Translations under genes and position numbers: made by a program
Origin: Methanotorris igneus Kol 5
GTDB lineage: Archaea > AGJL01 > Methanococci > Methanococcales > Methanococcaceae
DNA: 64,000 nucleotides
NCBI RefSeq assembly: GCF_000214415.1
Contig: NC_015562.1
Span: 558,001-622,000 of the forward strand
Direction of reading: 5' to 3'
Notes under the pieces: generated by a model
What the model saw: only the letters and a program-made list of their open reading frames with translations
Told to the model about the DNA's origin: nothing
Databases searched by the model: none
Part shown: one piece after another, positions 1 to 64,000 of the stretch
How positions within the stretch are numbered: position 1 is the first letter of the stretch
Layout of the letters: every line of letters begins with the position of its first letter

Positions 1-1
1 A

Positions 2-442
2 GGATGGGAAGACATAAAATTAATGGTAGTTTGTTCATTAATCTTTCTGATTTCATCCTATTTACTCTCAAAACACTTAAATGCCTTATTGTTTGGTGAA
101 AATTATGCAAAAAGTTTTGGTTTGAATATAAAACAAGTTAGAATAATAATTTTATTCCTTTCAGGTTTTATTGTTGGTGTGGTAATACCATTTGTAGGTT
201 TAATTCCATTTATTGGAATTGCCTCTCCATATATTGCAAGGATTTTGATGAAAACATCAGACCACAGATGGACAATTCCTGCATCAATGTTAATTGGAAT
301 GGTTATTTCACTAATGTGTTATTTAGTGTCAATAAAACTATTTGCTCCAAGAGTAGTTCCTGTAAAATCTATCTTAGATTTGTTAGGTGGGTTGTTGGTA
401 GTTTATTTAATATATAAGTCAGAAAAAAATATGGCTCTATAA
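2..442 (+). CDS. Iron-siderophore/cobalamin-type ABC permease, C-terminal part (FecCD family)
   Basis: The reading frame is open to the left edge, so this is the last ~146 residues of a longer gene; the first internal ATG is at 23. The sequence has three to four hydrophobic segments and the FecCD/BtuC hallmark region GFIVGVVIPFVGLIPFIGIA followed by ASPYIARIL and a conserved HRW segment, then LLGGLLVVYLIY near the C-terminus. FecCD permeases form the membrane channel of importers for Fe(III) chelates or corrinoids. The partner ATPase and binding protein are not in the window, so the substrate cannot be read from context. The family call is firm; iron versus cobalamin is open. Confidence 0.85.
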   Translation, partial: GWEDIKLMVVCSLIFLISSYLLSKHLNALLFGENYAKSFGLNIKQVRIIILFLSGFIVGVVIPFVGLIPFIGIASPYIARILMKTSDHRWTIPASMLIGMVISLMCYLVSIKLFAPRVVPVKSILDLLGGLLVVYLIYKSEKNMAL

Positions 443-446
443 TTTT

Positions 447-467
447 GGCAAAACTCTGAGTTTTGCC
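447..467. repeat. GGCAAAAC/GTTTTGCC hairpin after the permease gene
   Basis: A perfect inverted repeat GGCAAAACtc…GTTTTGCC starts five bases after the permease stop codon. The same stem recurs in about ten other spacers of this window, mostly inside MITE-like elements, so it is probably a repeat-derived hairpin that may also act in 3' end formation. Sequence TTCGCATAAG further right resembles a worn MITE end. Confidence 0.5.
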
Positions 468-573
468 GTATATTAATTTTTCGCATAAGTGGATAAAAAC
501 TTATAAAAATTATGATGCATAAATAATTTATCATGATTAATTGTTATAAATAGGTTTTTAAGATGGTGAAAAT

Positions 574-1659
574 ATGATTTCAAGGGAAGAAATGTTGGAA
601 ATTTTTGAGGGATACAACAAAGATGAAATAACCATTGCAACACTCGGTAGCCACACAGCATTACATATCTTAAAAGGGGCAAAATTGGAAGGATTCTCAA
701 CAGCTGTTATTACAGTTAAGGGGAGAGACGTCCCTTACAAGAGGTTTAAAGTTGCTGACAAATACATATACATTGACAACTTTGCTGACATATCAAAAGA
801 AGAAGTCCAAGAAAAGTTGAGAGAAATGAATGCTATAATAGTCCCACACGGTTCCTTCATTGCATACTGTGGATTAGATAATGTTGAAAACAACTTCAGA
901 GTTCCAATGTTCGGTAATAGAAAAATATTAAGATGGGAAGCGGAGAGGGATTTGGAAGGAAAACTTTTGAGGGAAAGTGGTCTAAGATTACCAAAAAAAT
1001 ACAACAGCCCAGATGAGATAGATGGGCCAGTTATGGTTAAATTCCCAGGGGCAAGAGGAGGAAAAGGTTACTTCGTCTGTTCATCAAAAGAGGAATTCGA
1101 TGCCAAAGTAAAGCAATTAAAGGAAAAAGGAATCTTAACCGATGAAGACATTGAGAAAGCACATATTGAGGAGTATGTTGTAGGGACAAACTTCTGTATC
1201 CACTACTTTTACTCACCACTAAAAGATGAAGTCGAACTTATGGGAATGGATAGGAGGTATGAGAGCAATATAGATGGACTCGTCAGGATTCCTGCAAAAG
1301 ACCAATTAGAAATGGATCTCAATGCATCCTATGTTATAACTGGGAACATTCCAGTCGTTATTAGAGAGAGTTTGTTGCCACAAGTGTTTGAAATGGGTGA
1401 CAAATTAGTTGCAAAGGCAAAAGAAATCGTTCCACCAGGAATGATTGGCCCATTCTGTTTGCAGAGTTTGTGTAATGAGAATTTGGAGTTAGTAGTGTTT
1501 GAAATGAGTGCAAGAATTGATGGAGGAACAAACAGTTTCATGAATGGAAGTGCTTACTCCTTCTTATACCATGGAGAACCATTAAGCATGGGACAGAGAA
1601 TAGCAAGAGAGATAAGGATGGCCTTAGAGTTAGATATGATAGATAAGATTATCTCATAA
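574..1659 (+). CDS. purP: 5-formaminoimidazole-4-carboxamide-1-β-D-ribofuranosyl 5'-monophosphate synthetase
   Basis: PurP catalyses the formate- and ATP-dependent formylation of AICAR to FAICAR, the ninth step of purine synthesis in many archaea that lack the folate-dependent PurH transformylase. The 361 residues match the usual length, and the N-terminus IATLGSHTALHILKGAKLEG is the typical PurP start. The ATP-grasp core shows VKFPGARGGKGYF (glycine-rich loop) and FEMSARIDGGTN near the C-terminus. The start ATG is preceded by GGTGAAAAT. purM lies 10 kb away in the same window, not in an operon with this gene. The neighbour downstream is convergent, with stops overlapping by a few bases. Confidence 0.95.
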   Translation: MISREEMLEIFEGYNKDEITIATLGSHTALHILKGAKLEGFSTAVITVKGRDVPYKRFKVADKYIYIDNFADISKEEVQEKLREMNAIIVPHGSFIAYCGLDNVENNFRVPMFGNRKILRWEAERDLEGKLLRESGLRLPKKYNSPDEIDGPVMVKFPGARGGKGYFVCSSKEEFDAKVKQLKEKGILTDEDIEKAHIEEYVVGTNFCIHYFYSPLKDEVELMGMDRRYESNIDGLVRIPAKDQLEMDLNASYVITGNIPVVIRESLLPQVFEMGDKLVAKAKEIVPPGMIGPFCLQSLCNENLELVVFEMSARIDGGTNSFMNGSAYSFLYHGEPLSMGQRIAREIRMALELDMIDKIIS

Positions 1660-3366
1660 TTCATTTTTAAAATTATGTTTATTGTTTTTAGAATATTCTT
1701 CATATATTTCTTTTATAATGGTTTTTATGTATTCATTAGGAATTTCTAAACCTTTTAACAAATCAATAACCTTTTCTTTATGTTTCTTTGAGGTTGGTAA
1801 ATCCCTCAGTGCCCTAAGTAGATACAATTTAAAGTCCTCATCTGTATTTTCAAAACTCTTTAATATATCCAAAACAACATCATCAACATCTCCTTTTTTA
1901 ATGTTTAAGGCCATTATCAATTTTAAGGCACGATACTTTATCTCCCACATATTATGGCTTAGGAGTTTAAGGATTTCTGGTAAAAAGTTATATACCAATT
2001 CGAAATAACCCCTATCTAAGGCATCCTCAAGAATATCTAACAACCCAATTTTAGCCCCAGTATAAAGTTCTTTTAATAGGTTTTTTAGGAAGTTTATGCA
2101 TTTTTCTTGGATTTTGTGGTGGTGATTAATTATCCACAACTTAAATAAATTGGGATTTGAGATTATTAAAATGGTCATAAATTTCTTTATCTTTTCTAAA
2201 ACAATATGGTGGTTCTTATCAATTAATGAACATATCTGCTCAAAGATAATATTTGAATATTCACCAAAAAATTCTATAAATTCTTGATTCTTACTTTCTA
2301 TCAACTTTATAAAATGATCAAAAAGGATAACCTTTGGTATAATGGTATTATCACTTAAAATTTCCTTGATTTCATCTATGTTCTTATTTTTAATAATATT
2401 TTTTATAACCATCTCATATTTGTTTTTGTAAGATGATTTTCTTTCTTTTACCAACAACTTCCCTTCCTCATCACCTGCAATATTAAGTATTTCCATAATT
2501 GTATTTAATGATACCTTATCCCTTTCATAAATTACCATGTTTTTTAATTTGTTTAGCATCTTGTTACTTAGTTCTATTCCAAAATTGACATAGGAAAGTA
2601 TTTCTTTTAAAATCTTCCTTTTTATTGGGATTGGGTATTTATCAATCCATATGCATAGATATTCAAAATAATATTCAATAAATTCGGGGTGATTGGATAA
2701 TATCTCATCTACAACCTCTTTTGCAATTTCATATCCATCATAAAGTTTTATTAATTCATATACAACAAACGATATGGGTGCAAAATATTTATCTCTAATA
2801 AATTTAAGAATATGTTCGACGGTTTCTTCATTATTTGCCTTTATTTCCTCACTTAACCATAATTTTATTTTTATAAATGCTGGTTCTCTAAACGCAGGGT
2901 TTTTCATTAATCTTTCTAAGATTTCTAATTTTCCTAAAACATCATTTTCAAAGTAATTAGTTACATATTCCATTTCAGGAAATTTTTTAATTAGGTATTT
3001 AGCAAGGGATTTAACAACCTTATTGTCATTTAATAAATATGCTGCAATTATTGAGGATAACATGAAATTCTTAAAAACCTCATCTTTAATTAATTCCCCA
3101 TAACTACGCTTTAATATATTTGCATATAACAACAGATACTCAATAACAACATCAGGGTACCAATCATGACTATATTCAAAAATTTTAATCAAATCTTCTC
3201 TGGGTATGTAGTATTGCCTATAATTAATTATCCTTAAAATCCAAGCACCTCTGGCCCTAATTACCCAAATGTTATCTGAAAGGATATTCTTTGTTAGTGG
3301 GTAGTATTCATTTATATAGTATGGGAATTTGTAAAGAATATCTCCCAAAATTTTGCTTGATGTCAA
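1654..3366 (-). CDS. HEAT-repeat protein, C-terminal portion of a split gene
   Basis: About 570 residues of α-helical repeats rich in Lys, Ile, Leu and Glu, with no catalytic motif seen. The first possible start in this frame is a TTG at 3366 with no good ribosome site, and the frame is open further upstream to the G10 tract at 3447-3456. Reading from that tract in this frame gives EEVGKKSPSEIFRDIELKLN and then SDDWIERLTSS, so this is most simply the rest of the 3396-4667 gene. Joined, the protein would be 1004 residues. HEAT/ARM solenoids usually act as protein-binding scaffolds. The 3' end overlaps the purP stop region convergently. Confidence 0.7.
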   Translation of the reverse strand: MTSSKILGDILYKFPYYINEYYPLTKNILSDNIWVIRARGAWILRIINYRQYYIPREDLIKIFEYSHDWYPDVVIEYLLLYANILKRSYGELIKDEVFKNFMLSSIIAAYLLNDNKVVKSLAKYLIKKFPEMEYVTNYFENDVLGKLEILERLMKNPAFREPAFIKIKLWLSEEIKANNEETVEHILKFIRDKYFAPISFVVYELIKLYDGYEIAKEVVDEILSNHPEFIEYYFEYLCIWIDKYPIPIKRKILKEILSYVNFGIELSNKMLNKLKNMVIYERDKVSLNTIMEILNIAGDEEGKLLVKERKSSYKNKYEMVIKNIIKNKNIDEIKEILSDNTIIPKVILFDHFIKLIESKNQEFIEFFGEYSNIIFEQICSLIDKNHHIVLEKIKKFMTILIISNPNLFKLWIINHHHKIQEKCINFLKNLLKELYTGAKIGLLDILEDALDRGYFELVYNFLPEILKLLSHNMWEIKYRALKLIMALNIKKGDVDDVVLDILKSFENTDEDFKLYLLRALRDLPTSKKHKEKVIDLLKGLEIPNEYIKTIIKEIYEEYSKNNKHNFKNEL

Positions 3367-3395
3367 CCTCTCAATCCAATCGTCACTATTTAATT

Positions 3396-4667
3396 TTAGT
3401 TCAATATCCCTAAATATCTCAGAAGGTGATTTTTTTCCAACTTCTTCCCCCCCCCCACAAAGTCAGGGTAAACATCTGGAGTTATGAAATCTTCCACATT
3501 TTCCCCTATGGATGACAACAACAAAATTGAATAAACATAACAATTTTGGTGATCACATGCCAGATCTCTAATGTTTATTTTTTTGCAAAATTCTTTTATA
3601 CGCTCCTTAATTTTTGGATTCTCACAATTTGTATATATGGTAGATATTGCCTCTAAAGTATAGCATTTTATAAAGATACGATCCATTAAAAATTTCTCAC
3701 AATTTTCTAAAAGCATTGATAGGCAGTGATTTATCAATTCTTCATCCAAATAATTCCTTATGTCTTTATAGGCTATAATTTTTGAGAGTATTAAGTAAGA
3801 TAATATCCTTACAATTCCATATCTACATTGTAACCTATTTAAAATCTTATCCACAAAATCCCTAATTTCTTTTGTGTTGTAGAGTTCAAAAAGTGCACAA
3901 ACGTTGTGTTCTATGATACTTAATGACAATATCTCTATTATAATATCATTATCATCTAAATATTCTAAGGCTTTTTTAATCTCTTCTTTTCCTATATGTT
4001 TGGAACCAAAGTAAATTTTTATTAAAGGATGTACATCTACTTCAAGGCCAAATCCATCAACATCCAATGGAATATATTTTAATCTTGGAATCTTGGAAAA
4101 AATCATTTTTGTTTCTTTTCCTTCAAAATCTTCAAGCATTAAAGCCACAAGTATTTGAATTAGCCTAAGTTTATCATTTGTTAAGAGATACATAATTTCA
4201 GGAAGTATATCTTTTACATACTCTGGGTGATATCGAGATATTGCCGATATTTTAAATAATGCCAAAGATCTTTTAAGTCCATCACTTGAATACAAGTTAT
4301 ATGATAACTGGGTAACTATATTTTTTATAGTATCTTTGGGTATTGAATTAATTAATGAACTTAACGTTTTTGATATAATACCACACTGAGTAAAACCAAG
4401 TATGTAAACATGAGAAATTAACTTTTCGAATTCTGGTGAATTAATTATGCTGGGATATTCACTTATAATTTTTTTAATTGAGTTTAGTGCATTAACTCTA
4501 ACCAACATATTCTCATCATAGAGTAATTTAACCAAGTAAGGAGTTACTTTCTTAAACACCTCCTTATCCCCAATTTTAGAGACGATTAAGTTTATAGAGC
4601 TAATACGCTCCCCGTAATTGTTGGATTGTATCAATTGATTGATATTATTTAATAACCCATATTCCAT
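3396..4667 (-). CDS. HEAT-repeat protein, N-terminal portion
   Basis: Starts with an ATG at 4667 preceded by CGGTGATTTT. The 423 residues show repeated helical pairs of the HEAT/ARM type, for example VTPYLVKLLYDENMLVRVNA followed by LNSIKKIISEYP, and VKDILPEIMYLLTNDKLRLI. The frame ends 20 codons after a run of ten G (sense strand), with residues VGGGKKLEKNHLLRYLGILN. One additional G, or a ribosomal slip of -1 on the run, would continue into the 1654-3366 frame. As read it is a truncated product; alternatives are a sequencing miscount, phase variation or programmed slippage. The function of the protein is unknown. Confidence 0.75.
   Translation of the reverse strand: MEYGLLNNINQLIQSNNYGERISSINLIVSKIGDKEVFKKVTPYLVKLLYDENMLVRVNALNSIKKIISEYPSIINSPEFEKLISHVYILGFTQCGIISKTLSSLINSIPKDTIKNIVTQLSYNLYSSDGLKRSLALFKISAISRYHPEYVKDILPEIMYLLTNDKLRLIQILVALMLEDFEGKETKMIFSKIPRLKYIPLDVDGFGLEVDVHPLIKIYFGSKHIGKEEIKKALEYLDDNDIIIEILSLSIIEHNVCALFELYNTKEIRDFVDKILNRLQCRYGIVRILSYLILSKIIAYKDIRNYLDEELINHCLSMLLENCEKFLMDRIFIKCYTLEAISTIYTNCENPKIKERIKEFCKKINIRDLACDHQNCYVYSILLLSSIGENVEDFITPDVYPDFVGGGKKLEKNHLLRYLGILN
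3447..3456 (-). other. G10 homopolymer at the frame break of the HEAT-repeat gene
   Basis: Ten consecutive C on the plus strand (G on the sense strand) in an otherwise AT-rich gene, exactly where the two HEAT frames meet. In the 0 frame it reads GTG GGG GGG GGG AAG. Such tracts are prone to replication slippage and to -1 ribosomal slippage. Confidence 0.85.
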
Positions 4668-4890
4668 AAAATCACCGATATGCGTATAAATTTTGTTACG
4701 ATATTGGGAATTATACTGATATTTGTTATATATACTTAATGAAATTCAAATTATGTTGATAATCCCACTTAGTAATGATAATTGCAATATTTCGTAAGGA
4801 TACAAAATTTTTGGTGGCTGTGTGAATTTTTCAAATTTATTTAAACCTATTTATATGTTAATGAATTAATGAATTTTTAAATAATCTTTA

Positions 4891-4985
4891 TTCTTCATTA
4901 ATACGGCAAAACCGAAGGTTTTGCCAAAAGACATACGGCAAAACTTTCAGTTTTGCCAAAAAAACCCTTCTAACGCACACGACTA
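4891..4985. mobile_element. MITE remnant with right terminal repeat and paired hairpins
   Basis: Right end CGCACACGACTA followed by TA (ends at 4985) matches the terminal repeat of the MITE family seen elsewhere in the window. Inside are two ACGGCAAAAC/GTTTTGCC hairpins (about 4900-4926 and 4935-4958). I cannot find a matching left end, so this is one-sided. The remainder of the 4668-5121 spacer is AT-rich with no gene visible. Confidence 0.5.
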
Positions 4986-5121
4986 TAGTTCTTATTTAAA
5001 TTTAAATATTTTAATATACCAATTAAAATTCAAAAAATAAAAGCAATTAAAAACAATTTAAAAGGATTTAAAACATAGGTTGAAAAATCTAAAAGATACC
5101 AATCAAATTTTTTGAATATGT

Positions 5122-5730
5122 CTATTCTACATAGGTAATTTTCTCAACAATATTTCCCCTTGGTTCAACTTCTTCAAAGATTTGAGCTTCAAATCTATAT
5201 ATTTTAACTCCCTCTTCCAACCACATATCAGGTGGCAGCCCTGCTTTTAGACAGAGGTTTGCTAAATATTCTTCAACATCCCAGTTATATTCAACAGGAA
5301 CTTGTGGTAATAATAACCCCCTATAAACCCCATATTCAATAATTAAACCATCCCTTCCAATTTTAATTTTTTCCAAGTATTCTCTTGGATGAGATACCCT
5401 AATTAATTGGGGAGCAGTTAAAATACTAACCTCCACAACTATATTATCCATCTCTTCCAAAGTTACTGGTGGGAATCTTGGGTCACTAATAGCTGAACTT
5501 ATTGCCGCCTCCTTTAAAGCCTCTATTAACGGCATAATAGGTTCTGGAATTCCAATACATCCCCTTAAATCATGCCCTGGATATGTGTGGAGAGTTACAA
5601 ATGCCCCCCTCTTTTCATTGAATTTTGGCGGATAATTATTTACAACTAAATCACGCCCAGAAAGATGGCTTTCAATTACATTTCTTGCAAATTTTACGGC
5701 AAATATGCCCTCTTCAAGTGTCAATTTCAA
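5122..5730 (-). CDS. AMMECR1-domain protein
   Basis: A 202-residue member of the AMMECR1 family, conserved in archaea, bacteria and eukaryotes. Seen: GAFVTLHTYPGHDLRGCIG, which holds the invariant LRGCIG motif, then AAISSAISDPRFPPVTLEE and the C-terminal NLCLKAGLPPDMW segment. Biochemical function is not established; family members often neighbour MEMO genes, but none is present here. The start is taken as TTG at 5730 because GGGGTGG lies at the right distance and no ATG is available before the conserved core. It stands alone between AT-rich spacers, in the same orientation as the upstream ATPase cluster. Confidence 0.9.
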   Translation of the reverse strand: MKLTLEEGIFAVKFARNVIESHLSGRDLVVNNYPPKFNEKRGAFVTLHTYPGHDLRGCIGIPEPIMPLIEALKEAAISSAISDPRFPPVTLEEMDNIVVEVSILTAPQLIRVSHPREYLEKIKIGRDGLIIEYGVYRGLLLPQVPVEYNWDVEEYLANLCLKAGLPPDMWLEEGVKIYRFEAQIFEEVEPRGNIVEKITYVE

Positions 5731-5797
5731 ATTTCCACCCCACTAAAAAATTTGGATTTAACATATATTGAATTATTTTTTGTTTTTAATTGTTTAT

Positions 5798-7147
5798 TTA
5801 ATTTTCTTTCTTGTTGTATAGTTCAGTTCCTAAATTTAGGTAATATTTTCCCAATTCTCTCCTAAATTTTTTCAAATCTAAATATTTTGCCTCATGGTCT
5901 TCAAGATAGATTGCTCTATCTCCACATGCAGTTAATAAATCCAAACTACTTGTGACAATAATAAACGCTGATGTCAATTTTTCCCTTTCATTCATTATTA
6001 TCTCCGCTAAGGACTTAACCCCTTCAAACCACTTTGATAACAACCCACTAACAAGCAGATTAACCGCCGAATTGTCCTCATCTATTAATATTAAATCCAT
6101 CTTTGTATTTAAAGCTCTCTGTATTTGGTATGCCATTGTCATTGAACCAGAAGCAGTTCCATAAACCTTTTTTGGGTTACCTTTTATTCCCTTTGGTAGT
6201 TTTTGGAAGAATAAACTTATATCCTGCCCATTCATTTGCATAGTTCCCGTTGTTGCCTTTGAAACCTTATTTGTTGTTATTATATACTCTCTCCCATCAC
6301 CTATAAGATGGTCATCCTGCCCGCTCTCTATCGCCTCCAAAAGCGTTGATTTTCCTTGTGCATTTCTCCCAGTTATAATGAATATCTCTCTCTTTTTAAT
6401 TCCAAGGCCAGTTATAACATTTCCATCAAATAACTCTATTTCTATTGGATTTAACTCTATTGGGGTTTTAAATTCAACATTAACCCCTTTTTTAGGCCCT
6501 GCTATTCTATAGTGCCTTCTTATTCTTGTATACTCCCTTGCTGGTTTTGAGCCATCTCCAATAAAACAAACTAACCCCAATTTATCCAATCTATTTCTTA
6601 AATCTTTTTGATTAACTATGTTGAGGGTTTCTTTTTTAAGGTCTTTATATGGAATTTTTTGGATAAATTCATTTAATTTTCCAACTAATTCATCGATTTC
6701 AGTTGCTATTGTTTTTGCATTTTCATCATCAAAAATCATCCTCAAAAGCAAATGTAAATTTTCGTTCTTTATGTAGTTGTATCTATCTGCCCTCCACAAA
6801 TCACTACCAATATTCAAATCACAATTTACTACTGTTACTGGTTCATATAATGCCTCATATCTCTTTGCTAAGTTGCCAGATAAAATAGAAAAGTCTCCTC
6901 TCCTTATGCAATCTTTTATGCGTTCTATTATATGTCCAGTAGCTCCCTCTATACCATATTTATTTAAATCCAAAAAATCCTCTCTCTTAAAAACAAATGG
7001 CAAAGTGACCTTTAACTTTCCATCTGCCTGCTTAGCAACATAAAATAGTTTATTTTTATTGGATTTTGTTAATTTTTTTCTATCCAAATGTTCTGTTTTT
7101 ATCCTACTTATAATTTCATCGATTAGGGAAAATTTATTCTCCCTCAT
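5798..7147 (-). CDS. Predicted ATPase of the ABC class (COG3044 / PF09818-like)
   Basis: 449 residues from ATG 7147, which has AAGTGA five bases upstream; a GTG at 7156 is the alternative. Visible: GNLAKRYEALYEPV in the N-terminal half, Walker A ITGRNAQGKSTLLEAIESG, then LIGDGREYI, YGTASGSMTMAYQIQRAL as the signature-like segment, and Walker B LILIDEDNSAVNLL. These are the hallmarks of the soluble ABC-class ATPase family of unknown function found in archaea and bacteria. It is not a transporter ATPase: no membrane partner is present. The gene overlaps the ArsR-type regulator by the regulator stop codon, suggesting translational coupling and a shared transcript. Confidence 0.85.
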   Translation of the reverse strand: MRENKFSLIDEIISRIKTEHLDRKKLTKSNKNKLFYVAKQADGKLKVTLPFVFKREDFLDLNKYGIEGATGHIIERIKDCIRRGDFSILSGNLAKRYEALYEPVTVVNCDLNIGSDLWRADRYNYIKNENLHLLLRMIFDDENAKTIATEIDELVGKLNEFIQKIPYKDLKKETLNIVNQKDLRNRLDKLGLVCFIGDGSKPAREYTRIRRHYRIAGPKKGVNVEFKTPIELNPIEIELFDGNVITGLGIKKREIFIITGRNAQGKSTLLEAIESGQDDHLIGDGREYIITTNKVSKATTGTMQMNGQDISLFFQKLPKGIKGNPKKVYGTASGSMTMAYQIQRALNTKMDLILIDEDNSAVNLLVSGLLSKWFEGVKSLAEIIMNEREKLTSAFIIVTSSLDLLTACGDRAIYLEDHEAKYLDLKKFRRELGKYYLNLGTELYNKKEN

Positions 7148-7152
7148 ATATT

Positions 7153-7464
7153 TCACTTAAACAATTTATCTATTGTATCGTTATCTATCTCAAATCTAAA
7201 TTTCCTTGCTTTGTATATCCTTTTTGCCCTAACATCCTCTAAGACCAAATCACTCTCAACTAAGTCAGCATCCTCCAATTTTTTAAGATGGGCATAAACA
7301 ACAGGTCTCGATAAATTAAGTTCCTTTGCTAATTCGTATATATTCCATGGCCTTTGGTTTAGTAGATAGAGTATTTTAATCCTTATTGGGTTTGATAGAG
7401 CATCACCTATCTTTACTATTTTACCCAATGAGAGTTTTTCTCCCCCATTAATTTTAAAATCCAT
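7153..7464 (-). CDS. ArsR-type winged-helix transcriptional regulator
   Basis: 103 residues from ATG 7464 with GTGATTTCT upstream. Residues around LGDALSNPIRIKILYLLNQR and PWNIYELAKELNLSRPVVYA then HLKKLEDADLVES form a complete winged helix-turn-helix of the ArsR/HTH_5 type. No metal-binding cysteine pairs are visible, so a metal ligand is not supported. Its stop codon overlaps the start region of the ABC-class ATPase and the next gene upstream is 23 bases away, so three genes form a compact operon; autoregulation is likely but inferred. Confidence 0.85.
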   Translation of the reverse strand: MDFKINGGEKLSLGKIVKIGDALSNPIRIKILYLLNQRPWNIYELAKELNLSRPVVYAHLKKLEDADLVESDLVLEDVRAKRIYKARKFRFEIDNDTIDKLFK

Positions 7465-7487
7465 AGAAATCACATTTTTATATTAAA

Positions 7488-7718
7488 TTATTCGATTTCT
7501 TCCCATTTTCTCTTTAATTCCTTAACAGTTTCTTTTATTTCCTCAATATCTTTTTCCATTTTTACTAATCTTTCATTGTCAGTATTTGGCTTTCTAACTA
7601 TCAAATACACCAATAAAACAATGACCAAAATCAACAAAATCATTGTAAACATAGAATCCCCTCCAGAATAACCCGCCTTCGGATATACAGCCATACTTGG
7701 TCCATAACTAAAAGGCAT
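7488..7718 (-). CDS. Small single-pass membrane protein with C-terminal coiled coil
   Basis: 76 residues starting at MPFSYG (ATG 7718, GGGGGATGA just upstream); an ATG two codons earlier is possible. A short Gly/Tyr/Pro segment is followed by a transmembrane helix MILLILVIVLLVYLIV and then a charged heptad segment RLVKMEKDIEEIKETVKELK that should form a coiled coil. I do not recognise the family. Position at the head of the ArsR/ABC-class ATPase operon suggests it may anchor or partner that ATPase at the membrane, but this is a guess from context only. Confidence 0.7.
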   Translation of the reverse strand: MPFSYGPSMAVYPKAGYSGGDSMFTMILLILVIVLLVYLIVRKPNTDNERLVKMEKDIEEIKETVKELKRKWEEIE

Positions 7719-7883
7719 AATCATCCCCCAATCAATAATAAAAAATTTAAATATTAAAAAATGCAAATATAGATTTAGCGCTGTTAATGTAATTTGTTTG
7801 CTGTAACTTTCTTTTTGTTGCTATGTTTATTACATATATTATCATTATATTACAATACATTTAATATTAAATTGAATATTAAC

Positions 7884-9194
7884 TTATGGTGTTAACCTCT
7901 GCCTGTCTCTTGGGAACATCACACATTCTCTTATATTCTCTTGTCCTGTTAGAACCATTGTAAATCTATCTGCTCCAAGTCCCCAACCTGCATGTGGTGG
8001 CATTCCATATTTAAATGCCTCTAAGTAGGAGCCAAAGCCCTCTGGGTTTAAGCCTTGAGCTTTTATCCTCTCAACCAATAAATCATAGATGTGTATCCTC
8101 TGAGCCCCTGATGAAATCTCCAAGTCCTTATACATCAAATCAAATGCCTTACATATTTTTGGGTCTTTTTCATTTGGCATTGTGTAGAATGGCCTTGTTT
8201 CAGTTGGCCAATCAACTATAAAGTAGAGACCACCCATTTCTTCTCCAATTGCCTTTTCTGCTGCCCTTGATAAATCGTCTCCCCACTCCAATTCAACACC
8301 TTTTGCATTTGCAATATCTATTGCCTCATCGTAAGTTATTCTGTCAAATTTCTCATTTGGAAGTTCTAAATTAACACCCAACAACTCCAATTCTTTCTTC
8401 CTATTCTCATAAACATCAACAAATGCATTATAGACAACCTTTTCAAGCATTTCCATAGCATCCTTGTCATCACAAAATGCCATCTCAACGTCAATGGATA
8501 TTGCCTCGTTTAAGTGTCTTCTTGTGTTATGTTCTTCTGCCCTAAATATTGGCCCTATCTCAAATACCCTGTCAAGTCCAGTAGCCATCAACATCTGCTT
8601 GTATAACTGTGGGCTTTGCCCTAAAAACGCCTCCTTTTCAAAGTAAGAGATTGGGAATAACTCTGTTCCCCCTTCTGTACAACTTGCCACAAGTTTTGGT
8701 GTGTTTACCTCAACAAAACCATTCTCATAAAATGTCTTTCTAACTGATTTTAACATCTCACTCCTAATTTTAAATATTGCCTGTATTTTTGGTCTTCTTA
8801 AATCTAAAAACCTGTTATCCAACCTTGTATCAATATCCGCTGAAACTTTCTCCGCTGGATCCAATGGGAGTGGAGTTGCTGCTTTGTTTAATATTCTTAT
8901 TTCAATTGGAAGGATTTCAAATCCATTTGGTGCTTTTTCATTTGCTATAACTTTTCCTTTTATTGCGATTACGTCTTCTTTTCCAATTTCTTTTGCTGTC
9001 TTAAATATTTCTTCTTCTACTTTTTGTTTAGGAACTACAATTTGAACTGTTCCTTCTCTATCTCTCAATATAATGAATATTAACTTCCCCAATTTCCTTA
9101 TTGCATGAGCCCAACCCATGACTATAACTTCTTCTCCATCCATTTCTGGTGAAATTTGGGATGAGTAGTGTGTTCTTCTCCAATCTCCTAACAT
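7884..9194 (-). CDS. aspS: Aspartate–tRNA(Asp/Asn) ligase, archaeal type
   Basis: 436 residues, the normal archaeal AspRS length. Start ATG 9194 ([13 protein letters not shown]) is chosen because GGTGATAGTG precedes it; further upstream codons are hydrophobic filler. Domains: N-terminal OB-fold anticodon-binding domain (about 1-110, [20 protein letters not shown]), then the class II catalytic core with motif 2 [29 protein letters not shown], and motif 3 [16 protein letters not shown]. In methanogens lacking AsnRS the enzyme is usually non-discriminating and feeds the tRNA-dependent amidation route to Asn-tRNA; that property cannot be read from sequence here. Confidence 0.95.
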
Positions 9195-9334
9195 CACTAT
9201 CACCAATAACACCTATTTTTAATGCACCACATATATAATAAAAAATATTATTTAAATTATTCGCACATTTTATTAGTTAAATATTTATTTCAAAGTCCCA
9301 AAATTAAAGATAAAAAATTTTATTGTGTGATATA

Positions 9335-10231
9335 ATGATAATTAATGTGTTGTTATTTATTATTGGTCTGCTCCTTCTTTCTTATGGTAGTGATTGGTTC
9401 ATTGTTGGAAGTTCAAGGATAGCAAAACTTTTTAGAATTTCCGATTTTGTTATTGGAGCCACTATTGTAGCAATTGGGACATCCCTACCAGAAATAGTAA
9501 CGTCAGTATATGCTGCATGGATTAACTCTCCAGGAATTTCAACAGGAAATGCCATTGGAAGTTGTATAGCAAATGTTGGATTAGTTCTTGCATTGAGTAT
9601 TATATTCTCTCCAATAATTATAAAAGAGAGTTCTGTAGTAAAAAATACCTATGCATACATTTTATTTTTAATTACAGCATTTATTTTAGGATTTAATGGG
9701 TTCTCATGGATAGACGGGATTATTTTGATATTTTTATTTGCAATATACTTAAAATACACAATAAAAAATGGAAAAGAAAAAATTGATGAAGTAGAAGAAA
9801 CATCATACATAAGAGCAGCACTTTTACTGATTATTGGATTGATTGGGGTTATTTTAGGGAGTGAAATGTTTGTAAATGGGGCAAGAAATATTGCCTTAGC
9901 TTTGGGGGTTTCTGAAAAAATCGTTGGTTTTACATTGGTTGCTTTGGGGACATCTCTTCCAGAACTTGCAGTTTCTATCGCAGCGGCAAAAAAGAAACTT
10001 GGGAAGATGGTGTTGGGAAATATTGTAGGGAGTAATGTTGCAAATATAGGTATGGCATTGGGGTTATCTGCAATTGTAACCCCCCTACCCCCTCAAAATT
10101 TGGAGATGGGGATAACTTTATTTATGGCAGTTCTATTGGCAATGTTTGCTAAGAGAAGAAAACTTGGAATATTTGAAGGAATTGTGTTCTTGATAATGTA
10201 TTGCGTATTTTTATATACACTATTCAATTGA
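9335..10231 (+). CDS. Ca2+/cation antiporter (CaCA) family membrane protein
   Basis: 298 residues from ATG 9335 (GTGATATA upstream). Around ten hydrophobic segments. The two inverted α-repeats are clear: GATIVAIGTSLPEIVTSVYA near residue 40 and GFTLVALGTSLPELAVSIAA near residue 210, each followed by a GN(A/I)(I/V)GS motif (GNAIGSCIANVG, GNIVGSNVANIG). The hydrophilic loop between halves (KEKIDEVEETS) is short, as in prokaryotic YrbG-like exchangers and the structurally known NCX homologue of this order. Likely exchanges Na+ or H+ for Ca2+. Stands alone upstream of the tfrB-like gene, separated by a MITE remnant. Confidence 0.93.
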   Translation: MIINVLLFIIGLLLLSYGSDWFIVGSSRIAKLFRISDFVIGATIVAIGTSLPEIVTSVYAAWINSPGISTGNAIGSCIANVGLVLALSIIFSPIIIKESSVVKNTYAYILFLITAFILGFNGFSWIDGIILIFLFAIYLKYTIKNGKEKIDEVEETSYIRAALLLIIGLIGVILGSEMFVNGARNIALALGVSEKIVGFTLVALGTSLPELAVSIAAAKKKLGKMVLGNIVGSNVANIGMALGLSAIVTPLPPQNLEMGITLFMAVLLAMFAKRRKLGIFEGIVFLIMYCVFLYTLFN

Positions 10232-10248
10232 AACTTTTAGATAAGTTA

Positions 10249-10345
10249 TAGTTGTGTGCGTTAGAAATTGAACATAACTTCAATAAATTTTGTGAAGCAT
10301 TAAACCATTAAACATTAAATATTATAACCCTTAATTATAAGGAGG
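10249..10345. mobile_element. One-sided MITE remnant between CaCA gene and tfrB-like gene
   Basis: Left terminal repeat TAGTTGTGTGCG preceded by TA begins at 10249 and is followed by TTAGAA, as in other copies. No matching right end before the ribosome site of the next gene, so the element is truncated or worn. The right boundary is arbitrary. Confidence 0.45.
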
Positions 10346-10351
10346 CATAAC

Positions 10352-11833
10352 ATGGAAATGGTGAAAATTAAGGTTAAGAGATTTAATAAAGATAAAGATG
10401 GATTTGAGGAGTATGAAGTTCCAAAAGGTATTAATGTGTTAAATGCACTTGAATACATCAACAAAAATTACCATGCGAATATCTATTTTAGGAGTTCTTG
10501 TAGAGCAGGGCAATGTGGAAGTTGTGCAATGTGCATAAATGGAGAGCCAAAGTTAGCATGCAAAACAAAGGTAGAAGATGGTATGGTTATAGAGCCATTA
10601 AAAAATTTTGATGTGATTAGGGACTTGGTTGTTGATAGAACTCCCTACTATAAAAAATTGGCAAATTTGAGAAATTACATTGAAAGAAAAGAATATCCAG
10701 AGGACTTGGAAAATATTAAACCAGATGATATAAATAAAGTAAAAAAGGTTAGGGGATGCATTGATTGTTTATCTTGCCTATCAGTTTGTCCAGTGAGAAA
10801 ATTTACCGACTACGCAGGACCTACATTCATGAGGCAATTGGCAAGGTTTGCATTTGATGTTAGGGATGAAGGAGATAGGGAAAAAATAGCGTATTTTGAA
10901 AACCTCTACAACTGCACAACATGTGCAAAATGTGTGGAGGTTTGTCCAAAGGAGATAGAAATTGTCCATCATGCCATTGAAAAGTTGAGAGAACTCTGCT
11001 TTAAAAAGGGTTATTATTTAAAGAACCATCTTGCAGTGAGGGAAAATGTTTTAAAATATAATAGGTCAGTTGAGAAAGATAAAACCCCGTTGTTGGAGGA
11101 AGTTAATGAGGAATATTTAGTAGAAAATGAAAAAATGAGGGTGGCTTTCTTTACTGGATGTTTGATTGACTATAGGTTGCAGAATGTTGGTAGAGATGCA
11201 ATAAAAGTATTAAATGCCCATGGAATTTCTGTAATAATTCCAAAAAATCAAGTTTGTTGTGGTTCTCCATTTATAAGGACTGGACAAACAGATATTGCCG
11301 AGAAATTAAAAAAGAAAAACTTGGAGATTTTTAACAACCTCGATGTGGATTGTGTTGTTACAGTGTGTGCTGGATGTGGCTCAACACTAAAAAACGATTA
11401 TAAAGAGAAAGAATTTGAGGTTATGGATATCACAGAGGTTCTGAATAAGGTTGGATTGATTAAATACAAGCCATTAGATGCAACTGTAACATACCATGAC
11501 CCATGTCATTTGAAAAGGGGGCAAGGAGTTTATGATGAACCAAGGAAGATACTAAAAAGCATTCCAAACCTAAAATTCATTGAGATGGAGGTTCCAGACC
11601 AATGTTGTGGTGCTGGTGGAGGAGTTAGAAGTGGAAAGCCAGAAGTTGCCTATGCCTTAGGAAAGAGAAAGGCAAAGATGATTTTTGATACAAATGTAGA
11701 TTACTTGGTTACTGTGTGCCCATTTTGTGAATACCACATAAGAGATAGTTTGAAAAAATATAAAGAGGAAAATAACATCAAAAAGGATATTAAAGTTATG
11801 AATATCGTATCTCTGCTTAGTAAGGTTGTATAG
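10352..11833 (+). CDS. tfrB: Iron-sulfur subunit with CCG domains, thiol:fumarate reductase subunit B-like
   Basis: 493 residues. Order: plant-type [2Fe-2S] domain with SSCRAGQCGSCAMC (about 48-62), then two [4Fe-4S] motifs CIDCLSCLSVCP (about 137) and CTTCAKCVEVCP (about 189), then two cysteine-rich CCG domains (CGSPF…CAGCGSTL and CHLKRGQG…CCGAGGGVRSGKPE). This matches TfrB, which oxidises CoM-SH and CoB-SH with fumarate and passes electrons to TfrA, giving the heterodisulfide; it also resembles SdhB fused to an HdrB-like domain. TfrA is not adjacent. GGAGG lies upstream of the chosen ATG. The symbol rests on domain order, not on a tested activity. Confidence 0.85.
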   Translation: MEMVKIKVKRFNKDKDGFEEYEVPKGINVLNALEYINKNYHANIYFRSSCRAGQCGSCAMCINGEPKLACKTKVEDGMVIEPLKNFDVIRDLVVDRTPYYKKLANLRNYIERKEYPEDLENIKPDDINKVKKVRGCIDCLSCLSVCPVRKFTDYAGPTFMRQLARFAFDVRDEGDREKIAYFENLYNCTTCAKCVEVCPKEIEIVHHAIEKLRELCFKKGYYLKNHLAVRENVLKYNRSVEKDKTPLLEEVNEEYLVENEKMRVAFFTGCLIDYRLQNVGRDAIKVLNAHGISVIIPKNQVCCGSPFIRTGQTDIAEKLKKKNLEIFNNLDVDCVVTVCAGCGSTLKNDYKEKEFEVMDITEVLNKVGLIKYKPLDATVTYHDPCHLKRGQGVYDEPRKILKSIPNLKFIEMEVPDQCCGAGGGVRSGKPEVAYALGKRKAKMIFDTNVDYLVTVCPFCEYHIRDSLKKYKEENNIKKDIKVMNIVSLLSKVV

Positions 11834-11850
11834 CACTCGCAGTAAAAGTA

Positions 11851-11984
11851 TAGTTGTTCGCCAAATTTTACGGCAAAACTTTGTTTTGCCATTTAATAAA
11901 TCATATTGTAAAATTCCAAATAATAGTTAATTATCCCTTATATAATTTAATAGGGACTTCGTGCATTTGTAAGGCGAACAACTA
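11851..11984. mobile_element. Complete MITE (134 bp) with TA target duplication
   Basis: Bounded by inverted ends TAGTTGTTCGCC and GGCGAACAACTA, each flanked by TA. Contains the ACGGCAAAAC/GTTTTGCC hairpin near its left end and a segment CATATTGTAAAATTCCAAAT shared with the copy at 35817-35997. Non-coding, so it would need a transposase supplied in trans. The rest of the 11834-12131 spacer is AT-rich and holds the purM ribosome site. Confidence 0.8.
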
Positions 11985-12131
11985 TATTAGTTGTTTGATT
12001 TATAAATGGATATTGGAATTTTATGATTAATTTAGGTCAATTTATCATTTCTTTCAAAAATTTTTTATGCTCAAATATATGAAAAAGAATTCCACAAACA
12101 ACCATAAAAATAACAAAAATAAGGTGAGCGA

Positions 12132-13157
12132 ATGGTCACATACAAAGATGCAGGAGTAGATATCTACAAAGAAGATAGGGTTATAAAGGCGTTAATTTCT
12201 CAAATAACATTTAAAAGAGATGACATAAAACCCGCAGAATTGGAAGGGCATTATGCAGGAGCTATTGAATTTGGAGATTATTATTTAGTCCTCTGCACCG
12301 ATGGAGTTGGGAGCAAGATGATTGTTGCAGAGATGGCAAAAAAATTTGATACTGTTCCAATTGATATGATAGCGATGAACGTAAATGACGCCATCTGTAT
12401 TGGAGCTGAGCCAGTTGCGTTGGTTGATTATTTGGCAGTTGAGGATATTGATGAAGAAATAGCAAGACAAATAGGGAAGGGGTTAAATGAAGGTGCAAAA
12501 GAAGCAAACATAAACATCATCGGTGGAGAAACAGCAACACTCCCACACATGATTAAGGGAATTGATTTGGCCGGGACTGTTTTAGCTATTGTCCGAAAAG
12601 ACCAGATAATCACAGGAAAAGATATAAAACCAGGAGATGTTATCGTTGGGTTGAGGAGCAGTGGAATACACAGCAATGGATTATCATTAGCAAGAAAGGT
12701 ATTCTTTGAAATTGCTGGAATGGATATACACGATGAACTTCCACATGGAAAAACTATAGCAGAGGAGCTTTTAACTCCAACAAGAATTTATGTAAGGCCA
12801 GTTTTAGAGATGATCAAAAAAGTTAAGGTTAAAGGATTAGCCCACATAACAGGAGGAGGATTTAGAAAGTTGAGGAGGCTAAACAAGAACGTTGCCTATA
12901 TCATCGATAATCTCCCAGAAGTTTTACCAATATTCAAAGAAATTCAAAGGTTGGGTAATGTTCCTGATGAAGAGATGTTTAGGACTTTTAATATGGGCAT
13001 AGGATTTTGTGTTATAGTTGATAAAGAAGATGCGGAGAAGGTTATTGAAATAGCAAACTCCTACAACATACCAGCATTTGTAATTGGAAGAATAAAAGAA
13101 GAACCAAAAAACAAGGTAATCGTTAAATATAAAGGAAAAGAAATACATTTAGATTAA
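12132..13157 (+). CDS. purM: Phosphoribosylformylglycinamidine cyclo-ligase (AIR synthetase)
   Basis: 341 residues, normal length. Converts FGAM and ATP to aminoimidazole ribonucleotide in purine synthesis. Visible AIRS-family motifs: YKDAGVDIYKEDRVI at the N-terminus, CTDGVGSKMIVAEMAKKFDT, the DAICIGAEPVALVDYLAVE region, INIIGGETATLPHM, GLRSSGIHSNGLSLARKVFF and GLAHITGGGFRKLRRLN. Start ATG is preceded by AAGGTGAGCGA. Transcribed alone, convergent with comB. Confidence 0.95.
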   Translation: MVTYKDAGVDIYKEDRVIKALISQITFKRDDIKPAELEGHYAGAIEFGDYYLVLCTDGVGSKMIVAEMAKKFDTVPIDMIAMNVNDAICIGAEPVALVDYLAVEDIDEEIARQIGKGLNEGAKEANINIIGGETATLPHMIKGIDLAGTVLAIVRKDQIITGKDIKPGDVIVGLRSSGIHSNGLSLARKVFFEIAGMDIHDELPHGKTIAEELLTPTRIYVRPVLEMIKKVKVKGLAHITGGGFRKLRRLNKNVAYIIDNLPEVLPIFKEIQRLGNVPDEEMFRTFNMGIGFCVIVDKEDAEKVIEIANSYNIPAFVIGRIKEEPKNKVIVKYKGKEIHLD

Positions 13158-13221
13158 AAACAAAAATAAAATGATACTAAAAGAATAAACAAGTAAAATA
13201 ATAATTAAAACATAAAAACAA

Positions 13222-13878
13222 TCACATCCTAATAACTTTTTCCCCATCAAACATACCCACAACATCTTGGGCATTCTCACAAATGCAAAATAGCAAATCC
13301 TCATGATAACCAAGATTCCTTAAGTTATCTGCTGAATTTGAATTTAAAATTAAACTTTTCCAATCTCCTTTTGTCAATAACTTTGCTGCAAGAACTTCTT
13401 CATTTTTGGTTTTTTCTTTACTAATCTCTTCAATATACCTTGCTATCAACCCAGCCCCTATTACATCCTCAATTGCGAACGTTCCTTTTCTATGACATGG
13501 GACAAGAGTTATTCCTGACTTAGCTAATTCTACTGCCTTTTCAGCAACGTATTTTGCATTTGTTATTGAGCCAATCAGAACATAATTTGCGTTTTTGAAA
13601 ACTCTCTTCATTACCCTCGTTCCGTTTGTTGTTGTCAATACAACTTTACCATTGTTTTTTACATGTTCTAATATTTTTCCTTTATTTCTCAAAATCTCTG
13701 TTGGAGAGTTACCGAAATCAAATTTCTCTATTTTTTTGCCGTTTCTTTCTCCAATTTTTATGGCGTCTTTATATGAGTTTGCCTTCTCTATACTATCAGT
13801 TATATATACCTCATTACACAATTGTAAGAGTGTGTTTATGGTTGTTGATGCTCTAAGAACATCAATAACGATAGCCAC
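13222..13878 (-). CDS. comB: 2-phosphosulfolactate phosphatase, N-terminus uncertain
   Basis: ComB dephosphorylates (2R)-phospho-3-sulfolactate, the second step of coenzyme M synthesis. Seen: AIVIDVLRASTTINTLLQLC, IKIGERNGKKIEKFDFGNSP, KVVLTTTNGTRVM, CHRKGTFAIEDVIGAGL, all typical. The only recognised start in frame is GTG 13878, directly at the conserved core and without a ribosome site. The frame is open for about 25 more codons (reading …NLTYEFFSVGCENSKSDV) but has no ATG, GTG or TTG; an ATA at 13932-13930 sits where a start would be expected. That stretch abuts a MITE-like end, so the natural start may have been damaged. Divergent from the DUF116 and arsA genes. Confidence 0.85.
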   Translation of the reverse strand: MAIVIDVLRASTTINTLLQLCNEVYITDSIEKANSYKDAIKIGERNGKKIEKFDFGNSPTEILRNKGKILEHVKNNGKVVLTTTNGTRVMKRVFKNANYVLIGSITNAKYVAEKAVELAKSGITLVPCHRKGTFAIEDVIGAGLIARYIEEISKEKTKNEEVLAAKLLTKGDWKSLILNSNSADNLRNLGYHEDLLFCICENAQDVVGMFDGEKVIRM

Positions 13879-13929
13879 ATCCGACTTAGAATTTTCACAC
13901 CCTACACTAAAAAATTCATAGGTTAAATT

Positions 13930-13948
13930 TATAGCTGTTTGCGGAATT
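13930..13948. mobile_element. MITE-like terminal repeat next to the comB 5' end
   Basis: TATAGCTGTTTGCGGAAT matches the outer end of the MITE family with two changes. No partner end is clear in the 13949-14088 spacer (a weak candidate is near 14033-14048). It overlaps the place where the comB start codon would be expected. Confidence 0.4.
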
Positions 13949-14088
13949 TTTTACACCCCCATAAACTTATGAATCTTAGATGATAATGATTCAATATTAA
14001 AATAACGTAAAATTTCATAATATTTCAAAATTATTATTGTAGTTATGCAAATAACCATGTGTGCATAATATTGTCATCATGTGATAAT

Positions 14089-14745
14089 ATGGAGATTTTA
14101 GGCATAAATGTATTAGAGATTGTAGGTTTATTCTTTATATTGCTTATAATACTATTGATTTTAATGCTTCTTATAAGCATTGTAGTGGGAGCATATCTAA
14201 TTAAAAGAAACAAATTAATCTTCCCAAAAATTTTTATATACATAGCAGATAACTTTTACTCTATTCTATTGAGGTTATTCCTTCTTATTGGCACAGAAGA
14301 AACCTTCTACAATGTAGGGATTGAGTTTTACAATAAATATTATGAAGAACAATTTAAAAAATCAAAAAACAAAGTTTTGATTCTTCCTCATTGTTTGAGG
14401 GACACAAAATGCCCCGCAAAGTTAACTCCAAATGGAGTAGAATGTGTATTTTGTGGGAGATGCTGTATTGGGGACATCATAAAAACTGCCAAAGAAAATG
14501 GTTATAAGGTCTTTATCGTTCCGGGTTCTACATTTTTAAAAAGAATTCTAAGAGAGGTTAAACCTGACGGTGTATTTGGTGTTGCATGTAGTAGGGATTT
14601 ATTCTATGGTATGAACTACTTATCAAGGAAAGGCATCCCTTCACAAGGACAAGCGTTAATAAAAGATGGCTGCATAAATACCATGGTTAACGTCAATGAG
14701 TTATTGCAGAGGTTGAAAGAATCCAATGCAAATAATAATAAATAA
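14089..14745 (+). CDS. DUF116 family membrane-associated cysteine-rich protein
   Basis: 218 residues from ATG 14089 (GTGATAAT upstream). Two hydrophobic stretches at the N-terminus (VGLFFILLIILLILMLLISI and a second weaker one) precede a soluble domain with VLILPHCLRDTKCPAKLTPN, GVECVFCGRCCIGDII, FIVPGSTFLKRIL and VFGVACSRDLFYGMNYL. The cysteines suggest an Fe-S cluster. DUF116 proteins are common in methanogens and anaerobic bacteria; function unknown. The arsA-like gene follows 68 bases downstream on the same strand, so the two may be co-transcribed. Confidence 0.88.
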   Translation: MEILGINVLEIVGLFFILLIILLILMLLISIVVGAYLIKRNKLIFPKIFIYIADNFYSILLRLFLLIGTEETFYNVGIEFYNKYYEEQFKKSKNKVLILPHCLRDTKCPAKLTPNGVECVFCGRCCIGDIIKTAKENGYKVFIVPGSTFLKRILREVKPDGVFGVACSRDLFYGMNYLSRKGIPSQGQALIKDGCINTMVNVNELLQRLKESNANNNK

Positions 14746-14774
14746 TAAATACAAAATTTTCCAATACTAAATAA

Positions 14775-15821
<1,047 letters not shown>

Positions 15822-15931
15822 TGTTTATTTAAGTAATTTGGAAGTTATATTATCTCTTTTTCAAATTTTTAATAACTCAATTAATATAATTTTGAGTAAA
15901 TAAAAATTAAGTCATTGAATACTTGTAATTT

Positions 15932-16047
15932 GGGGTCTGTCCAATATGAGTATTGGTGAGTAAATACCCATATTGGACTTGGACGTCATCAGCCACACAA
16001 GGGTGTCTCTGCCCCTGTCGTGGACATAAAAACCTTAACGGTTTTTA
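15932..16047 (-). mobile_element. Relict right end of an IS605/IS607 (tnpB) element, part 1
   Basis: On the minus strand this reads AAAAACC-GTTAAGGTTTTT, ATGTCCACGACAGGGGC, then CCAAGTCCA, a 13-bp stem with ten-base loop, and TGGACAGACCCC. The same order (AAAAACCGTTAGGTTTTT, ATGTCCGTGGCTGGGG, CCAAGTCCA, hairpin, TGGATAGACCCC) ends the intact tnpB element at 62776-62948. The hairpin arms differ in sequence between the two copies but pair in both. No tnpA or tnpB coding sequence remains except a short tail beyond the MITE at 16048-16238. Confidence 0.7.
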
Positions 16048-16238
16048 TAGTTGTGTGCGGAATAGTTGAATAACGTAGTTATTCAACTTCCCTGCAACCG
16101 AAGGTTGCAGTGGATTTTTAAACTTATTCATACCTTAATAAATTTCAAATAGTAATAAGCCACCTTAAAATTTGAAACGGCTTACAGCCGTTAAAAATTC
16201 ATCAGCAGCATATTTCCAAACTACAACGCACACAACTA
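16048..16238. mobile_element. Complete MITE (191 bp) inserted in the relict tnpB end
   Basis: Inverted ends TAGTTGTGTGCGGAA and CAACGCACACAACTA (12 bp pairing at the tips), flanked by TA on both sides. Flanks join into the uninterrupted sequence of the tnpB element (compare 62766-62780: GACGGGAACTTAAAAACC), so the pre-insertion site is known and shows TA duplication. Interior carries AACCGAAGGTT and CGGCTTACAGCCG hairpins rather than the GGCAAAAC one. Confidence 0.8.
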
Positions 16239-16275
16239 TAGTTCTCGTCGCTTCGCTCCGAGATGGCCCCAAGCT
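16239..16275 (-). mobile_element. Relict right end of a tnpB element, part 2
   Basis: Minus strand reads TTGGGGCCATCTCGGAGCG then AAGCGACGAGAACT, matching the tnpB 3' coding end at 62743-62773 (TTGGGGTTCTCCCGGAGCG, AAGCGACGGGAACT). It is the continuation of the 15932-16047 relict across the MITE. The rest of the spacer to 16447 is AT-rich with no gene seen. Confidence 0.65.
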
Positions 16276-16447
16276 CCACCCATCTATCTTTTTTATCTTT
16301 ATAAAGTTCTATATAAATATATCGAAAACTCATAAACACACATATCCTCACAAATACTCACAAAAAACTAAACAGTTTTGAACGGCGTGGGAAGTATTTT
16401 TTAATTATTGATTTCATTGTTTATCTTATTTTTGATTTGTGTTTTAT

Positions 16448-17479
16448 CTACAACAGAGCAAATATAATCTCAATGAATATCAAAGCAACTATTGTACCCT
16501 CCAATATTAAATTGTAGTATTCAACCATGTGTTCTTTAAGTATTGAATAAATGTCATTTATCATCTCCAATTTTTTTTCCACCCTTTTTATCCAATCTGG
16601 AACATAGAATATCTCACACAATGTTTCATATAACTCAGCATAATACCTATCACCATATAGTATTAAAACACTCTCAACAGAGTCCAGATATGAAATATAC
16701 GAGATCCTTTGGGCATAGACCTCCTTTGAAACCTTTCTTAACCTAAAATATCCCAACTTGTCCAACTTCAATTGGAGGAGGTATTTTATCCTCTCACTTA
16801 ATATGTAATCAAAAACCCTTAAATTTAAAACTCTTACACATGCTAACTCAATAATATCCACTTCCTCCCAAAAATCCTCATTTTTATCTAAAATAATACC
16901 ATTATCCCAATCCAGAATAATCAAGTCCTTATCAGAATATTTTAATTTATTTTCAATGAGCTCTTCAATATACTCCTCTGGAACGTCCTCATATTGCCCT
17001 CTCAACAACCTACCAAGAATTTTTTTGTTATTCTTCACGAACTCATCGGGATTATCATAATCACTAAAACAAAATACTGTATAACTTTCTAAAAACTTTT
17101 CAATGTTGTATTTTTTTATATGCTCTTCTGCCTCAGAGCAAAGTTCTTCCTTTAACTCGAAAATGTCCAATAACTCCTTATTTCTAAACTCTTTTGTAAT
17201 TTCTACAATAATATTCATTTCATAAACTTTTACAAGGACTTCCTTATTTTCCTCAGTTATCCTTTCTAATAAGTTATATGTTGGGAGAAACTCTTCATAA
17301 CTGAGTATTTTTTTAGTTCTTAAGGATATTATTTGTCCTGAGTCAATACCCTTCTTTAACCTACCAACAAGGATTTGAACAATTTTTCCACTTAACTTGT
17401 TTGTAAATGAGTCCGGAGAGTTTTTTATCTTTACAACCCTCTGCCTTTGAGAACCTCTATTAGGCAAATAAATCACCAA
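16448..17479 (-). CDS. DUF155 / RMND1-like protein with C-terminal membrane anchor
   Basis: 343 residues. The C-terminal half carries DLIILDWDNGIILDKNEDFW, ELACVRVLNLRVFDYILSER, SVESVLILYGDRYYAELYE and VPDWIKRVEKKLEMINDIYS, then ILKEHMVEYYNLILEGTIVA followed by a final hydrophobic helix LIFIEIIFALL. This order and the terminal helix resemble the DUF155 family (yeast Rmd1/Sif2, human RMND1), whose precise role is unresolved. The N-terminal 130 residues are not recognised. GGTGATTTATTTG lies upstream of the chosen GTG-like start region; the exact start is uncertain by a few codons. Flanked by MITEs on both sides, in an isolated position. Confidence 0.6.
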   Translation of the reverse strand: MVIYLPNRGSQRQRVVKIKNSPDSFTNKLSGKIVQILVGRLKKGIDSGQIISLRTKKILSYEEFLPTYNLLERITEENKEVLVKVYEMNIIVEITKEFRNKELLDIFELKEELCSEAEEHIKKYNIEKFLESYTVFCFSDYDNPDEFVKNNKKILGRLLRGQYEDVPEEYIEELIENKLKYSDKDLIILDWDNGIILDKNEDFWEEVDIIELACVRVLNLRVFDYILSERIKYLLQLKLDKLGYFRLRKVSKEVYAQRISYISYLDSVESVLILYGDRYYAELYETLCEIFYVPDWIKRVEKKLEMINDIYSILKEHMVEYYNLILEGTIVALIFIEIIFALL

Positions 17480-17504
17480 CTTATACTAAATAACTAACAA
17501 AGTA

Positions 17505-17670
17505 TAGTCGTGTGCGGAATATATACGGCAAAACCCTTTGGGTTTTGCCATTATATTTATACGTTAATGAATTTCTGAATAATCTTTATTCTTCATTAGA
17601 ATTTTGAAATAACTCTACAATTATTAAAAATTTACCAATGGCATATTACAATTTCTAACGCACACGACTA
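17505..17670. mobile_element. Complete MITE (166 bp)
   Basis: Inverted ends TAGTCGTGTGCGGAA and AACGCACACGACTA with TA on both flanks. Near the left end is the ACGGCAAAACCC/GGGTTTTGCC hairpin. Interior GTTAATGAATTTCTGAATAA and CTTTATTCTTCATTA segment is also found at about 4857-4900. It lies in the spacer upstream of both the DUF155 gene and cgi121, so it could affect both promoters. The spacer 17671-17890 is otherwise AT-rich. Confidence 0.8.
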
Positions 17671-17890
17671 TAATTCAAAACAATATGAAGAAAATATTAA
17701 AAACATTAAGAACGCATAAAATCCACAACAATGGACAAATATAAGTATCAAATGTTATTATTGGAAAATAATTATAAATACCTTTCGAAATTTAGTATTA
17801 TAGCATAAAAATTTTAAAACAAACAGATATTCTCAAAATGAAATTTATAAAAATAATTTTACCAAACCTTTTTGTTGATTAGGTGAAACT

Positions 17891-18328
17891 ATGATAATAA
17901 GAGGAATAAAAAATGCCAAAATAAATCAAGACATTTTTAAGTTGAAATTGCCATTTCAAATACTGAATGCAGAGTTAATTGCAACAAAAAAACATGTCCT
18001 TCATGCAATAAATCAAGCAAAAACTAAAAAAAATATTACTAACTCATTTTGGATGGAAATTTTGGTTAGGGCATCGGCACAGAGGCAAATATCAAATGCC
18101 ATAAAACTCCTCGGAGCAAAAGATGGTAATGTTTGCGTGGTTTGTGAGAATGAAGAAGTTTTGAGCAAGGTTTTAGAAATCATTGGTGGAGAAGTAGATG
18201 ATAGCGTTTTAGAATTAAACGAGGAAAAGGAAAAAAAGATAAGAGAGGCATTTGATATTAAAGGGTTTGGTAATGTTGTTGAAAGGGTTTGTGAAAAGAT
18301 TGCAATTATGGAATTAAGGAAGGAGTAA
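17891..18328 (+). CDS. cgi121: KEOPS complex subunit Cgi121
   Basis: 145 residues. Cgi121 (TPRKB) binds Bud32 in the KEOPS complex and helps recruit tRNA for N6-threonylcarbamoyl-adenosine synthesis at A37. Seen: QILNAELIATKKHVLHAINQ, the FWMEILVRASAQRQISNAIK stretch with the typical arginine, and a compact C-terminal α/β part. Start ATG has TAGGTGAAACT upstream. Odd: after the stop codon a two-hairpin element (18338-18397) is followed by a second copy of the last 16 codons plus stop, mostly synonymous, so the gene end seems to have been replaced or displaced. hisD follows. Confidence 0.88.
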   Translation: MIIRGIKNAKINQDIFKLKLPFQILNAELIATKKHVLHAINQAKTKKNITNSFWMEILVRASAQRQISNAIKLLGAKDGNVCVVCENEEVLSKVLEIIGGEVDDSVLELNEEKEKKIREAFDIKGFGNVVERVCEKIAIMELRKE

Positions 18329-18337
18329 CAATTTTCT

Positions 18338-18397
18338 ATACCTCCAAGCGTAGCGAGGAGGTATTTCCATTTGGATGCAACCTTTTTTAAAGGTTGC
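18338..18397 (+). mobile_element. Two-hairpin element, copy 1 (after cgi121)
   Basis: Hairpin 1: ATACCTCC, 11-nt loop AAGCGTAGCGA, GGAGGTAT. Linker contains CCATTTGGAT. Hairpin 2: GCAACC…GGTTGC. Copies with the same layout are at 26855, 58862, 35681 and (minus strand) near 29978-30040. The loop matches GAGCGAAGCGA in the tnpB 3' end. Confidence 0.75.
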
Positions 18398-18448
18398 GTT
18401 GGGAGAGTCTGTGAAAAGATTGCTATCATGGAATTAAAGAAAGAATAA
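18398..18448 (+). pseudogene. Second copy of the cgi121 3' end
   Basis: Reads VGRVCEKIAIMELKKE then stop, against VERVCEKIAIMELRKE in the gene (plus one preceding residue). Of eight differing codons six are synonymous (AGA/AGG, GTC/GTT, GCT/GCA, ATC/ATT, AAA/AAG, GAA/GAG), so this copy looks like a coding end that was once under selection, not a random duplication. Confidence 0.75.
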
Positions 18449-18519
18449 AACTTTTGTATTTCTAATTTGATTTATTTGAATGCCGATATTTTTAGGTAAA
18501 GAGAGAATTAGGTGAAATC

Positions 18520-19797
18520 ATGATAATCAAAAAAATTAAAGATTTAACAGAAGAAGAAAAGAGCAAAATCATCAACAGAAATAAGATGAACCTTGAAAAT
18601 ATCATCCCAACAGTTCAAGAAATTTTAAAGAATGTTAGAGAAAAAGGAGACGAAGCATTAAGATACTACACAAAAAAATTTGATGGTGTGGATATTGAAG
18701 ATTTTAAGGTTAGCAAAGAGGAGATAGAGAACGCATACAATAAAATTGACTATAAGGTCATAGAGGCAATAGAAAAAGCTGCAGAGAACATTAAAGAATT
18801 TCATGAGATGCAATTGAAAAATCTAAAAGAATGGGAAATAGAAAAGAATGGTATTAAAGCAGGACAGATTTTAAGACCTATAGAAAATGTTGGATGTTAT
18901 GTCCCAGGAGGTAGGGCATTTTATCCTTCAACGGTCTTAATGACTGTTATTCCTGCAAAGGTTGCTGGATGTGAGAGGGTAATTATAACCTCCCCCCCAA
19001 CAAAAGAGGGAGAAGGAAATCCTGCAACATTGGTGGCTGGAGATATAGCGAAGGCTGATGAGATATATAAGGTTGGAGGAGCTCAGGCGATAGGAGCAAT
19101 GGCTTACGGAACTGAAACAATTCCAAAGGTTGATATTATTGTGGGGCCTGGGAATGTTTTTGTAACTGCAGCAAAGAAGTTGGTTTATGGTGATGTTGCT
19201 ATTGACTTCCCTGCAGGACCTTCTGAAGTTTTGATAATTGCAGATGAAAATGCTAATGAAGAATATGTAGCATTGGATTTCTTAGCTCAGGCAGAACATG
19301 ACCCAAACGCATCCTGTGTAATAACAACAACATCTATGGAAAAGGCAAACAGCATAAAAAATAAAATCATTGAGGAGATGGAAAAAGCAGAGAGAAGAGA
19401 GATTATTGAGAAAGCATTAGAAAACTCTGCAATCCTTGTTGGAGATTTGGATGAATGCATAGAGTTCTCAAACGAATATGCTCCAGAACATTTGGAAATC
19501 ATAACCAAAAATCCAAGAGAAGTTTTAAAGAAAATTAAGCATGCTGGGAGTATATTCTTAGGAGAGTATGCCCCAGTTCCAGTTGGAGATTACGCGAGTG
19601 GAACAAACCACGTTTTACCAACCTCTGCATGTGCAAGAATGTATTCTGGGTTGAGTGTTGAGACATTCCTAAAAAAGCCAACAATTCAGGAATTAACAAA
19701 AGAAGGGTTAAAAAACATTGCAGACATTGTAATTACATTGGCAGAGGCAGAAGGATTATTCGGGCACGCTGAGGCTGTTAGGAGAAGAATAAATTAA
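18520..19797 (+). CDS. hisD: Histidinol dehydrogenase
   Basis: 425 residues, normal length. Oxidises L-histidinol to L-histidine in two NAD-dependent steps, the end of histidine synthesis. Seen: [86 protein letters not shown] with the zinc and catalytic Glu/His residues, PEHLEI and [26 protein letters not shown] precedes the ATG. Single gene, no other his genes in view, as is usual for scattered his genes in this order. Confidence 0.96.
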
Positions 19798-19890
19798 AAA
19801 ATTAAAGAAAGAATAAAAAATAAAAATTATCTTAAGAATCTTATCTTATTATCTAATTTTATCTTAATTTTCCATATTGTTGTTTCTATT

Positions 19891-20922
19891 TTATTCCTGA
19901 TTATGCATAATCTTTTTTATTGGTTTTGTTAATATTGGTTTTTCACTTAAAATTCCCTCTGGTCTGTAGTATAAGATTAGAACAACCAATATCCCAAAGA
20001 TTATGTATTCAAGCCATACAGCCTCAAATGGTAGATGAAGGAATTCTTTTATTTCAAATTTATAGGTCTCCAACAATACTTTTGTTATGACAAAAATCAA
20101 AGTCCCCAATATAATTCCCTTATTATTTCCTTTTCCTCCAAGCAATACCATCAAGAATGGGAAGAATGTCCATTCAACCCTCGTAAATGCAGTTCCAATG
20201 ACATTAGCTGAATAAAATCCAAATAAAACCCCAGCAATTGCTGCAATTGCAGTTCCAATTGAGACAGTTTTTATCCTAATCTTCATTATGTCTCTTCCAA
20301 ATGCAATTACAACATTTTCATTTTCCCTCATAGCCCTAAGTATTCTTCCATAAGGCGTGTTTAGAAGTTTGTTGGTGAACAAATATATTACAAATGCAAT
20401 AAGTAATATTAACCCAGCAAATACGAATCCCCTCATTTCTCCCGAAACAAATGCCAAAATATCTGGCACCGATGCTCCATAATAACCTCCAATTATACTT
20501 GGAGTGTAGTAGGTTGAGAGGAAGAACACCTCTGCAATGGCAAGCAAAGTAACTCCTAAATAATCCTCTTTAAGTTTTGCACTTGGCAATATAAAGAGTG
20601 CCCCTATAATCAAACCCAAAACAATAGCCAAAAATATTGACAAGAGGAGAATACCAATACCATACAGTGGATTTTGTGAGATAAGATCATTTACAACGCT
20701 ACTTACCATTGTGCTTGCAGTGACAATATCCCCATTAATCCCAAATATTAGCATTAAGATTCTGTTCACAATTCCCCCAACGACCACTGCCCCAAGCAAT
20801 ACTGCAAGATGTTTACCAAAATTTGGAATTCCTCCATAACCAAACTCAATATTTAGGCTTAGATTTACTATCAAATAAAGCCCAAACCATATAAGGATAA
20901 GTTGGATTAAATCCACTATCAT
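19891..20922 (-). CDS. livM: Branched-chain amino-acid ABC transporter permease LivM
   Basis: 343 residues from ATG 20922; GGGGTCGGT lies upstream and the preceding TTG has no better support. About nine hydrophobic segments; LivM/LivH family features include YGGIPNFGKHLAVLLGAVVV near the N-terminus, the EAA-like cytoplasmic loop TPYGRILRAMRENENVVIAF, and GFYSANVIGTAFTRVEWTFF. The C-terminal region ILYYRPEGILSEKP is typical. Last gene of the liv operon, 57 bases or so after livH, and convergent with hisD. Confidence 0.93.
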   Translation of the reverse strand: MIVDLIQLILIWFGLYLIVNLSLNIEFGYGGIPNFGKHLAVLLGAVVVGGIVNRILMLIFGINGDIVTASTMVSSVVNDLISQNPLYGIGILLLSIFLAIVLGLIIGALFILPSAKLKEDYLGVTLLAIAEVFFLSTYYTPSIIGGYYGASVPDILAFVSGEMRGFVFAGLILLIAFVIYLFTNKLLNTPYGRILRAMRENENVVIAFGRDIMKIRIKTVSIGTAIAAIAGVLFGFYSANVIGTAFTRVEWTFFPFLMVLLGGKGNNKGIILGTLIFVITKVLLETYKFEIKEFLHLPFEAVWLEYIIFGILVVLILYYRPEGILSEKPILTKPIKKIMHNQE

Positions 20923-20996
20923 TTTACCGACCCCTTGCAATTTTAACTTGAAATTTAGAAATTGTAGTGTCTATTGAATAATAAGCACATTTGCAC

Positions 20997-21911
20997 TTAA
21001 TCCCATAATTTTGTCAATTTTTCCCACAATTTAGTTCCCGTTATCCCACCAGGAGCAAATAATAGCGTGAATATCATCATAACCAACGAAACAACTTTAC
21101 TGTAAACTAACACTCCAGTTCCAAATATTGAGGACAATCCATAAGTAACGAGAGATTCGGAGATCCCTACAATATACCCTCCAATTAATGCCCCTGCAAT
21201 GTGTTGTAATCCCCCTACAATACTTGCAGCGAAGATAGATACTATTATAAACCCTCCTGTCGCTGGCACAATTACTTGCATAAACGGCAAAACAGCCCCA
21301 GCCATCCCAGCCAAAGCTCCGGATAAAAACCACGAAAATAACCTTGTATTTTCTACATTAACTCCCATCGCTTCTGCTAAGGACGGATTTTCCATAGACG
21401 CTCTTAAAGCAATTCCAAACTTCGTCTTGTATAATAGCATATAAAGCCCCAATAATGTAAGCACTATGAGAAGAGACGATATTACAAGCCTCCCCGACAA
21501 TCCAAAAACATCAAAATCAAGATTCGTGAATATGAATTGTGTTTCTGTCTTTTTGGTTATGCTTCCAAGGGTCTCTGCAAACGCTCCAACAACTCCAAAT
21601 AATATCAAATCCCACGCAAGGGTTGCAATCATCAACATCTCTACGGATGCATTCTTTTTTATTAATGGTTTGAGAATGCAAGCGTATGTTACAATTCCAA
21701 CAATACCTCCAATAATAAACGCCAACGGTATTGCATAATAGGGATGAATTCCCGCCAACCTAAAAAGCATCAATGCAAAATATGCTCCAACAACTGCAAA
21801 AGAACCCTGAGCAAAGTTCGGCACTCCTGTGGTTATATAAGTTAGTGTTAAACCTAAACTCAACAACACCATCAAATTTGCATATGTAATTGCCCCTTCA
21901 ACAACAGCCAT
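20997..21911 (-). CDS. livH: Branched-chain amino-acid ABC transporter permease LivH
   Basis: 304 residues. Eight or so transmembrane segments; family features LGLTLTYITTGVPNFAQGSF near the N-terminus, the EAA-type loop TKFGIALRASMENPSLAEAM followed by GVNVENTRLFSWFLSGALAG, and GGLQHIAGALIGGYIVGISE. GGGTGAAAAG precedes the ATG, and livF ends ten bases upstream. Forms the channel with LivM. Confidence 0.94.
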   Translation of the reverse strand: MAVVEGAITYANLMVLLSLGLTLTYITTGVPNFAQGSFAVVGAYFALMLFRLAGIHPYYAIPLAFIIGGIVGIVTYACILKPLIKKNASVEMLMIATLAWDLILFGVVGAFAETLGSITKKTETQFIFTNLDFDVFGLSGRLVISSLLIVLTLLGLYMLLYKTKFGIALRASMENPSLAEAMGVNVENTRLFSWFLSGALAGMAGAVLPFMQVIVPATGGFIIVSIFAASIVGGLQHIAGALIGGYIVGISESLVTYGLSSIFGTGVLVYSKVVSLVMMIFTLLFAPGGITGTKLWEKLTKLWD

Positions 21912-21920
21912 CTTTTCACC

Positions 21921-22640
21921 CTACTCCTCAATCAATCCGAGGAAGTAACTTTTGAATTTCTCACTTTCAAGTAACCCCTTAGCAGAACCTTCATAAGCAA
22001 CCCTTCCACTCACGAGCATATACCCCCTATCACTAATTTCCAAAGCCCTCTTAGCATTCTGCTCTACAAGTAAAATAGTTAATCCATAATCATCTCTCAA
22101 TTCAAGGATTTTGTTGAATATTGTCTCAGCAAGTTTTGGGGATAATTGAGCAGTTGGCTCATCTAACATCAAGACCTCACTTTTTCTAACCAATGCTGTA
22201 GCCATTGCCAAAAATTGTCTCTGCCCCCCACTTAATTGCCCTGCTTTTCTTTTTAGAATATTCTTTAACTCTGGAAATACACTCAGAGCCAAATCTATTC
22301 TATCTTTAATTTCATCCTTTGGCAATAAGTAACCAGCTATTTTCAAATTTTCTTCAACAGTTAAATTGGCAAAGACATTATTTGTTTGGGGTAAATAAGC
22401 CAAACCACGCTGTGTTTTTTTATGTGGTGGGAGGTTTGTTATATCTTCATCTTTAAAATAAATCTTTCCTGAATATATGGTCGTTAATCCAAATAGGGTT
22501 TTTAGAAAGGTTGATTTCCCACTTCCATTAGGTCCTACAATGGTTGTAATCTTTCCTTTTTCAGCAGAGGCATTGACTTCAAATAAGATTTGCAACTTTC
22601 CATAGCCAGCACTTAAATTTTCAACTTTAATCACCAACAT
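21921..22640 (-). CDS. livF: Branched-chain amino-acid ABC transporter ATPase LivF
   Basis: 239 residues from ATG 22640 (GGAGGTGT directly upstream). Walker [19 protein letters not shown]-loop [20 protein letters not shown], signature [17 protein letters not shown], Walker [20 protein letters not shown]-loop region [20 protein letters not shown]. The start overlaps the end of livG by 14 bases, indicating translational coupling. Pairs with LivG to power the importer. Confidence 0.94.
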
Positions 22641-23388
22641 ACACCTCCAAGACCTTTGGATCATTTAAAACTTTTTCAATCTCTTTCTCACCTCTACCCT
22701 CCGCAATAACTTCCCCCTCAAACATGACGTAAAGGTGGTCTATATATTTCAGAACAATATCTAATCTGTGCTCAACTATCAGCAACGTTATGCCTCTTTC
22801 TTTTAATTTTATTAAGTGGTTAAATATCTCATGAGCTAAACCTGGAGCAACTCCCGCGATAGGCTCATCCATAATTATTAATTTTGGATTCGTCATCAAC
22901 GCCCTCCCAATCTCCAACAATTTCATCTGTCCCCCACTCAACTGCCCTGCTTTTCTATCCCACAAGTGGTCAATTTTAAGGAATTTTAATATTTTAAATG
23001 CTTTCTCTACTAATTCTTCTTCCATTTTAAGCCATTTTTTGTAATTTAGGGCATTTAAAACACTCTCTCCTATATGCCTCTCTGCTATTAGCAAATTCTC
23101 TAAAACAGTCATTTCCTTTAAAGGTTGAGGAGTTTGGAATGTCCTAACTATTCCATAGTTGTAAATTTCGTTTGGAGGTTTATTGGTGATGTCTTTCCCA
23201 TCAAAAATAACTCTTCCGCTGTCTGCTGGAATAAACCCCGAAACTACATTTATAAATGTGGATTTCCCACTACCATTAGGCCCTATAATGAGAGTTAAAG
23301 TGCTCTCATCAATTTCTATGCTGACGTTATTTAATGCCTTCAAACCTCCAAAAGACTTTGATAAATTTTTTGTCTCAAGAATAGGCAT
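22627..23388 (-). CDS. livG: Branched-chain amino-acid ABC transporter ATPase LivG
   Basis: 253 residues. Walker [41 protein letters not shown] (Q-loop), signature [20 protein letters not shown], Walker [21 protein letters not shown], and [20 protein letters not shown]. The LivG-type extra insertion between Walker A and the signature is present. GGGGGTGTTTTATA precedes the ATG. Second gene of the operon, after livK. Confidence 0.94.
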
Positions 23389-23460
23389 TATAAAACACCC
23401 CCAAAAAATAAAAATTCCAAAAAATAAAAAATAATAAAAAAGTATAAGAGGTTTTCAATG

Positions 23461-24735
23461 TCATTCTATCCATTCAACTTGTCCAGTGCTTGATTTCCAA
23501 ATACCAACAACTTTCCACCCATCTTCTGTAACTTTGTAGATTGCGTAATCTCCACTAGCTCTATCATTCCATTCGTTGAGTTTTAGGTCCCCAGTTACTG
23601 GTTTAACTCCAAACTCCCCATTGTTGTATTTTTCAAGGACTTCTTTGATTTTCTCAACCATTAGGTCTGGGTCATAACTTCCTTTTTCTTTTAACACTTC
23701 AGCATAAGCTAAGCCTGCAACCCATGTAGCATCGTAGGCAATTAAGCCGTATTGTTCTACTTCACCACCAAATTTAGCTTTGTATTTTTCTTTGATTTTC
23801 TCTGCTTCTTCACTTTCAGCATGGTATAATGTGCTGTATAATCCTACTTTCGCTGCTTTGTCTTTTGCTTGTTCAATGATTTTATCGCTTCCAGCAGATC
23901 CATCTGAACCTACCCATGTAACTTGGAGGAGGATTGAATCGTCTTCGATTTGGGAGAGTAACGATCCTAACTCATCAAATCCAATTGCAACAACTGCAAC
24001 TTTGTCTTTTCCATGTTTATCAACAGCAGATCTAATTGCACCTTCAAGTTTGTCAATATATGGTGACCAGTCCGCTGGTGTTGGGTTTGTTGGGTATTCA
24101 ATGTCCTCAACAACCTTAATACCTTCTTTTTCAAGGTTTTCTTTTGTAGCATCGTGCAATCCTTTACCCCATGCATCTCCTCTGTATATCATTGCAACAC
24201 TTTTAAATCCTAGTGCTTTTATCTCATCCTTAATTGCTTTACTTTGGAAGAAGTCATTTGCAACAAATCTAAATATATACTTCTTATCTTCTGGTTTAGC
24301 AAATCCGATAAATGTTGGATATGCTGTTGATGATGGAGAGATAATGACAATTTTGTTTGATGTTGCATAACTTGCAAGGTTTCTAACTTCACTACTTGAA
24401 AGTGGTCCAATAACAACATTAACCCCTTTACCTTTCAATACTTGAAGTTTCTCAAGTGCAAGTTTTGGGTCACATTTTGTATCTTCAACATAAATTTCCA
24501 ATTGATATGGAAGCCCCTTTTCCTTGAAGTAGTTATTTACATCTTCTTTGGCAAGCTCAATACAATTTCTTACAATTTTTCCATCTGAGGATAAATCTCC
24601 AGAGAGATCTGTAAGAACACCAATTTTTATTATATTTGATGCTTCAGTTCCTGTCTCCTGAGTTTTGTTAGTACATCCTGAAAATGCCGTTATTATAGTT
24701 ACTGCAAATATTAAAGTAAGCAACTTTTTCCACAT
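23461..24735 (-). CDS. livK: Branched-chain amino-acid ABC transporter substrate-binding lipoprotein
   Basis: 424 residues. N-terminal signal peptide MWKKLLTLIFAVTIITAFSG then a lipobox-like SGC with Cys 21, followed by a Thr/Glu-rich linker. The mature part is a type I periplasmic-binding fold of the LivJ/LivK type: KIGVLTDLSGDLSSDGKIV, LEIYVEDTKCDPKLALEKLQ, VIGPLSSSEVRNLASYA, AMIYRGDAWGKGLHDATKEN, LIAYDATWVAGLAYAEV. GGTGGTGTCTT precedes the ATG. First gene of the operon livK-livG-livF-livH-livM; such systems take up Leu, Ile, Val or related amides, exact ligand unknown. Confidence 0.93.
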   Translation of the reverse strand: MWKKLLTLIFAVTIITAFSGCTNKTQETGTEASNIIKIGVLTDLSGDLSSDGKIVRNCIELAKEDVNNYFKEKGLPYQLEIYVEDTKCDPKLALEKLQVLKGKGVNVVIGPLSSSEVRNLASYATSNKIVIISPSSTAYPTFIGFAKPEDKKYIFRFVANDFFQSKAIKDEIKALGFKSVAMIYRGDAWGKGLHDATKENLEKEGIKVVEDIEYPTNPTPADWSPYIDKLEGAIRSAVDKHGKDKVAVVAIGFDELGSLLSQIEDDSILLQVTWVGSDGSAGSDKIIEQAKDKAAKVGLYSTLYHAESEEAEKIKEKYKAKFGGEVEQYGLIAYDATWVAGLAYAEVLKEKGSYDPDLMVEKIKEVLEKYNNGEFGVKPVTGDLKLNEWNDRASGDYAIYKVTEDGWKVVGIWKSSTGQVEWIE

Positions 24736-24961
24736 AAGACACCACCTCTCCCCAAAACTAAAGGTCGTTAGATTGTATACACCATAAGTTTTAGGGAGGA
24801 AGTATATTTCCGCCCATTAATTATTTACAAAAACCCCTTACTATATATATTTTTCGGTGTTATTCAACCTAAAATTAGAAATCCTAATAACCCCTAATGA
24901 TCTTGTTAATTTTTTGTATTTTATTAAATTCTATTTCACATTTCGTGAAGTTAAGATAATA

Positions 24962-25135
24962 TTGTCGTTTGCAGAATTTTTATTGGTTGTTTTTGACATA
25001 AATTAAAAATATATTAACAAAACCAATATTTGCCGTTAATTTTGAAAAATGGAGTTACGGTTAAATTTTCAGAATAAAATACACAAAGATCACTTAATTT
25101 GTTTATACATAATGGTCATTTATACGCAGCGACTA
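24962..25135. mobile_element. Worn MITE-like element in the livK/pheT spacer
   Basis: Degenerate inverted ends TTGTCGTTTGCAGAA and ACGCAGCGACTA about 174 bases apart fit the MITE family with several changes. It occupies most of the spacer between the divergent livK and pheT genes. A conservative reader may treat it as ordinary AT-rich promoter DNA. Confidence 0.35.
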
Positions 25136-25206
25136 TTAGTTTAAACCTTTTTATATTATGTTGCTAAATATACAACAACAAAAATTATCATCAAAAGGTG
25201 AAAATA

Positions 25207-26853
25207 ATGCCAACAATAAATGTGAGGAAATCAGATTTGGAGAGATTAGTTAATATGGACTTATCTGATGCGTTTATAGAGGAAAAGTTTCCTATGATGG
25301 GTGTTGAGGTGGAAGAGGTTTTTGAGGAAAATGGAGAGAAATTTATTCAATTCTCAATAAACCCAAACAGACCAGATTACTTAAGTGCTGAAGGGTTAGC
25401 AAGAGGATTTAGAGGTTTTATTGGAATAGAAACAGGATTAAAGAGATATGATGTTTATGAAAGCGATATAAAAGTTTATGTTGAAGATGTTAAAACAAGG
25501 CCATATATTGCCTTTGCATTGGTTAAAAATGTGCAAATTGACGATGTTGTTTTGGAGAGCATAATAAACTTGCAGGAAAAATTACACTGGACAATTGGAA
25601 GGGACAGAAAAAAGGTAGCAATTGGTATTCATGACGCCAATAAGGTTGAGGCGCCATTTTACTACAAGGAAGTAGATGGAGATGAGATAAAATTCATCCC
25701 ATTAAACTCTGAGGAAGAGATGACACCAAGGGAGATTTTAGAAAAGCATGAAAAAGGAATAAAATACGCTCACTTAATAAAAGACAAGTTTCCAATAATT
25801 TTAGATAAAAATGGGAATGTATTATCAATGCCTCCAATAATTAATGGGATTTTAACAAAAGTTACAACAGAAACAAGGAACTTATTGATTGATGTTACTG
25901 GAACTGATAAAAATGCCGTTGAAAATACCTTAAACATTATAGTAACCGCACTTGCAGATAGAGGAGGAACAATATTCAAAGCTGAGGTAATATACGCTGA
26001 TGAGAAAATAACTTATCCTAACTTAGAACCAAAGGTCAAAGAAACAACTCCTGACTTTATAAACAAAACCTTAGGATTAAATTTAAATGTTGGAGAAATT
26101 ATCTCATGCCTCAGAAAAGGAAGAATGGATGCAGTTTATGAAAATGGGAAGTTAAAAGTATTCATCCCAGCATATAGAGTTGATATCTTGCACGAGGTTG
26201 ATTTTGCTGAAGAAGTGGCAATAAACTATGGATATGATAAATTTGCTGGAGAATACCCAATTATTGGGACAATTGGAGAGGTTGATAAATTAGAGAAAAA
26301 ATGTGATTTTATAAGAGAAGTTATGATTGGATTAGGCTTTTATGAAGTTGTAAACTTAACGCTTTCAAATCAAAAAATATTATTTGAAAATATGAGGTTA
26401 GATGTTGATGAAAAGGATTATATCGAGGTTTTAAAGCCAGCGTCAGTTGAGCATAGAGTTGTCAGAACTTCAATATTACCACTACTTTTGGAGACACTAA
26501 GAATAAATAAACACAAAGAACTTCCACAAAGAATATTTGAGATTGGGGATTGTGTAGTTATAGATGAGAATTTCGAAACAAAGGGAAGAAATATAAAGAA
26601 GATTGCTGGGGCAGTGATTCATCCAACGGCAAACTTCAATGAAATAAAAAGTTATGTTGAGGCACTTTTAAGGGAACTGAAAATTGACTATGAACTTGAA
26701 AACCATTCACACCCTTCATTCATAGAAGGAAGATGCGCAAAAATTATTAACAATGAAAAAGAGATTGGATACTTTGGAGAAATTCATCCAGAGGTTATAT
26801 TGAATTTTGATTTAGAACATCCTGTTGTAGGTTTTGAAATTGAGATTCTATGA
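25207..26853 (+). CDS. pheT: Phenylalanine–tRNA ligase β subunit, archaeal type
   Basis: 548 residues from ATG 25207 (AAAAGGTGAAAATA upstream; the ATG three codons earlier is less well placed). Archaeal/eukaryal PheT lacks the bacterial N-terminal extension, matching the length. Seen: FSINPNRPDYLSAEGLARGF, TIGRDRKKVAIGIHDANKVE, LIDVTGTDKNAVENTLNIIV, AYRVDILHEVDFAEEVAINY, KPASVEHRVVRTSILPLLLE, and the C-terminal IGYFGEIHPEVILNFDLEHP. The α subunit is elsewhere. A two-hairpin element follows the stop codon at once, then a second copy of the last codons. Confidence 0.95.
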   Translation: MPTINVRKSDLERLVNMDLSDAFIEEKFPMMGVEVEEVFEENGEKFIQFSINPNRPDYLSAEGLARGFRGFIGIETGLKRYDVYESDIKVYVEDVKTRPYIAFALVKNVQIDDVVLESIINLQEKLHWTIGRDRKKVAIGIHDANKVEAPFYYKEVDGDEIKFIPLNSEEEMTPREILEKHEKGIKYAHLIKDKFPIILDKNGNVLSMPPIINGILTKVTTETRNLLIDVTGTDKNAVENTLNIIVTALADRGGTIFKAEVIYADEKITYPNLEPKVKETTPDFINKTLGLNLNVGEIISCLRKGRMDAVYENGKLKVFIPAYRVDILHEVDFAEEVAINYGYDKFAGEYPIIGTIGEVDKLEKKCDFIREVMIGLGFYEVVNLTLSNQKILFENMRLDVDEKDYIEVLKPASVEHRVVRTSILPLLLETLRINKHKELPQRIFEIGDCVVIDENFETKGRNIKKIAGAVIHPTANFNEIKSYVEALLRELKIDYELENHSHPSFIEGRCAKIINNEKEIGYFGEIHPEVILNFDLEHPVVGFEIEIL

Positions 26854-26854
26854 G

Positions 26855-26914
26855 AGGATGCCGAATGAAGTGAGGCATCCTATCCTGTTTGGATGCAACC
26901 TTTTTAAAGGTTGC
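26855..26914 (+). mobile_element. Two-hairpin element, copy 2 (after pheT)
   Basis: Hairpin 1: AGGATGCC, 11-nt loop GAATGAAGTGA, GGCATCCT. Linker ATCCTGTTTGGAT. Hairpin 2: GCAACC…GGTTGC. It begins two bases after the pheT stop codon. Same layout and linker as the copy after cgi121. Confidence 0.75.
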
Positions 26915-26916
26915 AT

Positions 26917-26958
26917 TTGGAGCATCCTGTTGTAGGGTTTGAGATTGAAATTGAATAA
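26917..26958 (+). pseudogene. Second copy of the pheT 3' end
   Basis: Reads LEHPVVGFEIEIE then stop, against LEHPVVGFEIEIL in pheT. Codon differences up to the last residue are synonymous (TTG/TTA, GAG/GAA, GGG/GGT, GAG/GAA, GAA/GAG). As after cgi121, the recoded tail lies directly beyond hairpin 2. Confidence 0.78.
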
Positions 26959-27130
26959 TTATAAAGAAGGAAACTTTATATATCCCTTATTCAATATTTT
27001 AATTGAACTTTTATCTATCATGTTTTTACCATGGTTTTTACTTTGGTTTTTACCGTGTTATTCTTAAAATTTTATTTTATAACATTTACAACCTTTTTAT
27101 TAAAATAATTAGCATTATTAAGGTGATACC

Positions 27131-28405
27131 ATGGGAATGACATTAGCAGAGAAGATATTGGCAAAAGCATCAGGAAAAAAGGAAGTTTCTCCAGGAGATA
27201 TCGTAATGGCAAAAATAGAGACAGCAATGGTTCATGACATTACCGGACCTTTAACAGTAAACACCTTAAAAAAAGAGGGAATAAAAAAGGTTTGGGATCC
27301 AGAGAAGATTGTTGTTTTATTTGACCACCAAGTTCCAGCAGATAGTATAAACGCAGCAGAGAACCACATATTAATGAGGAAATTTGTAAAAGAGCAAGGT
27401 ATAAAATACTTCTATGATATAAGGGAAGGGGTTTGCCACCAAGTTTTACCAGAAAAAGGGCACGTAGTTCCAGGAACTGTTTTAGTTGGTGCAGATAGCC
27501 ACACATGCACACATGGAGCATTTGGAGCGTTTGCAACAGGTATCGGTTCAACTGACATGGCGGCAGTGTTTGCAACTGGGGAATTGTGGTTCAAAGTTCC
27601 AGAAACACTCTACTTCAACATAACTGGGGAATTGAAACCATACGTAATGTCAAAAGACGTTATATTGCACATAATTGGGGAAGTTGGAGCTGATGGAGCA
27701 ACATATAAAGCATGTCAGTTTGGTGGAGAAACAGTCAAAAACATGTCAATTGCTTCAAGAATGACAATGACAAACATGGCTATTGAAATGGGGGGTAAAA
27801 CAGGGCTTATAGAACCTGATGAAAAAACCATCCAATATGTCAAAAATGCAATGAAAAAACACGGAACAGAGAAGCCATTTGAAGTCATTAAAGCAGATGA
27901 AGATGCGGAATATGAAGAAGTGTTTGAGGTTGAGGTTAATGACTTAGAGCCAATGATTGCATGCCCACACAACGTAGATAATGTTAAAGCAGTTAGAGAA
28001 GTTGCAGGAACACCAATTGACCAAGTGTTCATTGGTTCATGTACAAATGGAAGATTAGAGGACTTAAGAATTGCAATTAAAATTATTGAAGAACATGGTG
28101 GAATTGCTGATGATGTAAGAGTTATTGTAACCCCAGCATCAAGAGAAGTTATGTTAAAAGCAATGGAAGAAGGAATAATCCAAAAGTTCTACAAGTATGG
28201 ATGTGTCGTCACAAACCCATCATGTTCTGCCTGTATGGGGGCATTGTATGGTATCTTAGGTCCTGGAGAGGTTGGGGTTGCAACATCAAACAGAAACTTC
28301 AGAGGAAGAGAGGGTTCCCTCGACTCAGAAGTTTACTTAGTAAGCCCTGCAACTGCTGCTGCATGTGCAGTTAAAGGAGAAATCACCGACCCAAGGGATT
28401 TATAA
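27131..28405 (+). CDS. leuC: 3-isopropylmalate/(R)-2-methylmalate dehydratase large subunit
   Basis: 424 residues. LeuC of this order serves leucine synthesis and, through citramalate, isoleucine synthesis. Seen: [80 protein letters not shown] and [20 protein letters not shown], giving the three [4Fe-4S] cysteines. The [20 protein letters not shown] start region and the overall match favour LeuC over the paralogous homoaconitase HacA, whose N-terminal region differs (as I recall it). The small subunit is not adjacent. AAGGTGATACC precedes the ATG. Confidence 0.92.
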
Positions 28406-28478
28406 ATTCTTATTTAAATTTTGAAGTTTATTTTTTACTTCCTATTTTCTATTTTTTTAATTTTATTTTTTTGTGATA

Positions 28479-28780
28479 TTATGGAGAAAATAATTGAAAG
28501 TAAAGGATTAACCCCGATGTTAAGGGAATTTAAGAATATAATAAAAAAATAACAACTGAAAAAGGGCTGTTTTTGTTGGTTCAAGGGTGTTTGTTTACCT
28601 TTGTTGAATTGTGTGCTTATACTATATAGGGAATTGGAGAGCTCTATTTTATCCCAGATGCTGATTTGGAAAATACAAAAGAATTAATTTTGAGAGATGT
28701 TATATGCAGTGTGAAGAAATATCCTTAGCATTAGAGAATGTTGATGCCGTGGTTTTATTTGGTAATTGGCAATGCTAAAA
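28479..28780 (+). pseudogene. Decayed ORF, family not recognised
   Basis: An ATG at 28479 starts MEKIIESKGLTPMLREFKNI and stops after 23 codons. Further pieces in shifting frames read FTFVELCAYTI, GIGELYFIPDADLENTKELI and ALENVDAVVLFGNW, separated by stops and frame changes. Base composition is more coding-like than the flanks. This looks like the remnant of a protein gene; I cannot name it. The rest of the 28406-28959 spacer is AT-rich. Confidence 0.45.
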
Positions 28781-28959
28781 ATAGGAGTGGATGTTGAGAA
28801 CGTTAAAAATTTATGGATAAATAAATCCAAAGCTCGTTTTAGGTTTCTGTTTTATGGGTATTTTCCAAAAATTTAGATGGATTAATGAGATTGATTTGAT
28901 TATTTAATTGATGAAAAATATTGAAGTTACTGTATTTAAAAAACAAAAAACAAATAAAA

Positions 28960-29838
28960 TCACCCTCTAATGAAAACCAAATACCAAACAACGATTACAA
29001 TAAGGAGAGGAATTTCATAAATAAGCAAATGCAAAGTAGCCAACTTAATCCCTATTTTTCCAAATATGGAGAGTTGCAAAGGAAGGTTTTTTCTTAAATA
29101 AATTGTGATTTTATTGAGAAATTCTGCTACCAAAAGTGAAAACAAAATCTCATTTGGAGTTAGAACATTCCCACTCAAAAGCCCAGATGCAATACCAATA
29201 GCGCCAGAAATCGTGGCAAGTCCAGTCAGCATTATAATCAATACTGTAGAAGGCAAACCTAAGGCATCCAATACTGAATCTGCTAAATTTTCAACAATTT
29301 CCAATAATCCATGCTCTATTAGGTAAGTTATTATCAATACGGATGGAACAAAGGACATCAAAACTCTCGCATATTGTTTTAGCGTGTCTCTTATTATTGC
29401 TTTTATTCCTCCAGACTTAAAATTAAAATCCACATTGATTTGGGTGTTATTTTTTCTTAACATCAAAATACCAAAGAGCAAATACATGCATGTAACTAAA
29501 AACTTAATCAAAACATACAATCCCCCAACATAAAGACCTAAACTCGTCGCCATGGGAATGGCAAAGAACAATATTATATGAATACCAAATGAAAACATAC
29601 CTAAGAAGTATAACGGCATTAGATTTTCCTTTGAAAGTTCTCCTTTATCGCAGAGGTTATTAAGCAAAAAATGCCCAGACGTGGAACTAACAAAGTAAAC
29701 GGCAAGAATTGGAAAATATTTGTTTTTTATGTATTTTTGGAGTTTGTAGAGTATATTTAAGTGACACATAATATTTGCCAATAAAACCCCCAAAAATATC
29801 AATGGAAGAACTTTTGAAAATATCTCTAACACCATCAT
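28960..29838 (-). CDS. Multi-pass membrane protein, nucleoside-recognition (Gate) domain-like
   Basis: 292 residues with about eight hydrophobic segments. The pattern VYFVSSTSGHFLLNNLC, then LYFLGMFSFGIHIILFFAIP in the first half, and FVPSVLIITYLIEHGLLEIV, LTGLATISGAIGIASGLLSG in the second half suggests two inverted Gate-type repeats as in archaeal COG3366-like proteins. Substrate and role unknown. The start with two Met codons lies after AATGATAACATGATGG; the next upstream region holds a two-hairpin element. Not in an operon. Confidence 0.65.
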   Translation of the reverse strand: MMVLEIFSKVLPLIFLGVLLANIMCHLNILYKLQKYIKNKYFPILAVYFVSSTSGHFLLNNLCDKGELSKENLMPLYFLGMFSFGIHIILFFAIPMATSLGLYVGGLYVLIKFLVTCMYLLFGILMLRKNNTQINVDFNFKSGGIKAIIRDTLKQYARVLMSFVPSVLIITYLIEHGLLEIVENLADSVLDALGLPSTVLIIMLTGLATISGAIGIASGLLSGNVLTPNEILFSLLVAEFLNKITIYLRKNLPLQLSIFGKIGIKLATLHLLIYEIPLLIVIVVWYLVFIRG

Positions 29839-29977
29839 GTTATCATTTTTTGACTTTATTTACAGCCGTTTACGTTATAAACAATTAAAATCTTCAATGA
29901 AATGAGGTATAAATATGCTTTATTCAAAATGAAACCTTTTAAAAAGGTTGAACAAAACTTATCGATTTTGTGACCCA

Positions 29978-30040
29978 AACCTTTACGGTTTGGTTTCATC
30001 CAAATAGGATAAGATGCTTCGCTTTGTTCGACGTCCTCTC
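29978..30040 (-). mobile_element. Two-hairpin element, copy 5 (minus strand, degenerate)
   Basis: On the minus strand: loop GAACAAAGCGA between weakly paired arms (GGACGTC / AGCATCTT), linker ATCCTATTTGGATG, then hairpin CCAAACC…GGTTTGG. A further AAACCTTTT/AAAAGGTT hairpin follows near 29931-29950. Fits the family layout but hairpin 1 is imperfect. Confidence 0.5.
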
Positions 30041-30103
30041 TTAGACATCCTCTATTGCAAACTACTTTTTAAGAATACTATTTGTTGCTATTTAAAAAAT
30101 TAA

Positions 30104-30146
30104 TGGCAAAACCAGAGGTTTTGCCGTATAATTCCGCAAACGACTA
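30104..30146. mobile_element. MITE right-end remnant with hairpin
   Basis: GGCAAAACC/GGTTTTGCC hairpin followed by ATTCCGCAAACGACTA and TA, the family right end. No left end identified. The spacer 29839-30364 is otherwise AT-rich with no gene. Confidence 0.5.
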
Positions 30147-30364
30147 TAAATCATTCTGCAATTATATGGAAATTATCCACTCTAAATTTAAATTTAGTGT
30201 ATTATACCTTTATTCAGGACATCCACTACAGAGGGGGTTATAAAGTGCATATATTATCTATAAAAGAGTTTTGATATTTTGTTGTTGAAAAACTTATAAG
30301 GAAACTTTAAGAAAATCAAAAAAGTTAAAATATACTATCAAAAATCCATATAAAAATATTTTGG

Positions 30365-30811
30365 TTAGCCAAGAATCTTAACATCAAATTGGCAATATTC
30401 ATGCCCCAGTCCAGCACAGTGGGTTTCTTTTACTTGGACTTTTTTACCAAAAATATTCTCCAAACAACCTGCTATGAACCCTCCTTCAAAATGGCACAAT
30501 GTCTTACCCATTTTAGGTAATCCAGAACATGTTATGCATTCATATACCCTTACTTGCAGTGGGTTTTCATTTACAATCTCAACAATCCCAATTTTGTTAT
30601 CCTTGCAGAATTCAATTACATCATCTACAGATTTTAAATCTAATGATTCTCCAAATTTTTTTCCAGAAGCGTAAAGTACTGCATTTGCCCCATCACCCAA
30701 ATATTTTTCTAAATCTGCAAATCTAATGATTCTAAACAATACTGTATTTATACTGTCACCAAGTGTGGGTCTATTTGTATTTTTTAAGATATCCAACGGA
30801 ATCTGTGCCAT
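30365..30811 (-). CDS. V4R (4-vinyl reductase) domain protein
   Basis: 148 residues consisting of a single V4R domain. Seen: LGDSINTVLFRIIRFADLEK, NAVLYASGKKFGESLD, VYECITCSGLPKMGKTLCHF, EGGFIAGCLENIFGKKV and KETHCAGLGHEYCQFDVKIL with conserved Cys/His residues that may bind metal. V4R domains act in small-molecule sensing and assembly of chlorophyll, phenol regulation and transport-related proteins; in methanogens stand-alone versions have no assigned role. GGGGATGAGGCA precedes the ATG. Isolated gene upstream of and divergent from hypF. Confidence 0.85.
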   Translation of the reverse strand: MAQIPLDILKNTNRPTLGDSINTVLFRIIRFADLEKYLGDGANAVLYASGKKFGESLDLKSVDDVIEFCKDNKIGIVEIVNENPLQVRVYECITCSGLPKMGKTLCHFEGGFIAGCLENIFGKKVQVKETHCAGLGHEYCQFDVKILG

Positions 30812-31052
30812 TGCCTCATCCCCATAAAAATTTTTGGAATAACTTTATCTACACATGGAAAATTTCTCAACATAAACAGTTGTGGTATATTTGCCAAAAG
30901 CTTACTCAAATTGAATTATTTATTTACTATAATATAAAGTTATCGTTTTTCTTAATGGGGGCATTCCAAAAATTAATAATACCCATTTTAATAATAAATT
31001 ACTGTAATCTTAAACCTAATATCTATTAAAATTATTTTTGTGTGGTGGGTTT

Positions 31053-33341
31053 ATGGATTTCATAAAAATACATGTAAAAGGTATAGTTCAAGGTGTAGGG
31101 TTTAGACCTTTCGTTTATAGAATAGCAAAAGAGAATAATTTAAAAGGATATGTCAAAAATATGGGAAATTACGTTGAAATTGTAGTTGGAGGTAAAAAAG
31201 AAGATATAGAAAAATTTATAGACGATTTAAAGTCAAAAAAGCCCCCACTATCAAAAATTGATGATTTGAAAATATTTAAATTAAGGGATGAAGTAAATTT
31301 TGATGATTTTGTTATATTAGATAGTGAAGAAACAAACAAAGAAGAAGAAGGAACAATCCCAGCAGACGTTGCTATTTGTGATGAATGCCTAAAAGAGATG
31401 ATGGATAAAAACGATAGGAGATACAGATATCCATTCATTGCATGCACAAATTGTGGGCCAAGATTCACCATTGTTGAAAAAGTTCCCTATGATAGGGAAA
31501 ATACATCAATGAGGGACTTTCCACTTTGTGAGGAATGTTTAAAAGAATATAAAAATCCATTAGATAGAAGATTTCATGCCCAAGCAACATGCTGCCCAAA
31601 TTGTGGACCAAAGGTATTCTTAACTGATGAAAATGGAGAAGTTTTATATGAGAAAGATGAAGCAATAAATGAGGCCGTCAAACTCTTAGAGGAAGGTAAA
31701 ATTTTGGCGGTTAAAGGTATTGGGGGGACGCATTTAGTTTGTAAGGTAAATGATGATGAAGTTGTTTTAACATTGAGGGAGAGGTTAGGGAGGCCATCTC
31801 AACCCTTTGCTGTGACGAGTAAATTAGAATATTTAGGTTTATTTGCAGAGTATGATGATGAGGAGTTAGAGACATTAATTTCCCCAAAAAGACCTATTGT
31901 TGTTTTAAAAAAGAATGATGATTATGATAGATATTTCTCAAAATACGTCTCAAATTTAGATACTATTGGCGTTATGCTTCCATATAGTGGGTTGCATTAT
32001 TTGCTTTTTGACAAAGAGATTGCCTACGTAATGACCTCTGCAAATTTACCAGGGCTTCCTATGGTTAAAGATAATGGGGAAATATTGAAGAAATTAAAAG
32101 GCATTGCGGATTATTTCTTATTGCATAATAGGAGGATTATAAATAGATGTGATGACAGCGTTATGAAAAAGATAAACAACAGAATGATATTCTTAAGGAG
32201 ATCAAGGGGCTTTGCACCAGAGCCAATTGAAGTGGACATAGAGAACAACAAAAACATCCTCTGCGTTGGAGGGGAATTGAACTCAATAGCATGCCTTGTA
32301 AAGAAAAATAAATTCTATCTAACCCAATACATTGGAAATACATCAAAATATGAGACCTTTTGTTATTTAAAGGATGCAATAAACAACATAATAAAAATAA
32401 CCAACACAAATAAAATTGATGCTGTTGTTTGTGATATGCATCCCCTCTTTAATTCAACAAAATTTGCTGAGGAGTTAGCAGATAAGGGGGTAGAGTTATT
32501 TAGAATTCAACATCACCACGCACACGCGTTCTCATTGATGGGGGATAATAATTACTTTGATGATTGCGTAATCATGGCTTTGGATGGAGTCGGTTATGGA
32601 TTGGATGGAAATATCTGGGGTGGAGAAATATTTGCATGGAAAAACAATAAAATGGAAAGAATAGGGCACTTAGAAGAGCAGTATCAACTTGGTGGGGATT
32701 TGGCAACAAAATATCCTCTTAGAATGTTGTTGGGGATTTTATATAAGAAAATTTGTGAAGAAGCAATAGATATTATAAAGGAATATAACTTCTTCTCAGA
32801 GAAAGAATTGAAGATTTTCGCTCTCCAATTAAAAAAGAAAATCAACTGTCCAATAACCACTTCATGTGGAAGGGTTTTAGATGCCATATCCTCACTTTTA
32901 TCAGTTACCTTTGAAAAAACCTACGATGGAGAGCCCGCAATAAGGTTAGAGGCATTGGCAAGTGAATATATAAAAAGAAAAAGAATAGACATTGAAGTTT
33001 CCCCAAAAATAAAAAATAACATATTAAATACAACAGATTTGGTTTATGACTGCTATGAGATGCTTAAAAATGGTATTGATAGAGGATCTATTGCTTACTA
33101 TGCCCACATTTACATTGCAGATGGGCTCTCAAGGATAGCAATAAAAAATGCGGAGAAGTTAGATGTTGAGTGTATTGGGTTGAGTGGAGGAGTATCTTAC
33201 AATAAGATTATTTCAGAGAGAATCAGAAAGAATGTTGAAAATTGTGGATTTAAATTTTTATACCACAAGAACGTACCAAATGGTGACGGGGGTCTAAGTT
33301 TTGGGCAGGGGGTTGGATACATACTGATGAATTCGCAATAA
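31053..33341 (+). CDS. hypF: Carbamoyltransferase HypF (hydrogenase maturation)
   Basis: 762 residues from ATG 31053 (GGTGGGTTT upstream). HypF makes the cyano ligands of [NiFe]-hydrogenases with HypE from carbamoyl phosphate. Domains in order: acylphosphatase-like (IHVKGIVQGVGFRPFVYRIA), two zinc fingers (CDECLKEMMD…CTNCGPRF and CEECLKEYK…CCPNCGPK), YrdC-like (LEEGKILAVKGIGGTHLVCK), and the Kae1-like domain with IQHHHAHAFSLMGDN and MALDGVGYGLDGNIWGGEIF, ending GLSGGVSYNKIISERIRKNV. hypA lies 10 kb away, as scattered hyp genes are usual in this order. Confidence 0.96.
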   Translation: MDFIKIHVKGIVQGVGFRPFVYRIAKENNLKGYVKNMGNYVEIVVGGKKEDIEKFIDDLKSKKPPLSKIDDLKIFKLRDEVNFDDFVILDSEETNKEEEGTIPADVAICDECLKEMMDKNDRRYRYPFIACTNCGPRFTIVEKVPYDRENTSMRDFPLCEECLKEYKNPLDRRFHAQATCCPNCGPKVFLTDENGEVLYEKDEAINEAVKLLEEGKILAVKGIGGTHLVCKVNDDEVVLTLRERLGRPSQPFAVTSKLEYLGLFAEYDDEELETLISPKRPIVVLKKNDDYDRYFSKYVSNLDTIGVMLPYSGLHYLLFDKEIAYVMTSANLPGLPMVKDNGEILKKLKGIADYFLLHNRRIINRCDDSVMKKINNRMIFLRRSRGFAPEPIEVDIENNKNILCVGGELNSIACLVKKNKFYLTQYIGNTSKYETFCYLKDAINNIIKITNTNKIDAVVCDMHPLFNSTKFAEELADKGVELFRIQHHHAHAFSLMGDNNYFDDCVIMALDGVGYGLDGNIWGGEIFAWKNNKMERIGHLEEQYQLGGDLATKYPLRMLLGILYKKICEEAIDIIKEYNFFSEKELKIFALQLKKKINCPITTSCGRVLDAISSLLSVTFEKTYDGEPAIRLEALASEYIKRKRIDIEVSPKIKNNILNTTDLVYDCYEMLKNGIDRGSIAYYAHIYIADGLSRIAIKNAEKLDVECIGLSGGVSYNKIISERIRKNVENCGFKFLYHKNVPNGDGGLSFGQGVGYILMNSQ

Positions 33342-33399
33342 AAGTTTATATGTAGGGTGTCTCAACTTAATTTTAATTAAAAAATGCGATAGTGATATT

Positions 33400-33993
33400 A
33401 TGATTAAGGTTTACAGAATTGATGGAATTTGGGCAATATTAATTTTGGGGTTAATATTATTGCTCATAATTGCTGGAGTGTTCCTATTGATTCCACTCGC
33501 CGTTTTATTAGGGACTTATCTATTATATAGGAAGTTTAAAGTGTCTATTCATGAATTTATTAAGAAATTAAGGAGGAAAAAAATAAAAATAAAAGATACC
33601 TCACAGAGTGGTGAAGTAAAAATAAACTTTGGAAGAAAAATTCCTATTGAAGATTCATCAGAAATTTCCAAAACAAAAGAAGAATCGAAAGGAGAAATTA
33701 ATGAGGAAATTAGAGAGTTTATTGAATACCTTAAAAATGTTGGGATGGAGTTTAAAGATGGGGTATTATATTATGAAGGCAAAAAACTTTATCCAACATA
33801 TAGGAAAAGTTATCCTGTCAATGAAATAATAAAGTTGGATATCCCAAAAGATTTTGATGCCATAATTTTGGGATTGAAAGGATTTCCATGGGAACCAAAG
33901 TTTTTATATTTAATTCCAATTGATGAAGCAAAAGAGAGAATGAGCATTGATGAATTAAAAAAATATGAGTTTAAAATAAAGCAAATAAAATAA
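33400..33993 (+). CDS. Membrane-anchored protein of unknown function
   Basis: 197 residues. An N-terminal hydrophobic hairpin or double helix (IWAILILGLILLLIIAGVFL then PLAVLLGTYLLY) precedes a lysine-rich linker and a soluble C-terminal domain of about 90 residues (EEIREFIEYLKNVGMEFKDG … FLYLIPIDEAKERMSIDELK). I do not recognise the family. The start has GTGATATT just upstream. Same strand as hypF, 58 bases after it, so co-transcription is possible. The CRISPR leader begins downstream. Confidence 0.7.
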   Translation: MIKVYRIDGIWAILILGLILLLIIAGVFLLIPLAVLLGTYLLYRKFKVSIHEFIKKLRRKKIKIKDTSQSGEVKINFGRKIPIEDSSEISKTKEESKGEINEEIREFIEYLKNVGMEFKDGVLYYEGKKLYPTYRKSYPVNEIIKLDIPKDFDAIILGLKGFPWEPKFLYLIPIDEAKERMSIDELKKYEFKIKQIK

Positions 33994-34559
33994 TTTGACG
34001 GCTAATCAAAATAACGCTTTGGTATTATAGTCTCAGACGTTAATAAGTGGAAAATTACCATTGGAAAATTATTATTGGTTTTATATTCAAAACAAAATTT
34101 TTCGGCAAAAATTTTTGTCCAAGACAATTTTTCATAACTCTATATTCCAAGATTTGGATTTTAGTATTATAAAATTCATGAAAAGTATTACTACCCCTCT
34201 CTCGCTAAAAATTATTATTTTTTAGTTTACTAAATTTTCAGGCAATATTTTTTAATTTTAAGGATTTTTATCAAATTTCGGAGGGTGCTTTATTTTTAAG
34301 AATTTAAATATTTAATTTTATGGATTTATTGAGATTTTTGGATTTTAAGGAATAATAGGAATTATTTCAAGTTTTCCCCGATTGATGAAGTTTATTTAAC
34401 GATTTAAAACGATTTTAAAAAATTATTTCGAATTTAAACGATTTTTAGAGAAGTGCAGAGGTATATAAATGAACACTGTTAATACCCCTTCGAAAATCAA
34501 TGCTTTAAAAAGAAGCAAATAGAAACCTTTATATAGGAAAAAGAGCAAAATATTGTCCT
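33994..34559 (+). promoter_or_regulatory. CRISPR leader region
   Basis: About 560 bases of AT-rich, non-coding DNA immediately left of the first repeat. Placed as leader because the repeat 3' end (ATGGAAAT, the crRNA 5' handle type) faces right and the degenerate repeat is at the far right end. Contains T- and A-rich runs and repeats of the motif TTTAAGGATTTT/TTTTAAGGAAT near 34255-34350. No ORF seen. Confidence 0.6.
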
Positions 34560-35660
34560 GTTAAAATCAGACCCTTAGGGGGATGGAAATTACTTCCCAC
34601 CTATACATTTTTTTCAATAATTTTTCCATCATCTAGTTAAAATCAGACCCTTAGGGGGATGGAAATGGAACACCATTCAATATTATGAATCTAAATCTTG
34701 GAGTTAAAATCAGACCCTTAGGGGGATGGAAATGAGAAACTTTGAGTTACAAGTATTGCAAACCATAAGTTAAAATCAGACCCTTAGGGGGATGGAAATG
34801 AGAGGGACGACATTAGTTCATTGGATTGTAGAAGTCAATTGCTTTGGCTTTTGATTGACAGTTAAAATCAGACCCTTAGGGGGATGGAAATGTCCCTACC
34901 ATCCAATAAACAGATGGCTCGGGACTGTTAAAATCAGACCCTTAGGGGGATGGAAATTGCTACTAAAACGCAAAAAGTTTAAGGTTAAAGCAAAGAGTTA
35001 AAATCAGACCCTTAGGGGGATGGAAATATTTTTAAGAACTTTAAAACCGAAACATATATATATGTTAAAATCAGACCCTTAGGGGGATGGAAATAATGGA
35101 AAAAGGCACAAAAATGGGCAATATTAAAAATTATTGATTTAGTTAAAATCAGACCCTTAGGGGGATGGAAATATATAATCAATATACAATATATACACAT
35201 GTAGTTTTGTTAAAATCAGACCCTTAGGGGGATGGAAATTGGTATGATTGTAATTGAATTCTAAATAATCTGATTCGTGTTAAAATCAGACCCTTAGGGG
35301 GATGGAAATCTTTTCTAAACCTCCAAGTGTGCTTCAAATCATTAAGTTAAGTTAAAATCAGACCCTTAGGGGGATGGAAATCAACAATTTCTATCTTAAT
35401 ATCACTCTTTTCAACAATTTGTTAAAATCAGACCCTTAGGGGGATGGAAATCAACAATTTCTATCTTAATATCACTCTTTTCAACAATTTGTTAAAATCA
35501 GACCCTTAGGGGGATGGAAATGATGAAGCCCCAAAACCATTAAAAGCCATTTGGAAAGGGTTAAAATCAGACCCTTAGGGGGATGGAAATGCTGGTGGAG
35601 CTGTTAAGTAATTTACATAGATATTAACAGTTAAAATCAGACCCTTAGGGGGATGGAAAT
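34560..35660 (+). CRISPR. CRISPR array, 16 identical 31-nt repeats, 15 spacers
   Basis: The repeat begins GTTAAAATCAGACCC and ends TTAGGGGGATGGAAAT, 31 bases, identical in all 16 copies (starts 34560, 34636, 34703, 34769, 34861, 34927, 34997, 35064, 35142, 35209, 35279, 35351, 35421, 35491, 35560, 35630). Spacers are 35-47 nt except spacer 4, which is 61 nt. Spacers 12 and 13 are identical (39 nt), a local repeat-spacer duplication. A degenerate repeat remnant lies at 35741-35764, after an inserted two-hairpin element. No cas genes are in the window; the repeat type is that of Methanocaldococcus-like genomes with type I-B/III systems encoded elsewhere (inference). Confidence 0.98.
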
Positions 35661-35680
35661 TTTATTTTTACCTAAAAGAG

Positions 35681-35739
35681 GCACTGCCGAGCGAAGCGAA
35701 GTAGTGCATCCCTTTTGATGAAACTTTTCTAAAGTTTCA
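35681..35739 (+). mobile_element. Two-hairpin element, copy 4 (distal end of the CRISPR array)
   Basis: Hairpin 1 GCACTGC…GTAGTGC (one mismatch) with loop holding GAGCGAAGCGA; linker ATCCCTTTTGATG; hairpin 2 TGAAACTTTT…AAAGTTTCA. It lies between the last intact repeat (ends 35660) and a degenerate repeat-like sequence TTAGAGCCTTAGGGGAG at 35741. Confidence 0.65.
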
Positions 35740-35816
35740 ATTAGAGCCTTAGGGGAGTAAAAATCTTAAATTTCTTTTTTTTTCACTGTTTTATGTTAGG
35801 ATTGGGTTCTTGAGTA

Positions 35817-35997
35817 TAGTTGTTCGCCAATTTTTTGCACGGATTTAGATGCAACAAAATTATACGGCAAAACTTTGTTTTGCCATTTATTTTTTAAAGG
35901 TAATAAACCATATTGCAAAATTCCAAATAAAGGTTAATTATCACTTATACTTATATAATCTAATAGGGATTTCATGCATTTGTAAGGCGAACAACTA
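35817..35997. mobile_element. Complete MITE (181 bp)
   Basis: Inverted ends TAGTTGTTCGCCAA and GGCGAACAACTA, TA on both flanks. Shares hairpin ACGGCAAAAC/GTTTTGCC and interior with the 11851-11984 copy but carries about 45 extra bases near the left end (GCACGGATTTAGATGCAAC region) and a few elsewhere. Confidence 0.8.
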
Positions 35998-36118
35998 TAG
36001 TTTGTTATTAACTTCATCGTATAACTAAACATGCAAATATTTGCATATATAAATATAACTTTTAAATTGGAACAAATTTTTTGCAATGGTTGTTTTCCCA
36101 CAAACAAAAAATTAATAT

Positions 36119-36202
36119 GCGGCAAAATCCCAAGGGATTTTGCCAAAAGATATACGGCAAAACCTTCGGTTTTGCCAAAAACCCTTCTAACGCACACAAC
36201 TA
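36119..36202. mobile_element. MITE right-end remnant with two hairpins
   Basis: Two GGCAAAA…TTTTGCC hairpins followed by CCCTTCTAACGCACACAACTA and TA. The layout copies the remnant at 4891-4985. No clear left end. The spacer from here to 36389 is AT-rich, no gene seen. Confidence 0.5.
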
Positions 36203-36389
36203 TAAATCAACATTTACAAAATATTTAAATTTATGAATGGAGTTTATAGGATTTATGTAAATTTAACAACATGCAATATCAATTTAAAAAAGAAAAAATT
36301 AATCAACATCCATAAATATTTAATCTCCAAGGAAAATATGGTAAAATTGATGGTCATGACCACATAGCCAATATTTCCCACTGACTATA

Positions 36390-36596
36390 TTAAATCTTTC
36401 CTTTCATAACTAACTCTGCAAACTTCTCAAAACTTCTGTCGTAGGTTTTCTCAACATCATCTGGGAAACAGCACGCAGGCAACTGTCTATTTCTTAAATG
36501 GTAATGCAAACACTCACAGCATAAACCTTTTCTTGAGCATGATGGGTAAGAACAATTACATCTGTTTAGATTTTTCTCTTTATTCGGACACTCCAT
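36390..36596 (-). CDS. DUF6485 family cysteine-rich small protein
   Basis: 68 residues with [40 protein letters not shown] and [20 protein letters not shown]. Nine to ten cysteines in compact spacing suggest zinc or Fe-S binding. Family is widespread in methanogens and anaerobic bacteria; function unknown. GGAGGGGGATA precedes the ATG, and the gene overlaps the 3' end of the upstream gene by 17 bases, so translation is probably coupled. Confidence 0.85.
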
Positions 36597-37164
36597 TATC
36601 CCCCTCCTCTAATTCTTTTAAAAATGCTGCAATTTTTTTAACTACGATTTTTGCTTCTTCTTCTGTTTTAGGATATTCCACATTTAAAACAGGAATGCCC
36701 TTTCTTCTAATCAAATATTTTGTTAATTCATTTGTTCTCTCACATCCAACACATCCAAAGCCAATTGGAGCATTTTTCATTATAATAGCTGCCTCTGCCT
36801 CTTCTATCAATGGCCCTATTAATGACATTCTTCCCCTAACTCCAGAAGGGACTTCAATTGCAGCATATTTTAATCCTTTCTTTGGATCTTCGTCAGTTAT
36901 GTTTAATGGGGGGCTATCTATCTCAGCAGTTCTAACTTTTTGCCCAATTACATTGTTTAACATCAAAGGCTTATGCCCAAACCTCTCAACCAAATCTCCC
37001 AGTATTAAACTGTTTGGAGGAAATATGAATACTTTCTTCACTTTATCACCTAAAAAATTAATTATGCTCAAAGCAAAATAGACGTTTGTATTTTTAAATT
37101 TTTCGTATTTCATTGCTATATTTTTTAGAACTATAATGTTCAAATAGGTCAAATCCTCTTTCAA
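36580..37164 (-). CDS. Methanogenesis marker protein 5-like
   Basis: About 194 residues. Features: [60 protein letters not shown] and [20 protein letters not shown]. These fit the protein family found only in methanogens and named putative methanogenesis marker protein 5; role unproved. The start is uncertain: the first frame-opening codon is a TTG at 37164 and another TTG lies a few codons in; there is no strong ribosome site. It overlaps the DUF6485 gene and follows the DUF2111 gene, making a three-gene marker cluster. Confidence 0.75.
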
Positions 37165-37199
37165 AAATTTTAGGAGTCTATTTAAACTCTAATACAATT

Positions 37200-37589
37200 T
37201 TATTTTGGGAATGCATCTTCAGGTAAAAACTCAGATAACTCTGGTCTTCTTGCAAGCAATAAAACTTCCTCAAATATTCCAGCAGTGATATCAACAGCAC
37301 CAATTGCTCCTAAAACCTCATCCCCATCTTTTATAGGCACAACAATTACTGGAAGTCCTTTATATGGCCCTACAATTGGAGTTACTCTTAGAACTTCCCC
37401 CTTCTCTATTGCCAGCTTTAACACATACCCCTCATAGTTGTCATCAACAACTTTACCCTTCTCTAACCTGACTCCGGGTTTTTCCTTACTTCTTGCTGTT
37501 ACAGGAAGTTTATTTACTAAAATATGGATAGCCATAGCTAATGGTAACAAATCTTTTGAATCAGCATTTTTAAATACTTCTTTAAGCAT
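37200..37589 (-). CDS. DUF2111 family protein
   Basis: 129 residues, methanogen-specific family. Visible: DLLPLAMAIHILVNKLPVTA, GVRLEKGKVVDDNYEGYVLK, VTPIVGPYKGLPVIVVPIKD and VLGAIGAVDITAGIFEEVLL, a fold that looks like a PAS/GAF-type or roadblock-like sensor core, though this is a guess. GAGGTGTAGAAG precedes the ATG. Likely co-transcribed with the next two genes downstream (35-base gap). Confidence 0.85.
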   Translation of the reverse strand: MLKEVFKNADSKDLLPLAMAIHILVNKLPVTARSKEKPGVRLEKGKVVDDNYEGYVLKLAIEKGEVLRVTPIVGPYKGLPVIVVPIKDGDEVLGAIGAVDITAGIFEEVLLLARRPELSEFLPEDAFPK

Positions 37590-37649
37590 CTTCTACACCT
37601 CACAACAACCTACATTAATATTTGGATAATGAAAAATATATAGTTTTTG

Positions 37650-38234
37650 TTATTTTTTTAGCTCATTAAGTTTATTATACCACCTCATCAAAATCTCTCG
37701 AGATTTTTTCAATTTGAAATTTCCAACATCCAATAAAAACTTCAAATAATCTTCATTAACAAGGATTTTTCCATCTTTCCCAATTGGGGCATCTATCTTA
37801 TATGTACCAAGTATTTCCACAATAACCCTCTTATCGCTAACTGATTTTATAGACGATGCCTTTAATCCATTATGTATAGCAAGTTCGACCATTTTCTTTG
37901 CTGAATTTATATCCCTCGCTGCTATGTGCAATATTGGAGAGTTCATAACAAAAACCATCAATTCAAAATCATCGGATTTTTTTCTTAATGCCTCGAATAG
38001 TTCATCATAAGTTGCATAATGATGCCACTTTCCCAGCCATCGCGAGTGGATTTTTGGATTTTTTCCCTTAGGAAATTCCATTATCCCGCATCTTCCAATA
38101 CAACTACTTGTTGTGTAATAATCATCTAATTCATTAATCTTATTTATTATTGGGATTATCTCTTCATCTACAAGATTGCTTCTTATAGCAAGTTCAAGTT
38201 CCATCAAAGTTTTTCTTTTATCATCCTCAAACAT
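37650..38234 (-). CDS. taw3: tRNA wybutosine-synthesis methyltransferase Taw3 (TYW3 family)
   Basis: 194 residues. TYW3/Taw3 N-methylates the wyosine precursor at position 37 of tRNA-Phe. Seen: the N-terminal DDYYTTSSCIGRCGIMEFPK with the conserved SSCxGR motif, SRWLGKWHHYATYDEL, LHIAARDINSAKKMVELAIH and GLKASSIKSVSDKRVIVEIL. GGTGGAAGT precedes the ATG. Isolated, 60 bases downstream of nothing obvious; next genes belong to the marker cluster on the same strand. Confidence 0.93.
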   Translation of the reverse strand: MFEDDKRKTLMELELAIRSNLVDEEIIPIINKINELDDYYTTSSCIGRCGIMEFPKGKNPKIHSRWLGKWHHYATYDELFEALRKKSDDFELMVFVMNSPILHIAARDINSAKKMVELAIHNGLKASSIKSVSDKRVIVEILGTYKIDAPIGKDGKILVNEDYLKFLLDVGNFKLKKSREILMRWYNKLNELKK

Positions 38235-38320
38235 ACTTCCACCTAAACAGAAAAGGTTATAAATAAAAGGCCATATAGAGGGATTTTAAAAATTTAATTA
38301 AAAATTTAATATTAAAAATA

Positions 38321-38463
38321 TAGTTGCTTGCGTTATATGTGACCATAATCATTAATAAAATAGAGAGATGAACTAAGACTTATTTGAAATTCTACGCTTA
38401 ACTTATCGTTCTTTCAGAAATTTTATTATGCCTAATATGTAACATAAATTTCGCAAATAACTA
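38321..38463. mobile_element. Worn MITE-like element upstream of reverse gyrase
   Basis: Ends TAGTTGCTTGCGTTATA and CGCAAATAACTA, 143 bp apart, TA on the left flank. The interior TTATCGTTCTTTCAGAAATT recurs near 47560-47580, suggesting an older subfamily. It occupies the promoter region between taw3 and rgy. Confidence 0.5.
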
Positions 38464-38491
38464 ATATATTTGTCGATTTTGGTGGGGGAAT

Positions 38492-41400
38492 ATGGTACCA
38501 ATAATATTCAAAAACATGTGTCCAAATTGCCACAGTGATATAGAAAGTTTAAGGTTAGATAAAGGATTAACATGCAAAAATTGTATGGAAGATGATTCAG
38601 TTAGCAATATATGCAAATATTTAGCAGAGAAGAATACATTAAAAGCATTGGAAGATTATTGCAAATTAAAAAATGAATTAAAGGAATTGGAGGATGTCGC
38701 AGAGCGTTGTGGATTTAAATTATTGAGCATACAAAGGATGTGGGCAAAGAGAGTATTAAAGAACAAAAGTTTCTCAATAGTTGCGCCAACGGGTGTAGGG
38801 AAAAGTGTATTTGGGATGATTACGGCAATTTACTTTGCAACAAAAAACAAAAAGTCATACATCATTTTGCCAACAACTTTGTTAGTTAAGCAAACATACG
38901 AAAAAATCATAAACATGGCAAATAAAGCGGGGGTAGAGGTTAATGTTGTTGCCTACCATTCTGAACTTTCATCTGAAGAGAAGAGGGTGGCAAAGGAGAA
39001 AATTGAAAAGAAGGACTACAACATATTAATCACAACATCAAACTACCTATCAAAAAATCCAATAGATGATAAGTTTGATTTTGTTTTTATTGATGACGTT
39101 GATGCGTTTTTAAAGGCATCTAAGAATATAGATAAAAGTTTAAAACTTTTAGGGTTTAGTGATGAGATTATTAAGAAGGCATACAACATCCTTTATTTAA
39201 TAAGAAAAAAGAAGATAGAAGATGCATTAAAAGAAAGGGAAAAATTAAAGGAAATGATTAGCAAAATAAATCACGGATGTATGATTGTTGCATCTGCCAC
39301 TGGAAAATCCTATGGGGATAAGGTAAAGCTATATAGGGAACTTTTGGATTTTGAAATTGGGTATGGAATGAGCAAATTGAGGGATGTTGAGGATATTTAT
39401 GACGAAAACCTCAGCATGGAGAAAATTTTGGAATATATAAAGATATTTGGCGATGGAGGTATTATATTTGTTCCTATTGATTATGGGCTAAAAAAGGCGG
39501 AAGAAATTGAGGAATTTTTAATTAAAAATGGCATAAAGGCAAAACTAATCCACTCAAAAGATAAGAAAGGATTTGAGGAATTTAAAAATGGGGAGATTGA
39601 TGTTTTAATTGGAGTGGCATCATATTATGGTGTTTTGGTTAGGGGGTTAGATATACCAGAGAGGATAAGATACTGCATCTTCTACGGAGTTCCAAAGTTT
39701 AAGATTGATTTAGAAGAGACACTTAAAAAGGAAAATGAAAATATAAGCATTGAGGGATTAAATGAAGAAGAATTAATGGAATTGGTAAAAAACACACTAA
39801 AAATAAAAAACTTCTCATTGAGGAAAGAGGATAATAAATACTATCTACTAATCCCTGATGTAAAAACATACATTCAAACATCTGGAAGAACATCAAGGAT
39901 GACTGAAAATGGGTTAATTAAGGGGGCTTCAATTGTTTTAGTTGATGATGCAGAGGTGTTTGAGGGGTTGAAGAAGTATATGCTCTTCATGTATGAGGGT
40001 GAGTTTAAGAGGATTGATGAGATTGACGTTGAAAAATTGATAGAGAAAATTGATGAAGATAGGAGAAAGTTGAAAGAGACCAAAGAAAAAAATAAAGTGC
40101 CAGATTTATTAAAATCTGCGTTGATGGTTGTGGAAAGCCCTAACAAAGCAAGGACGATTGCAAATTTCTTCGGAAAGCCGTCTGTTAGGAGAATAAATAA
40201 TAAGAAGGTTTATGAGGTTTGTATTGGGGATTGGAATTTGATTATAACTGCAAGCGGTGGGCATATATTTGATTTGGTAACAAAAGAGGGCTATCATGGG
40301 GTGTTGATAGGCAATAATTCATACATCCCAATTTATGGGACAATTAAGAGGGTAAACGGAGAGCAATTTGTTGATGAGAAGAATATTGAGGAGCTAATTA
40401 AAAGAATTAAGGAAAAAACCAATGAAAATATAGTTATTCATGATGCAAAGGAGAACATTGAAATATTGAGGGATTTGGCAAGTGAAGTTGACGCCGTGTT
40501 TATAGCAACGGATATTGATGTTGAGGGGGAGAAGATTGGGTATGATATATATCTAAACCTAAAACCATTCAACAAAAATATCTTTAGAATTGGGTTTAAT
40601 GAGATAACAAAAAGAGCCATAATGAATGCAATAAAAATAGTTAAAGAAGGTAAAAGTGAAGAGTTATCATTAGATGAAAATAAGGTAAGGGCGCAAGTTG
40701 TTAGGAGGATTGAAGATAGGTGGATTGGGTTTGAGTTGAGTAAAAAGTTATGGGATGCATTTAATAACACCTACTTATCTGCTGGAAGGGTTCAAACGCC
40801 AGTTTTGGGATGGATTATTGATAGATATAATGAATACCAAATAAAAGTTCCATATCTCTACCTAAAATTGGAGGATGACATTTCATTTGGAACAATTGTT
40901 GACGATGAAACTGCTAAAAAGATTAAAGATAAAGATTACGTTGATGTTGAAGTAAATGTTTATGAGAAAGACATTTATCCAAACCCACCATTTACAACAG
41001 ATACACTATTAGAGGAAGCAACAAAAAGGTTTGGACTTAGTAGTGATGAAGTCATGAAAATTGCCCAAGAACTTTTTGAGCTTGGGCTAACAACTTACCA
41101 TAGAACATCATCAACAAGGGTATCCTTGGATGGTATGAGGGTAGCGAGAGAGTATTTGGAATTCAATGACATGCTCGATTACCTAAAAAATAGAGAATAC
41201 TACATGGAAGGGGCACACGAGTGTATAAGACCAACAAAACCAATGGACACGTCTGAATTAATTGAATTCATAAAAAACAACAACATCTACCTAACAAAAG
41301 ACCACATAAAAATTTATGATTTGATATTTAGGAGATTTATTGCATCTCAAATGAAGGAATGCAAAGTTGAGTATGAGGAGATAACTATAAAGGATTTAGA

Positions 41401-41851
41401 TACAAAAGTTGAGGGTTATACAAACATAATATATGATGGATGGACAAAAATCTACAACCTAAAACTTAGAAAACTACCAAAAATAGAAAAGAATACCTTA
41501 AAAATCATTGAAAAATCCATCAGAAAGGTTCCAAAAGTATCTTTGTATGATGAAGGAGAGATTATTAAATTGATGAAGGAGAGGGGCATCGGAAGACCTT
41601 CAACCTATGCTCAAATCGTCAAAAAACTATTTGATAGGAAGTATGTTTTAAAAAGCAAGGATAAAGGCAAAATAATTCCAACAAAATTGGGCATTGAGGT
41701 CTACAATTACCTAAAAAATAACTACTACAACCTAATTTGTGAAGAGAGAACAAGAGAGTTGGAGAATGTTATGGACAAAATAGAGAAGGGAGAAGTCGAA
41801 TACATAAAGGTTTTAGATGAGTTGCTAAATGAGATAAAATCAATTACATAA
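38492..41851 (+). CDS. rgy: Reverse gyrase
   Basis: 1119 residues, intein-free. N-terminal zinc finger CPNCHSDI…CKNC, helicase-like domain with Walker A IVAPTGVGKSVFGMITA and the DDVD box FVFIDDVDAFLKAS, SGRTSRMTENG near residue 465, then the topoisomerase IA part from ALMVVESPNKARTIANFFGK (about 547). The catalytic tyrosine region reads GLTTYHRTSSTRVSLDG, and C-terminal RGIGRPSTYAQIVKKLFDRK is typical. Introduces positive supercoils; its presence marks a hyperthermophile. The related M. jannaschii gene is known to carry an intein, absent here. GGTGGGGGAAT precedes the ATG. Confidence 0.97.
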   Translation: MVPIIFKNMCPNCHSDIESLRLDKGLTCKNCMEDDSVSNICKYLAEKNTLKALEDYCKLKNELKELEDVAERCGFKLLSIQRMWAKRVLKNKSFSIVAPTGVGKSVFGMITAIYFATKNKKSYIILPTTLLVKQTYEKIINMANKAGVEVNVVAYHSELSSEEKRVAKEKIEKKDYNILITTSNYLSKNPIDDKFDFVFIDDVDAFLKASKNIDKSLKLLGFSDEIIKKAYNILYLIRKKKIEDALKEREKLKEMISKINHGCMIVASATGKSYGDKVKLYRELLDFEIGYGMSKLRDVEDIYDENLSMEKILEYIKIFGDGGIIFVPIDYGLKKAEEIEEFLIKNGIKAKLIHSKDKKGFEEFKNGEIDVLIGVASYYGVLVRGLDIPERIRYCIFYGVPKFKIDLEETLKKENENISIEGLNEEELMELVKNTLKIKNFSLRKEDNKYYLLIPDVKTYIQTSGRTSRMTENGLIKGASIVLVDDAEVFEGLKKYMLFMYEGEFKRIDEIDVEKLIEKIDEDRRKLKETKEKNKVPDLLKSALMVVESPNKARTIANFFGKPSVRRINNKKVYEVCIGDWNLIITASGGHIFDLVTKEGYHGVLIGNNSYIPIYGTIKRVNGEQFVDEKNIEELIKRIKEKTNENIVIHDAKENIEILRDLASEVDAVFIATDIDVEGEKIGYDIYLNLKPFNKNIFRIGFNEITKRAIMNAIKIVKEGKSEELSLDENKVRAQVVRRIEDRWIGFELSKKLWDAFNNTYLSAGRVQTPVLGWIIDRYNEYQIKVPYLYLKLEDDISFGTIVDDETAKKIKDKDYVDVEVNVYEKDIYPNPPFTTDTLLEEATKRFGLSSDEVMKIAQELFELGLTTYHRTSSTRVSLDGMRVAREYLEFNDMLDYLKNREYYMEGAHECIRPTKPMDTSELIEFIKNNNIYLTKDHIKIYDLIFRRFIASQMKECKVEYEEITIKDLDTKVEGYTNIIYDGWTKIYNLKLRKLPKIEKNTLKIIEKSIRKVPKVSLYDEGEIIKLMKERGIGRPSTYAQIVKKLFDRKYVLKSKDKGKIIPTKLGIEVYNYLKNNYYNLICEERTRELENVMDKIEKGEVEYIKVLDELLNEIKSIT

Positions 41852-41855
41852 AATT

Positions 41856-41886
41856 ATTTTTGCATTTACCAATTTTTCTATTTTGA
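41856..41886 (+). repeat. 31-bp direct repeat, left copy (island boundary)
   Basis: ATTTTTGCATTTACC followed by AATTTTTCTATTTTGA, identical to 43728-43758, and similarity fades slowly beyond. It lies just after the rgy stop; the other copy lies just before the hypA stop. Together they bracket an inserted segment. Confidence 0.8.
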
Positions 41887-42239
41887 ATTCTAATTTTAAG
41901 ATAATTTCTTAATTTAAAAATACAAAAGAGAGATACCACAGGGGGAGTGGTTTAAATCAAAATAATAAATATTTTTATGGAATAAAAATTAAGTTTGGTT
42001 AATAGTATCTTCATATTTAGAATATCTAATCACATACATCATACCTTTTACACAAGTTGATTTAAATTTATATAGTTGTTTATCGTTAATTGTATTGTTT
42101 GTATTTGTTTGGTGGATATACATAAACTCTAACTTGATTTATGTAAATCCAACACTCAAATTTATAGGATACAAAATATACAAGAAAATTAACTCAACTG
42201 TATGAAAGTGGTGTTCTTAATTTCCATGATAAAAATGGA

Positions 42240-42503
42240 ATGCTAATCAAAAGTAAGCATGATAAATTTATTAAATTAATTAAAACTGCAAAAAGTCATG
42301 ATAAACTAAAAAATGATATTTCCTATGAAATCATAACAAATAATGGAAAGGCTATAATTAAAATTCCATCAAAAGAAGCATTGATATGGTTTATAAGAGT
42401 TTGTAATAAAGAAGTGCTTACTGATTTACTACAAGAAGAGATTTACATTGTAGAAAAGAAGACACCATATCAAACAACATTAGATTTATGGATACAATCT
42501 TAA
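42240..42503 (+). CDS. Small protein of unknown function in the island
   Basis: 87 residues (MLIKSKHDKFIKLIKTAKSH … ISYEIITNNGKAIIKIPSKE … TPYQTTLDLWIQS). No family recognised. No ribosome site precedes this ATG, and the frame is open for about 23 more codons without a start (…YTRKLTQLYESGVLNFHDKNG), so the gene may be 5'-truncated. The ATPase gene follows 30 bases downstream. Either a small partner of the ATPase or debris. Confidence 0.45.
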   Translation: MLIKSKHDKFIKLIKTAKSHDKLKNDISYEIITNNGKAIIKIPSKEALIWFIRVCNKEVLTDLLQEEIYIVEKKTPYQTTLDLWIQS

Positions 42504-42532
42504 TATTAACCTAACAATTTTTTGGTGATTAA

Positions 42533-43618
42533 ATGAAATTTTTCAACAGAGAAAAAGAAATAAAAGAAATTTTATCAATCTTAGAAGGGGAGCCAAATAG
42601 TATTTATTTTACCTATGGTCCTTTAAATTCTGGAAAAACTACTCTAATAAAACACATTATTGAAAATGAACTATCTGATGATTATAAGGTTTTTTATATC
42701 AATTTTAGGACTTATCTAATTTCAGAAAAGAGAGAATTTATAGAAGCAATTTTTACCACTAAAAAGGATGACTTATTTGAAAAGATAAAGGATAAAAATG
42801 AAGTTTTAAAGTTAATAACTAAGGGGGCTAAGATTTTAACTGGTATTCCAATTCCAGAAGTAGAGTTTGATAAGTTATTTGAGGAGAAAATAAATGATGC
42901 TTTTCAGTATTTAAACAGTTTATTATTGGCGGTTAAAAAGAGTGGGAAAAAACCAATTTTAATATTGGATGAACTTCAGATGATTAAAGAAAATAGGCAA
43001 AAGTATTTATTAAAAGAGTTGTTTCAGTTCTTAGTATCTTTAACAAAAGAACAGCATTTATGCCATGTTTTTTGTCTTTCTTCCGATAGTTTGTTTATTG
43101 AGTATGTTTATAACACTGGAGAGTTGGAAGGGAGGGCTAAATATATCTTAGTGGATGATTTTGATAAAGAAACTGCCTTAAAGTTTATTGATTTTTTATC
43201 AGAAAATCTCCTAAATAAAAAACTTTCTGATGAGGATAAAGAGTTAATTTTCTCCTATATTGGGGGAAAGCCATTATATCTTTATAATGTGATTGATGAG
43301 ATGAGATATAAAGAGTTAAAAGAGATTTTAGATTTAATGCTTAAAGAAGAGGTTTCGAAGTTAGATATGTTTTTGGAATTTTTAGAGTATTCAAAACCAA
43401 AAGTAAAGATAAAAAATGAAGTTATTGAACTTAAAAAAGAAGATATTATCAACGCATTAAAATTATTTAAAAATAAATATGAAATCCTAAAAAAAGAGAT
43501 GCCTACGCCAGTTTATATTTATTTAGTTAAAGAAAATATTCTATTTTTAGACCCTATTGAAGGAACTTTAAAACCTCAATCTTATTTAGTTTGGAACGCT
43601 ATAAAGAGGATTTTATAA
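42533..43618 (+). CDS. Archaeal ATPase (PF01637-type AAA+ family)
   Basis: 361 residues. Begins [20 protein letters not shown], Walker [21 protein letters not shown], Walker [21 protein letters not shown], sensor-1 region [20 protein letters not shown], and a C-terminal winged-helix-like segment ending [18 protein letters not shown]. This family is expanded in Methanocaldococcus and often sits on mobile or plasmid DNA; its cellular role is unknown. GGTGATTAA precedes the ATG. It lies between 31-bp direct repeats, which suggests acquisition. Confidence 0.85.
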
Positions 43619-43655
43619 AATAATATTATTTTAAACATATGGGGGATAATGCCTT

Positions 43656-43726
43656 TATTCGTGTGCGTTAGAAGGGTTTTTGGCAAAACCGAAGGTTTTG
43701 CCGTATATCATTTCCGCACACGACTA
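43656..43726. mobile_element. Short MITE (about 71 bp)
   Basis: Left end TTCGTGTGCGTTAGAAGGG (one tip base changed from the family), hairpin GGCAAAACCGAAGG-TTTTGCC, right end TTCCGCACACGACTA then TA. Almost only ends plus hairpin: a minimal copy. Directly next to the right direct repeat of the island. Confidence 0.7.
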
Positions 43727-43727
43727 T

Positions 43728-43758
43728 ATTTTTGCATTTACCAATTTTTCTATTTTGA
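43728..43758 (+). repeat. 31-bp direct repeat, right copy (island boundary)
   Basis: Identical to 41856-41886. Together they frame about 1.84 kb holding the small ORF, the archaeal ATPase and a MITE, between the convergent genes rgy and hypA. Confidence 0.8.
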
Positions 43759-43789
43759 TTTTAAGTTTTAATAATTTCAAAAGTCAATA

Positions 43790-44164
43790 TTACTCATCAA
43801 ACTCTACAACAATATTTTTTATGTTGAATTCTTTCCCTCCTTTAAACTTCAAGTTCATGCTATTACAGTTTGGGCAATAAATTTCAAATTCATCCTCTGC
43901 TTTAACATTCCCCTCATATCCACAATCTTTACACACTGCCAAAGGTTTTATAAACTGCACATTTATCTTTGCATTCTCACAGATAGTCCCCTCTGCAATA
44001 ACTTCAAACGCAAATTTTAACTGCTCAATGTTTATGAATGTTAATTCTCCAACCTCCAAATTTATTTCAGAAACCTTTTTTATCTTTTTCCCGTCCTTCT
44101 CCTGCTCTTTTACAGCATTTATAATAGTATCAAGCATAGATGTTGCATAAGAGAGTTCATGCAT
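43790..44164 (-). CDS. hypA: Hydrogenase nickel incorporation protein HypA
   Basis: 124 residues from ATG 44164 (MHELSYATSML; AAGGGATAGTT upstream); the His-2 needed for nickel binding is then at position 2, which decides the start. Zinc site CKDCGYEG…CPNCNSMNL with the usual CxxC-x(n)-CxxC spacing. HypA, with HypB, inserts nickel into [NiFe]-hydrogenases. Ends IVVEFDE. Downstream of the DUF54-type gene by about 85 bases on the same strand. Confidence 0.95.
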   Translation of the reverse strand: MHELSYATSMLDTIINAVKEQEKDGKKIKKVSEINLEVGELTFINIEQLKFAFEVIAEGTICENAKINVQFIKPLAVCKDCGYEGNVKAEDEFEIYCPNCNSMNLKFKGGKEFNIKNIVVEFDE

Positions 44165-44248
44165 AACTATCCCTTTATTTTTTATCCCAAAAACTTTAAA
44201 GTTAAGCAAAAATCAACTATTATTTATAATTATTTTTCATTTTCATTA

Positions 44249-44698
44249 TTATTCTATTCCCAATTCTTTAAGCACCCTTTCTTTAACCTTCTCTTCTTTA
44301 TTTTTTGAAACATAAACCTTAAAGTTTATGACTATCCTTACAACATCATCTCCGTCCATCAATTTGCATTCTCCCAAGTATGCCTTCTGCTTATCAAACC
44401 TTAAATACAACTTGTTTTTTTCTATCCTTAAATCAATGTCTTTCTTTAATTTGTTTATGTTTCTTTCATCACTCTTTAGCAAATCCATAATGTGCTTAAA
44501 AACTTTATTTGCTTTTTTGTTTATGGTCATCTTATAGACATTTATTGGGTTACCAAAATATCCATCCGTCTCTACAACCTCCAATTCTACGTCATCCTCT
44601 CCAACAACATCTGGCAAAAAATAAGCCATTGCATCTAAAACCTTATCCTCATCCTCTGTCGCATGTGCAGTTGCTGTTATTATGATATAGTTTACCAT
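44249..44698 (-). CDS. Predicted RNA-binding protein (COG1325, DUF54-like)
   Basis: 149 residues: MVNYIIITATAHATEDEDKV, LDAMAYFLPD, DGYFGNPINVYKMTINKKAN and LYLRFDKQKAYLGECKLMDG. These match the archaeal family once called predicted exosome subunit, often beside ribosomal or exosome genes. Molecular function is unproved. A weak GAGGGGTTTGG precedes the ATG. Same strand as hypA and alba. Confidence 0.8.
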   Translation of the reverse strand: MVNYIIITATAHATEDEDKVLDAMAYFLPDVVGEDDVELEVVETDGYFGNPINVYKMTINKKANKVFKHIMDLLKSDERNINKLKKDIDLRIEKNKLYLRFDKQKAYLGECKLMDGDDVVRIVINFKVYVSKNKEEKVKERVLKELGIE

Positions 44699-44870
44699 CC
44701 AAACCCCTCAACATTTTTATCATTAAATTAAAATTAACATTAAATTTGCATCAACAAAAAATCACAAAAAAGACGAATTCCTAAACAAAATCCTAAAACA
44801 ATGGGAAATTAAAATAAATAACCCAACAAACAAAAATTAGCATTAAGATTAAGTGTTAAAGTATTCGAAT

Positions 44871-45146
44871 TTATCTTGTTAAGACAATTTCTATTGTTGA
44901 GACATTAACAACCTTACCATCCTCATTTTCAATTTTGTCAGTGCCAATGTTGATTTCTTTAACTTTAACGTCTGTTAAAAACCTATTTCTAACCATTTCT
45001 GCAACATCAACTGCTCTGCTAATTGCCTTTCCTCTTGCTTTTATTTTAACTTCCTTAGCCCCTTGTGTATTAAATTGTGTGATTACTGCAAGAACATAGT
45101 TCATTATACTCTTGTTTCCTATGTATACTGCATTGTTGTCACTCAT
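44871..45146 (-). CDS. albA: DNA/RNA-binding chromatin protein Alba
   Basis: 91 residues. [20 protein letters not shown] with the DNA-contacting lysine and the dimer interface, [20 protein letters not shown], then [20 protein letters not shown]. Abundant architectural protein that binds DNA and RNA as dimers. GGGAGGGATGTAG precedes the ATG. A TATA-like box lies about 40 bases upstream. Confidence 0.96.
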
Positions 45147-45185
45147 CTACATCCCTCCCTTTACTATAATTCAATATGAAGATGA

Positions 45186-45201
45186 GATATATATACTTTT
45201 G
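45186..45201 (-). promoter_or_regulatory. Probable BRE/TATA promoter of alba
   Basis: Minus strand reads AAAAGTATATATATCTC, a purine-rich BRE followed by a TATA box, about 45 bases upstream of the alba ATG, leaving a short leader. Sequence-based inference only. Confidence 0.5.
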
Positions 45202-45264
45202 GATTTTTTAAATTGTATAAGTTTGAAATTTGTTTATTATTTTATGGATAATTTTACTGTTTTT

Positions 45265-45996
45265 TTAAGGTTTTTTTAATAAAATGTCTATAATTTCATA
45301 GGGGTGTTTTAGCACTATAGTATCTTCAAGGTCTTTTAATTTTCTTGTATTCTCGGCGTCAATCTTTCTAACCCTCATTTTTATTTCTTTTCCAGCTATT
45401 ACTGCATCGTATTGGCAAATCTCTTTACATTTTCCACATCCAACACATTTAGATAAGATTATCTCCATGAAACTTTTAGAAGAAGTTTCATCAAAATTCA
45501 CAACAATTGCATTATTCTTACAAACTTCCACACATGCCTTGCACAGTGTGCATTTTTCCCTATCTATTGAAAATGGTAACCTTGTTGTTACAATTCCCTC
45601 CTCATAATCAACTGGAACTATTATACATTTAACAAATCCCTTTCCTGCCTGAGCAATGGCATTTGTCACTAAGGTATCTGCTATTCCATTTACAACCTTT
45701 GCCACTGTGTTTCCAGTTGTTGGTGTTGATATTAGGTAATCATATTTTCCAAGCGATAATCTCCCAGTTATTGGTGCTGAATAAGGGTGTTCTCTCTCAA
45801 AAATCAACTCCTCATAGTAGTTGTTATTTGATATTTTATATAAATCCTCCATCAACCCATACATCTTAACAACTTCTTCCCCAGCCCTTGAAACCAATGT
45901 AGTTATTTTTATCCCATGTTTCTTCAATTTTTTCATAACTTCAAAACTCTCCCTCAATAAATGTCCTGCTCCAGTTATACACCACACTACTTTCAT
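45265..45996 (-). CDS. Archaeoflavoprotein, MJ0208 family (dihydromethanopterin reductase-like)
   Basis: 243 residues from ATG 45996 (TTTGGTGGAGTT upstream; the longer frame adds implausible residues). N-terminal flavoprotein fold VVWCITGAGHLLRESFEVMK, STPTTGNTVAKVVNGIADTL, VTNAIAQAGKG, followed by two ferredoxin clusters CTLCKACVEVCKNNAIVVNF and CVGCGKCKEICQYDAVIAG. The related Methanosarcina enzyme DmrB reduces dihydromethanopterin with a flavin; here a role in tetrahydromethanopterin synthesis is likely by homology. mptN, acting on the same cofactor, is 10 kb away. Confidence 0.85.
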   Translation of the reverse strand: MKVVWCITGAGHLLRESFEVMKKLKKHGIKITTLVSRAGEEVVKMYGLMEDLYKISNNNYYEELIFEREHPYSAPITGRLSLGKYDYLISTPTTGNTVAKVVNGIADTLVTNAIAQAGKGFVKCIIVPVDYEEGIVTTRLPFSIDREKCTLCKACVEVCKNNAIVVNFDETSSKSFMEIILSKCVGCGKCKEICQYDAVIAGKEIKMRVRKIDAENTRKLKDLEDTIVLKHPYEIIDILLKKP

Positions 45997-46185
45997 AACT
46001 CCACCAAAGTGTGTTTGATATTTTGATATAAATATGAACAAATGTCCGACCCCAACCAATATATATATGTTTTTAGGTAATATTTTTTCTACATAAATAA
46101 ACATTAATATATTATTTTCATTAGGTCATTTTTGCATTATCATTATAATCAATAATTCTAATTTTACAAATCTAAGGTGATAATC

Positions 46186-46590
46186 ATGGAAAATAATGAG
46201 AATCAAGTATCTCAAAAGAGATTAACCTCAAAAGCAAAAAGAATACTAAGAGCAAAATCTCATGAAATAAAACCCGTAGTTTGGATTGGAAAAGAAGGTG
46301 TAGATAAGGTCATTGAAGAAGTGAAAAGGCAATTAAAAGATAGAGGTCTTATAAAAGTCAAAATAAGAAGAACGGCATTAATATATATGGACAAAAAAGA
46401 GATCGCCGAAAAATTAGCAAAAGAAACTGATTCAGAAATAGTAAGTATCGTTGGGCATGTGATAACTCTATTTAGACCAAGAGAAGGTTGGAAGAGATAT
46501 ACATCAAAGAAGACTAAAAAAGAGAAAGAAAAAGAAAAAGCAGAACAGTTTATTGCAGAATTTGAAAAACTTAGAAAGGGAAAATTGTAG
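46186..46590 (+). CDS. CRM (YhbY-type) RNA-binding domain protein
   Basis: 134 residues from ATG 46186 (AAGGTGATAATC upstream). One CRM domain: LTSKAKRILRAKSHEIKPVV, WIGKEGVDKVIEEVKRQLKD, GLIKVKIRRTALIYM and SEIVSIVGHVITLFRPREGW, then a lysine-rich tail KKTKKEKEKEKAEQFI. Archaeal stand-alone CRM proteins are thought to associate with pre-50S ribosomes. It precedes the ribosomal cluster by 240 bases. Confidence 0.9.
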   Translation: MENNENQVSQKRLTSKAKRILRAKSHEIKPVVWIGKEGVDKVIEEVKRQLKDRGLIKVKIRRTALIYMDKKEIAEKLAKETDSEIVSIVGHVITLFRPREGWKRYTSKKTKKEKEKEKAEQFIAEFEKLRKGKL

Positions 46591-46616
46591 AAATTTTAAC
46601 TTAAGTGGTTAAGCGT

Positions 46617-46684
46617 AATATATATATACATGATTGTAGAATTAATATTGAGATTGCCCGGCGAGGATTCAATGTTCTTTTTTT
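46617..46684 (+). ncRNA. Possible very short RNA with own TATA box and T-run
   Basis: A TATATATA box at 46619-46627 is followed about 25 bases on by a GC-rich island (ATTGCCCGGCGAGGATTCAA, 46653-46672) inside a weak ATTGA/TCAAT stem, then a run of seven T at 46678-46684. In this AT-rich genome such islands are often structured RNA. It may instead be part of the rps19e leader. Low confidence. Confidence 0.25.
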
Positions 46685-46828
46685 GGATTAAGTTTATAAA
46701 TTACTAATGTAATTTTAAGATAAACATGAAGTATTCATTATCAATACATAACAAGCGATAGGCATTGCAAAATGTTTTAATAACAACTTGCCCTCCTGCA
46801 AAACTAAAAAACCAAGTGAGGTGTTGAC

Positions 46829-47275
46829 ATGGTAACAGTGTATGATGTCCCACCAGCATTGTTGATAGAAAAAACTGCAAAAAAATTAAAAGAAATGGGT
46901 TTAAAAGAACCTTCATGGACTCCATTTGTTAAGACAGGTGCTCACAAAGAAAGAAGACCTGAAAATCCAGATTGGTGGTATATAAGATGTGCATCAATTT
47001 TAAGAAAAATTTACATTAATGGTCCTGTTGGTGTTGAGAGATTGAGAACTGCTTACGGTGGAAGAAAGAACAGAGGTCACGCTCCAGAGCACTTCGTAAA
47101 AGGTAGCGGAAACATCATAAGAAAAGCACTCCAAGAATTAGAAAGATTAGGATTAGTTGCAAAAACAAAAGAAGGGAGAGTTATAACACCAAAAGGGCAA
47201 TCATTATTAGACAACACTGCAAAAGAAGTTAGAGATGAAATTATCAATGAAATTCCAGAGTTAGCCAAATACTAA
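46829..47275 (+). CDS. rps19e: 30S ribosomal protein S19e
   Basis: 148 residues of the archaeal/eukaryal S19e family: [60 protein letters not shown] and [33 protein letters not shown] precedes the ATG. Followed after a MITE by pdcd5, the PP-loop ATPase and rpl39e, a conserved archaeal ribosomal neighbourhood. Confidence 0.97.
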
Positions 47276-47371
47276 AAATTTTTACTAATAACTTTTTTGA
47301 TTGTTAAGTCAAAAATATTATAAACTACTACTTCACATAAACTACTTCATGTAGATGATGTATTTGGTGTA

Positions 47372-47469
47372 TAGTTGTTTGCCTTACAAATGAACGAAAA
47401 CTTCATTAAATTATATGAAGTAATTAATCTTTATTTGGAATTTTACAATTGATTTTTGGCAAACAACTA
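47372..47469. mobile_element. Complete MITE (98 bp) between rps19e and pdcd5
   Basis: Inverted ends TAGTTGTTTGCCTTAC and TTGGCAAACAACTA, TA on both flanks. No GGCAAAAC hairpin inside. The following 47470-47640 spacer carries a worn relative (TTATCGTTCTTTCAAAAATT, shared with 38400-38425). The insertion splits an otherwise tight ribosomal cluster. Confidence 0.8.
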
Positions 47470-47655
47470 TAATTTTGGTTGTTTCATTATAAATGACCGC
47501 AATCTCCAATGAAATTAAAAGCATAAATTATGCTTCATTTGGAATTTTATAATTAATTTATCGTTCTTTCAAAAATTTATTATATTCAAATAACTATAAA
47601 AATTCTGCAAATGACATGATTTTACCACATATTTAGCAACAAAAGGGGATTTTAT

Positions 47656-47994
47656 ATGGATTTAGAAGAAATAAAAAGACGCAAACTGTTGGAGATGCAG
47701 AAAAAACTTGAAGAGCAAGAAAAACTCCAACAGTTGCAAGAACAACAAATGCAATACCAACTCCAAAAACAAAAAATTTTAAGACAAATTTTAACCGAAG
47801 AAGCAAGATCAAGACTTGCAAGAATAAGAATGGCAAAACCAGAATTTGCTGAGCAAGTAGAACTACAACTAATACAACTTGCCCAAATGGGTAGGTTACC
47901 TATCCCAGTCACTGATGAGCAGTTAAAACTTTTGCTTGATAGAATACATGAAGCAACAAAAAAGAAAAGGGAATTCAAGATAATTAGAAAGTGA
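47656..47994 (+). CDS. PDCD5-family DNA-binding protein
   Basis: 112 residues. MDLEEIKRRKLLEMQKKLEE followed by a glutamine-rich helix (QLQEQQMQYQLQKQ) and the conserved core ARSRLARIRMAKPEFAEQVE, LQLIQLAQMGRLPIPVTDEQ, LKLLLDRIHEATKKKREFKI. Archaeal homologues bind DNA and sit in ribosomal operons; role unresolved. GGGGATTTTAT precedes the ATG. The stop overlaps the start region of the next gene. Confidence 0.93.
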   Translation: MDLEEIKRRKLLEMQKKLEEQEKLQQLQEQQMQYQLQKQKILRQILTEEARSRLARIRMAKPEFAEQVELQLIQLAQMGRLPIPVTDEQLKLLLDRIHEATKKKREFKIIRK

Positions 47995-47999
47995 ATGCT

Positions 48000-48593
48000 A
48001 TGGAGGCATATGTATTATTCAGCGGTGGGAAGGATAGCTCATTATCTGCAATTATATTGAAAAAATTGGGTTATGATGTTAAGTTATTAACTGTAAACTT
48101 TGGTATCCTCGATTCCTACAAATATGCTCAAGAAACTGCTGAGATCTTGGGTTTGCCGCATGAAGTTATAACCCTTGAAAGAGAAATACTTGAAAAATCA
48201 GTTGACATTATATTAAAAGACGGCTACCCATCAAATGGTATCCAATTTATTCATAAAAAGGTTTTAGAAATTCTTGCTGATAAGTACAAGATTCTTGCAG
48301 ATGGAACAAGAAGAGATGACAAAGTTCCTAAGTTAAGTTACTCTGAAGTCCAGAGCCTTGAAATGAGAAAGAACATCGAATATCTAACCCCATTAATGGG
48401 GCTTGGGCATAGAACCATAAGAAAATTAGTTAACGAATATTTCATAATCTCCGAAAAAGAGAGCGAGGAATTACCAAAATCTGATTATGAAACTGAAATT
48501 AGAGCACTTATGAGATTGAAAGGGTATGATCCACTCAAATACTTCCCAAGACATAAACAATCAAGGGTTATTGGATTAAAAAAAGAAATATAA
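48000..48593 (+). CDS. PP-loop superfamily ATPase (asparagine-synthase/adenylating type)
   Basis: 197 residues from ATG 48000; a GTG at 47991 overlapping the pdcd5 stop is the alternative. P-loop motif VLFSGGKDSSLSAIILKKLG, then HEVITLEREILEKSVDIILK, ILADGTRRDDKVPKLSYSEV and LTPLMGLGHRTIRKLVNEYF. Members of the family adenylate substrates, often in tRNA modification; this archaeal subfamily is uncharacterised. Operon with pdcd5 upstream and rpl39e downstream (21-base gap). Confidence 0.9.
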   Translation: MEAYVLFSGGKDSSLSAIILKKLGYDVKLLTVNFGILDSYKYAQETAEILGLPHEVITLEREILEKSVDIILKDGYPSNGIQFIHKKVLEILADKYKILADGTRRDDKVPKLSYSEVQSLEMRKNIEYLTPLMGLGHRTIRKLVNEYFIISEKESEELPKSDYETEIRALMRLKGYDPLKYFPRHKQSRVIGLKKEI

Positions 48594-48614
48594 AAGTTTA
48601 AAGAGGTGAGAGGA

Positions 48615-48770
48615 ATGGCAAGCAACAAACCATTAGGGAAAAAGTTGAGATTAGCAAAAGCATTAAAACAAAACAGAAGAGTTCCATTATTCGTAATTCT
48701 CAAAACAAAAGGTAGAGTAAGATCACATCCAAAAATGAGATTCTGGAGAAGAAGCAAATTAAAAGCATAA
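48615..48770 (+). CDS. rpl39e: 50S ribosomal protein L39e
   Basis: 51 residues: [35 protein letters not shown] and a C-terminus [16 protein letters not shown]. The short, arginine/lysine-rich sequence and the RRNWRR-like end are typical of L39e at the exit tunnel. GAGGTGAGAGGA precedes the ATG. Last gene of the rps19e-pdcd5-PP-loop cluster in this window; the usual next partner L31e is not present. Confidence 0.96.
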
Positions 48771-48843
48771 ATGTCTAACTTCTTATTATTTTTTATACAT
48801 TTTAGATTCGTAAATTTAAATAAATGTATGACTAAATCCCAAA

Positions 48844-49847
48844 TTAATAATTTATTAAAGGGTTAACGATGTTCAAAATTCCATCTACGCTAATATCATC
48901 TATTTTATAATACTTAAACCCATATCTCTTAGCGATTTTATCACCAATACCTATTTTTATGAATGATTTTGGTTCTGTATCTATTAATATGACGTTTATT
49001 CCTTCTTCTGCAATTTTATCACAGATATCAAAGACCTCTTTTATATAATCTTTTTTAATAGCTACATTTGGCTTAAAATCACTAATGAATATCATAATTG
49101 GTATTATGTTCGGATTTTTCCTCATTTCATTTTTAAAAACCTCATATGCCTTTAAAAATGCTTTTGAAAGGGGTGTTTTTCCACCAGTTGGGAGTTCTTT
49201 GAGTAATTTCTCTCCAAGTTCAACAGATGAAGTGAAAGGCAAAACAAGTTCTGCCATATCTTTTCTAAACGCAATCATTCCTACTTTATTTCTTTTTTGA
49301 TATGCATCCATTAAGAGAGACAAAACTGCTCCCTTTGCAGCTTCCATTCTCCTCATCGCACCCATAGACCCACTCGCATCAACAACAAACAGTAAATGAG
49401 ATGATATTTTTCTTTCTCTAACCTTTTCCCTTAAATCATCTTTTGTAAGATACAATGCCAAATTTTTGTCCTTAAATTTCTCTCTTCTTTCTTTTTGATA
49501 TAATGCACTAACCCTAAATGTTGCATCAAAGGCAATATCAGTTGTTTTTCCATGCGGAATTCTATATTTTATATATCTTCCTTTTTTGCTAATACTCTTT
49601 ATGTGCCTCCCACTACTATATCTGTATATGCTATCTCTCAACTTTATGTTGAGTATTTTTGGATTTGCTCCTCCATTTATGTCAAATATTTTTTCCTCTT
49701 CAATGTTGCTATCTTTGTTATTGCTGCTTTTATTATTGCTACTATTATTTTCATGTTCTTTGTTATCTTCTTTATCATCTTTATTTTCATTGTTTTCAAA
49801 ATCTCCTCCATTTTCTTCTTGTTTTTCTTTACTGTTGTTTTCATTTA
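48844..49847 (-). CDS. chlD: ChlD-type chelatase medium subunit, C-terminal part (reached by -1 frameshift)
   Basis: Open in this frame from just after the AAAAAAC heptamer (about 49848) to 48844. First a low-complexity Asn/Lys/Glu/Asp linker (about 60 residues), then NPKILNIKLRDSIYRYSSGR, the integrin I-binding linker region, and a VWA domain with the MIDAS motif FVVDASGSMGAMRRM and GGKTPLSKAFLKAYEVF. The best stand-alone start is a TTG at 49641 without a ribosome site, so synthesis as a fusion with the 49845-50921 ORF is more likely: 692 residues in total, the usual size of a BchD/ChlD protein. Would form the medium subunit for CobN. Confidence 0.85.
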
Positions 49848-50921
49848 GTTTTTTTTTACTTTATCATTTTCTTTATTACCTTTTTCATCTTCATTTTTTT
49901 CGTTATTCTTCTCCTCAAACTCATTAAATATTTGTTCAATCTTCTCCTTGTTTAATTGTGGTGGTTCAAATGGCTTCCTCCTCATTCTATGTGGGAGGGC
50001 AAGTTCACATGCCTCTTTTACATCATCAACAGTTACATAATCCCTTCCATTAAATGCAGCAATGGTTTTTGCCGTTCTCGCAACCGTTATATCTGCCCTA
50101 TTTGTTGGAATACCCAACTCAATGCAGATTTTTGAAATTAATTCCAATAAATCATCACTTATTTTTACATTCTTTAATAATTCTCTTGCTTTCTCTATCT
50201 TTTCCCTCAACTTTAATTGCTCTTCTTCATATTTTTTATAAAACTCCTCTGGATTCTCATTGAACTCTTCAACCCTTTTTATTACCTCAACCCTCTGCTT
50301 TATGTCATTCAACCCCTCAACATCCACCATCAACCCGAACCTATCAAGGATTTGAGGTCTCAACTCCCCTTCTTCAGGGTTCATCGTTCCAACTAAGATA
50401 AATCGTGAGGGATGTTTTATTTTTATCCCTTCTCTCTCAATAATATTCCATCCCATTGCAGCAGCATCTAAAAGGATATCAACAATATGGTCATCTAAAA
50501 GGTTAACCTCATCAATATACAAAATATTCCTATTTGCCTCAGCCAAAATTCCAGGGTCAAGGGCTTTAATTCCCTCCTTAATTGCCTTTTCAATATCAAG
50601 GGTTCCAATAACCCTATCCTCCGTTGCACCAATTGGGAGGTTAATAACTTTCATCTTTTTCTTAATTGTTTTTAGTTCTCCCCTTTCCTTCTTTTCTCTA
50701 CATATATCACACAAATCCCCATTAGGATCACAGTTGAACGGACATCCTTCAACAACTTCAATCTCCGGCAACAAATCAGCCAAAGCCCTTACTGTTGTAG
50801 ATTTTGCTGTTCCCTTCTCCCCTCTTATTAAAACCCCACCAATTTTTGGGTTTATAGCGTTTAGAATTAATGCTTTCTTCATCTTCTCTTGTCCAACAAT
50901 TGCGGTAAATGGATAGTTCAT
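49845..50921 (-). CDS. chlI: ChlI-type chelatase small subunit (AAA+ ATPase); N-terminal half of chlD
   Basis: 358 residues from ATG 50921 (AGGTGAAAATG upstream). Walker [21 protein letters not shown], cysteine cluster [11 protein letters not shown]-like segment ([15 protein letters not shown]), [20 protein letters not shown], Walker [41 protein letters not shown], arginine finger RFGLMVDV, and [20 protein letters not shown] in the C-terminal lid. The product ends right after the slippery site. ATPase motor of a metal chelatase; paired with the adjacent divergent CobN it should serve cobalt insertion for B12. Confidence 0.93.
49848..49857 (-). promoter_or_regulatory. Slippery heptamer A AAA AAC for -1 ribosomal frameshifting
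   Basis: Minus strand, in the ChlI frame: GTA AAA AAA AAC TAA. The heptamer A AAA AAC fits X XXY YYZ, and the 0-frame stop follows immediately. A -1 slip gives AAA CTA AAT GAA AAC and continues into the VWA frame without a stop. Known in the literature for single chlD genes that yield both small and medium subunits. Confidence 0.8.
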
Positions 50922-51104
50922 CATTTTCACCTAATTTAAAAATATTTTATTTTTACACAAATTATTTTAACCACATATAAAAATATTTTTCATACAAATA
51001 CAAAATTATTATGAATATTATAATACTAAATAAAGATTTTTGTGAATTTTATGGCATTTTTTACTAATTGGTATTAAAAACCTAATTTGTAATTATTAAT
51101 CATG

Positions 51105-52144
51105 ATAAATATCGAGGTTGTCGAAAAATTATTTCATCAATGAATTTAAATATTACTCTCTAATACTAATAACTCTCATTAGTGTTAAAATATTATGAAC
51201 GATTGCTACTGCTAAAGTAGCTCTACATCTACTTTCAGGTAGTTTTTCATTTAGAGTTAATCTAAATTTAGTTTTTAGCCCTCCAAATATCGCTTCTATT
51301 ACCCCTCTAATTTTATACAGTTTCTTATCAAACAATTTTTTAACTTTCTTTCTGATTTTAGAAATACCGTAATCCCATTTAAACTCTTTTGTTTTAACTA
51401 TTGGAATGAGGTCTATAGATAACAACTCTCTAAGTAAATCTTCATCATCGTAACCACCATCCAACAATATTATCGCACCTTTCACAAAATCTAAAGATTT
51501 TATCATTTTTAGTAAGTTTTTACTGTCTGAACTATATCCATTATCCCATTTTACCATAACAATCGAAATTAATCCATAATCTTTATAATAGCAAGCTAAT
51601 ACGTGCATTTTGTCAAAAACCCGATACTTTACCTTTTTTATTTCATTATTCACAACTCTGATTCTTTCACAATACACTCTTAATAAATGGACTCCAGTGG
51701 AATCAGCTATGTAAATTATAACCGATGATTTTAACGAATTAGCAATAATTAAGTGTAATCCAACGATTATTTTAGTTAAATCGCTTATTTTAATCCTCTG
51801 AAAAGCTTTTCCGTATGTGGAGCTATCTATATGCTTTTTATGTAAATAATCGGAAAGAGTTTCTAAATCTCTTAAACTAATTCTAAAAATGTGTTTTATT
51901 ATTAGAGTAGCTATATATTCATTGTAACTTATAGCTAAAGGCCTTCCTACTTTGCGTTTTTCTTTATATGGAAGTAAAATATTTATAATAAATGAAACAA
52001 AATCATAAGTGTACTTAATATTGAATATCTTAAACCTCTTATCGTAGGCTTTCCAGTATCCTTTTCTTTTGGTTTTTCTGCCGCTCATAATTATTATTAC
52101 TATTATTTATAGTATTCGTATTTTTCGACAACCTCATAAATATC
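51105..52144. mobile_element. Insertion sequence with 16-bp TIRs and 9-bp target duplication
   Basis: Ends GAGGTTGTCGAAAAAT (51114-51129) and its exact inverse ATTTTTCGACAACCTC (52120-52135). Both are flanked by the same nine bases ATAAATATC (51105-51113 and 52136-52144). The element itself is 1022 bp with one transposase gene. Perfect ends and duplication indicate a recent insertion in the spacer between chlID and cobN. Confidence 0.95.
51153..52088 (-). CDS. DDE transposase (IS4/IS5-like)
   Basis: 311 residues. DDE-fold positions: IIYIADSTGVHLLRVYCERI (first Asp), AIILLDGGYDDEDLLRELLS (second Asp), and YKIRGVIEAIFGGLKTKFRL (Glu in the Y(2)R(3)E(6)K-like signature). N-terminal part has the helical region RPLAISYNEYIATLIIKHIF. 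The gene fills the element between the inverted ends. The 9-bp duplication agrees with IS4 or the IS903-type part of IS5; I cannot assign the subgroup further. Appears intact. Confidence 0.92.
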   Translation of the reverse strand: MSGRKTKRKGYWKAYDKRFKIFNIKYTYDFVSFIINILLPYKEKRKVGRPLAISYNEYIATLIIKHIFRISLRDLETLSDYLHKKHIDSSTYGKAFQRIKISDLTKIIVGLHLIIANSLKSSVIIYIADSTGVHLLRVYCERIRVVNNEIKKVKYRVFDKMHVLACYYKDYGLISIVMVKWDNGYSSDSKNLLKMIKSLDFVKGAIILLDGGYDDEDLLRELLSIDLIPIVKTKEFKWDYGISKIRKKVKKLFDKKLYKIRGVIEAIFGGLKTKFRLTLNEKLPESRCRATLAVAIVHNILTLMRVISIRE

Positions 52145-52222
52145 GCAAAATATAAATAGTAATAATATTCATGATATAGTATGACTAAGATAATAAAAGT
52201 ATGAAATTTTTATGGTGATTGT

Positions 52223-55200
52223 ATGAACATAACCATAACCGCCTTAATGTGGGCATCCTACTGCACTATATTAAACAAGGCGTGGAACGAATTGAAAAAA
52301 GAATTATCCAATTTAAACATTGATTTAAGATTATATTCAACAAGAGATATGCCAGATAAATTAGATGATTTTCTAAATGATGCAAAAAAATCGGATATTG
52401 TATTTATGTATAGAACTTCCACCGATGATTTTTATGAAGAGATTAATACCAATAAATTCAAAAATTTAATAATAACAAGCCAAGATCCTGTATATTGGAA
52501 CTCAAAACTCTCCCATAAGGCATATCTATACACGGTTTACGGGGGTGTTGAGAATTTCAAAAACCTAATCTTATACCTCATAAGGGAAACTCTAAACATA
52601 AATATTCCTGTATCTCCACCAAAAGAACTACCATTTCAAGGTATATTTTATAAGGGGGAAATCTTTGAGAGTTTAGACGAATTCTTAAATAATGTAAACT
52701 TTAACAAAAAGAACACTGTGGGGGTTTTATTTTCAAGGCATTATCTCGTAAATGAGGACATGGGAGTTATAGATGCTTTAATAAATAAATTAGAAGAGCA
52801 CTTTAATGTAATTCCTGTTTTTTCCTATGGAGCAAAAAATGAAGATCTAAATGCCATAGGTAGTGGGGAATGTGTCTTAAAATACTTCCTTAAAAATGGA
52901 GAACCAATAATAGATGCATTGATAAACCTATTGTCATTCCCGTTGGGAACGGTTGTTGAAAAAGGCAGTTTAAAGAAATTACAAGGGGTTGATATCCTAA
53001 AAAAACTCAATATTCCAGTTTTCCATCCAATAGTAAGTTATTACAGAACCTACGAAGAATGGAAAAGTGATATGCAGGGATTATCTGCTGATATAGGGTG
53101 GACAGTTGCATTGCCTGAATTTGAAGGTGTTATAGAGCCAATTATAATTGGAACTGTGCATAAGGAGGGGAATTTGGAAAAGAAGATGGCAATAGATGAT
53201 AGAATTGATAAAGTGGTTAAAAGAATAAAAAGATGGATTGACTTAAAAAATAAACCAAAAAAGGATAGAAAAGTTGTGTTTATTTTGCATAATGCCGCAT
53301 GTGCATCTGTTGAGGCAACAGTTGGAAGTGCTGCACATTTGGATTCATTCGAGAGTTTGATAAGGATAATGAGAAAGATGAAAGAGGAAGGTTATCATAT
53401 TGAAAACATCCCAAAAGATGGGAAGGAATTGGCAAAATTGATATTAGACAAAAAAGCAATCTCCGAATTTAGATGGACAACTGTAAATGAGATTATTGCA
53501 AAGGGGGGCTATCTCTATTTAATGGACGAAGAAGAATATATGGAATACTTCAAGACACTCCCAGAAAATGTTCAAAAAAAGGTCTTAGATACATGGGGGG
53601 ACTTAAATGGAAAGGATATTCCAGCATCTATGGTTTATAAGGATAGCAATGGAAAAAACAAGATTGTCATAACTGGTTTGAAATTTGGAAATGTATATGT
53701 CTGCGTTCAGCCAAAAAGAGGTTGTGCGGGAGCGAGATGTGATGGAAGAGTTTGCAAAATTTTGCACGATCCAGAATGTCCTCCAACACATCAATACATT
53801 GCCACATATAAATACTTTAGTGAGGTTGCCGATGTCATGGTTCATGTTGGAACACATGGCACTTTGGAATTTTTGCCTGGAAAGAATGTTGGCTTATCAA
53901 ATGAATGTTATCCAGATATCTGCGTAAATGATATTCCTCACTTATACATTTACAACTCAGACAATCCACCAGAGGGAACTATTGCAAAGAGAAGGAGTTA
54001 TGCTGTATTAATTGACCATCTTCAAACAGTAATGACCGATGCAATGAATGAAGAACTTGAGACCTTAGATAATTATGTAAATGAGTATCTAAAAGAGATG
54101 GATGCATCAAGAAGGCATCAGTTAGAGCATTTAATTGTTGAAGAAGTGAAGAAAACCAACTTATTAAAAATTAAGGAGAAAATAAAACACATTGAAAAAG
54201 AAGGTAATATCCACTTAAACTTTAAGGAAATCTTTGATGAGTTGAGAAATACCTTAGAGATGATAAAAAATTCAAAGATAAATGATGGCATGCATATATT
54301 TGGAGAACTGCCAAAAGGAGAGAAGAGAATTGAGCTTATAAATGCCACTTTGGAGTTTGAATATAGAAGAAAGTTACAAGATGAAATAAGAAAAGTATTG
54401 AATGGAGAAGATATTGAAGATAAAGAATTAAAAGAAAAAATACTTGACATAAATGAAAGAATAGAACAATCTAAGGAAATAGATGCACTTTTAAATGCTA
54501 TTGATGCAAAATACATAGAACCAGGACCTTCTGGATTAATAACGAGAGGTAGAGATGATATCCTTCCAACTGGAAGGAACTTTTACTCTTTAGATCCATA
54601 CAAGATTCCAACAAAGGCAGCATATAGGGTTGGGGTTTTGTTAGCTGAGAAGTTGATTGAAAAATATCTTAAAGAAAATAGTAAATATCCCGAAAATATT
54701 GCTGTTTACTGGATGGCATCAGATATTATGTGGGCTGATGGGGAAGGGATGGCACAGATACTGCATTTATTGGGTGTTAAACCAAAATGGAAACATGGAA
54801 AGGTTGTTGGTGTAGAGGTTATTCCATTGGAGGAGTTAGGGAGGCCAAGAATTGATGTGACTATAAGGGTTAGTGGGATTTTGAGAGACAATTTCCCAAA
54901 TTGTATGGAAATTGTTGATGAAGCAATAACAAAGGTTGCAAAGTTAGATGAGCCAATAGAGATGAACTTTGTTAAAAAACATGTGTTGGAGGGATTAAAA
55001 GAGGGATTATCATTTAGAGAAGCAACATATAGAATATTTAGCTCAAAACCGGGAACTTATGGGAATGGGGTTAAATATGCAGTATATGCAAGTGCATGGG
55101 AGAATGAAGAAGACCTAAAAGATGCCTTCATGCTTTGGAATTCCTATGCTTATGGAAAAGATGTTTATGGAGTTTATGCAAAGGATGCATTTGAAAATAT

Positions 55201-55837
55201 CTTAAAGAGTGTTGATTTAACATTTAACAAAACTATTACTGATGAATATGATTTATTTGGATGTTGCAGTTATTTTGGGACACATGGTGGATTAACAAAT
55301 GCTGCAAGGGTTATTTCGAAAAAGGATGTTAAGGTTTATTATGGAGATACAAGAAATCCAAATAAAGTTGAGATAAGGACATTGAGGGAGGAGATAGAGA
55401 GGGTCTCATTATCAAAACTTTTAAATCCAAAGTGGATTGAAGGCATGAAAAGGCATGGCTATAAAGGGGCTGGAGATATAGCAAAGAGAATTGGAAGGGT
55501 ATTTGGATGGAGTGCCACAACAAAAGAAGTTGAAAATTGGATTTTTGATGAGATATTCAACACATATGTAAAAAATGAAGAAAATAGGAAATTCTTTAAA
55601 GAAAACAACATATATGCATTGGAAGAGATTGGTAGGAGGTTATTGGAGGCATATCAAAGAGGCCTTTGGAAAACAAGTGAAGAGAACATTGAAGAATTAA
55701 AAAGAATTTATTTGGAAATTGAAGGGGATATTGAGGAAACTTATGGGGATGTTGATATTGGAGAGTTTCAAGGGGGAAGTGTTGATATTAATTTAACATG
55801 GAAGGAAAAATTAAAGGTAAACTTGGCTATGAAGTAA
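52223..55837 (+). CDS. cobN: Cobaltochelatase large subunit CobN
   Basis: 1204 residues, normal length. Inserts Co2+ into the corrin ring precursor with the ATPase/VWA subunits. Seen: VGVLFSRHYLVNEDMGVIDA, MQGLSADIGWTVALPEFEGV, FILHNAACASVEATVGSAAH, CAGARCDGRVCKILHDPECP, HVGTHGTLEFLPGKNVGLSN, DNPPEGTIAKRRSYAVLIDH, EPGPSGLITRGRDDILPTGR, MADGEGM-type WADGEGMAQILHLLG and RVSGILRDNFPNCMEIVDEA. GGTGATTGT precedes the ATG. Divergent from chlI/chlD; the IS copy now lies between them and may alter its promoter. Confidence 0.96.
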   Translation: MNITITALMWASYCTILNKAWNELKKELSNLNIDLRLYSTRDMPDKLDDFLNDAKKSDIVFMYRTSTDDFYEEINTNKFKNLIITSQDPVYWNSKLSHKAYLYTVYGGVENFKNLILYLIRETLNINIPVSPPKELPFQGIFYKGEIFESLDEFLNNVNFNKKNTVGVLFSRHYLVNEDMGVIDALINKLEEHFNVIPVFSYGAKNEDLNAIGSGECVLKYFLKNGEPIIDALINLLSFPLGTVVEKGSLKKLQGVDILKKLNIPVFHPIVSYYRTYEEWKSDMQGLSADIGWTVALPEFEGVIEPIIIGTVHKEGNLEKKMAIDDRIDKVVKRIKRWIDLKNKPKKDRKVVFILHNAACASVEATVGSAAHLDSFESLIRIMRKMKEEGYHIENIPKDGKELAKLILDKKAISEFRWTTVNEIIAKGGYLYLMDEEEYMEYFKTLPENVQKKVLDTWGDLNGKDIPASMVYKDSNGKNKIVITGLKFGNVYVCVQPKRGCAGARCDGRVCKILHDPECPPTHQYIATYKYFSEVADVMVHVGTHGTLEFLPGKNVGLSNECYPDICVNDIPHLYIYNSDNPPEGTIAKRRSYAVLIDHLQTVMTDAMNEELETLDNYVNEYLKEMDASRRHQLEHLIVEEVKKTNLLKIKEKIKHIEKEGNIHLNFKEIFDELRNTLEMIKNSKINDGMHIFGELPKGEKRIELINATLEFEYRRKLQDEIRKVLNGEDIEDKELKEKILDINERIEQSKEIDALLNAIDAKYIEPGPSGLITRGRDDILPTGRNFYSLDPYKIPTKAAYRVGVLLAEKLIEKYLKENSKYPENIAVYWMASDIMWADGEGMAQILHLLGVKPKWKHGKVVGVEVIPLEELGRPRIDVTIRVSGILRDNFPNCMEIVDEAITKVAKLDEPIEMNFVKKHVLEGLKEGLSFREATYRIFSSKPGTYGNGVKYAVYASAWENEEDLKDAFMLWNSYAYGKDVYGVYAKDAFENILKSVDLTFNKTITDEYDLFGCCSYFGTHGGLTNAARVISKKDVKVYYGDTRNPNKVEIRTLREEIERVSLSKLLNPKWIEGMKRHGYKGAGDIAKRIGRVFGWSATTKEVENWIFDEIFNTYVKNEENRKFFKENNIYALEEIGRRLLEAYQRGLWKTSEENIEELKRIYLEIEGDIEETYGDVDIGEFQGGSVDINLTWKEKLKVNLAMK

Positions 55838-55856
55838 TAAACTAAAAACTTATTGA

Positions 55857-56411
55857 TTAGCCATTAAAATTCATTTTTACTTTATTTAATGCCTTATTAA
55901 ATCCCTCCACAACTTCATCATCAATATCCACGCATTTAATTAGTTCTAAGGTTGTTTTGTTATTTTTTAAGAAATCAACTATTGTATTTATAATAATCTC
56001 TGTCCCTTTTTCTTTTGGAAATCCATAAGTTCCACAACTAACGGCAGGAATTGCAATTGATTTAACCTTTAATTCTGTCGCAAGTTTTAATGCATTGTAT
56101 ATTGCATTTCTTAACTTTCTCTCCTCATCTCCCTCTCCCCATTTTGGTCCAACAGCATGTATAACATACTTTGCCAAATTTCCGCCCGTTGTATAGACAG
56201 CATTCCCAACCTCAACCCTGCCAATTTCCATTATTAGCCTATCGCTCTCTTTCTGTATGATTGGATTATCCTTTACAATTGCCCAGGCAACACCACCACC
56301 ATGCTGCAAGTATGGATTAGCGGCATTTACAATAGCATCTACATTTTCCTTTGTTATATCCCCCTTCTTTACAACAATAGTTGTTTTGTTTATTTTTAGT
56401 GAGTTCTCCAT
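55857..56411 (-). CDS. Macro-domain protein (ADP-ribose binding/hydrolase)
   Basis: 184 residues, a single macro domain. IVVKKGDITKENVDAIVNAA, NPYLQHGGGVAWAIV (binding loop 1), VGNAVYTTGGNLAKYVIHAV, GPKWGEGDEERKLRNAIYNA and IAIPAVSCGTYGFPKEKGTE (binding loop 2). Binds ADP-ribose or O-acetyl-ADP-ribose and may hydrolyse ADP-ribosyl links. GTGATAAC precedes the ATG. Downstream of mptN on the same strand (75-base gap). Confidence 0.94.
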   Translation of the reverse strand: MENSLKINKTTIVVKKGDITKENVDAIVNAANPYLQHGGGVAWAIVKDNPIIQKESDRLIMEIGRVEVGNAVYTTGGNLAKYVIHAVGPKWGEGDEERKLRNAIYNALKLATELKVKSIAIPAVSCGTYGFPKEKGTEIIINTIVDFLKNNKTTLELIKCVDIDDEVVEGFNKALNKVKMNFNG

Positions 56412-56487
56412 GTTATCACTATTTTTTATTTAATTTTATTTTAATTTTTGTCTTTATCACTTAAATCTTTATTAATCATCTTTTATA

Positions 56488-57363
56488 TTATCTTTTTAAT
56501 AAATTTACAACCTCTTCAATTATTCTATCGGCAATATTGACTTTTGAGATTTTTGATAACCCCTCCCAAGATGGAGTTGCATTAACTTCTAAAACCTTCA
56601 AACCATCCCTACTCTCAATCAAATCTACCCCAGCATAAACCAATCCCAACGCATCCTTTGCCTTTATGGCAAGTTCTTCAATTTCATCATTAACTTCACA
56701 TTCCTCTGGTTTTGCATTTTGGTGGATATTAGTTATCCAATTATCTGAAACCCTATACATTGCCGATACAACTTCATCCCCAACAACAAATGCTCTAATA
56801 TCTCTATAAACATTGTTCGGATTTTTTACAAATTCTTGAATATAAAAAGCCCCATATTTTTTCTTGAATTCTGTCAGTTTATTTAGTTTGGATATTAAAG
56901 AGCCACCATTTATTCTCATAATTCCCTTCCCCTGATGTCCAAAAAGTGGCTTTACAACACAGTCCTCAAAAGCATTAACCCACTTTAACGCCTCATCTAT
57001 ATTCTCAGTTACAACCGTTCTTGGCTGGGGGATGTTTTTTAAATCCATCAAAAAAGAACACCTATATTTATTTCCAGCATTTTCTATTCCGTCTAATGGG
57101 TTTATTAATGGAATATAATGCTCCAAATACTTTAAAAAATCAAACCTATGGAACATTTCCACTTCGTTCCCAATATTCCTAACAAATGCACAATCCAAAT
57201 CCAATAGATTTTTATCATTACACTTCAACTTAAAACCCATGCCTATACCAGATATTATGTTAGATGGCTTTATTATCTCAGGTTTAATACCATTTTTTTC
57301 CATAGATTTTTTTAATTCGTTTACGACCCAATCCTTTTCCTCTGATATTATCCCCATTTTCAT
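56488..57363 (-). CDS. mptN: Tetrahydromethanopterin:α-L-glutamate ligase (RimK-type ATP-grasp)
   Basis: 291 residues from ATG 57363 (CAAAGGGAAATT upstream); an ATG two codons later is possible. ATP-grasp features: DCVVKPLFGHQGKGIMRING, YIQEFVKNPNNVYRDIRAFV, VGDEVVSAMYRVSDNWITNI, HQNAKPEECEVNDEIEELA, VYAGVDLIESRDGLKVLEVN and ATPSWEGLSK. The length and NPLDGIENAGNKYRCSFLMD region match MptN, which adds glutamate to tetrahydromethanopterin to give tetrahydrosarcinapterin; the paralogue CofF (coenzyme F420) is the main alternative. Confidence 0.8.
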   Translation of the reverse strand: MKMGIISEEKDWVVNELKKSMEKNGIKPEIIKPSNIISGIGMGFKLKCNDKNLLDLDCAFVRNIGNEVEMFHRFDFLKYLEHYIPLINPLDGIENAGNKYRCSFLMDLKNIPQPRTVVTENIDEALKWVNAFEDCVVKPLFGHQGKGIMRINGGSLISKLNKLTEFKKKYGAFYIQEFVKNPNNVYRDIRAFVVGDEVVSAMYRVSDNWITNIHQNAKPEECEVNDEIEELAIKAKDALGLVYAGVDLIESRDGLKVLEVNATPSWEGLSKISKVNIADRIIEEVVNLLKR

Positions 57364-57449
57364 AATTTCCCTTTGATGATTAATTTTATGAAACAAAATT
57401 GTTATTTAGTTATATATAATTTCTCGTTTAAGTTTTCATAAAGATATAT

Positions 57450-57472
57450 GGCAAAACCTTTAAGGTTTTGCC
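57450..57472. repeat. GGCAAAACC/GGTTTTGCC hairpin upstream of mptN
   Basis: Perfect inverted repeat of the type found in the MITEs, 87 bases upstream of the mptN start, preceding the cobN fragment. Confidence 0.6.
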
Positions 57473-57482
57473 AAAATTATAT

Positions 57483-57548
57483 TTTGGGTTCATTTAAGAG
57501 TTTGATAAGGATAATAAGAAAGATGAAAGAAGAGGCTATCGCATTGGG
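57483..57548 (+). pseudogene. Fragment of a cobN-like gene
   Basis: GAGTTTGATAAGGATAAT followed by AGAAAGATGAAAGA matches cobN at 53351-53383 (one change at the junction), with clear similarity for about 60 bases (protein SFKSLIRIIRKMKEE against SFESLIRIMRKMKEE). No further cobN sequence around it, so it is debris of a second copy or a recombination scar. The following 57549-57660 spacer is AT-rich. Confidence 0.65.
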
Positions 57549-57665
57549 AAAAAATATATAAAACAGGGCTTAAATATAAATGGCAAATATACAACCAAAT
57601 TAAAGGAAGAATTAAACATTATTTTGAAATTTTAACTATAACCCTGCCACACTTAAATAATTAAT

Positions 57666-57686
57666 GGCAAAACCGTAGGTTTTGCC
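57666..57686. repeat. GGCAAAACC/GGTTTTGCC hairpin upstream of the RraA-like gene
   Basis: Perfect stem GGCAAAACC…GGTTTTGCC, 30 bases before the next start codon; it could fold in the leader of that mRNA. Confidence 0.6.
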
Positions 57687-57715
57687 GTAAAAATTTTTGA
57701 TGATAGGTCGAAACT

Positions 57716-58297
57716 ATGAAAATTTTAAATACCTTTTCAGTTCCAAATTTATGTGACGCAGGTGCGAGGGTTTTGAAGGGAATAAAGCCAATAAATCCTA
57801 TGCAAAAGATTGTTGTTGGGGAGGCATTAACTGTAAAAACCTCCCCACATGATTGGGGAACCGTTGTTAAGGCAATAAAATATGCAAGAAACAAAATAAT
57901 AGTCGTTGATGCAAATGGAGGAGACATTGCTGTTTGGGGCGGGTTGGCATCAACAAATGCAAAATTGAAGGGGGTTTTGGGGATTGTTATTGATGGGGGA
58001 ATAAGGGATGTTGAGGATATAAATGCTTTAAAATTCCCCGCCTTTGCGAAACATATTGTTCCAAATGCAGGAAAGCCATTGGATGAAGGGGAGATAAATG
58101 TCCCAATAACCTGTGGAGGAGAATTAATAAACCCAAAAGATATTATTGTTGGAGATTGCAATGGAGTTGCAGTTATAAAAAGGGAAGAGTTAAGTGAGAT
58201 TATTGAGAATGCAAAGGCAATAAAAGAAAAGGAAACAAACATAAGAAATAAAATTTTAAGGGGCATGGATCTTGGAGATATTTTGAGGTTAAGATAA
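57716..58297 (+). CDS. RraA-like/HMG-aldolase-fold protein
   Basis: 193 residues of the RraA-like superfamily. FSVPNLCDAGARVLKGIKPI, GEALTVKTSPHDWGTVVKAI, VVDANGGDIAVWGGLASTNA, GVLGIVIDGGIRDVEDINAL and ITCGGELINPKDIIVGDCNG with the Asp and Arg residues that bind metal and keto-acid in the aldolases. Members include 4-hydroxy-4-methyl-2-oxoglutarate aldolases and RNase E inhibitors; archaeal substrate unknown (in some archaea fused to hexulose-phosphate synthase). AGGTCGAAACT precedes the ATG. Probably co-transcribed with the transporter and reductase downstream. Confidence 0.88.
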   Translation: MKILNTFSVPNLCDAGARVLKGIKPINPMQKIVVGEALTVKTSPHDWGTVVKAIKYARNKIIVVDANGGDIAVWGGLASTNAKLKGVLGIVIDGGIRDVEDINALKFPAFAKHIVPNAGKPLDEGEINVPITCGGELINPKDIIVGDCNGVAVIKREELSEIIENAKAIKEKETNIRNKILRGMDLGDILRLR

Positions 58298-58368
58298 ATA
58301 AGACAAAAAAGCTTTTTAAAGGTTTCTTGGGGATGAAATCAAAGTTATTAAAGTTTAAGAGGGGGATT

Positions 58369-60449
<2,081 letters not shown>

Positions 60450-60683
60450 AGAATAAATTTATTTTGCATTATTCTCGCCTGCAATAACCTTAACCGTTTT
60501 TGTAAGCTTTTTATACTTGTGATTAACATTGTTTACTATTATTTACACAAAAACCTACATAAAATTATTATATAGAACAAAATATAAAAAATATTTTACG
60601 TAGTCTCGCAAAACATTTATAAAATATCCTTAATATCAAAAACACTGTTAATTATTAAAAATTTTATTATCCCAACAAGAAAT

Positions 60684-60935
60684 TTGGTGAGGTTAACAGG
60701 AAAGAATGAAGTTGATCGAGGAGTTATAGCAATAGACGAGGTTAACAATGCATTCTTAAAGATTAAAGAAAGTATAGACAGAACTATAGAAAAAATAAAC
60801 AAAATAAAAGAAGATGCTCAAAGAGCAAGTGATAATATCCAAAAGGCTTTAAGAGACGTTCAAGATGTTGCTTCAATATCAGAAGAATTTGCTGCAACTG
60901 CCTTCCGAAACTGTTATATATTAGATGAGTGTTAG
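60684..60935 (+). pseudogene. Fragment resembling a chemotaxis-receptor signalling domain
   Basis: 83 codons: a helical, heptad-rich stretch AFLKIKESIDRTIEKINKIK, EDAQRASDNIQKALRDVQDV, ASISEEFAATAFRNC. The end VASISEEFAAT resembles the tail of methyl-accepting chemotaxis protein signalling domains, but the core hairpin tip is missing. No start codon with support; the sequence ends just before the tnpA gene. Best read as a gene fragment cut by the IS607-type element. 60450-60683 is AT-rich without a gene. Confidence 0.45.
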
Positions 60936-60954
60936 TTATTATTGGTGAGTAAGT

Positions 60955-61584
60955 ATGAGTTTAGAAAGACTATATACGATGAAGGAAGCTTGTGAATTGT
61001 TGGGAGTTCATATAAAAACACTGCAAAGATGGGATAGAGAGGGAAAGATAAAGTGTGTTAGAACTGTGGGGGGAAAGAGGAGGGTTCCAGAGAGTGAAAT
61101 AAAACGAATATTAGGAATTAAAGATAAAGAACAAAGAAAAATTATCGGCTATGCAAGGGTTTCATCTAACACACAAAAAGACGATTTAGAAAGGCAAATA
61201 GACGCGATAAAATCATACGCAAAAGATAGGGGCTGGAATATAGAGATATTAAAAGATGTTGGTAGTGGATTAAGCGAAAAAAGAAAAAACTACAGAAAAC
61301 TTTTAAAAATGGTTATAAACCGGGAGGTTGAGAAAGTAATAATTGCCTATCCAGATAGATTGACAAGATTTGGCTTTGAAACATTAAAAGAATTCTTTAA
61401 ATCTTACGGAACGGAGGTAATCGTTATTAATAAGAAATGTAAGGCTCCACAAGAAGAGTTAGTAGAAGATTTAATAACCGTTATTTCCCATTTCGCAGGA
61501 AAATTATACGGAAGGCGTTCTCACAAATATAAAAAACTTATAAAGACAGTTAAAGAAATTGTGGGCGAGAATAATGCAAAATAA
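60955..61584 (+). CDS. tnpA: IS607-family serine recombinase TnpA
   Basis: 209 residues. N-terminal MerR-like HTH ([40 protein letters not shown]), then the serine resolvase catalytic domain [20 protein letters not shown] with the nucleophilic serine in [25 protein letters not shown] and [20 protein letters not shown] with the catalytic arginine. TTGGTGAGTAAGT precedes the ATG. Integrates and excises the element without the site selectivity of IS200-type tyrosine transposases. Appears intact. Confidence 0.93.
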
Positions 61585-62854
61585 AAACAAACTTCCATCC
61601 GAAATCGTATTAACTTACAAGATTAAACATAATTACGATTTAAAAAACTTGTTAGATGGATTTATGAGTACCTCTCAGAAAGCAGTTGATATTATCTGGG
61701 AAAATATCAACTGGAAAGAAAAACAAGTTAAACATCGATTTAAATCTAAAAATAAATACAAATACTACACAACCACCCGATTAATCCCAGAAATTCCAAA
61801 AGATAAGGATTTCAAAAGAGAACTAAGAAATTATTTACTAAATGGATGGAATTTTGCTTCTCATTATGTTGATGGGGCTATTAAAGTGGCTTATTCAACA
61901 ATAGAGAGTTGGAAATCGAATTATTTAGATGGTAAAAGAAAAAGAAATAAACCGACATTTAAAAGACCTTTTGTTAGAGTTAAAAATACCCTAATAAAAT
62001 ACGATAAAGAAAATGGAACGATAAGGATAACGATAAAAGCGAGGAGAGAGTATTTAATCTTAGATATTAAAAATGAATGGTTTTTCGAAAAAATTAAAGG
62101 TTTTGACATTGGAGAGATAATATTAAAAGACAGTGAAGCATTAATAACCTTTAAAAAACCTTTAAATATATTTGATAAAAAAGTCGTTATCGGTGTAGAT
62201 AGCAATCTAAAATCCTTAGATTTATTCCATCCAGAAGAAGGGTGGATTAGAATTGATTTATCTGAACTGCGTAGAATAAAGAATGTTTATGATGTTATTA
62301 TCGATAAGTTAAAGTCGATTTATAAAAAAGCCCCAAAAAGAATTGGTATCTTGCTAAAAAAGTATTATAATAGAAGAAAAAATCGAGTTGAAGATTTTAT
62401 TAACAAATTAACCTCCCAATTGTCAAAGCTTTTCCCAGATGCAATTTTTATCTTTGAAGATTTGGATAAGCTCAGTATGTATAAAAATTCGAAGTTTAAC
62501 AGAGATTTGGATAGAACGAGTTGGAGAGAGATTGCAAAAAGGCTAAAATATAAGAGTATTGTTTTTTACGTTAATCCTCACTATACTTCAAAAACCTGTC
62601 CCGTATGCGGGAGTAAAATGGAGTCCCAAGAGGGACAGGTTGTAAAATGTGAAAAATGTGGAGTTTTCAATAGGCAGTTCGTCGGCTCTTTTAATATCTT
62701 TAAAAGAGGAGTTAAATTAGTTAAAAAACTCTTAGGCGGAGTTGGGGTTCTCCCGGAGCGAAGCGACGGGAACTTAAAAACCGTTAGGTTTTTATGTCCG
62801 TGGCTGGGGTGGAGGTCGATGATTTACTCTCCAATGAACCCAGAGGAGAGTTGA
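61574..62854 (+). CDS. tnpB: TnpB RNA-guided nuclease homologue, RuvC-III aspartate replaced
   Basis: 426 residues from ATG 61574 inside the end of tnpA. Ruv[21 protein letters not shown] (Asp present), Ruv[22 protein letters not shown] (Glu present), zinc ribbon [20 protein letters not shown] then [18 protein letters not shown]. In active TnpB the last motif is usually D-R-D/Q with the third catalytic Asp; here the codon is AAT (Asn). The protein may therefore lack DNA cleavage while keeping DNA/RNA binding. The C-terminal tail ([15 protein letters not shown]) is translated from the hairpin region that likely also forms the guide RNA scaffold. Confidence 0.9.
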
Positions 62855-62948
62855 GACCGATGTCACCCAAGTCCATCGTGAGGGTTAATTTAAGCGGGAG
62901 TACTTTTATTCACATTTACTCCTAAATCCTCACGATGGATAGACCCCC
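62745..62948 (+). ncRNA. Putative ωRNA/right-end scaffold of the tnpB element
   Basis: TnpB guide RNAs derive from the tnpB 3' end and right end. Here: stem TCCCG, loop GAGCGAAGCGA, CGGGA (62751-62771); stem AAAAACC…GGTTTTT (62776-62793); and a 12-bp stem TCCATCGTGAGG/CCTCACGATGGA (62872-62883, 62928-62939) before AGACCCCC. Strong, nested stems in an AT-rich genome and homology with the relict copy support a structured RNA. Ends are approximate. Confidence 0.55.
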
Positions 62949-63463
62949 GAGTAAAAATAGAACCTAACAAAATCCTATACTTTTCAATGAATGAGTTAAA
63001 ACTTAACAACATTACATTAATGGATGCATTAAAATCATACTCAGAAATTTTTGGAGTTAATCTATACGATGAAAAAATAATCTTACTACTTGATGAGATC
63101 CAATATGAAAAACAGTGGGATTTGATTTTAAAAAATCTTTATGACACTACTAACATATTTGTAATAGCTACTGGTTCCTCAGCAGTAAAATTAAAAGAAA
63201 GTCCTGATTTAGCAAGGAAAACTTTGCATAAACCAATTTACCCAATGACATTTAGGGAATATATCTATCTAACACATAATATAAAAATTGAAAGCATATT
63301 TGAAGAAGTAATTTTAAATGGTAAGTTAGATAATTTTAAAAAACTATATGCTCGAGTTTATTCCCAAATTACAGAAGATGAGGTTAAGAAATATTTAAGA
63401 ATTGGGTCTTTGCCTTTGCATTGGAAGGGGATGAATTGGATGTTTATGAAAAAATATATTTAG
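62949..63463 (+). pseudogene. AAA+ ATPase (DUF4143-type) fragment, 5'-truncated and frameshifted
   Basis: In-frame reading begins right at the element edge (…VKIEPNKILYFS) and continues from ATG 62987: EKIILLLDEIQYEKQWDLIL (Walker B), FVIATGSSAVKLKESPDLAR, KPIYPMTFREYIYLTHNI. The Walker A N-terminus is missing. Near the end the frame drifts (LPLHWKGMNWMFMKKYI), while the +1 frame reads LEGDELDVYEKIYLDIF, which fits the family better, so there is also a small deletion or insertion. Non-functional remnant of the ATP-binding family with C-terminal nuclease-like domain. Confidence 0.75.
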
Positions 63464-63565
63464 ATATATTCTGCTTTTTCAAATAATATTGCAGTGTTTT
63501 TTAAAATAGTTTACATTAAATTTATAGAACTAAATTAATCAATAAACTAAAATAAAAAATAAATA

Positions 63566-63644
63566 TGGTAGCGGGGGGTGGATTTGAACCACCGATCTCC
63601 GGGTTATGAGCCCGGCGGGATAGGCCTGGCTACCCTACCCCGCT
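63566..63644 (-). tRNA. Initiator tRNA-Met (anticodon CAU)
   Basis: Minus strand: acceptor AGCGGGG/CCCCGCT with the A1-U72 pair, D arm with GGGTAGCCAGG, anticodon stem CCGGG-CTCATAA-CCCGG containing the three consecutive G-C pairs of initiator tRNAs, T arm GGTGG-TTCAAAT-CCACC, encoded CCA end. No intron. The A1-U72 pair and GGG/CCC anticodon stem distinguish it from elongator tRNA-Met. GC content is far above the flanks, as expected for hyperthermophile tRNA. Confidence 0.96.
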
Positions 63645-63804
63645 TCTCTCAAAACGCATGCGTAATTAAGGATAGTTCTTTTAATATATATATTTTTTGG
63701 TTTTGTTTTAATATGTGACACAACCCACAATATCAATAATACAATAAAATAATAAAGAAAGTTTAATAATAATTTAAACCACAACGTAATGTGATGGTGG
63801 AATG

Positions 63805-64000
63805 ATGTTTGAGATAAAAGATAGAGATGCGATGGGAAGGATTGGAAAATTAAAAATAAATGGTCATAAAATAGAAACACCTACAATAATGCCTGTAGTT
63901 CATCCAAATCCAAAAAAGCAAGTTGTGCCAATTGAACTAATAAAAAAATTAACAGACATTATAATAACAAACTCATACATAACTTATTCAACACCAAAAT
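63805..64000 (+). CDS. tgtA: tRNA-guanine(15) transglycosylase (archaeosine), N-terminal part
   Basis: The first 65 residues before the window edge: MFEIKDRDAMGRIGKLKING, HKIETPTIMPVVHPNPKKQV, VPIELIKKLTDIIITNSYIT. This is the start of archaeal TgtA, which exchanges guanine-15 of tRNA for preQ0 in archaeosine synthesis. Start ATG 63805 follows GGTGGAATG; the preceding ATG at 63802 is an alternative. Divergent from the initiator tRNA gene. Confidence 0.9.
   Translation, partial: MFEIKDRDAMGRIGKLKINGHKIETPTIMPVVHPNPKKQVVPIELIKKLTDIIITNSYITYSTPK

Follow-up and report, generated by a model that had tools for sequence, protein, structure and literature searches.

The two-hairpin element that follows pheT in Methanotorris igneus belongs to a multicopy family of about 70 bp, and the repeated gene tails found beside its copies are duplications tied to insertion of the element, a connection that we regard as solid. 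The element itself is probably a small, non-autonomous mobile element of thermophilic Methanococcales, whose insertion would be directed by a short core sequence and would duplicate the stretch beside that core. The DNA analysed, here called the window, is the 64-kb stretch from 558001 to 622000 of the 1.85 Mb single-contig genome (G000), and the genome-wide work consisted of searches together with the stretches around element copies.

The pheT locus and other sites in the window

The end of pheT is followed by the element and then by a second version of the tail (Table 1). The two tail copies form a direct repeat of 38 nt with 33 of 38 positions identical (87%) and a spacing of 105, and the two-hairpin region folds at -28.9 kcal/mol (z -4.7). 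Read in a 13-codon frame, the upstream copy gives LEHPVVGFEIEIL-TGA and the downstream copy LEHPVVGFEIEIE-TAA. The original prediction described a second copy of 13 codons with silent changes except in the last residue, and this holds inside the repeat, where 100% of the differences between the copies are silent; the change in the last residue comes from the left end of the element (CTATGA), which provides the final codon and stop (CTA TGA). It had also proposed comparison with element-free relatives. In the same-genus relative G021 pheT lacks the element and ends in IEIE-TAA, thus the downstream copy in M. igneus carries the ancestral end and the relative presents an empty site. Repeat, fold and relative therefore agree that gene end, element and second tail are real, with the one correction that the repeat starts at 26810, five bases before the start first given.

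Table 1. Features of the element sites in the window (window positions)
Feature	Position	Strand	Evidence
pheT, phenylalanine--tRNA ligase beta subunit	25198..26853	+	TIGR00471, 749 bits, E 2e-225
Upstream tail copy, the functional pheT end	26810..26847	+	direct-repeat search
Element left end CTATGA at pheT	26848..26853	+	compare CTATGAGAG, CTAAGAGG in other copies
Hairpin 1 at pheT	26855..26881	+	folding, z -4.7
Hairpin 2 at pheT; its end overlaps the first bases of the downstream copy	26892..26917	+	folding and family alignment
Downstream tail copy at pheT, followed by ancestral GAA TAA at 26953-26958	26915..26952	+	direct-repeat search; empty relative ends IEIE-TAA
Gene for Cgi121 (KEOPS subunit), second host gene in the window	17891..18328	+	NF011465, PF08617
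Upstream tail copy at Cgi121	18278..18328	+	sequence comparison
Element copy at Cgi121; hairpin 1 stem changed, hairpin 2 at 18373-18397	18331..18397	+	covariance model, 74.7 bits
Downstream tail copy at Cgi121, reads VGRVCEKIAIMELKKE-stop	18398..18448	+	sequence comparison
Element copy at CRISPR array end	35674..35742	+	covariance model, 67 bits; array 34560-35660
Degenerate element copy	29927..30044	-	covariance model, 39.7 bits

The elements at pheT and at Cgi121 are members of the same family, and the Cgi121 site, spanning 18278-18448, has a repeat of 51 nt. At 34560-35742 a copy lies directly after a CRISPR array (DR39 matches), and at several arrays elsewhere (e.g. L188, L155, L187) element copies are followed by a variant repeat, AGAGCCATAGGGGGATGGAAAC.

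Structure and distribution of the family

In members of the family a short left end (YTARG) is followed by hairpin 1 and then hairpin 2, and the right end resembles GTTTGA; in the family alignment neither of the consensus ends, TAAGAGGCA and GGTTTCATTT, is an inverted copy of the other. A covariance model finds about 80 copies in the M. igneus genome at E < 0.01, a count that includes a few matches to both strands of single palindromic copies, and at E up to 0.01 it finds 30 in G021, 41 in G020, 12 in G010 and 13 in G016. With a DNA query, matches occur in 5 of 22 family genomes. An exact search for the hairpin-2 pattern in genomes and viral contigs found a tRNA-Met copy in a Methanothermococcus MAG, as well as one Methanofastidiosum contig and one viral contig that share the local context and lack a recognisable hairpin 1; a plasmid search returned zero matches. 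An Rfam scan at gathering thresholds gave no family at the element, its matches being CRISPR repeats and one tRNA only, and a literature search found no published description of the family.

Units of tail plus element stand in tandem, two to four in a row, at L281, L296, L297, L254 and L165. Other small repeats occur near the copies at L151, L156, L208, L179 and L158; one of these has GCACACAAC ends and a TATACGGCAAAACC hairpin, and it sometimes lies next to or inside the duplicated region.

Duplication of the sequence beside the element

The original prediction that element and repeated tail are connected is borne out in each of four genomes. In a flank comparison that excluded copies adjacent to CRISPR repeats or to other small repeats, adjoining direct repeats were found at 13 of 57 copies in G000, 9 of 24 in G021, 12 of 27 in G020 and 12 of 12 in G010, against 0.81, 0.04, 0.08 and 0.1 expected from mispaired-flank controls; these counts include tandem units at one locus (L165, L254, L281, L296 and L297), and counted by locus the repeats number 12, 8, 9 and 9. 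Copies lacking any flanking duplication had been named as the observation that would make the two original cases a coincidence of unrelated repeats flanking two elements. Such copies are indeed the majority in G000, where most have no detectable repeat, but 13 of 57 against 0.8 expected, together with 12 of 12 in G010, leaves coincidence with practically no chance, and we consider it ruled out by the control.

The repeats begin at the end of hairpin 2 and run for 26-97 bp, with a median aligned length of 42. The suggested guide-length target finds no support, because the length varies over this whole range. For off-target CRISPR adaptation, a duplication of fixed repeat length would be expected, and this candidate was rejected since the length varies, with exact copies of 31 to 55 bp. 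Several repeats are exact or nearly so, namely L250 (55/55), L244 (31/31), L272 (39/40), L295 (36/36) and L297 (45/45). At L244 another species also has the element at the same place, so an exact repeat is not always young and later homogenisation of the copies may occur. In G021 the sites at pheT, HMG-CoA synthase, thiI and ttuA, among others, are empty, and the native ends there line up with the downstream copies; the cleanest case is HMG-CoA synthase (L204 against L220 of G021), where the downstream copy and the sequence following it are collinear with the empty locus. Repeats above chance, their start at hairpin 2, the exact cases and the clean empty site together identify the tails as duplications linked to insertion.

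Target site and host genes

Across 49 aligned copies the native core at the hairpin-2 junction is near GTTCAAAT, and the insertion core resembles the tRNA T-loop sequence GTTCRAAT. At the core the downstream copy tends to GTTTGAAT, which is what insertion would leave if these bases came from the element. In genes for tRNA-Thr, Gly, Met, Ser, Val, Glu, Leu and Ile the core falls within the T-loop, and an intact tRNA stands upstream of the copies; the protein-gene hosts include SelB, SMC, HMG-CoA synthase, ThiI, TtuA, FrhB and a beta-CASP ribonuclease. A comparison of the tRNA part of the repeats with the flank was dropped as evidence of constraint, given that the duplication may simply end near the tRNA.

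As read from the loci rather than counted separately, most repeat-bearing copies lie at gene ends in the sense orientation. The upstream copy keeps the working end, and to this extent the host gene is left whole, as predicted. Targeting of gene 3' ends as such finds no support: the same duplication occurs at tRNA genes, at gene starts (L209 and L244) and in frame at L265 (1-966, G021), where a radical-SAM-like open frame contains the element, flanked by a short in-frame repeat (RGNMLI / RGDDILI). What the sites have in common is a GTTCRAAT-like core. Given hosts of these kinds, the prevalence of gene 3' ends probably reflects which insertions survive and not where the element is aimed.

Silent differences between the copies

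As pheT alone has too few sites for an argument from codon positions, loci were pooled. Among 30 tail pairs, hand-picked and some of them found via protein alignment, which favours silent pairs, there are 85 silent and 27 non-silent changes, or 76% silent (bootstrap 66-86%). In a simulated null with only silent changes upstream and free change downstream, 39% are silent (sd 4%). A recount by hand, with the protein-alignment pairs dropped and frameshifted pairs added, gave about 67% silent. In 11 loci polarised with outgroups about 10% diverged, so that parallel changes are possible, 20 changes are specific to the upstream coding copy and 13 to the displaced downstream copy, the opposite of what neutrality predicts. 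Where both species carry the element (L183/L249, L158/L257 and L171/L263), either copy can be the odd one.

Simple duplication followed by decay does not explain this silent excess. With 39% predicted against 76% found, and the coding copy the more changed, the later history needs either imported tails or a downstream copy that is still selected. Nor does insertion in itself explain the 'recoding' of the tail, in that some copies are exact and the excess needs a further process. We prefer a reading in which the gene end would recombine with element-free relatives, importing diverged but functional tails.

Mechanism and alternatives

In the explanation that we consider probable, an activity supplied in trans would insert the element at a GTTCRAAT-like core, which is the T-loop motif of tRNA genes and would also arise by chance in coding sequence. 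Joining of the right end at the core, and of the left end about 26-97 bases beyond it, would duplicate the stretch in between. If a gene end is no more than a few dozen bases from the core, the gene or tRNA would stay complete through the upstream copy, leaving the downstream copy as a displaced relic; insertions elsewhere in genes would mostly be lost, and such survivor bias may be why gene ends predominate.

The search for a mover used three enzyme models. The reverse transcriptase model PF00078 is absent from G000, G021, G010 and G016, with control matches in three genomes. An IS1634-type transposase is over the cut-off in 0 of 22 genomes (control matches in five named genomes, over the cut-off in one). 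Tyrosine integrases occur both with and without the element, and none correlates with it. All three were rejected as the mover on these searches, and because none of the models found it we infer from the geometry of the sites that the element is joined in trans, by a staggered or target-primed route. Among the five element-bearing genomes the sole reverse-transcriptase match is L304 (G020:C1:26095-26718), in an open frame of 1116 residues.

Continued selection on both copies would follow if recombination between them often removed the element, so that the downstream copy became the gene end and mainly silent changes accumulated. This agrees with the changes of the displaced copy, 7 of 13 being silent where about a quarter are expected, with argF (L254), whose middle and outer tails differ mostly silently, and with the tandem units at L281, L296 and L297, which suggest recombination between repeats; against it are the downstream frameshifts and missense changes at L219, L174, L247 and L218 and the small sample, and we consider it unlikely, if worth keeping in view. 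Microhomology-driven template switching is a weaker candidate: replication would leave the target for an element copy at YTARG and come back upstream at GTTNRA, so that the intervening stretch would be duplicated without any dedicated enzyme. Short target identity at both junctions in several copies (GTTTGA / GTTCRA; TTTAGRTT, CTACGAGA, TTACTAAG) and the variable repeat length would suit it, but a defined core common to 49 copies and consistent element ends exceed what random switching would give.

Also improbable is an exchange specific to each gene, in which element and gene tail would excise as a circle between the cores at the start of the upstream copy and after hairpin 2, and enter the same gene again in a different cell or species; the donor would then have supplied the upstream tail, the downstream one being native, as in phages that integrate at a gene or tRNA 3' end. 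The T-loop-like core with reconstitution of the gene matches T-loop integration, the silent excess would be accounted for, and at HMG-CoA synthase, thiI, L255 and L260 the downstream copy matches the relative's native tail and the upstream copy has changed. However, integrases do not produce de novo duplications, and these are needed to account for exact repeats at many unrelated genes. A circle of only about 110 bp would also be very small, the presence of integrases does not track that of the element, and at L246 and L248 the downstream copy has changed as well. We are correspondingly doubtful that an element of about 70 bp without its own gene moves from species to species carrying a copy of a single gene's 3' end and gives the recipient a functional donor tail.

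Comparison with known systems

Integrative elements and phages that use T-loops or gene 3' ends (e.g. mycobacteriophage Ms6, PMC1762012) share with the element a T-loop core, a gene rebuilt upstream and a relic downstream. Unlike them, it is about 70 bp, non-coding and without an integrase gene, and instead of one fixed attachment segment it has dozens of unrelated sites with a repeat specific to each. Rickettsia palindromic elements, of which in-frame cases have been described (PMC10969869), are small palindromes in genes; here there is one clear in-frame copy (L265 of G021), whereas most repeat-bearing copies lie at gene or tRNA ends with long duplications.

IS1549 and IS1634 (IS1634 family, IS4 superfamily) insert with long, variable direct repeats of 8-514 bp, as does the element with 26-97 bp, several of them exact. 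Members of that family are 1.5-2 kb with their own transposase, in contrast to about 70 bp here, and the IS1634 transposase model passed the cut-off in none of the 22 genomes searched; the element also differs in that its ends do not form inverted repeats. Like MITEs and REP sequences the element is non-autonomous, hairpin-forming and multicopy, but unlike MITEs it has no terminal inverted repeats and has a long target duplication; as to a related autonomous element in the same genome, the IS1634 model, the one transposase family searched, gave nothing over the cut-off. Target-primed retroposons of the LINE/SINE type have a fixed 3' end, a variable 5' end, variable duplications and short target identity at the joints. 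The element resembles them in these features and differs in that no reverse transcriptase was found in G000, G021, G010 and G016.

Implications

The element represents an apparently undescribed multicopy family in thermophilic methanogens, with a target rule that is testable. For insertion with long duplications a mechanistic model had not yet been proposed (PMC2266710), and the gene-sparing long duplication described here is of this kind. The silent excess, if confirmed, points to frequent excision in these cells or to exchange of gene ends between lineages; were the element itself to carry the tails, the ends of essential genes and tRNAs would be exchanged between lineages by a gene-less element of roughly 70 bp.
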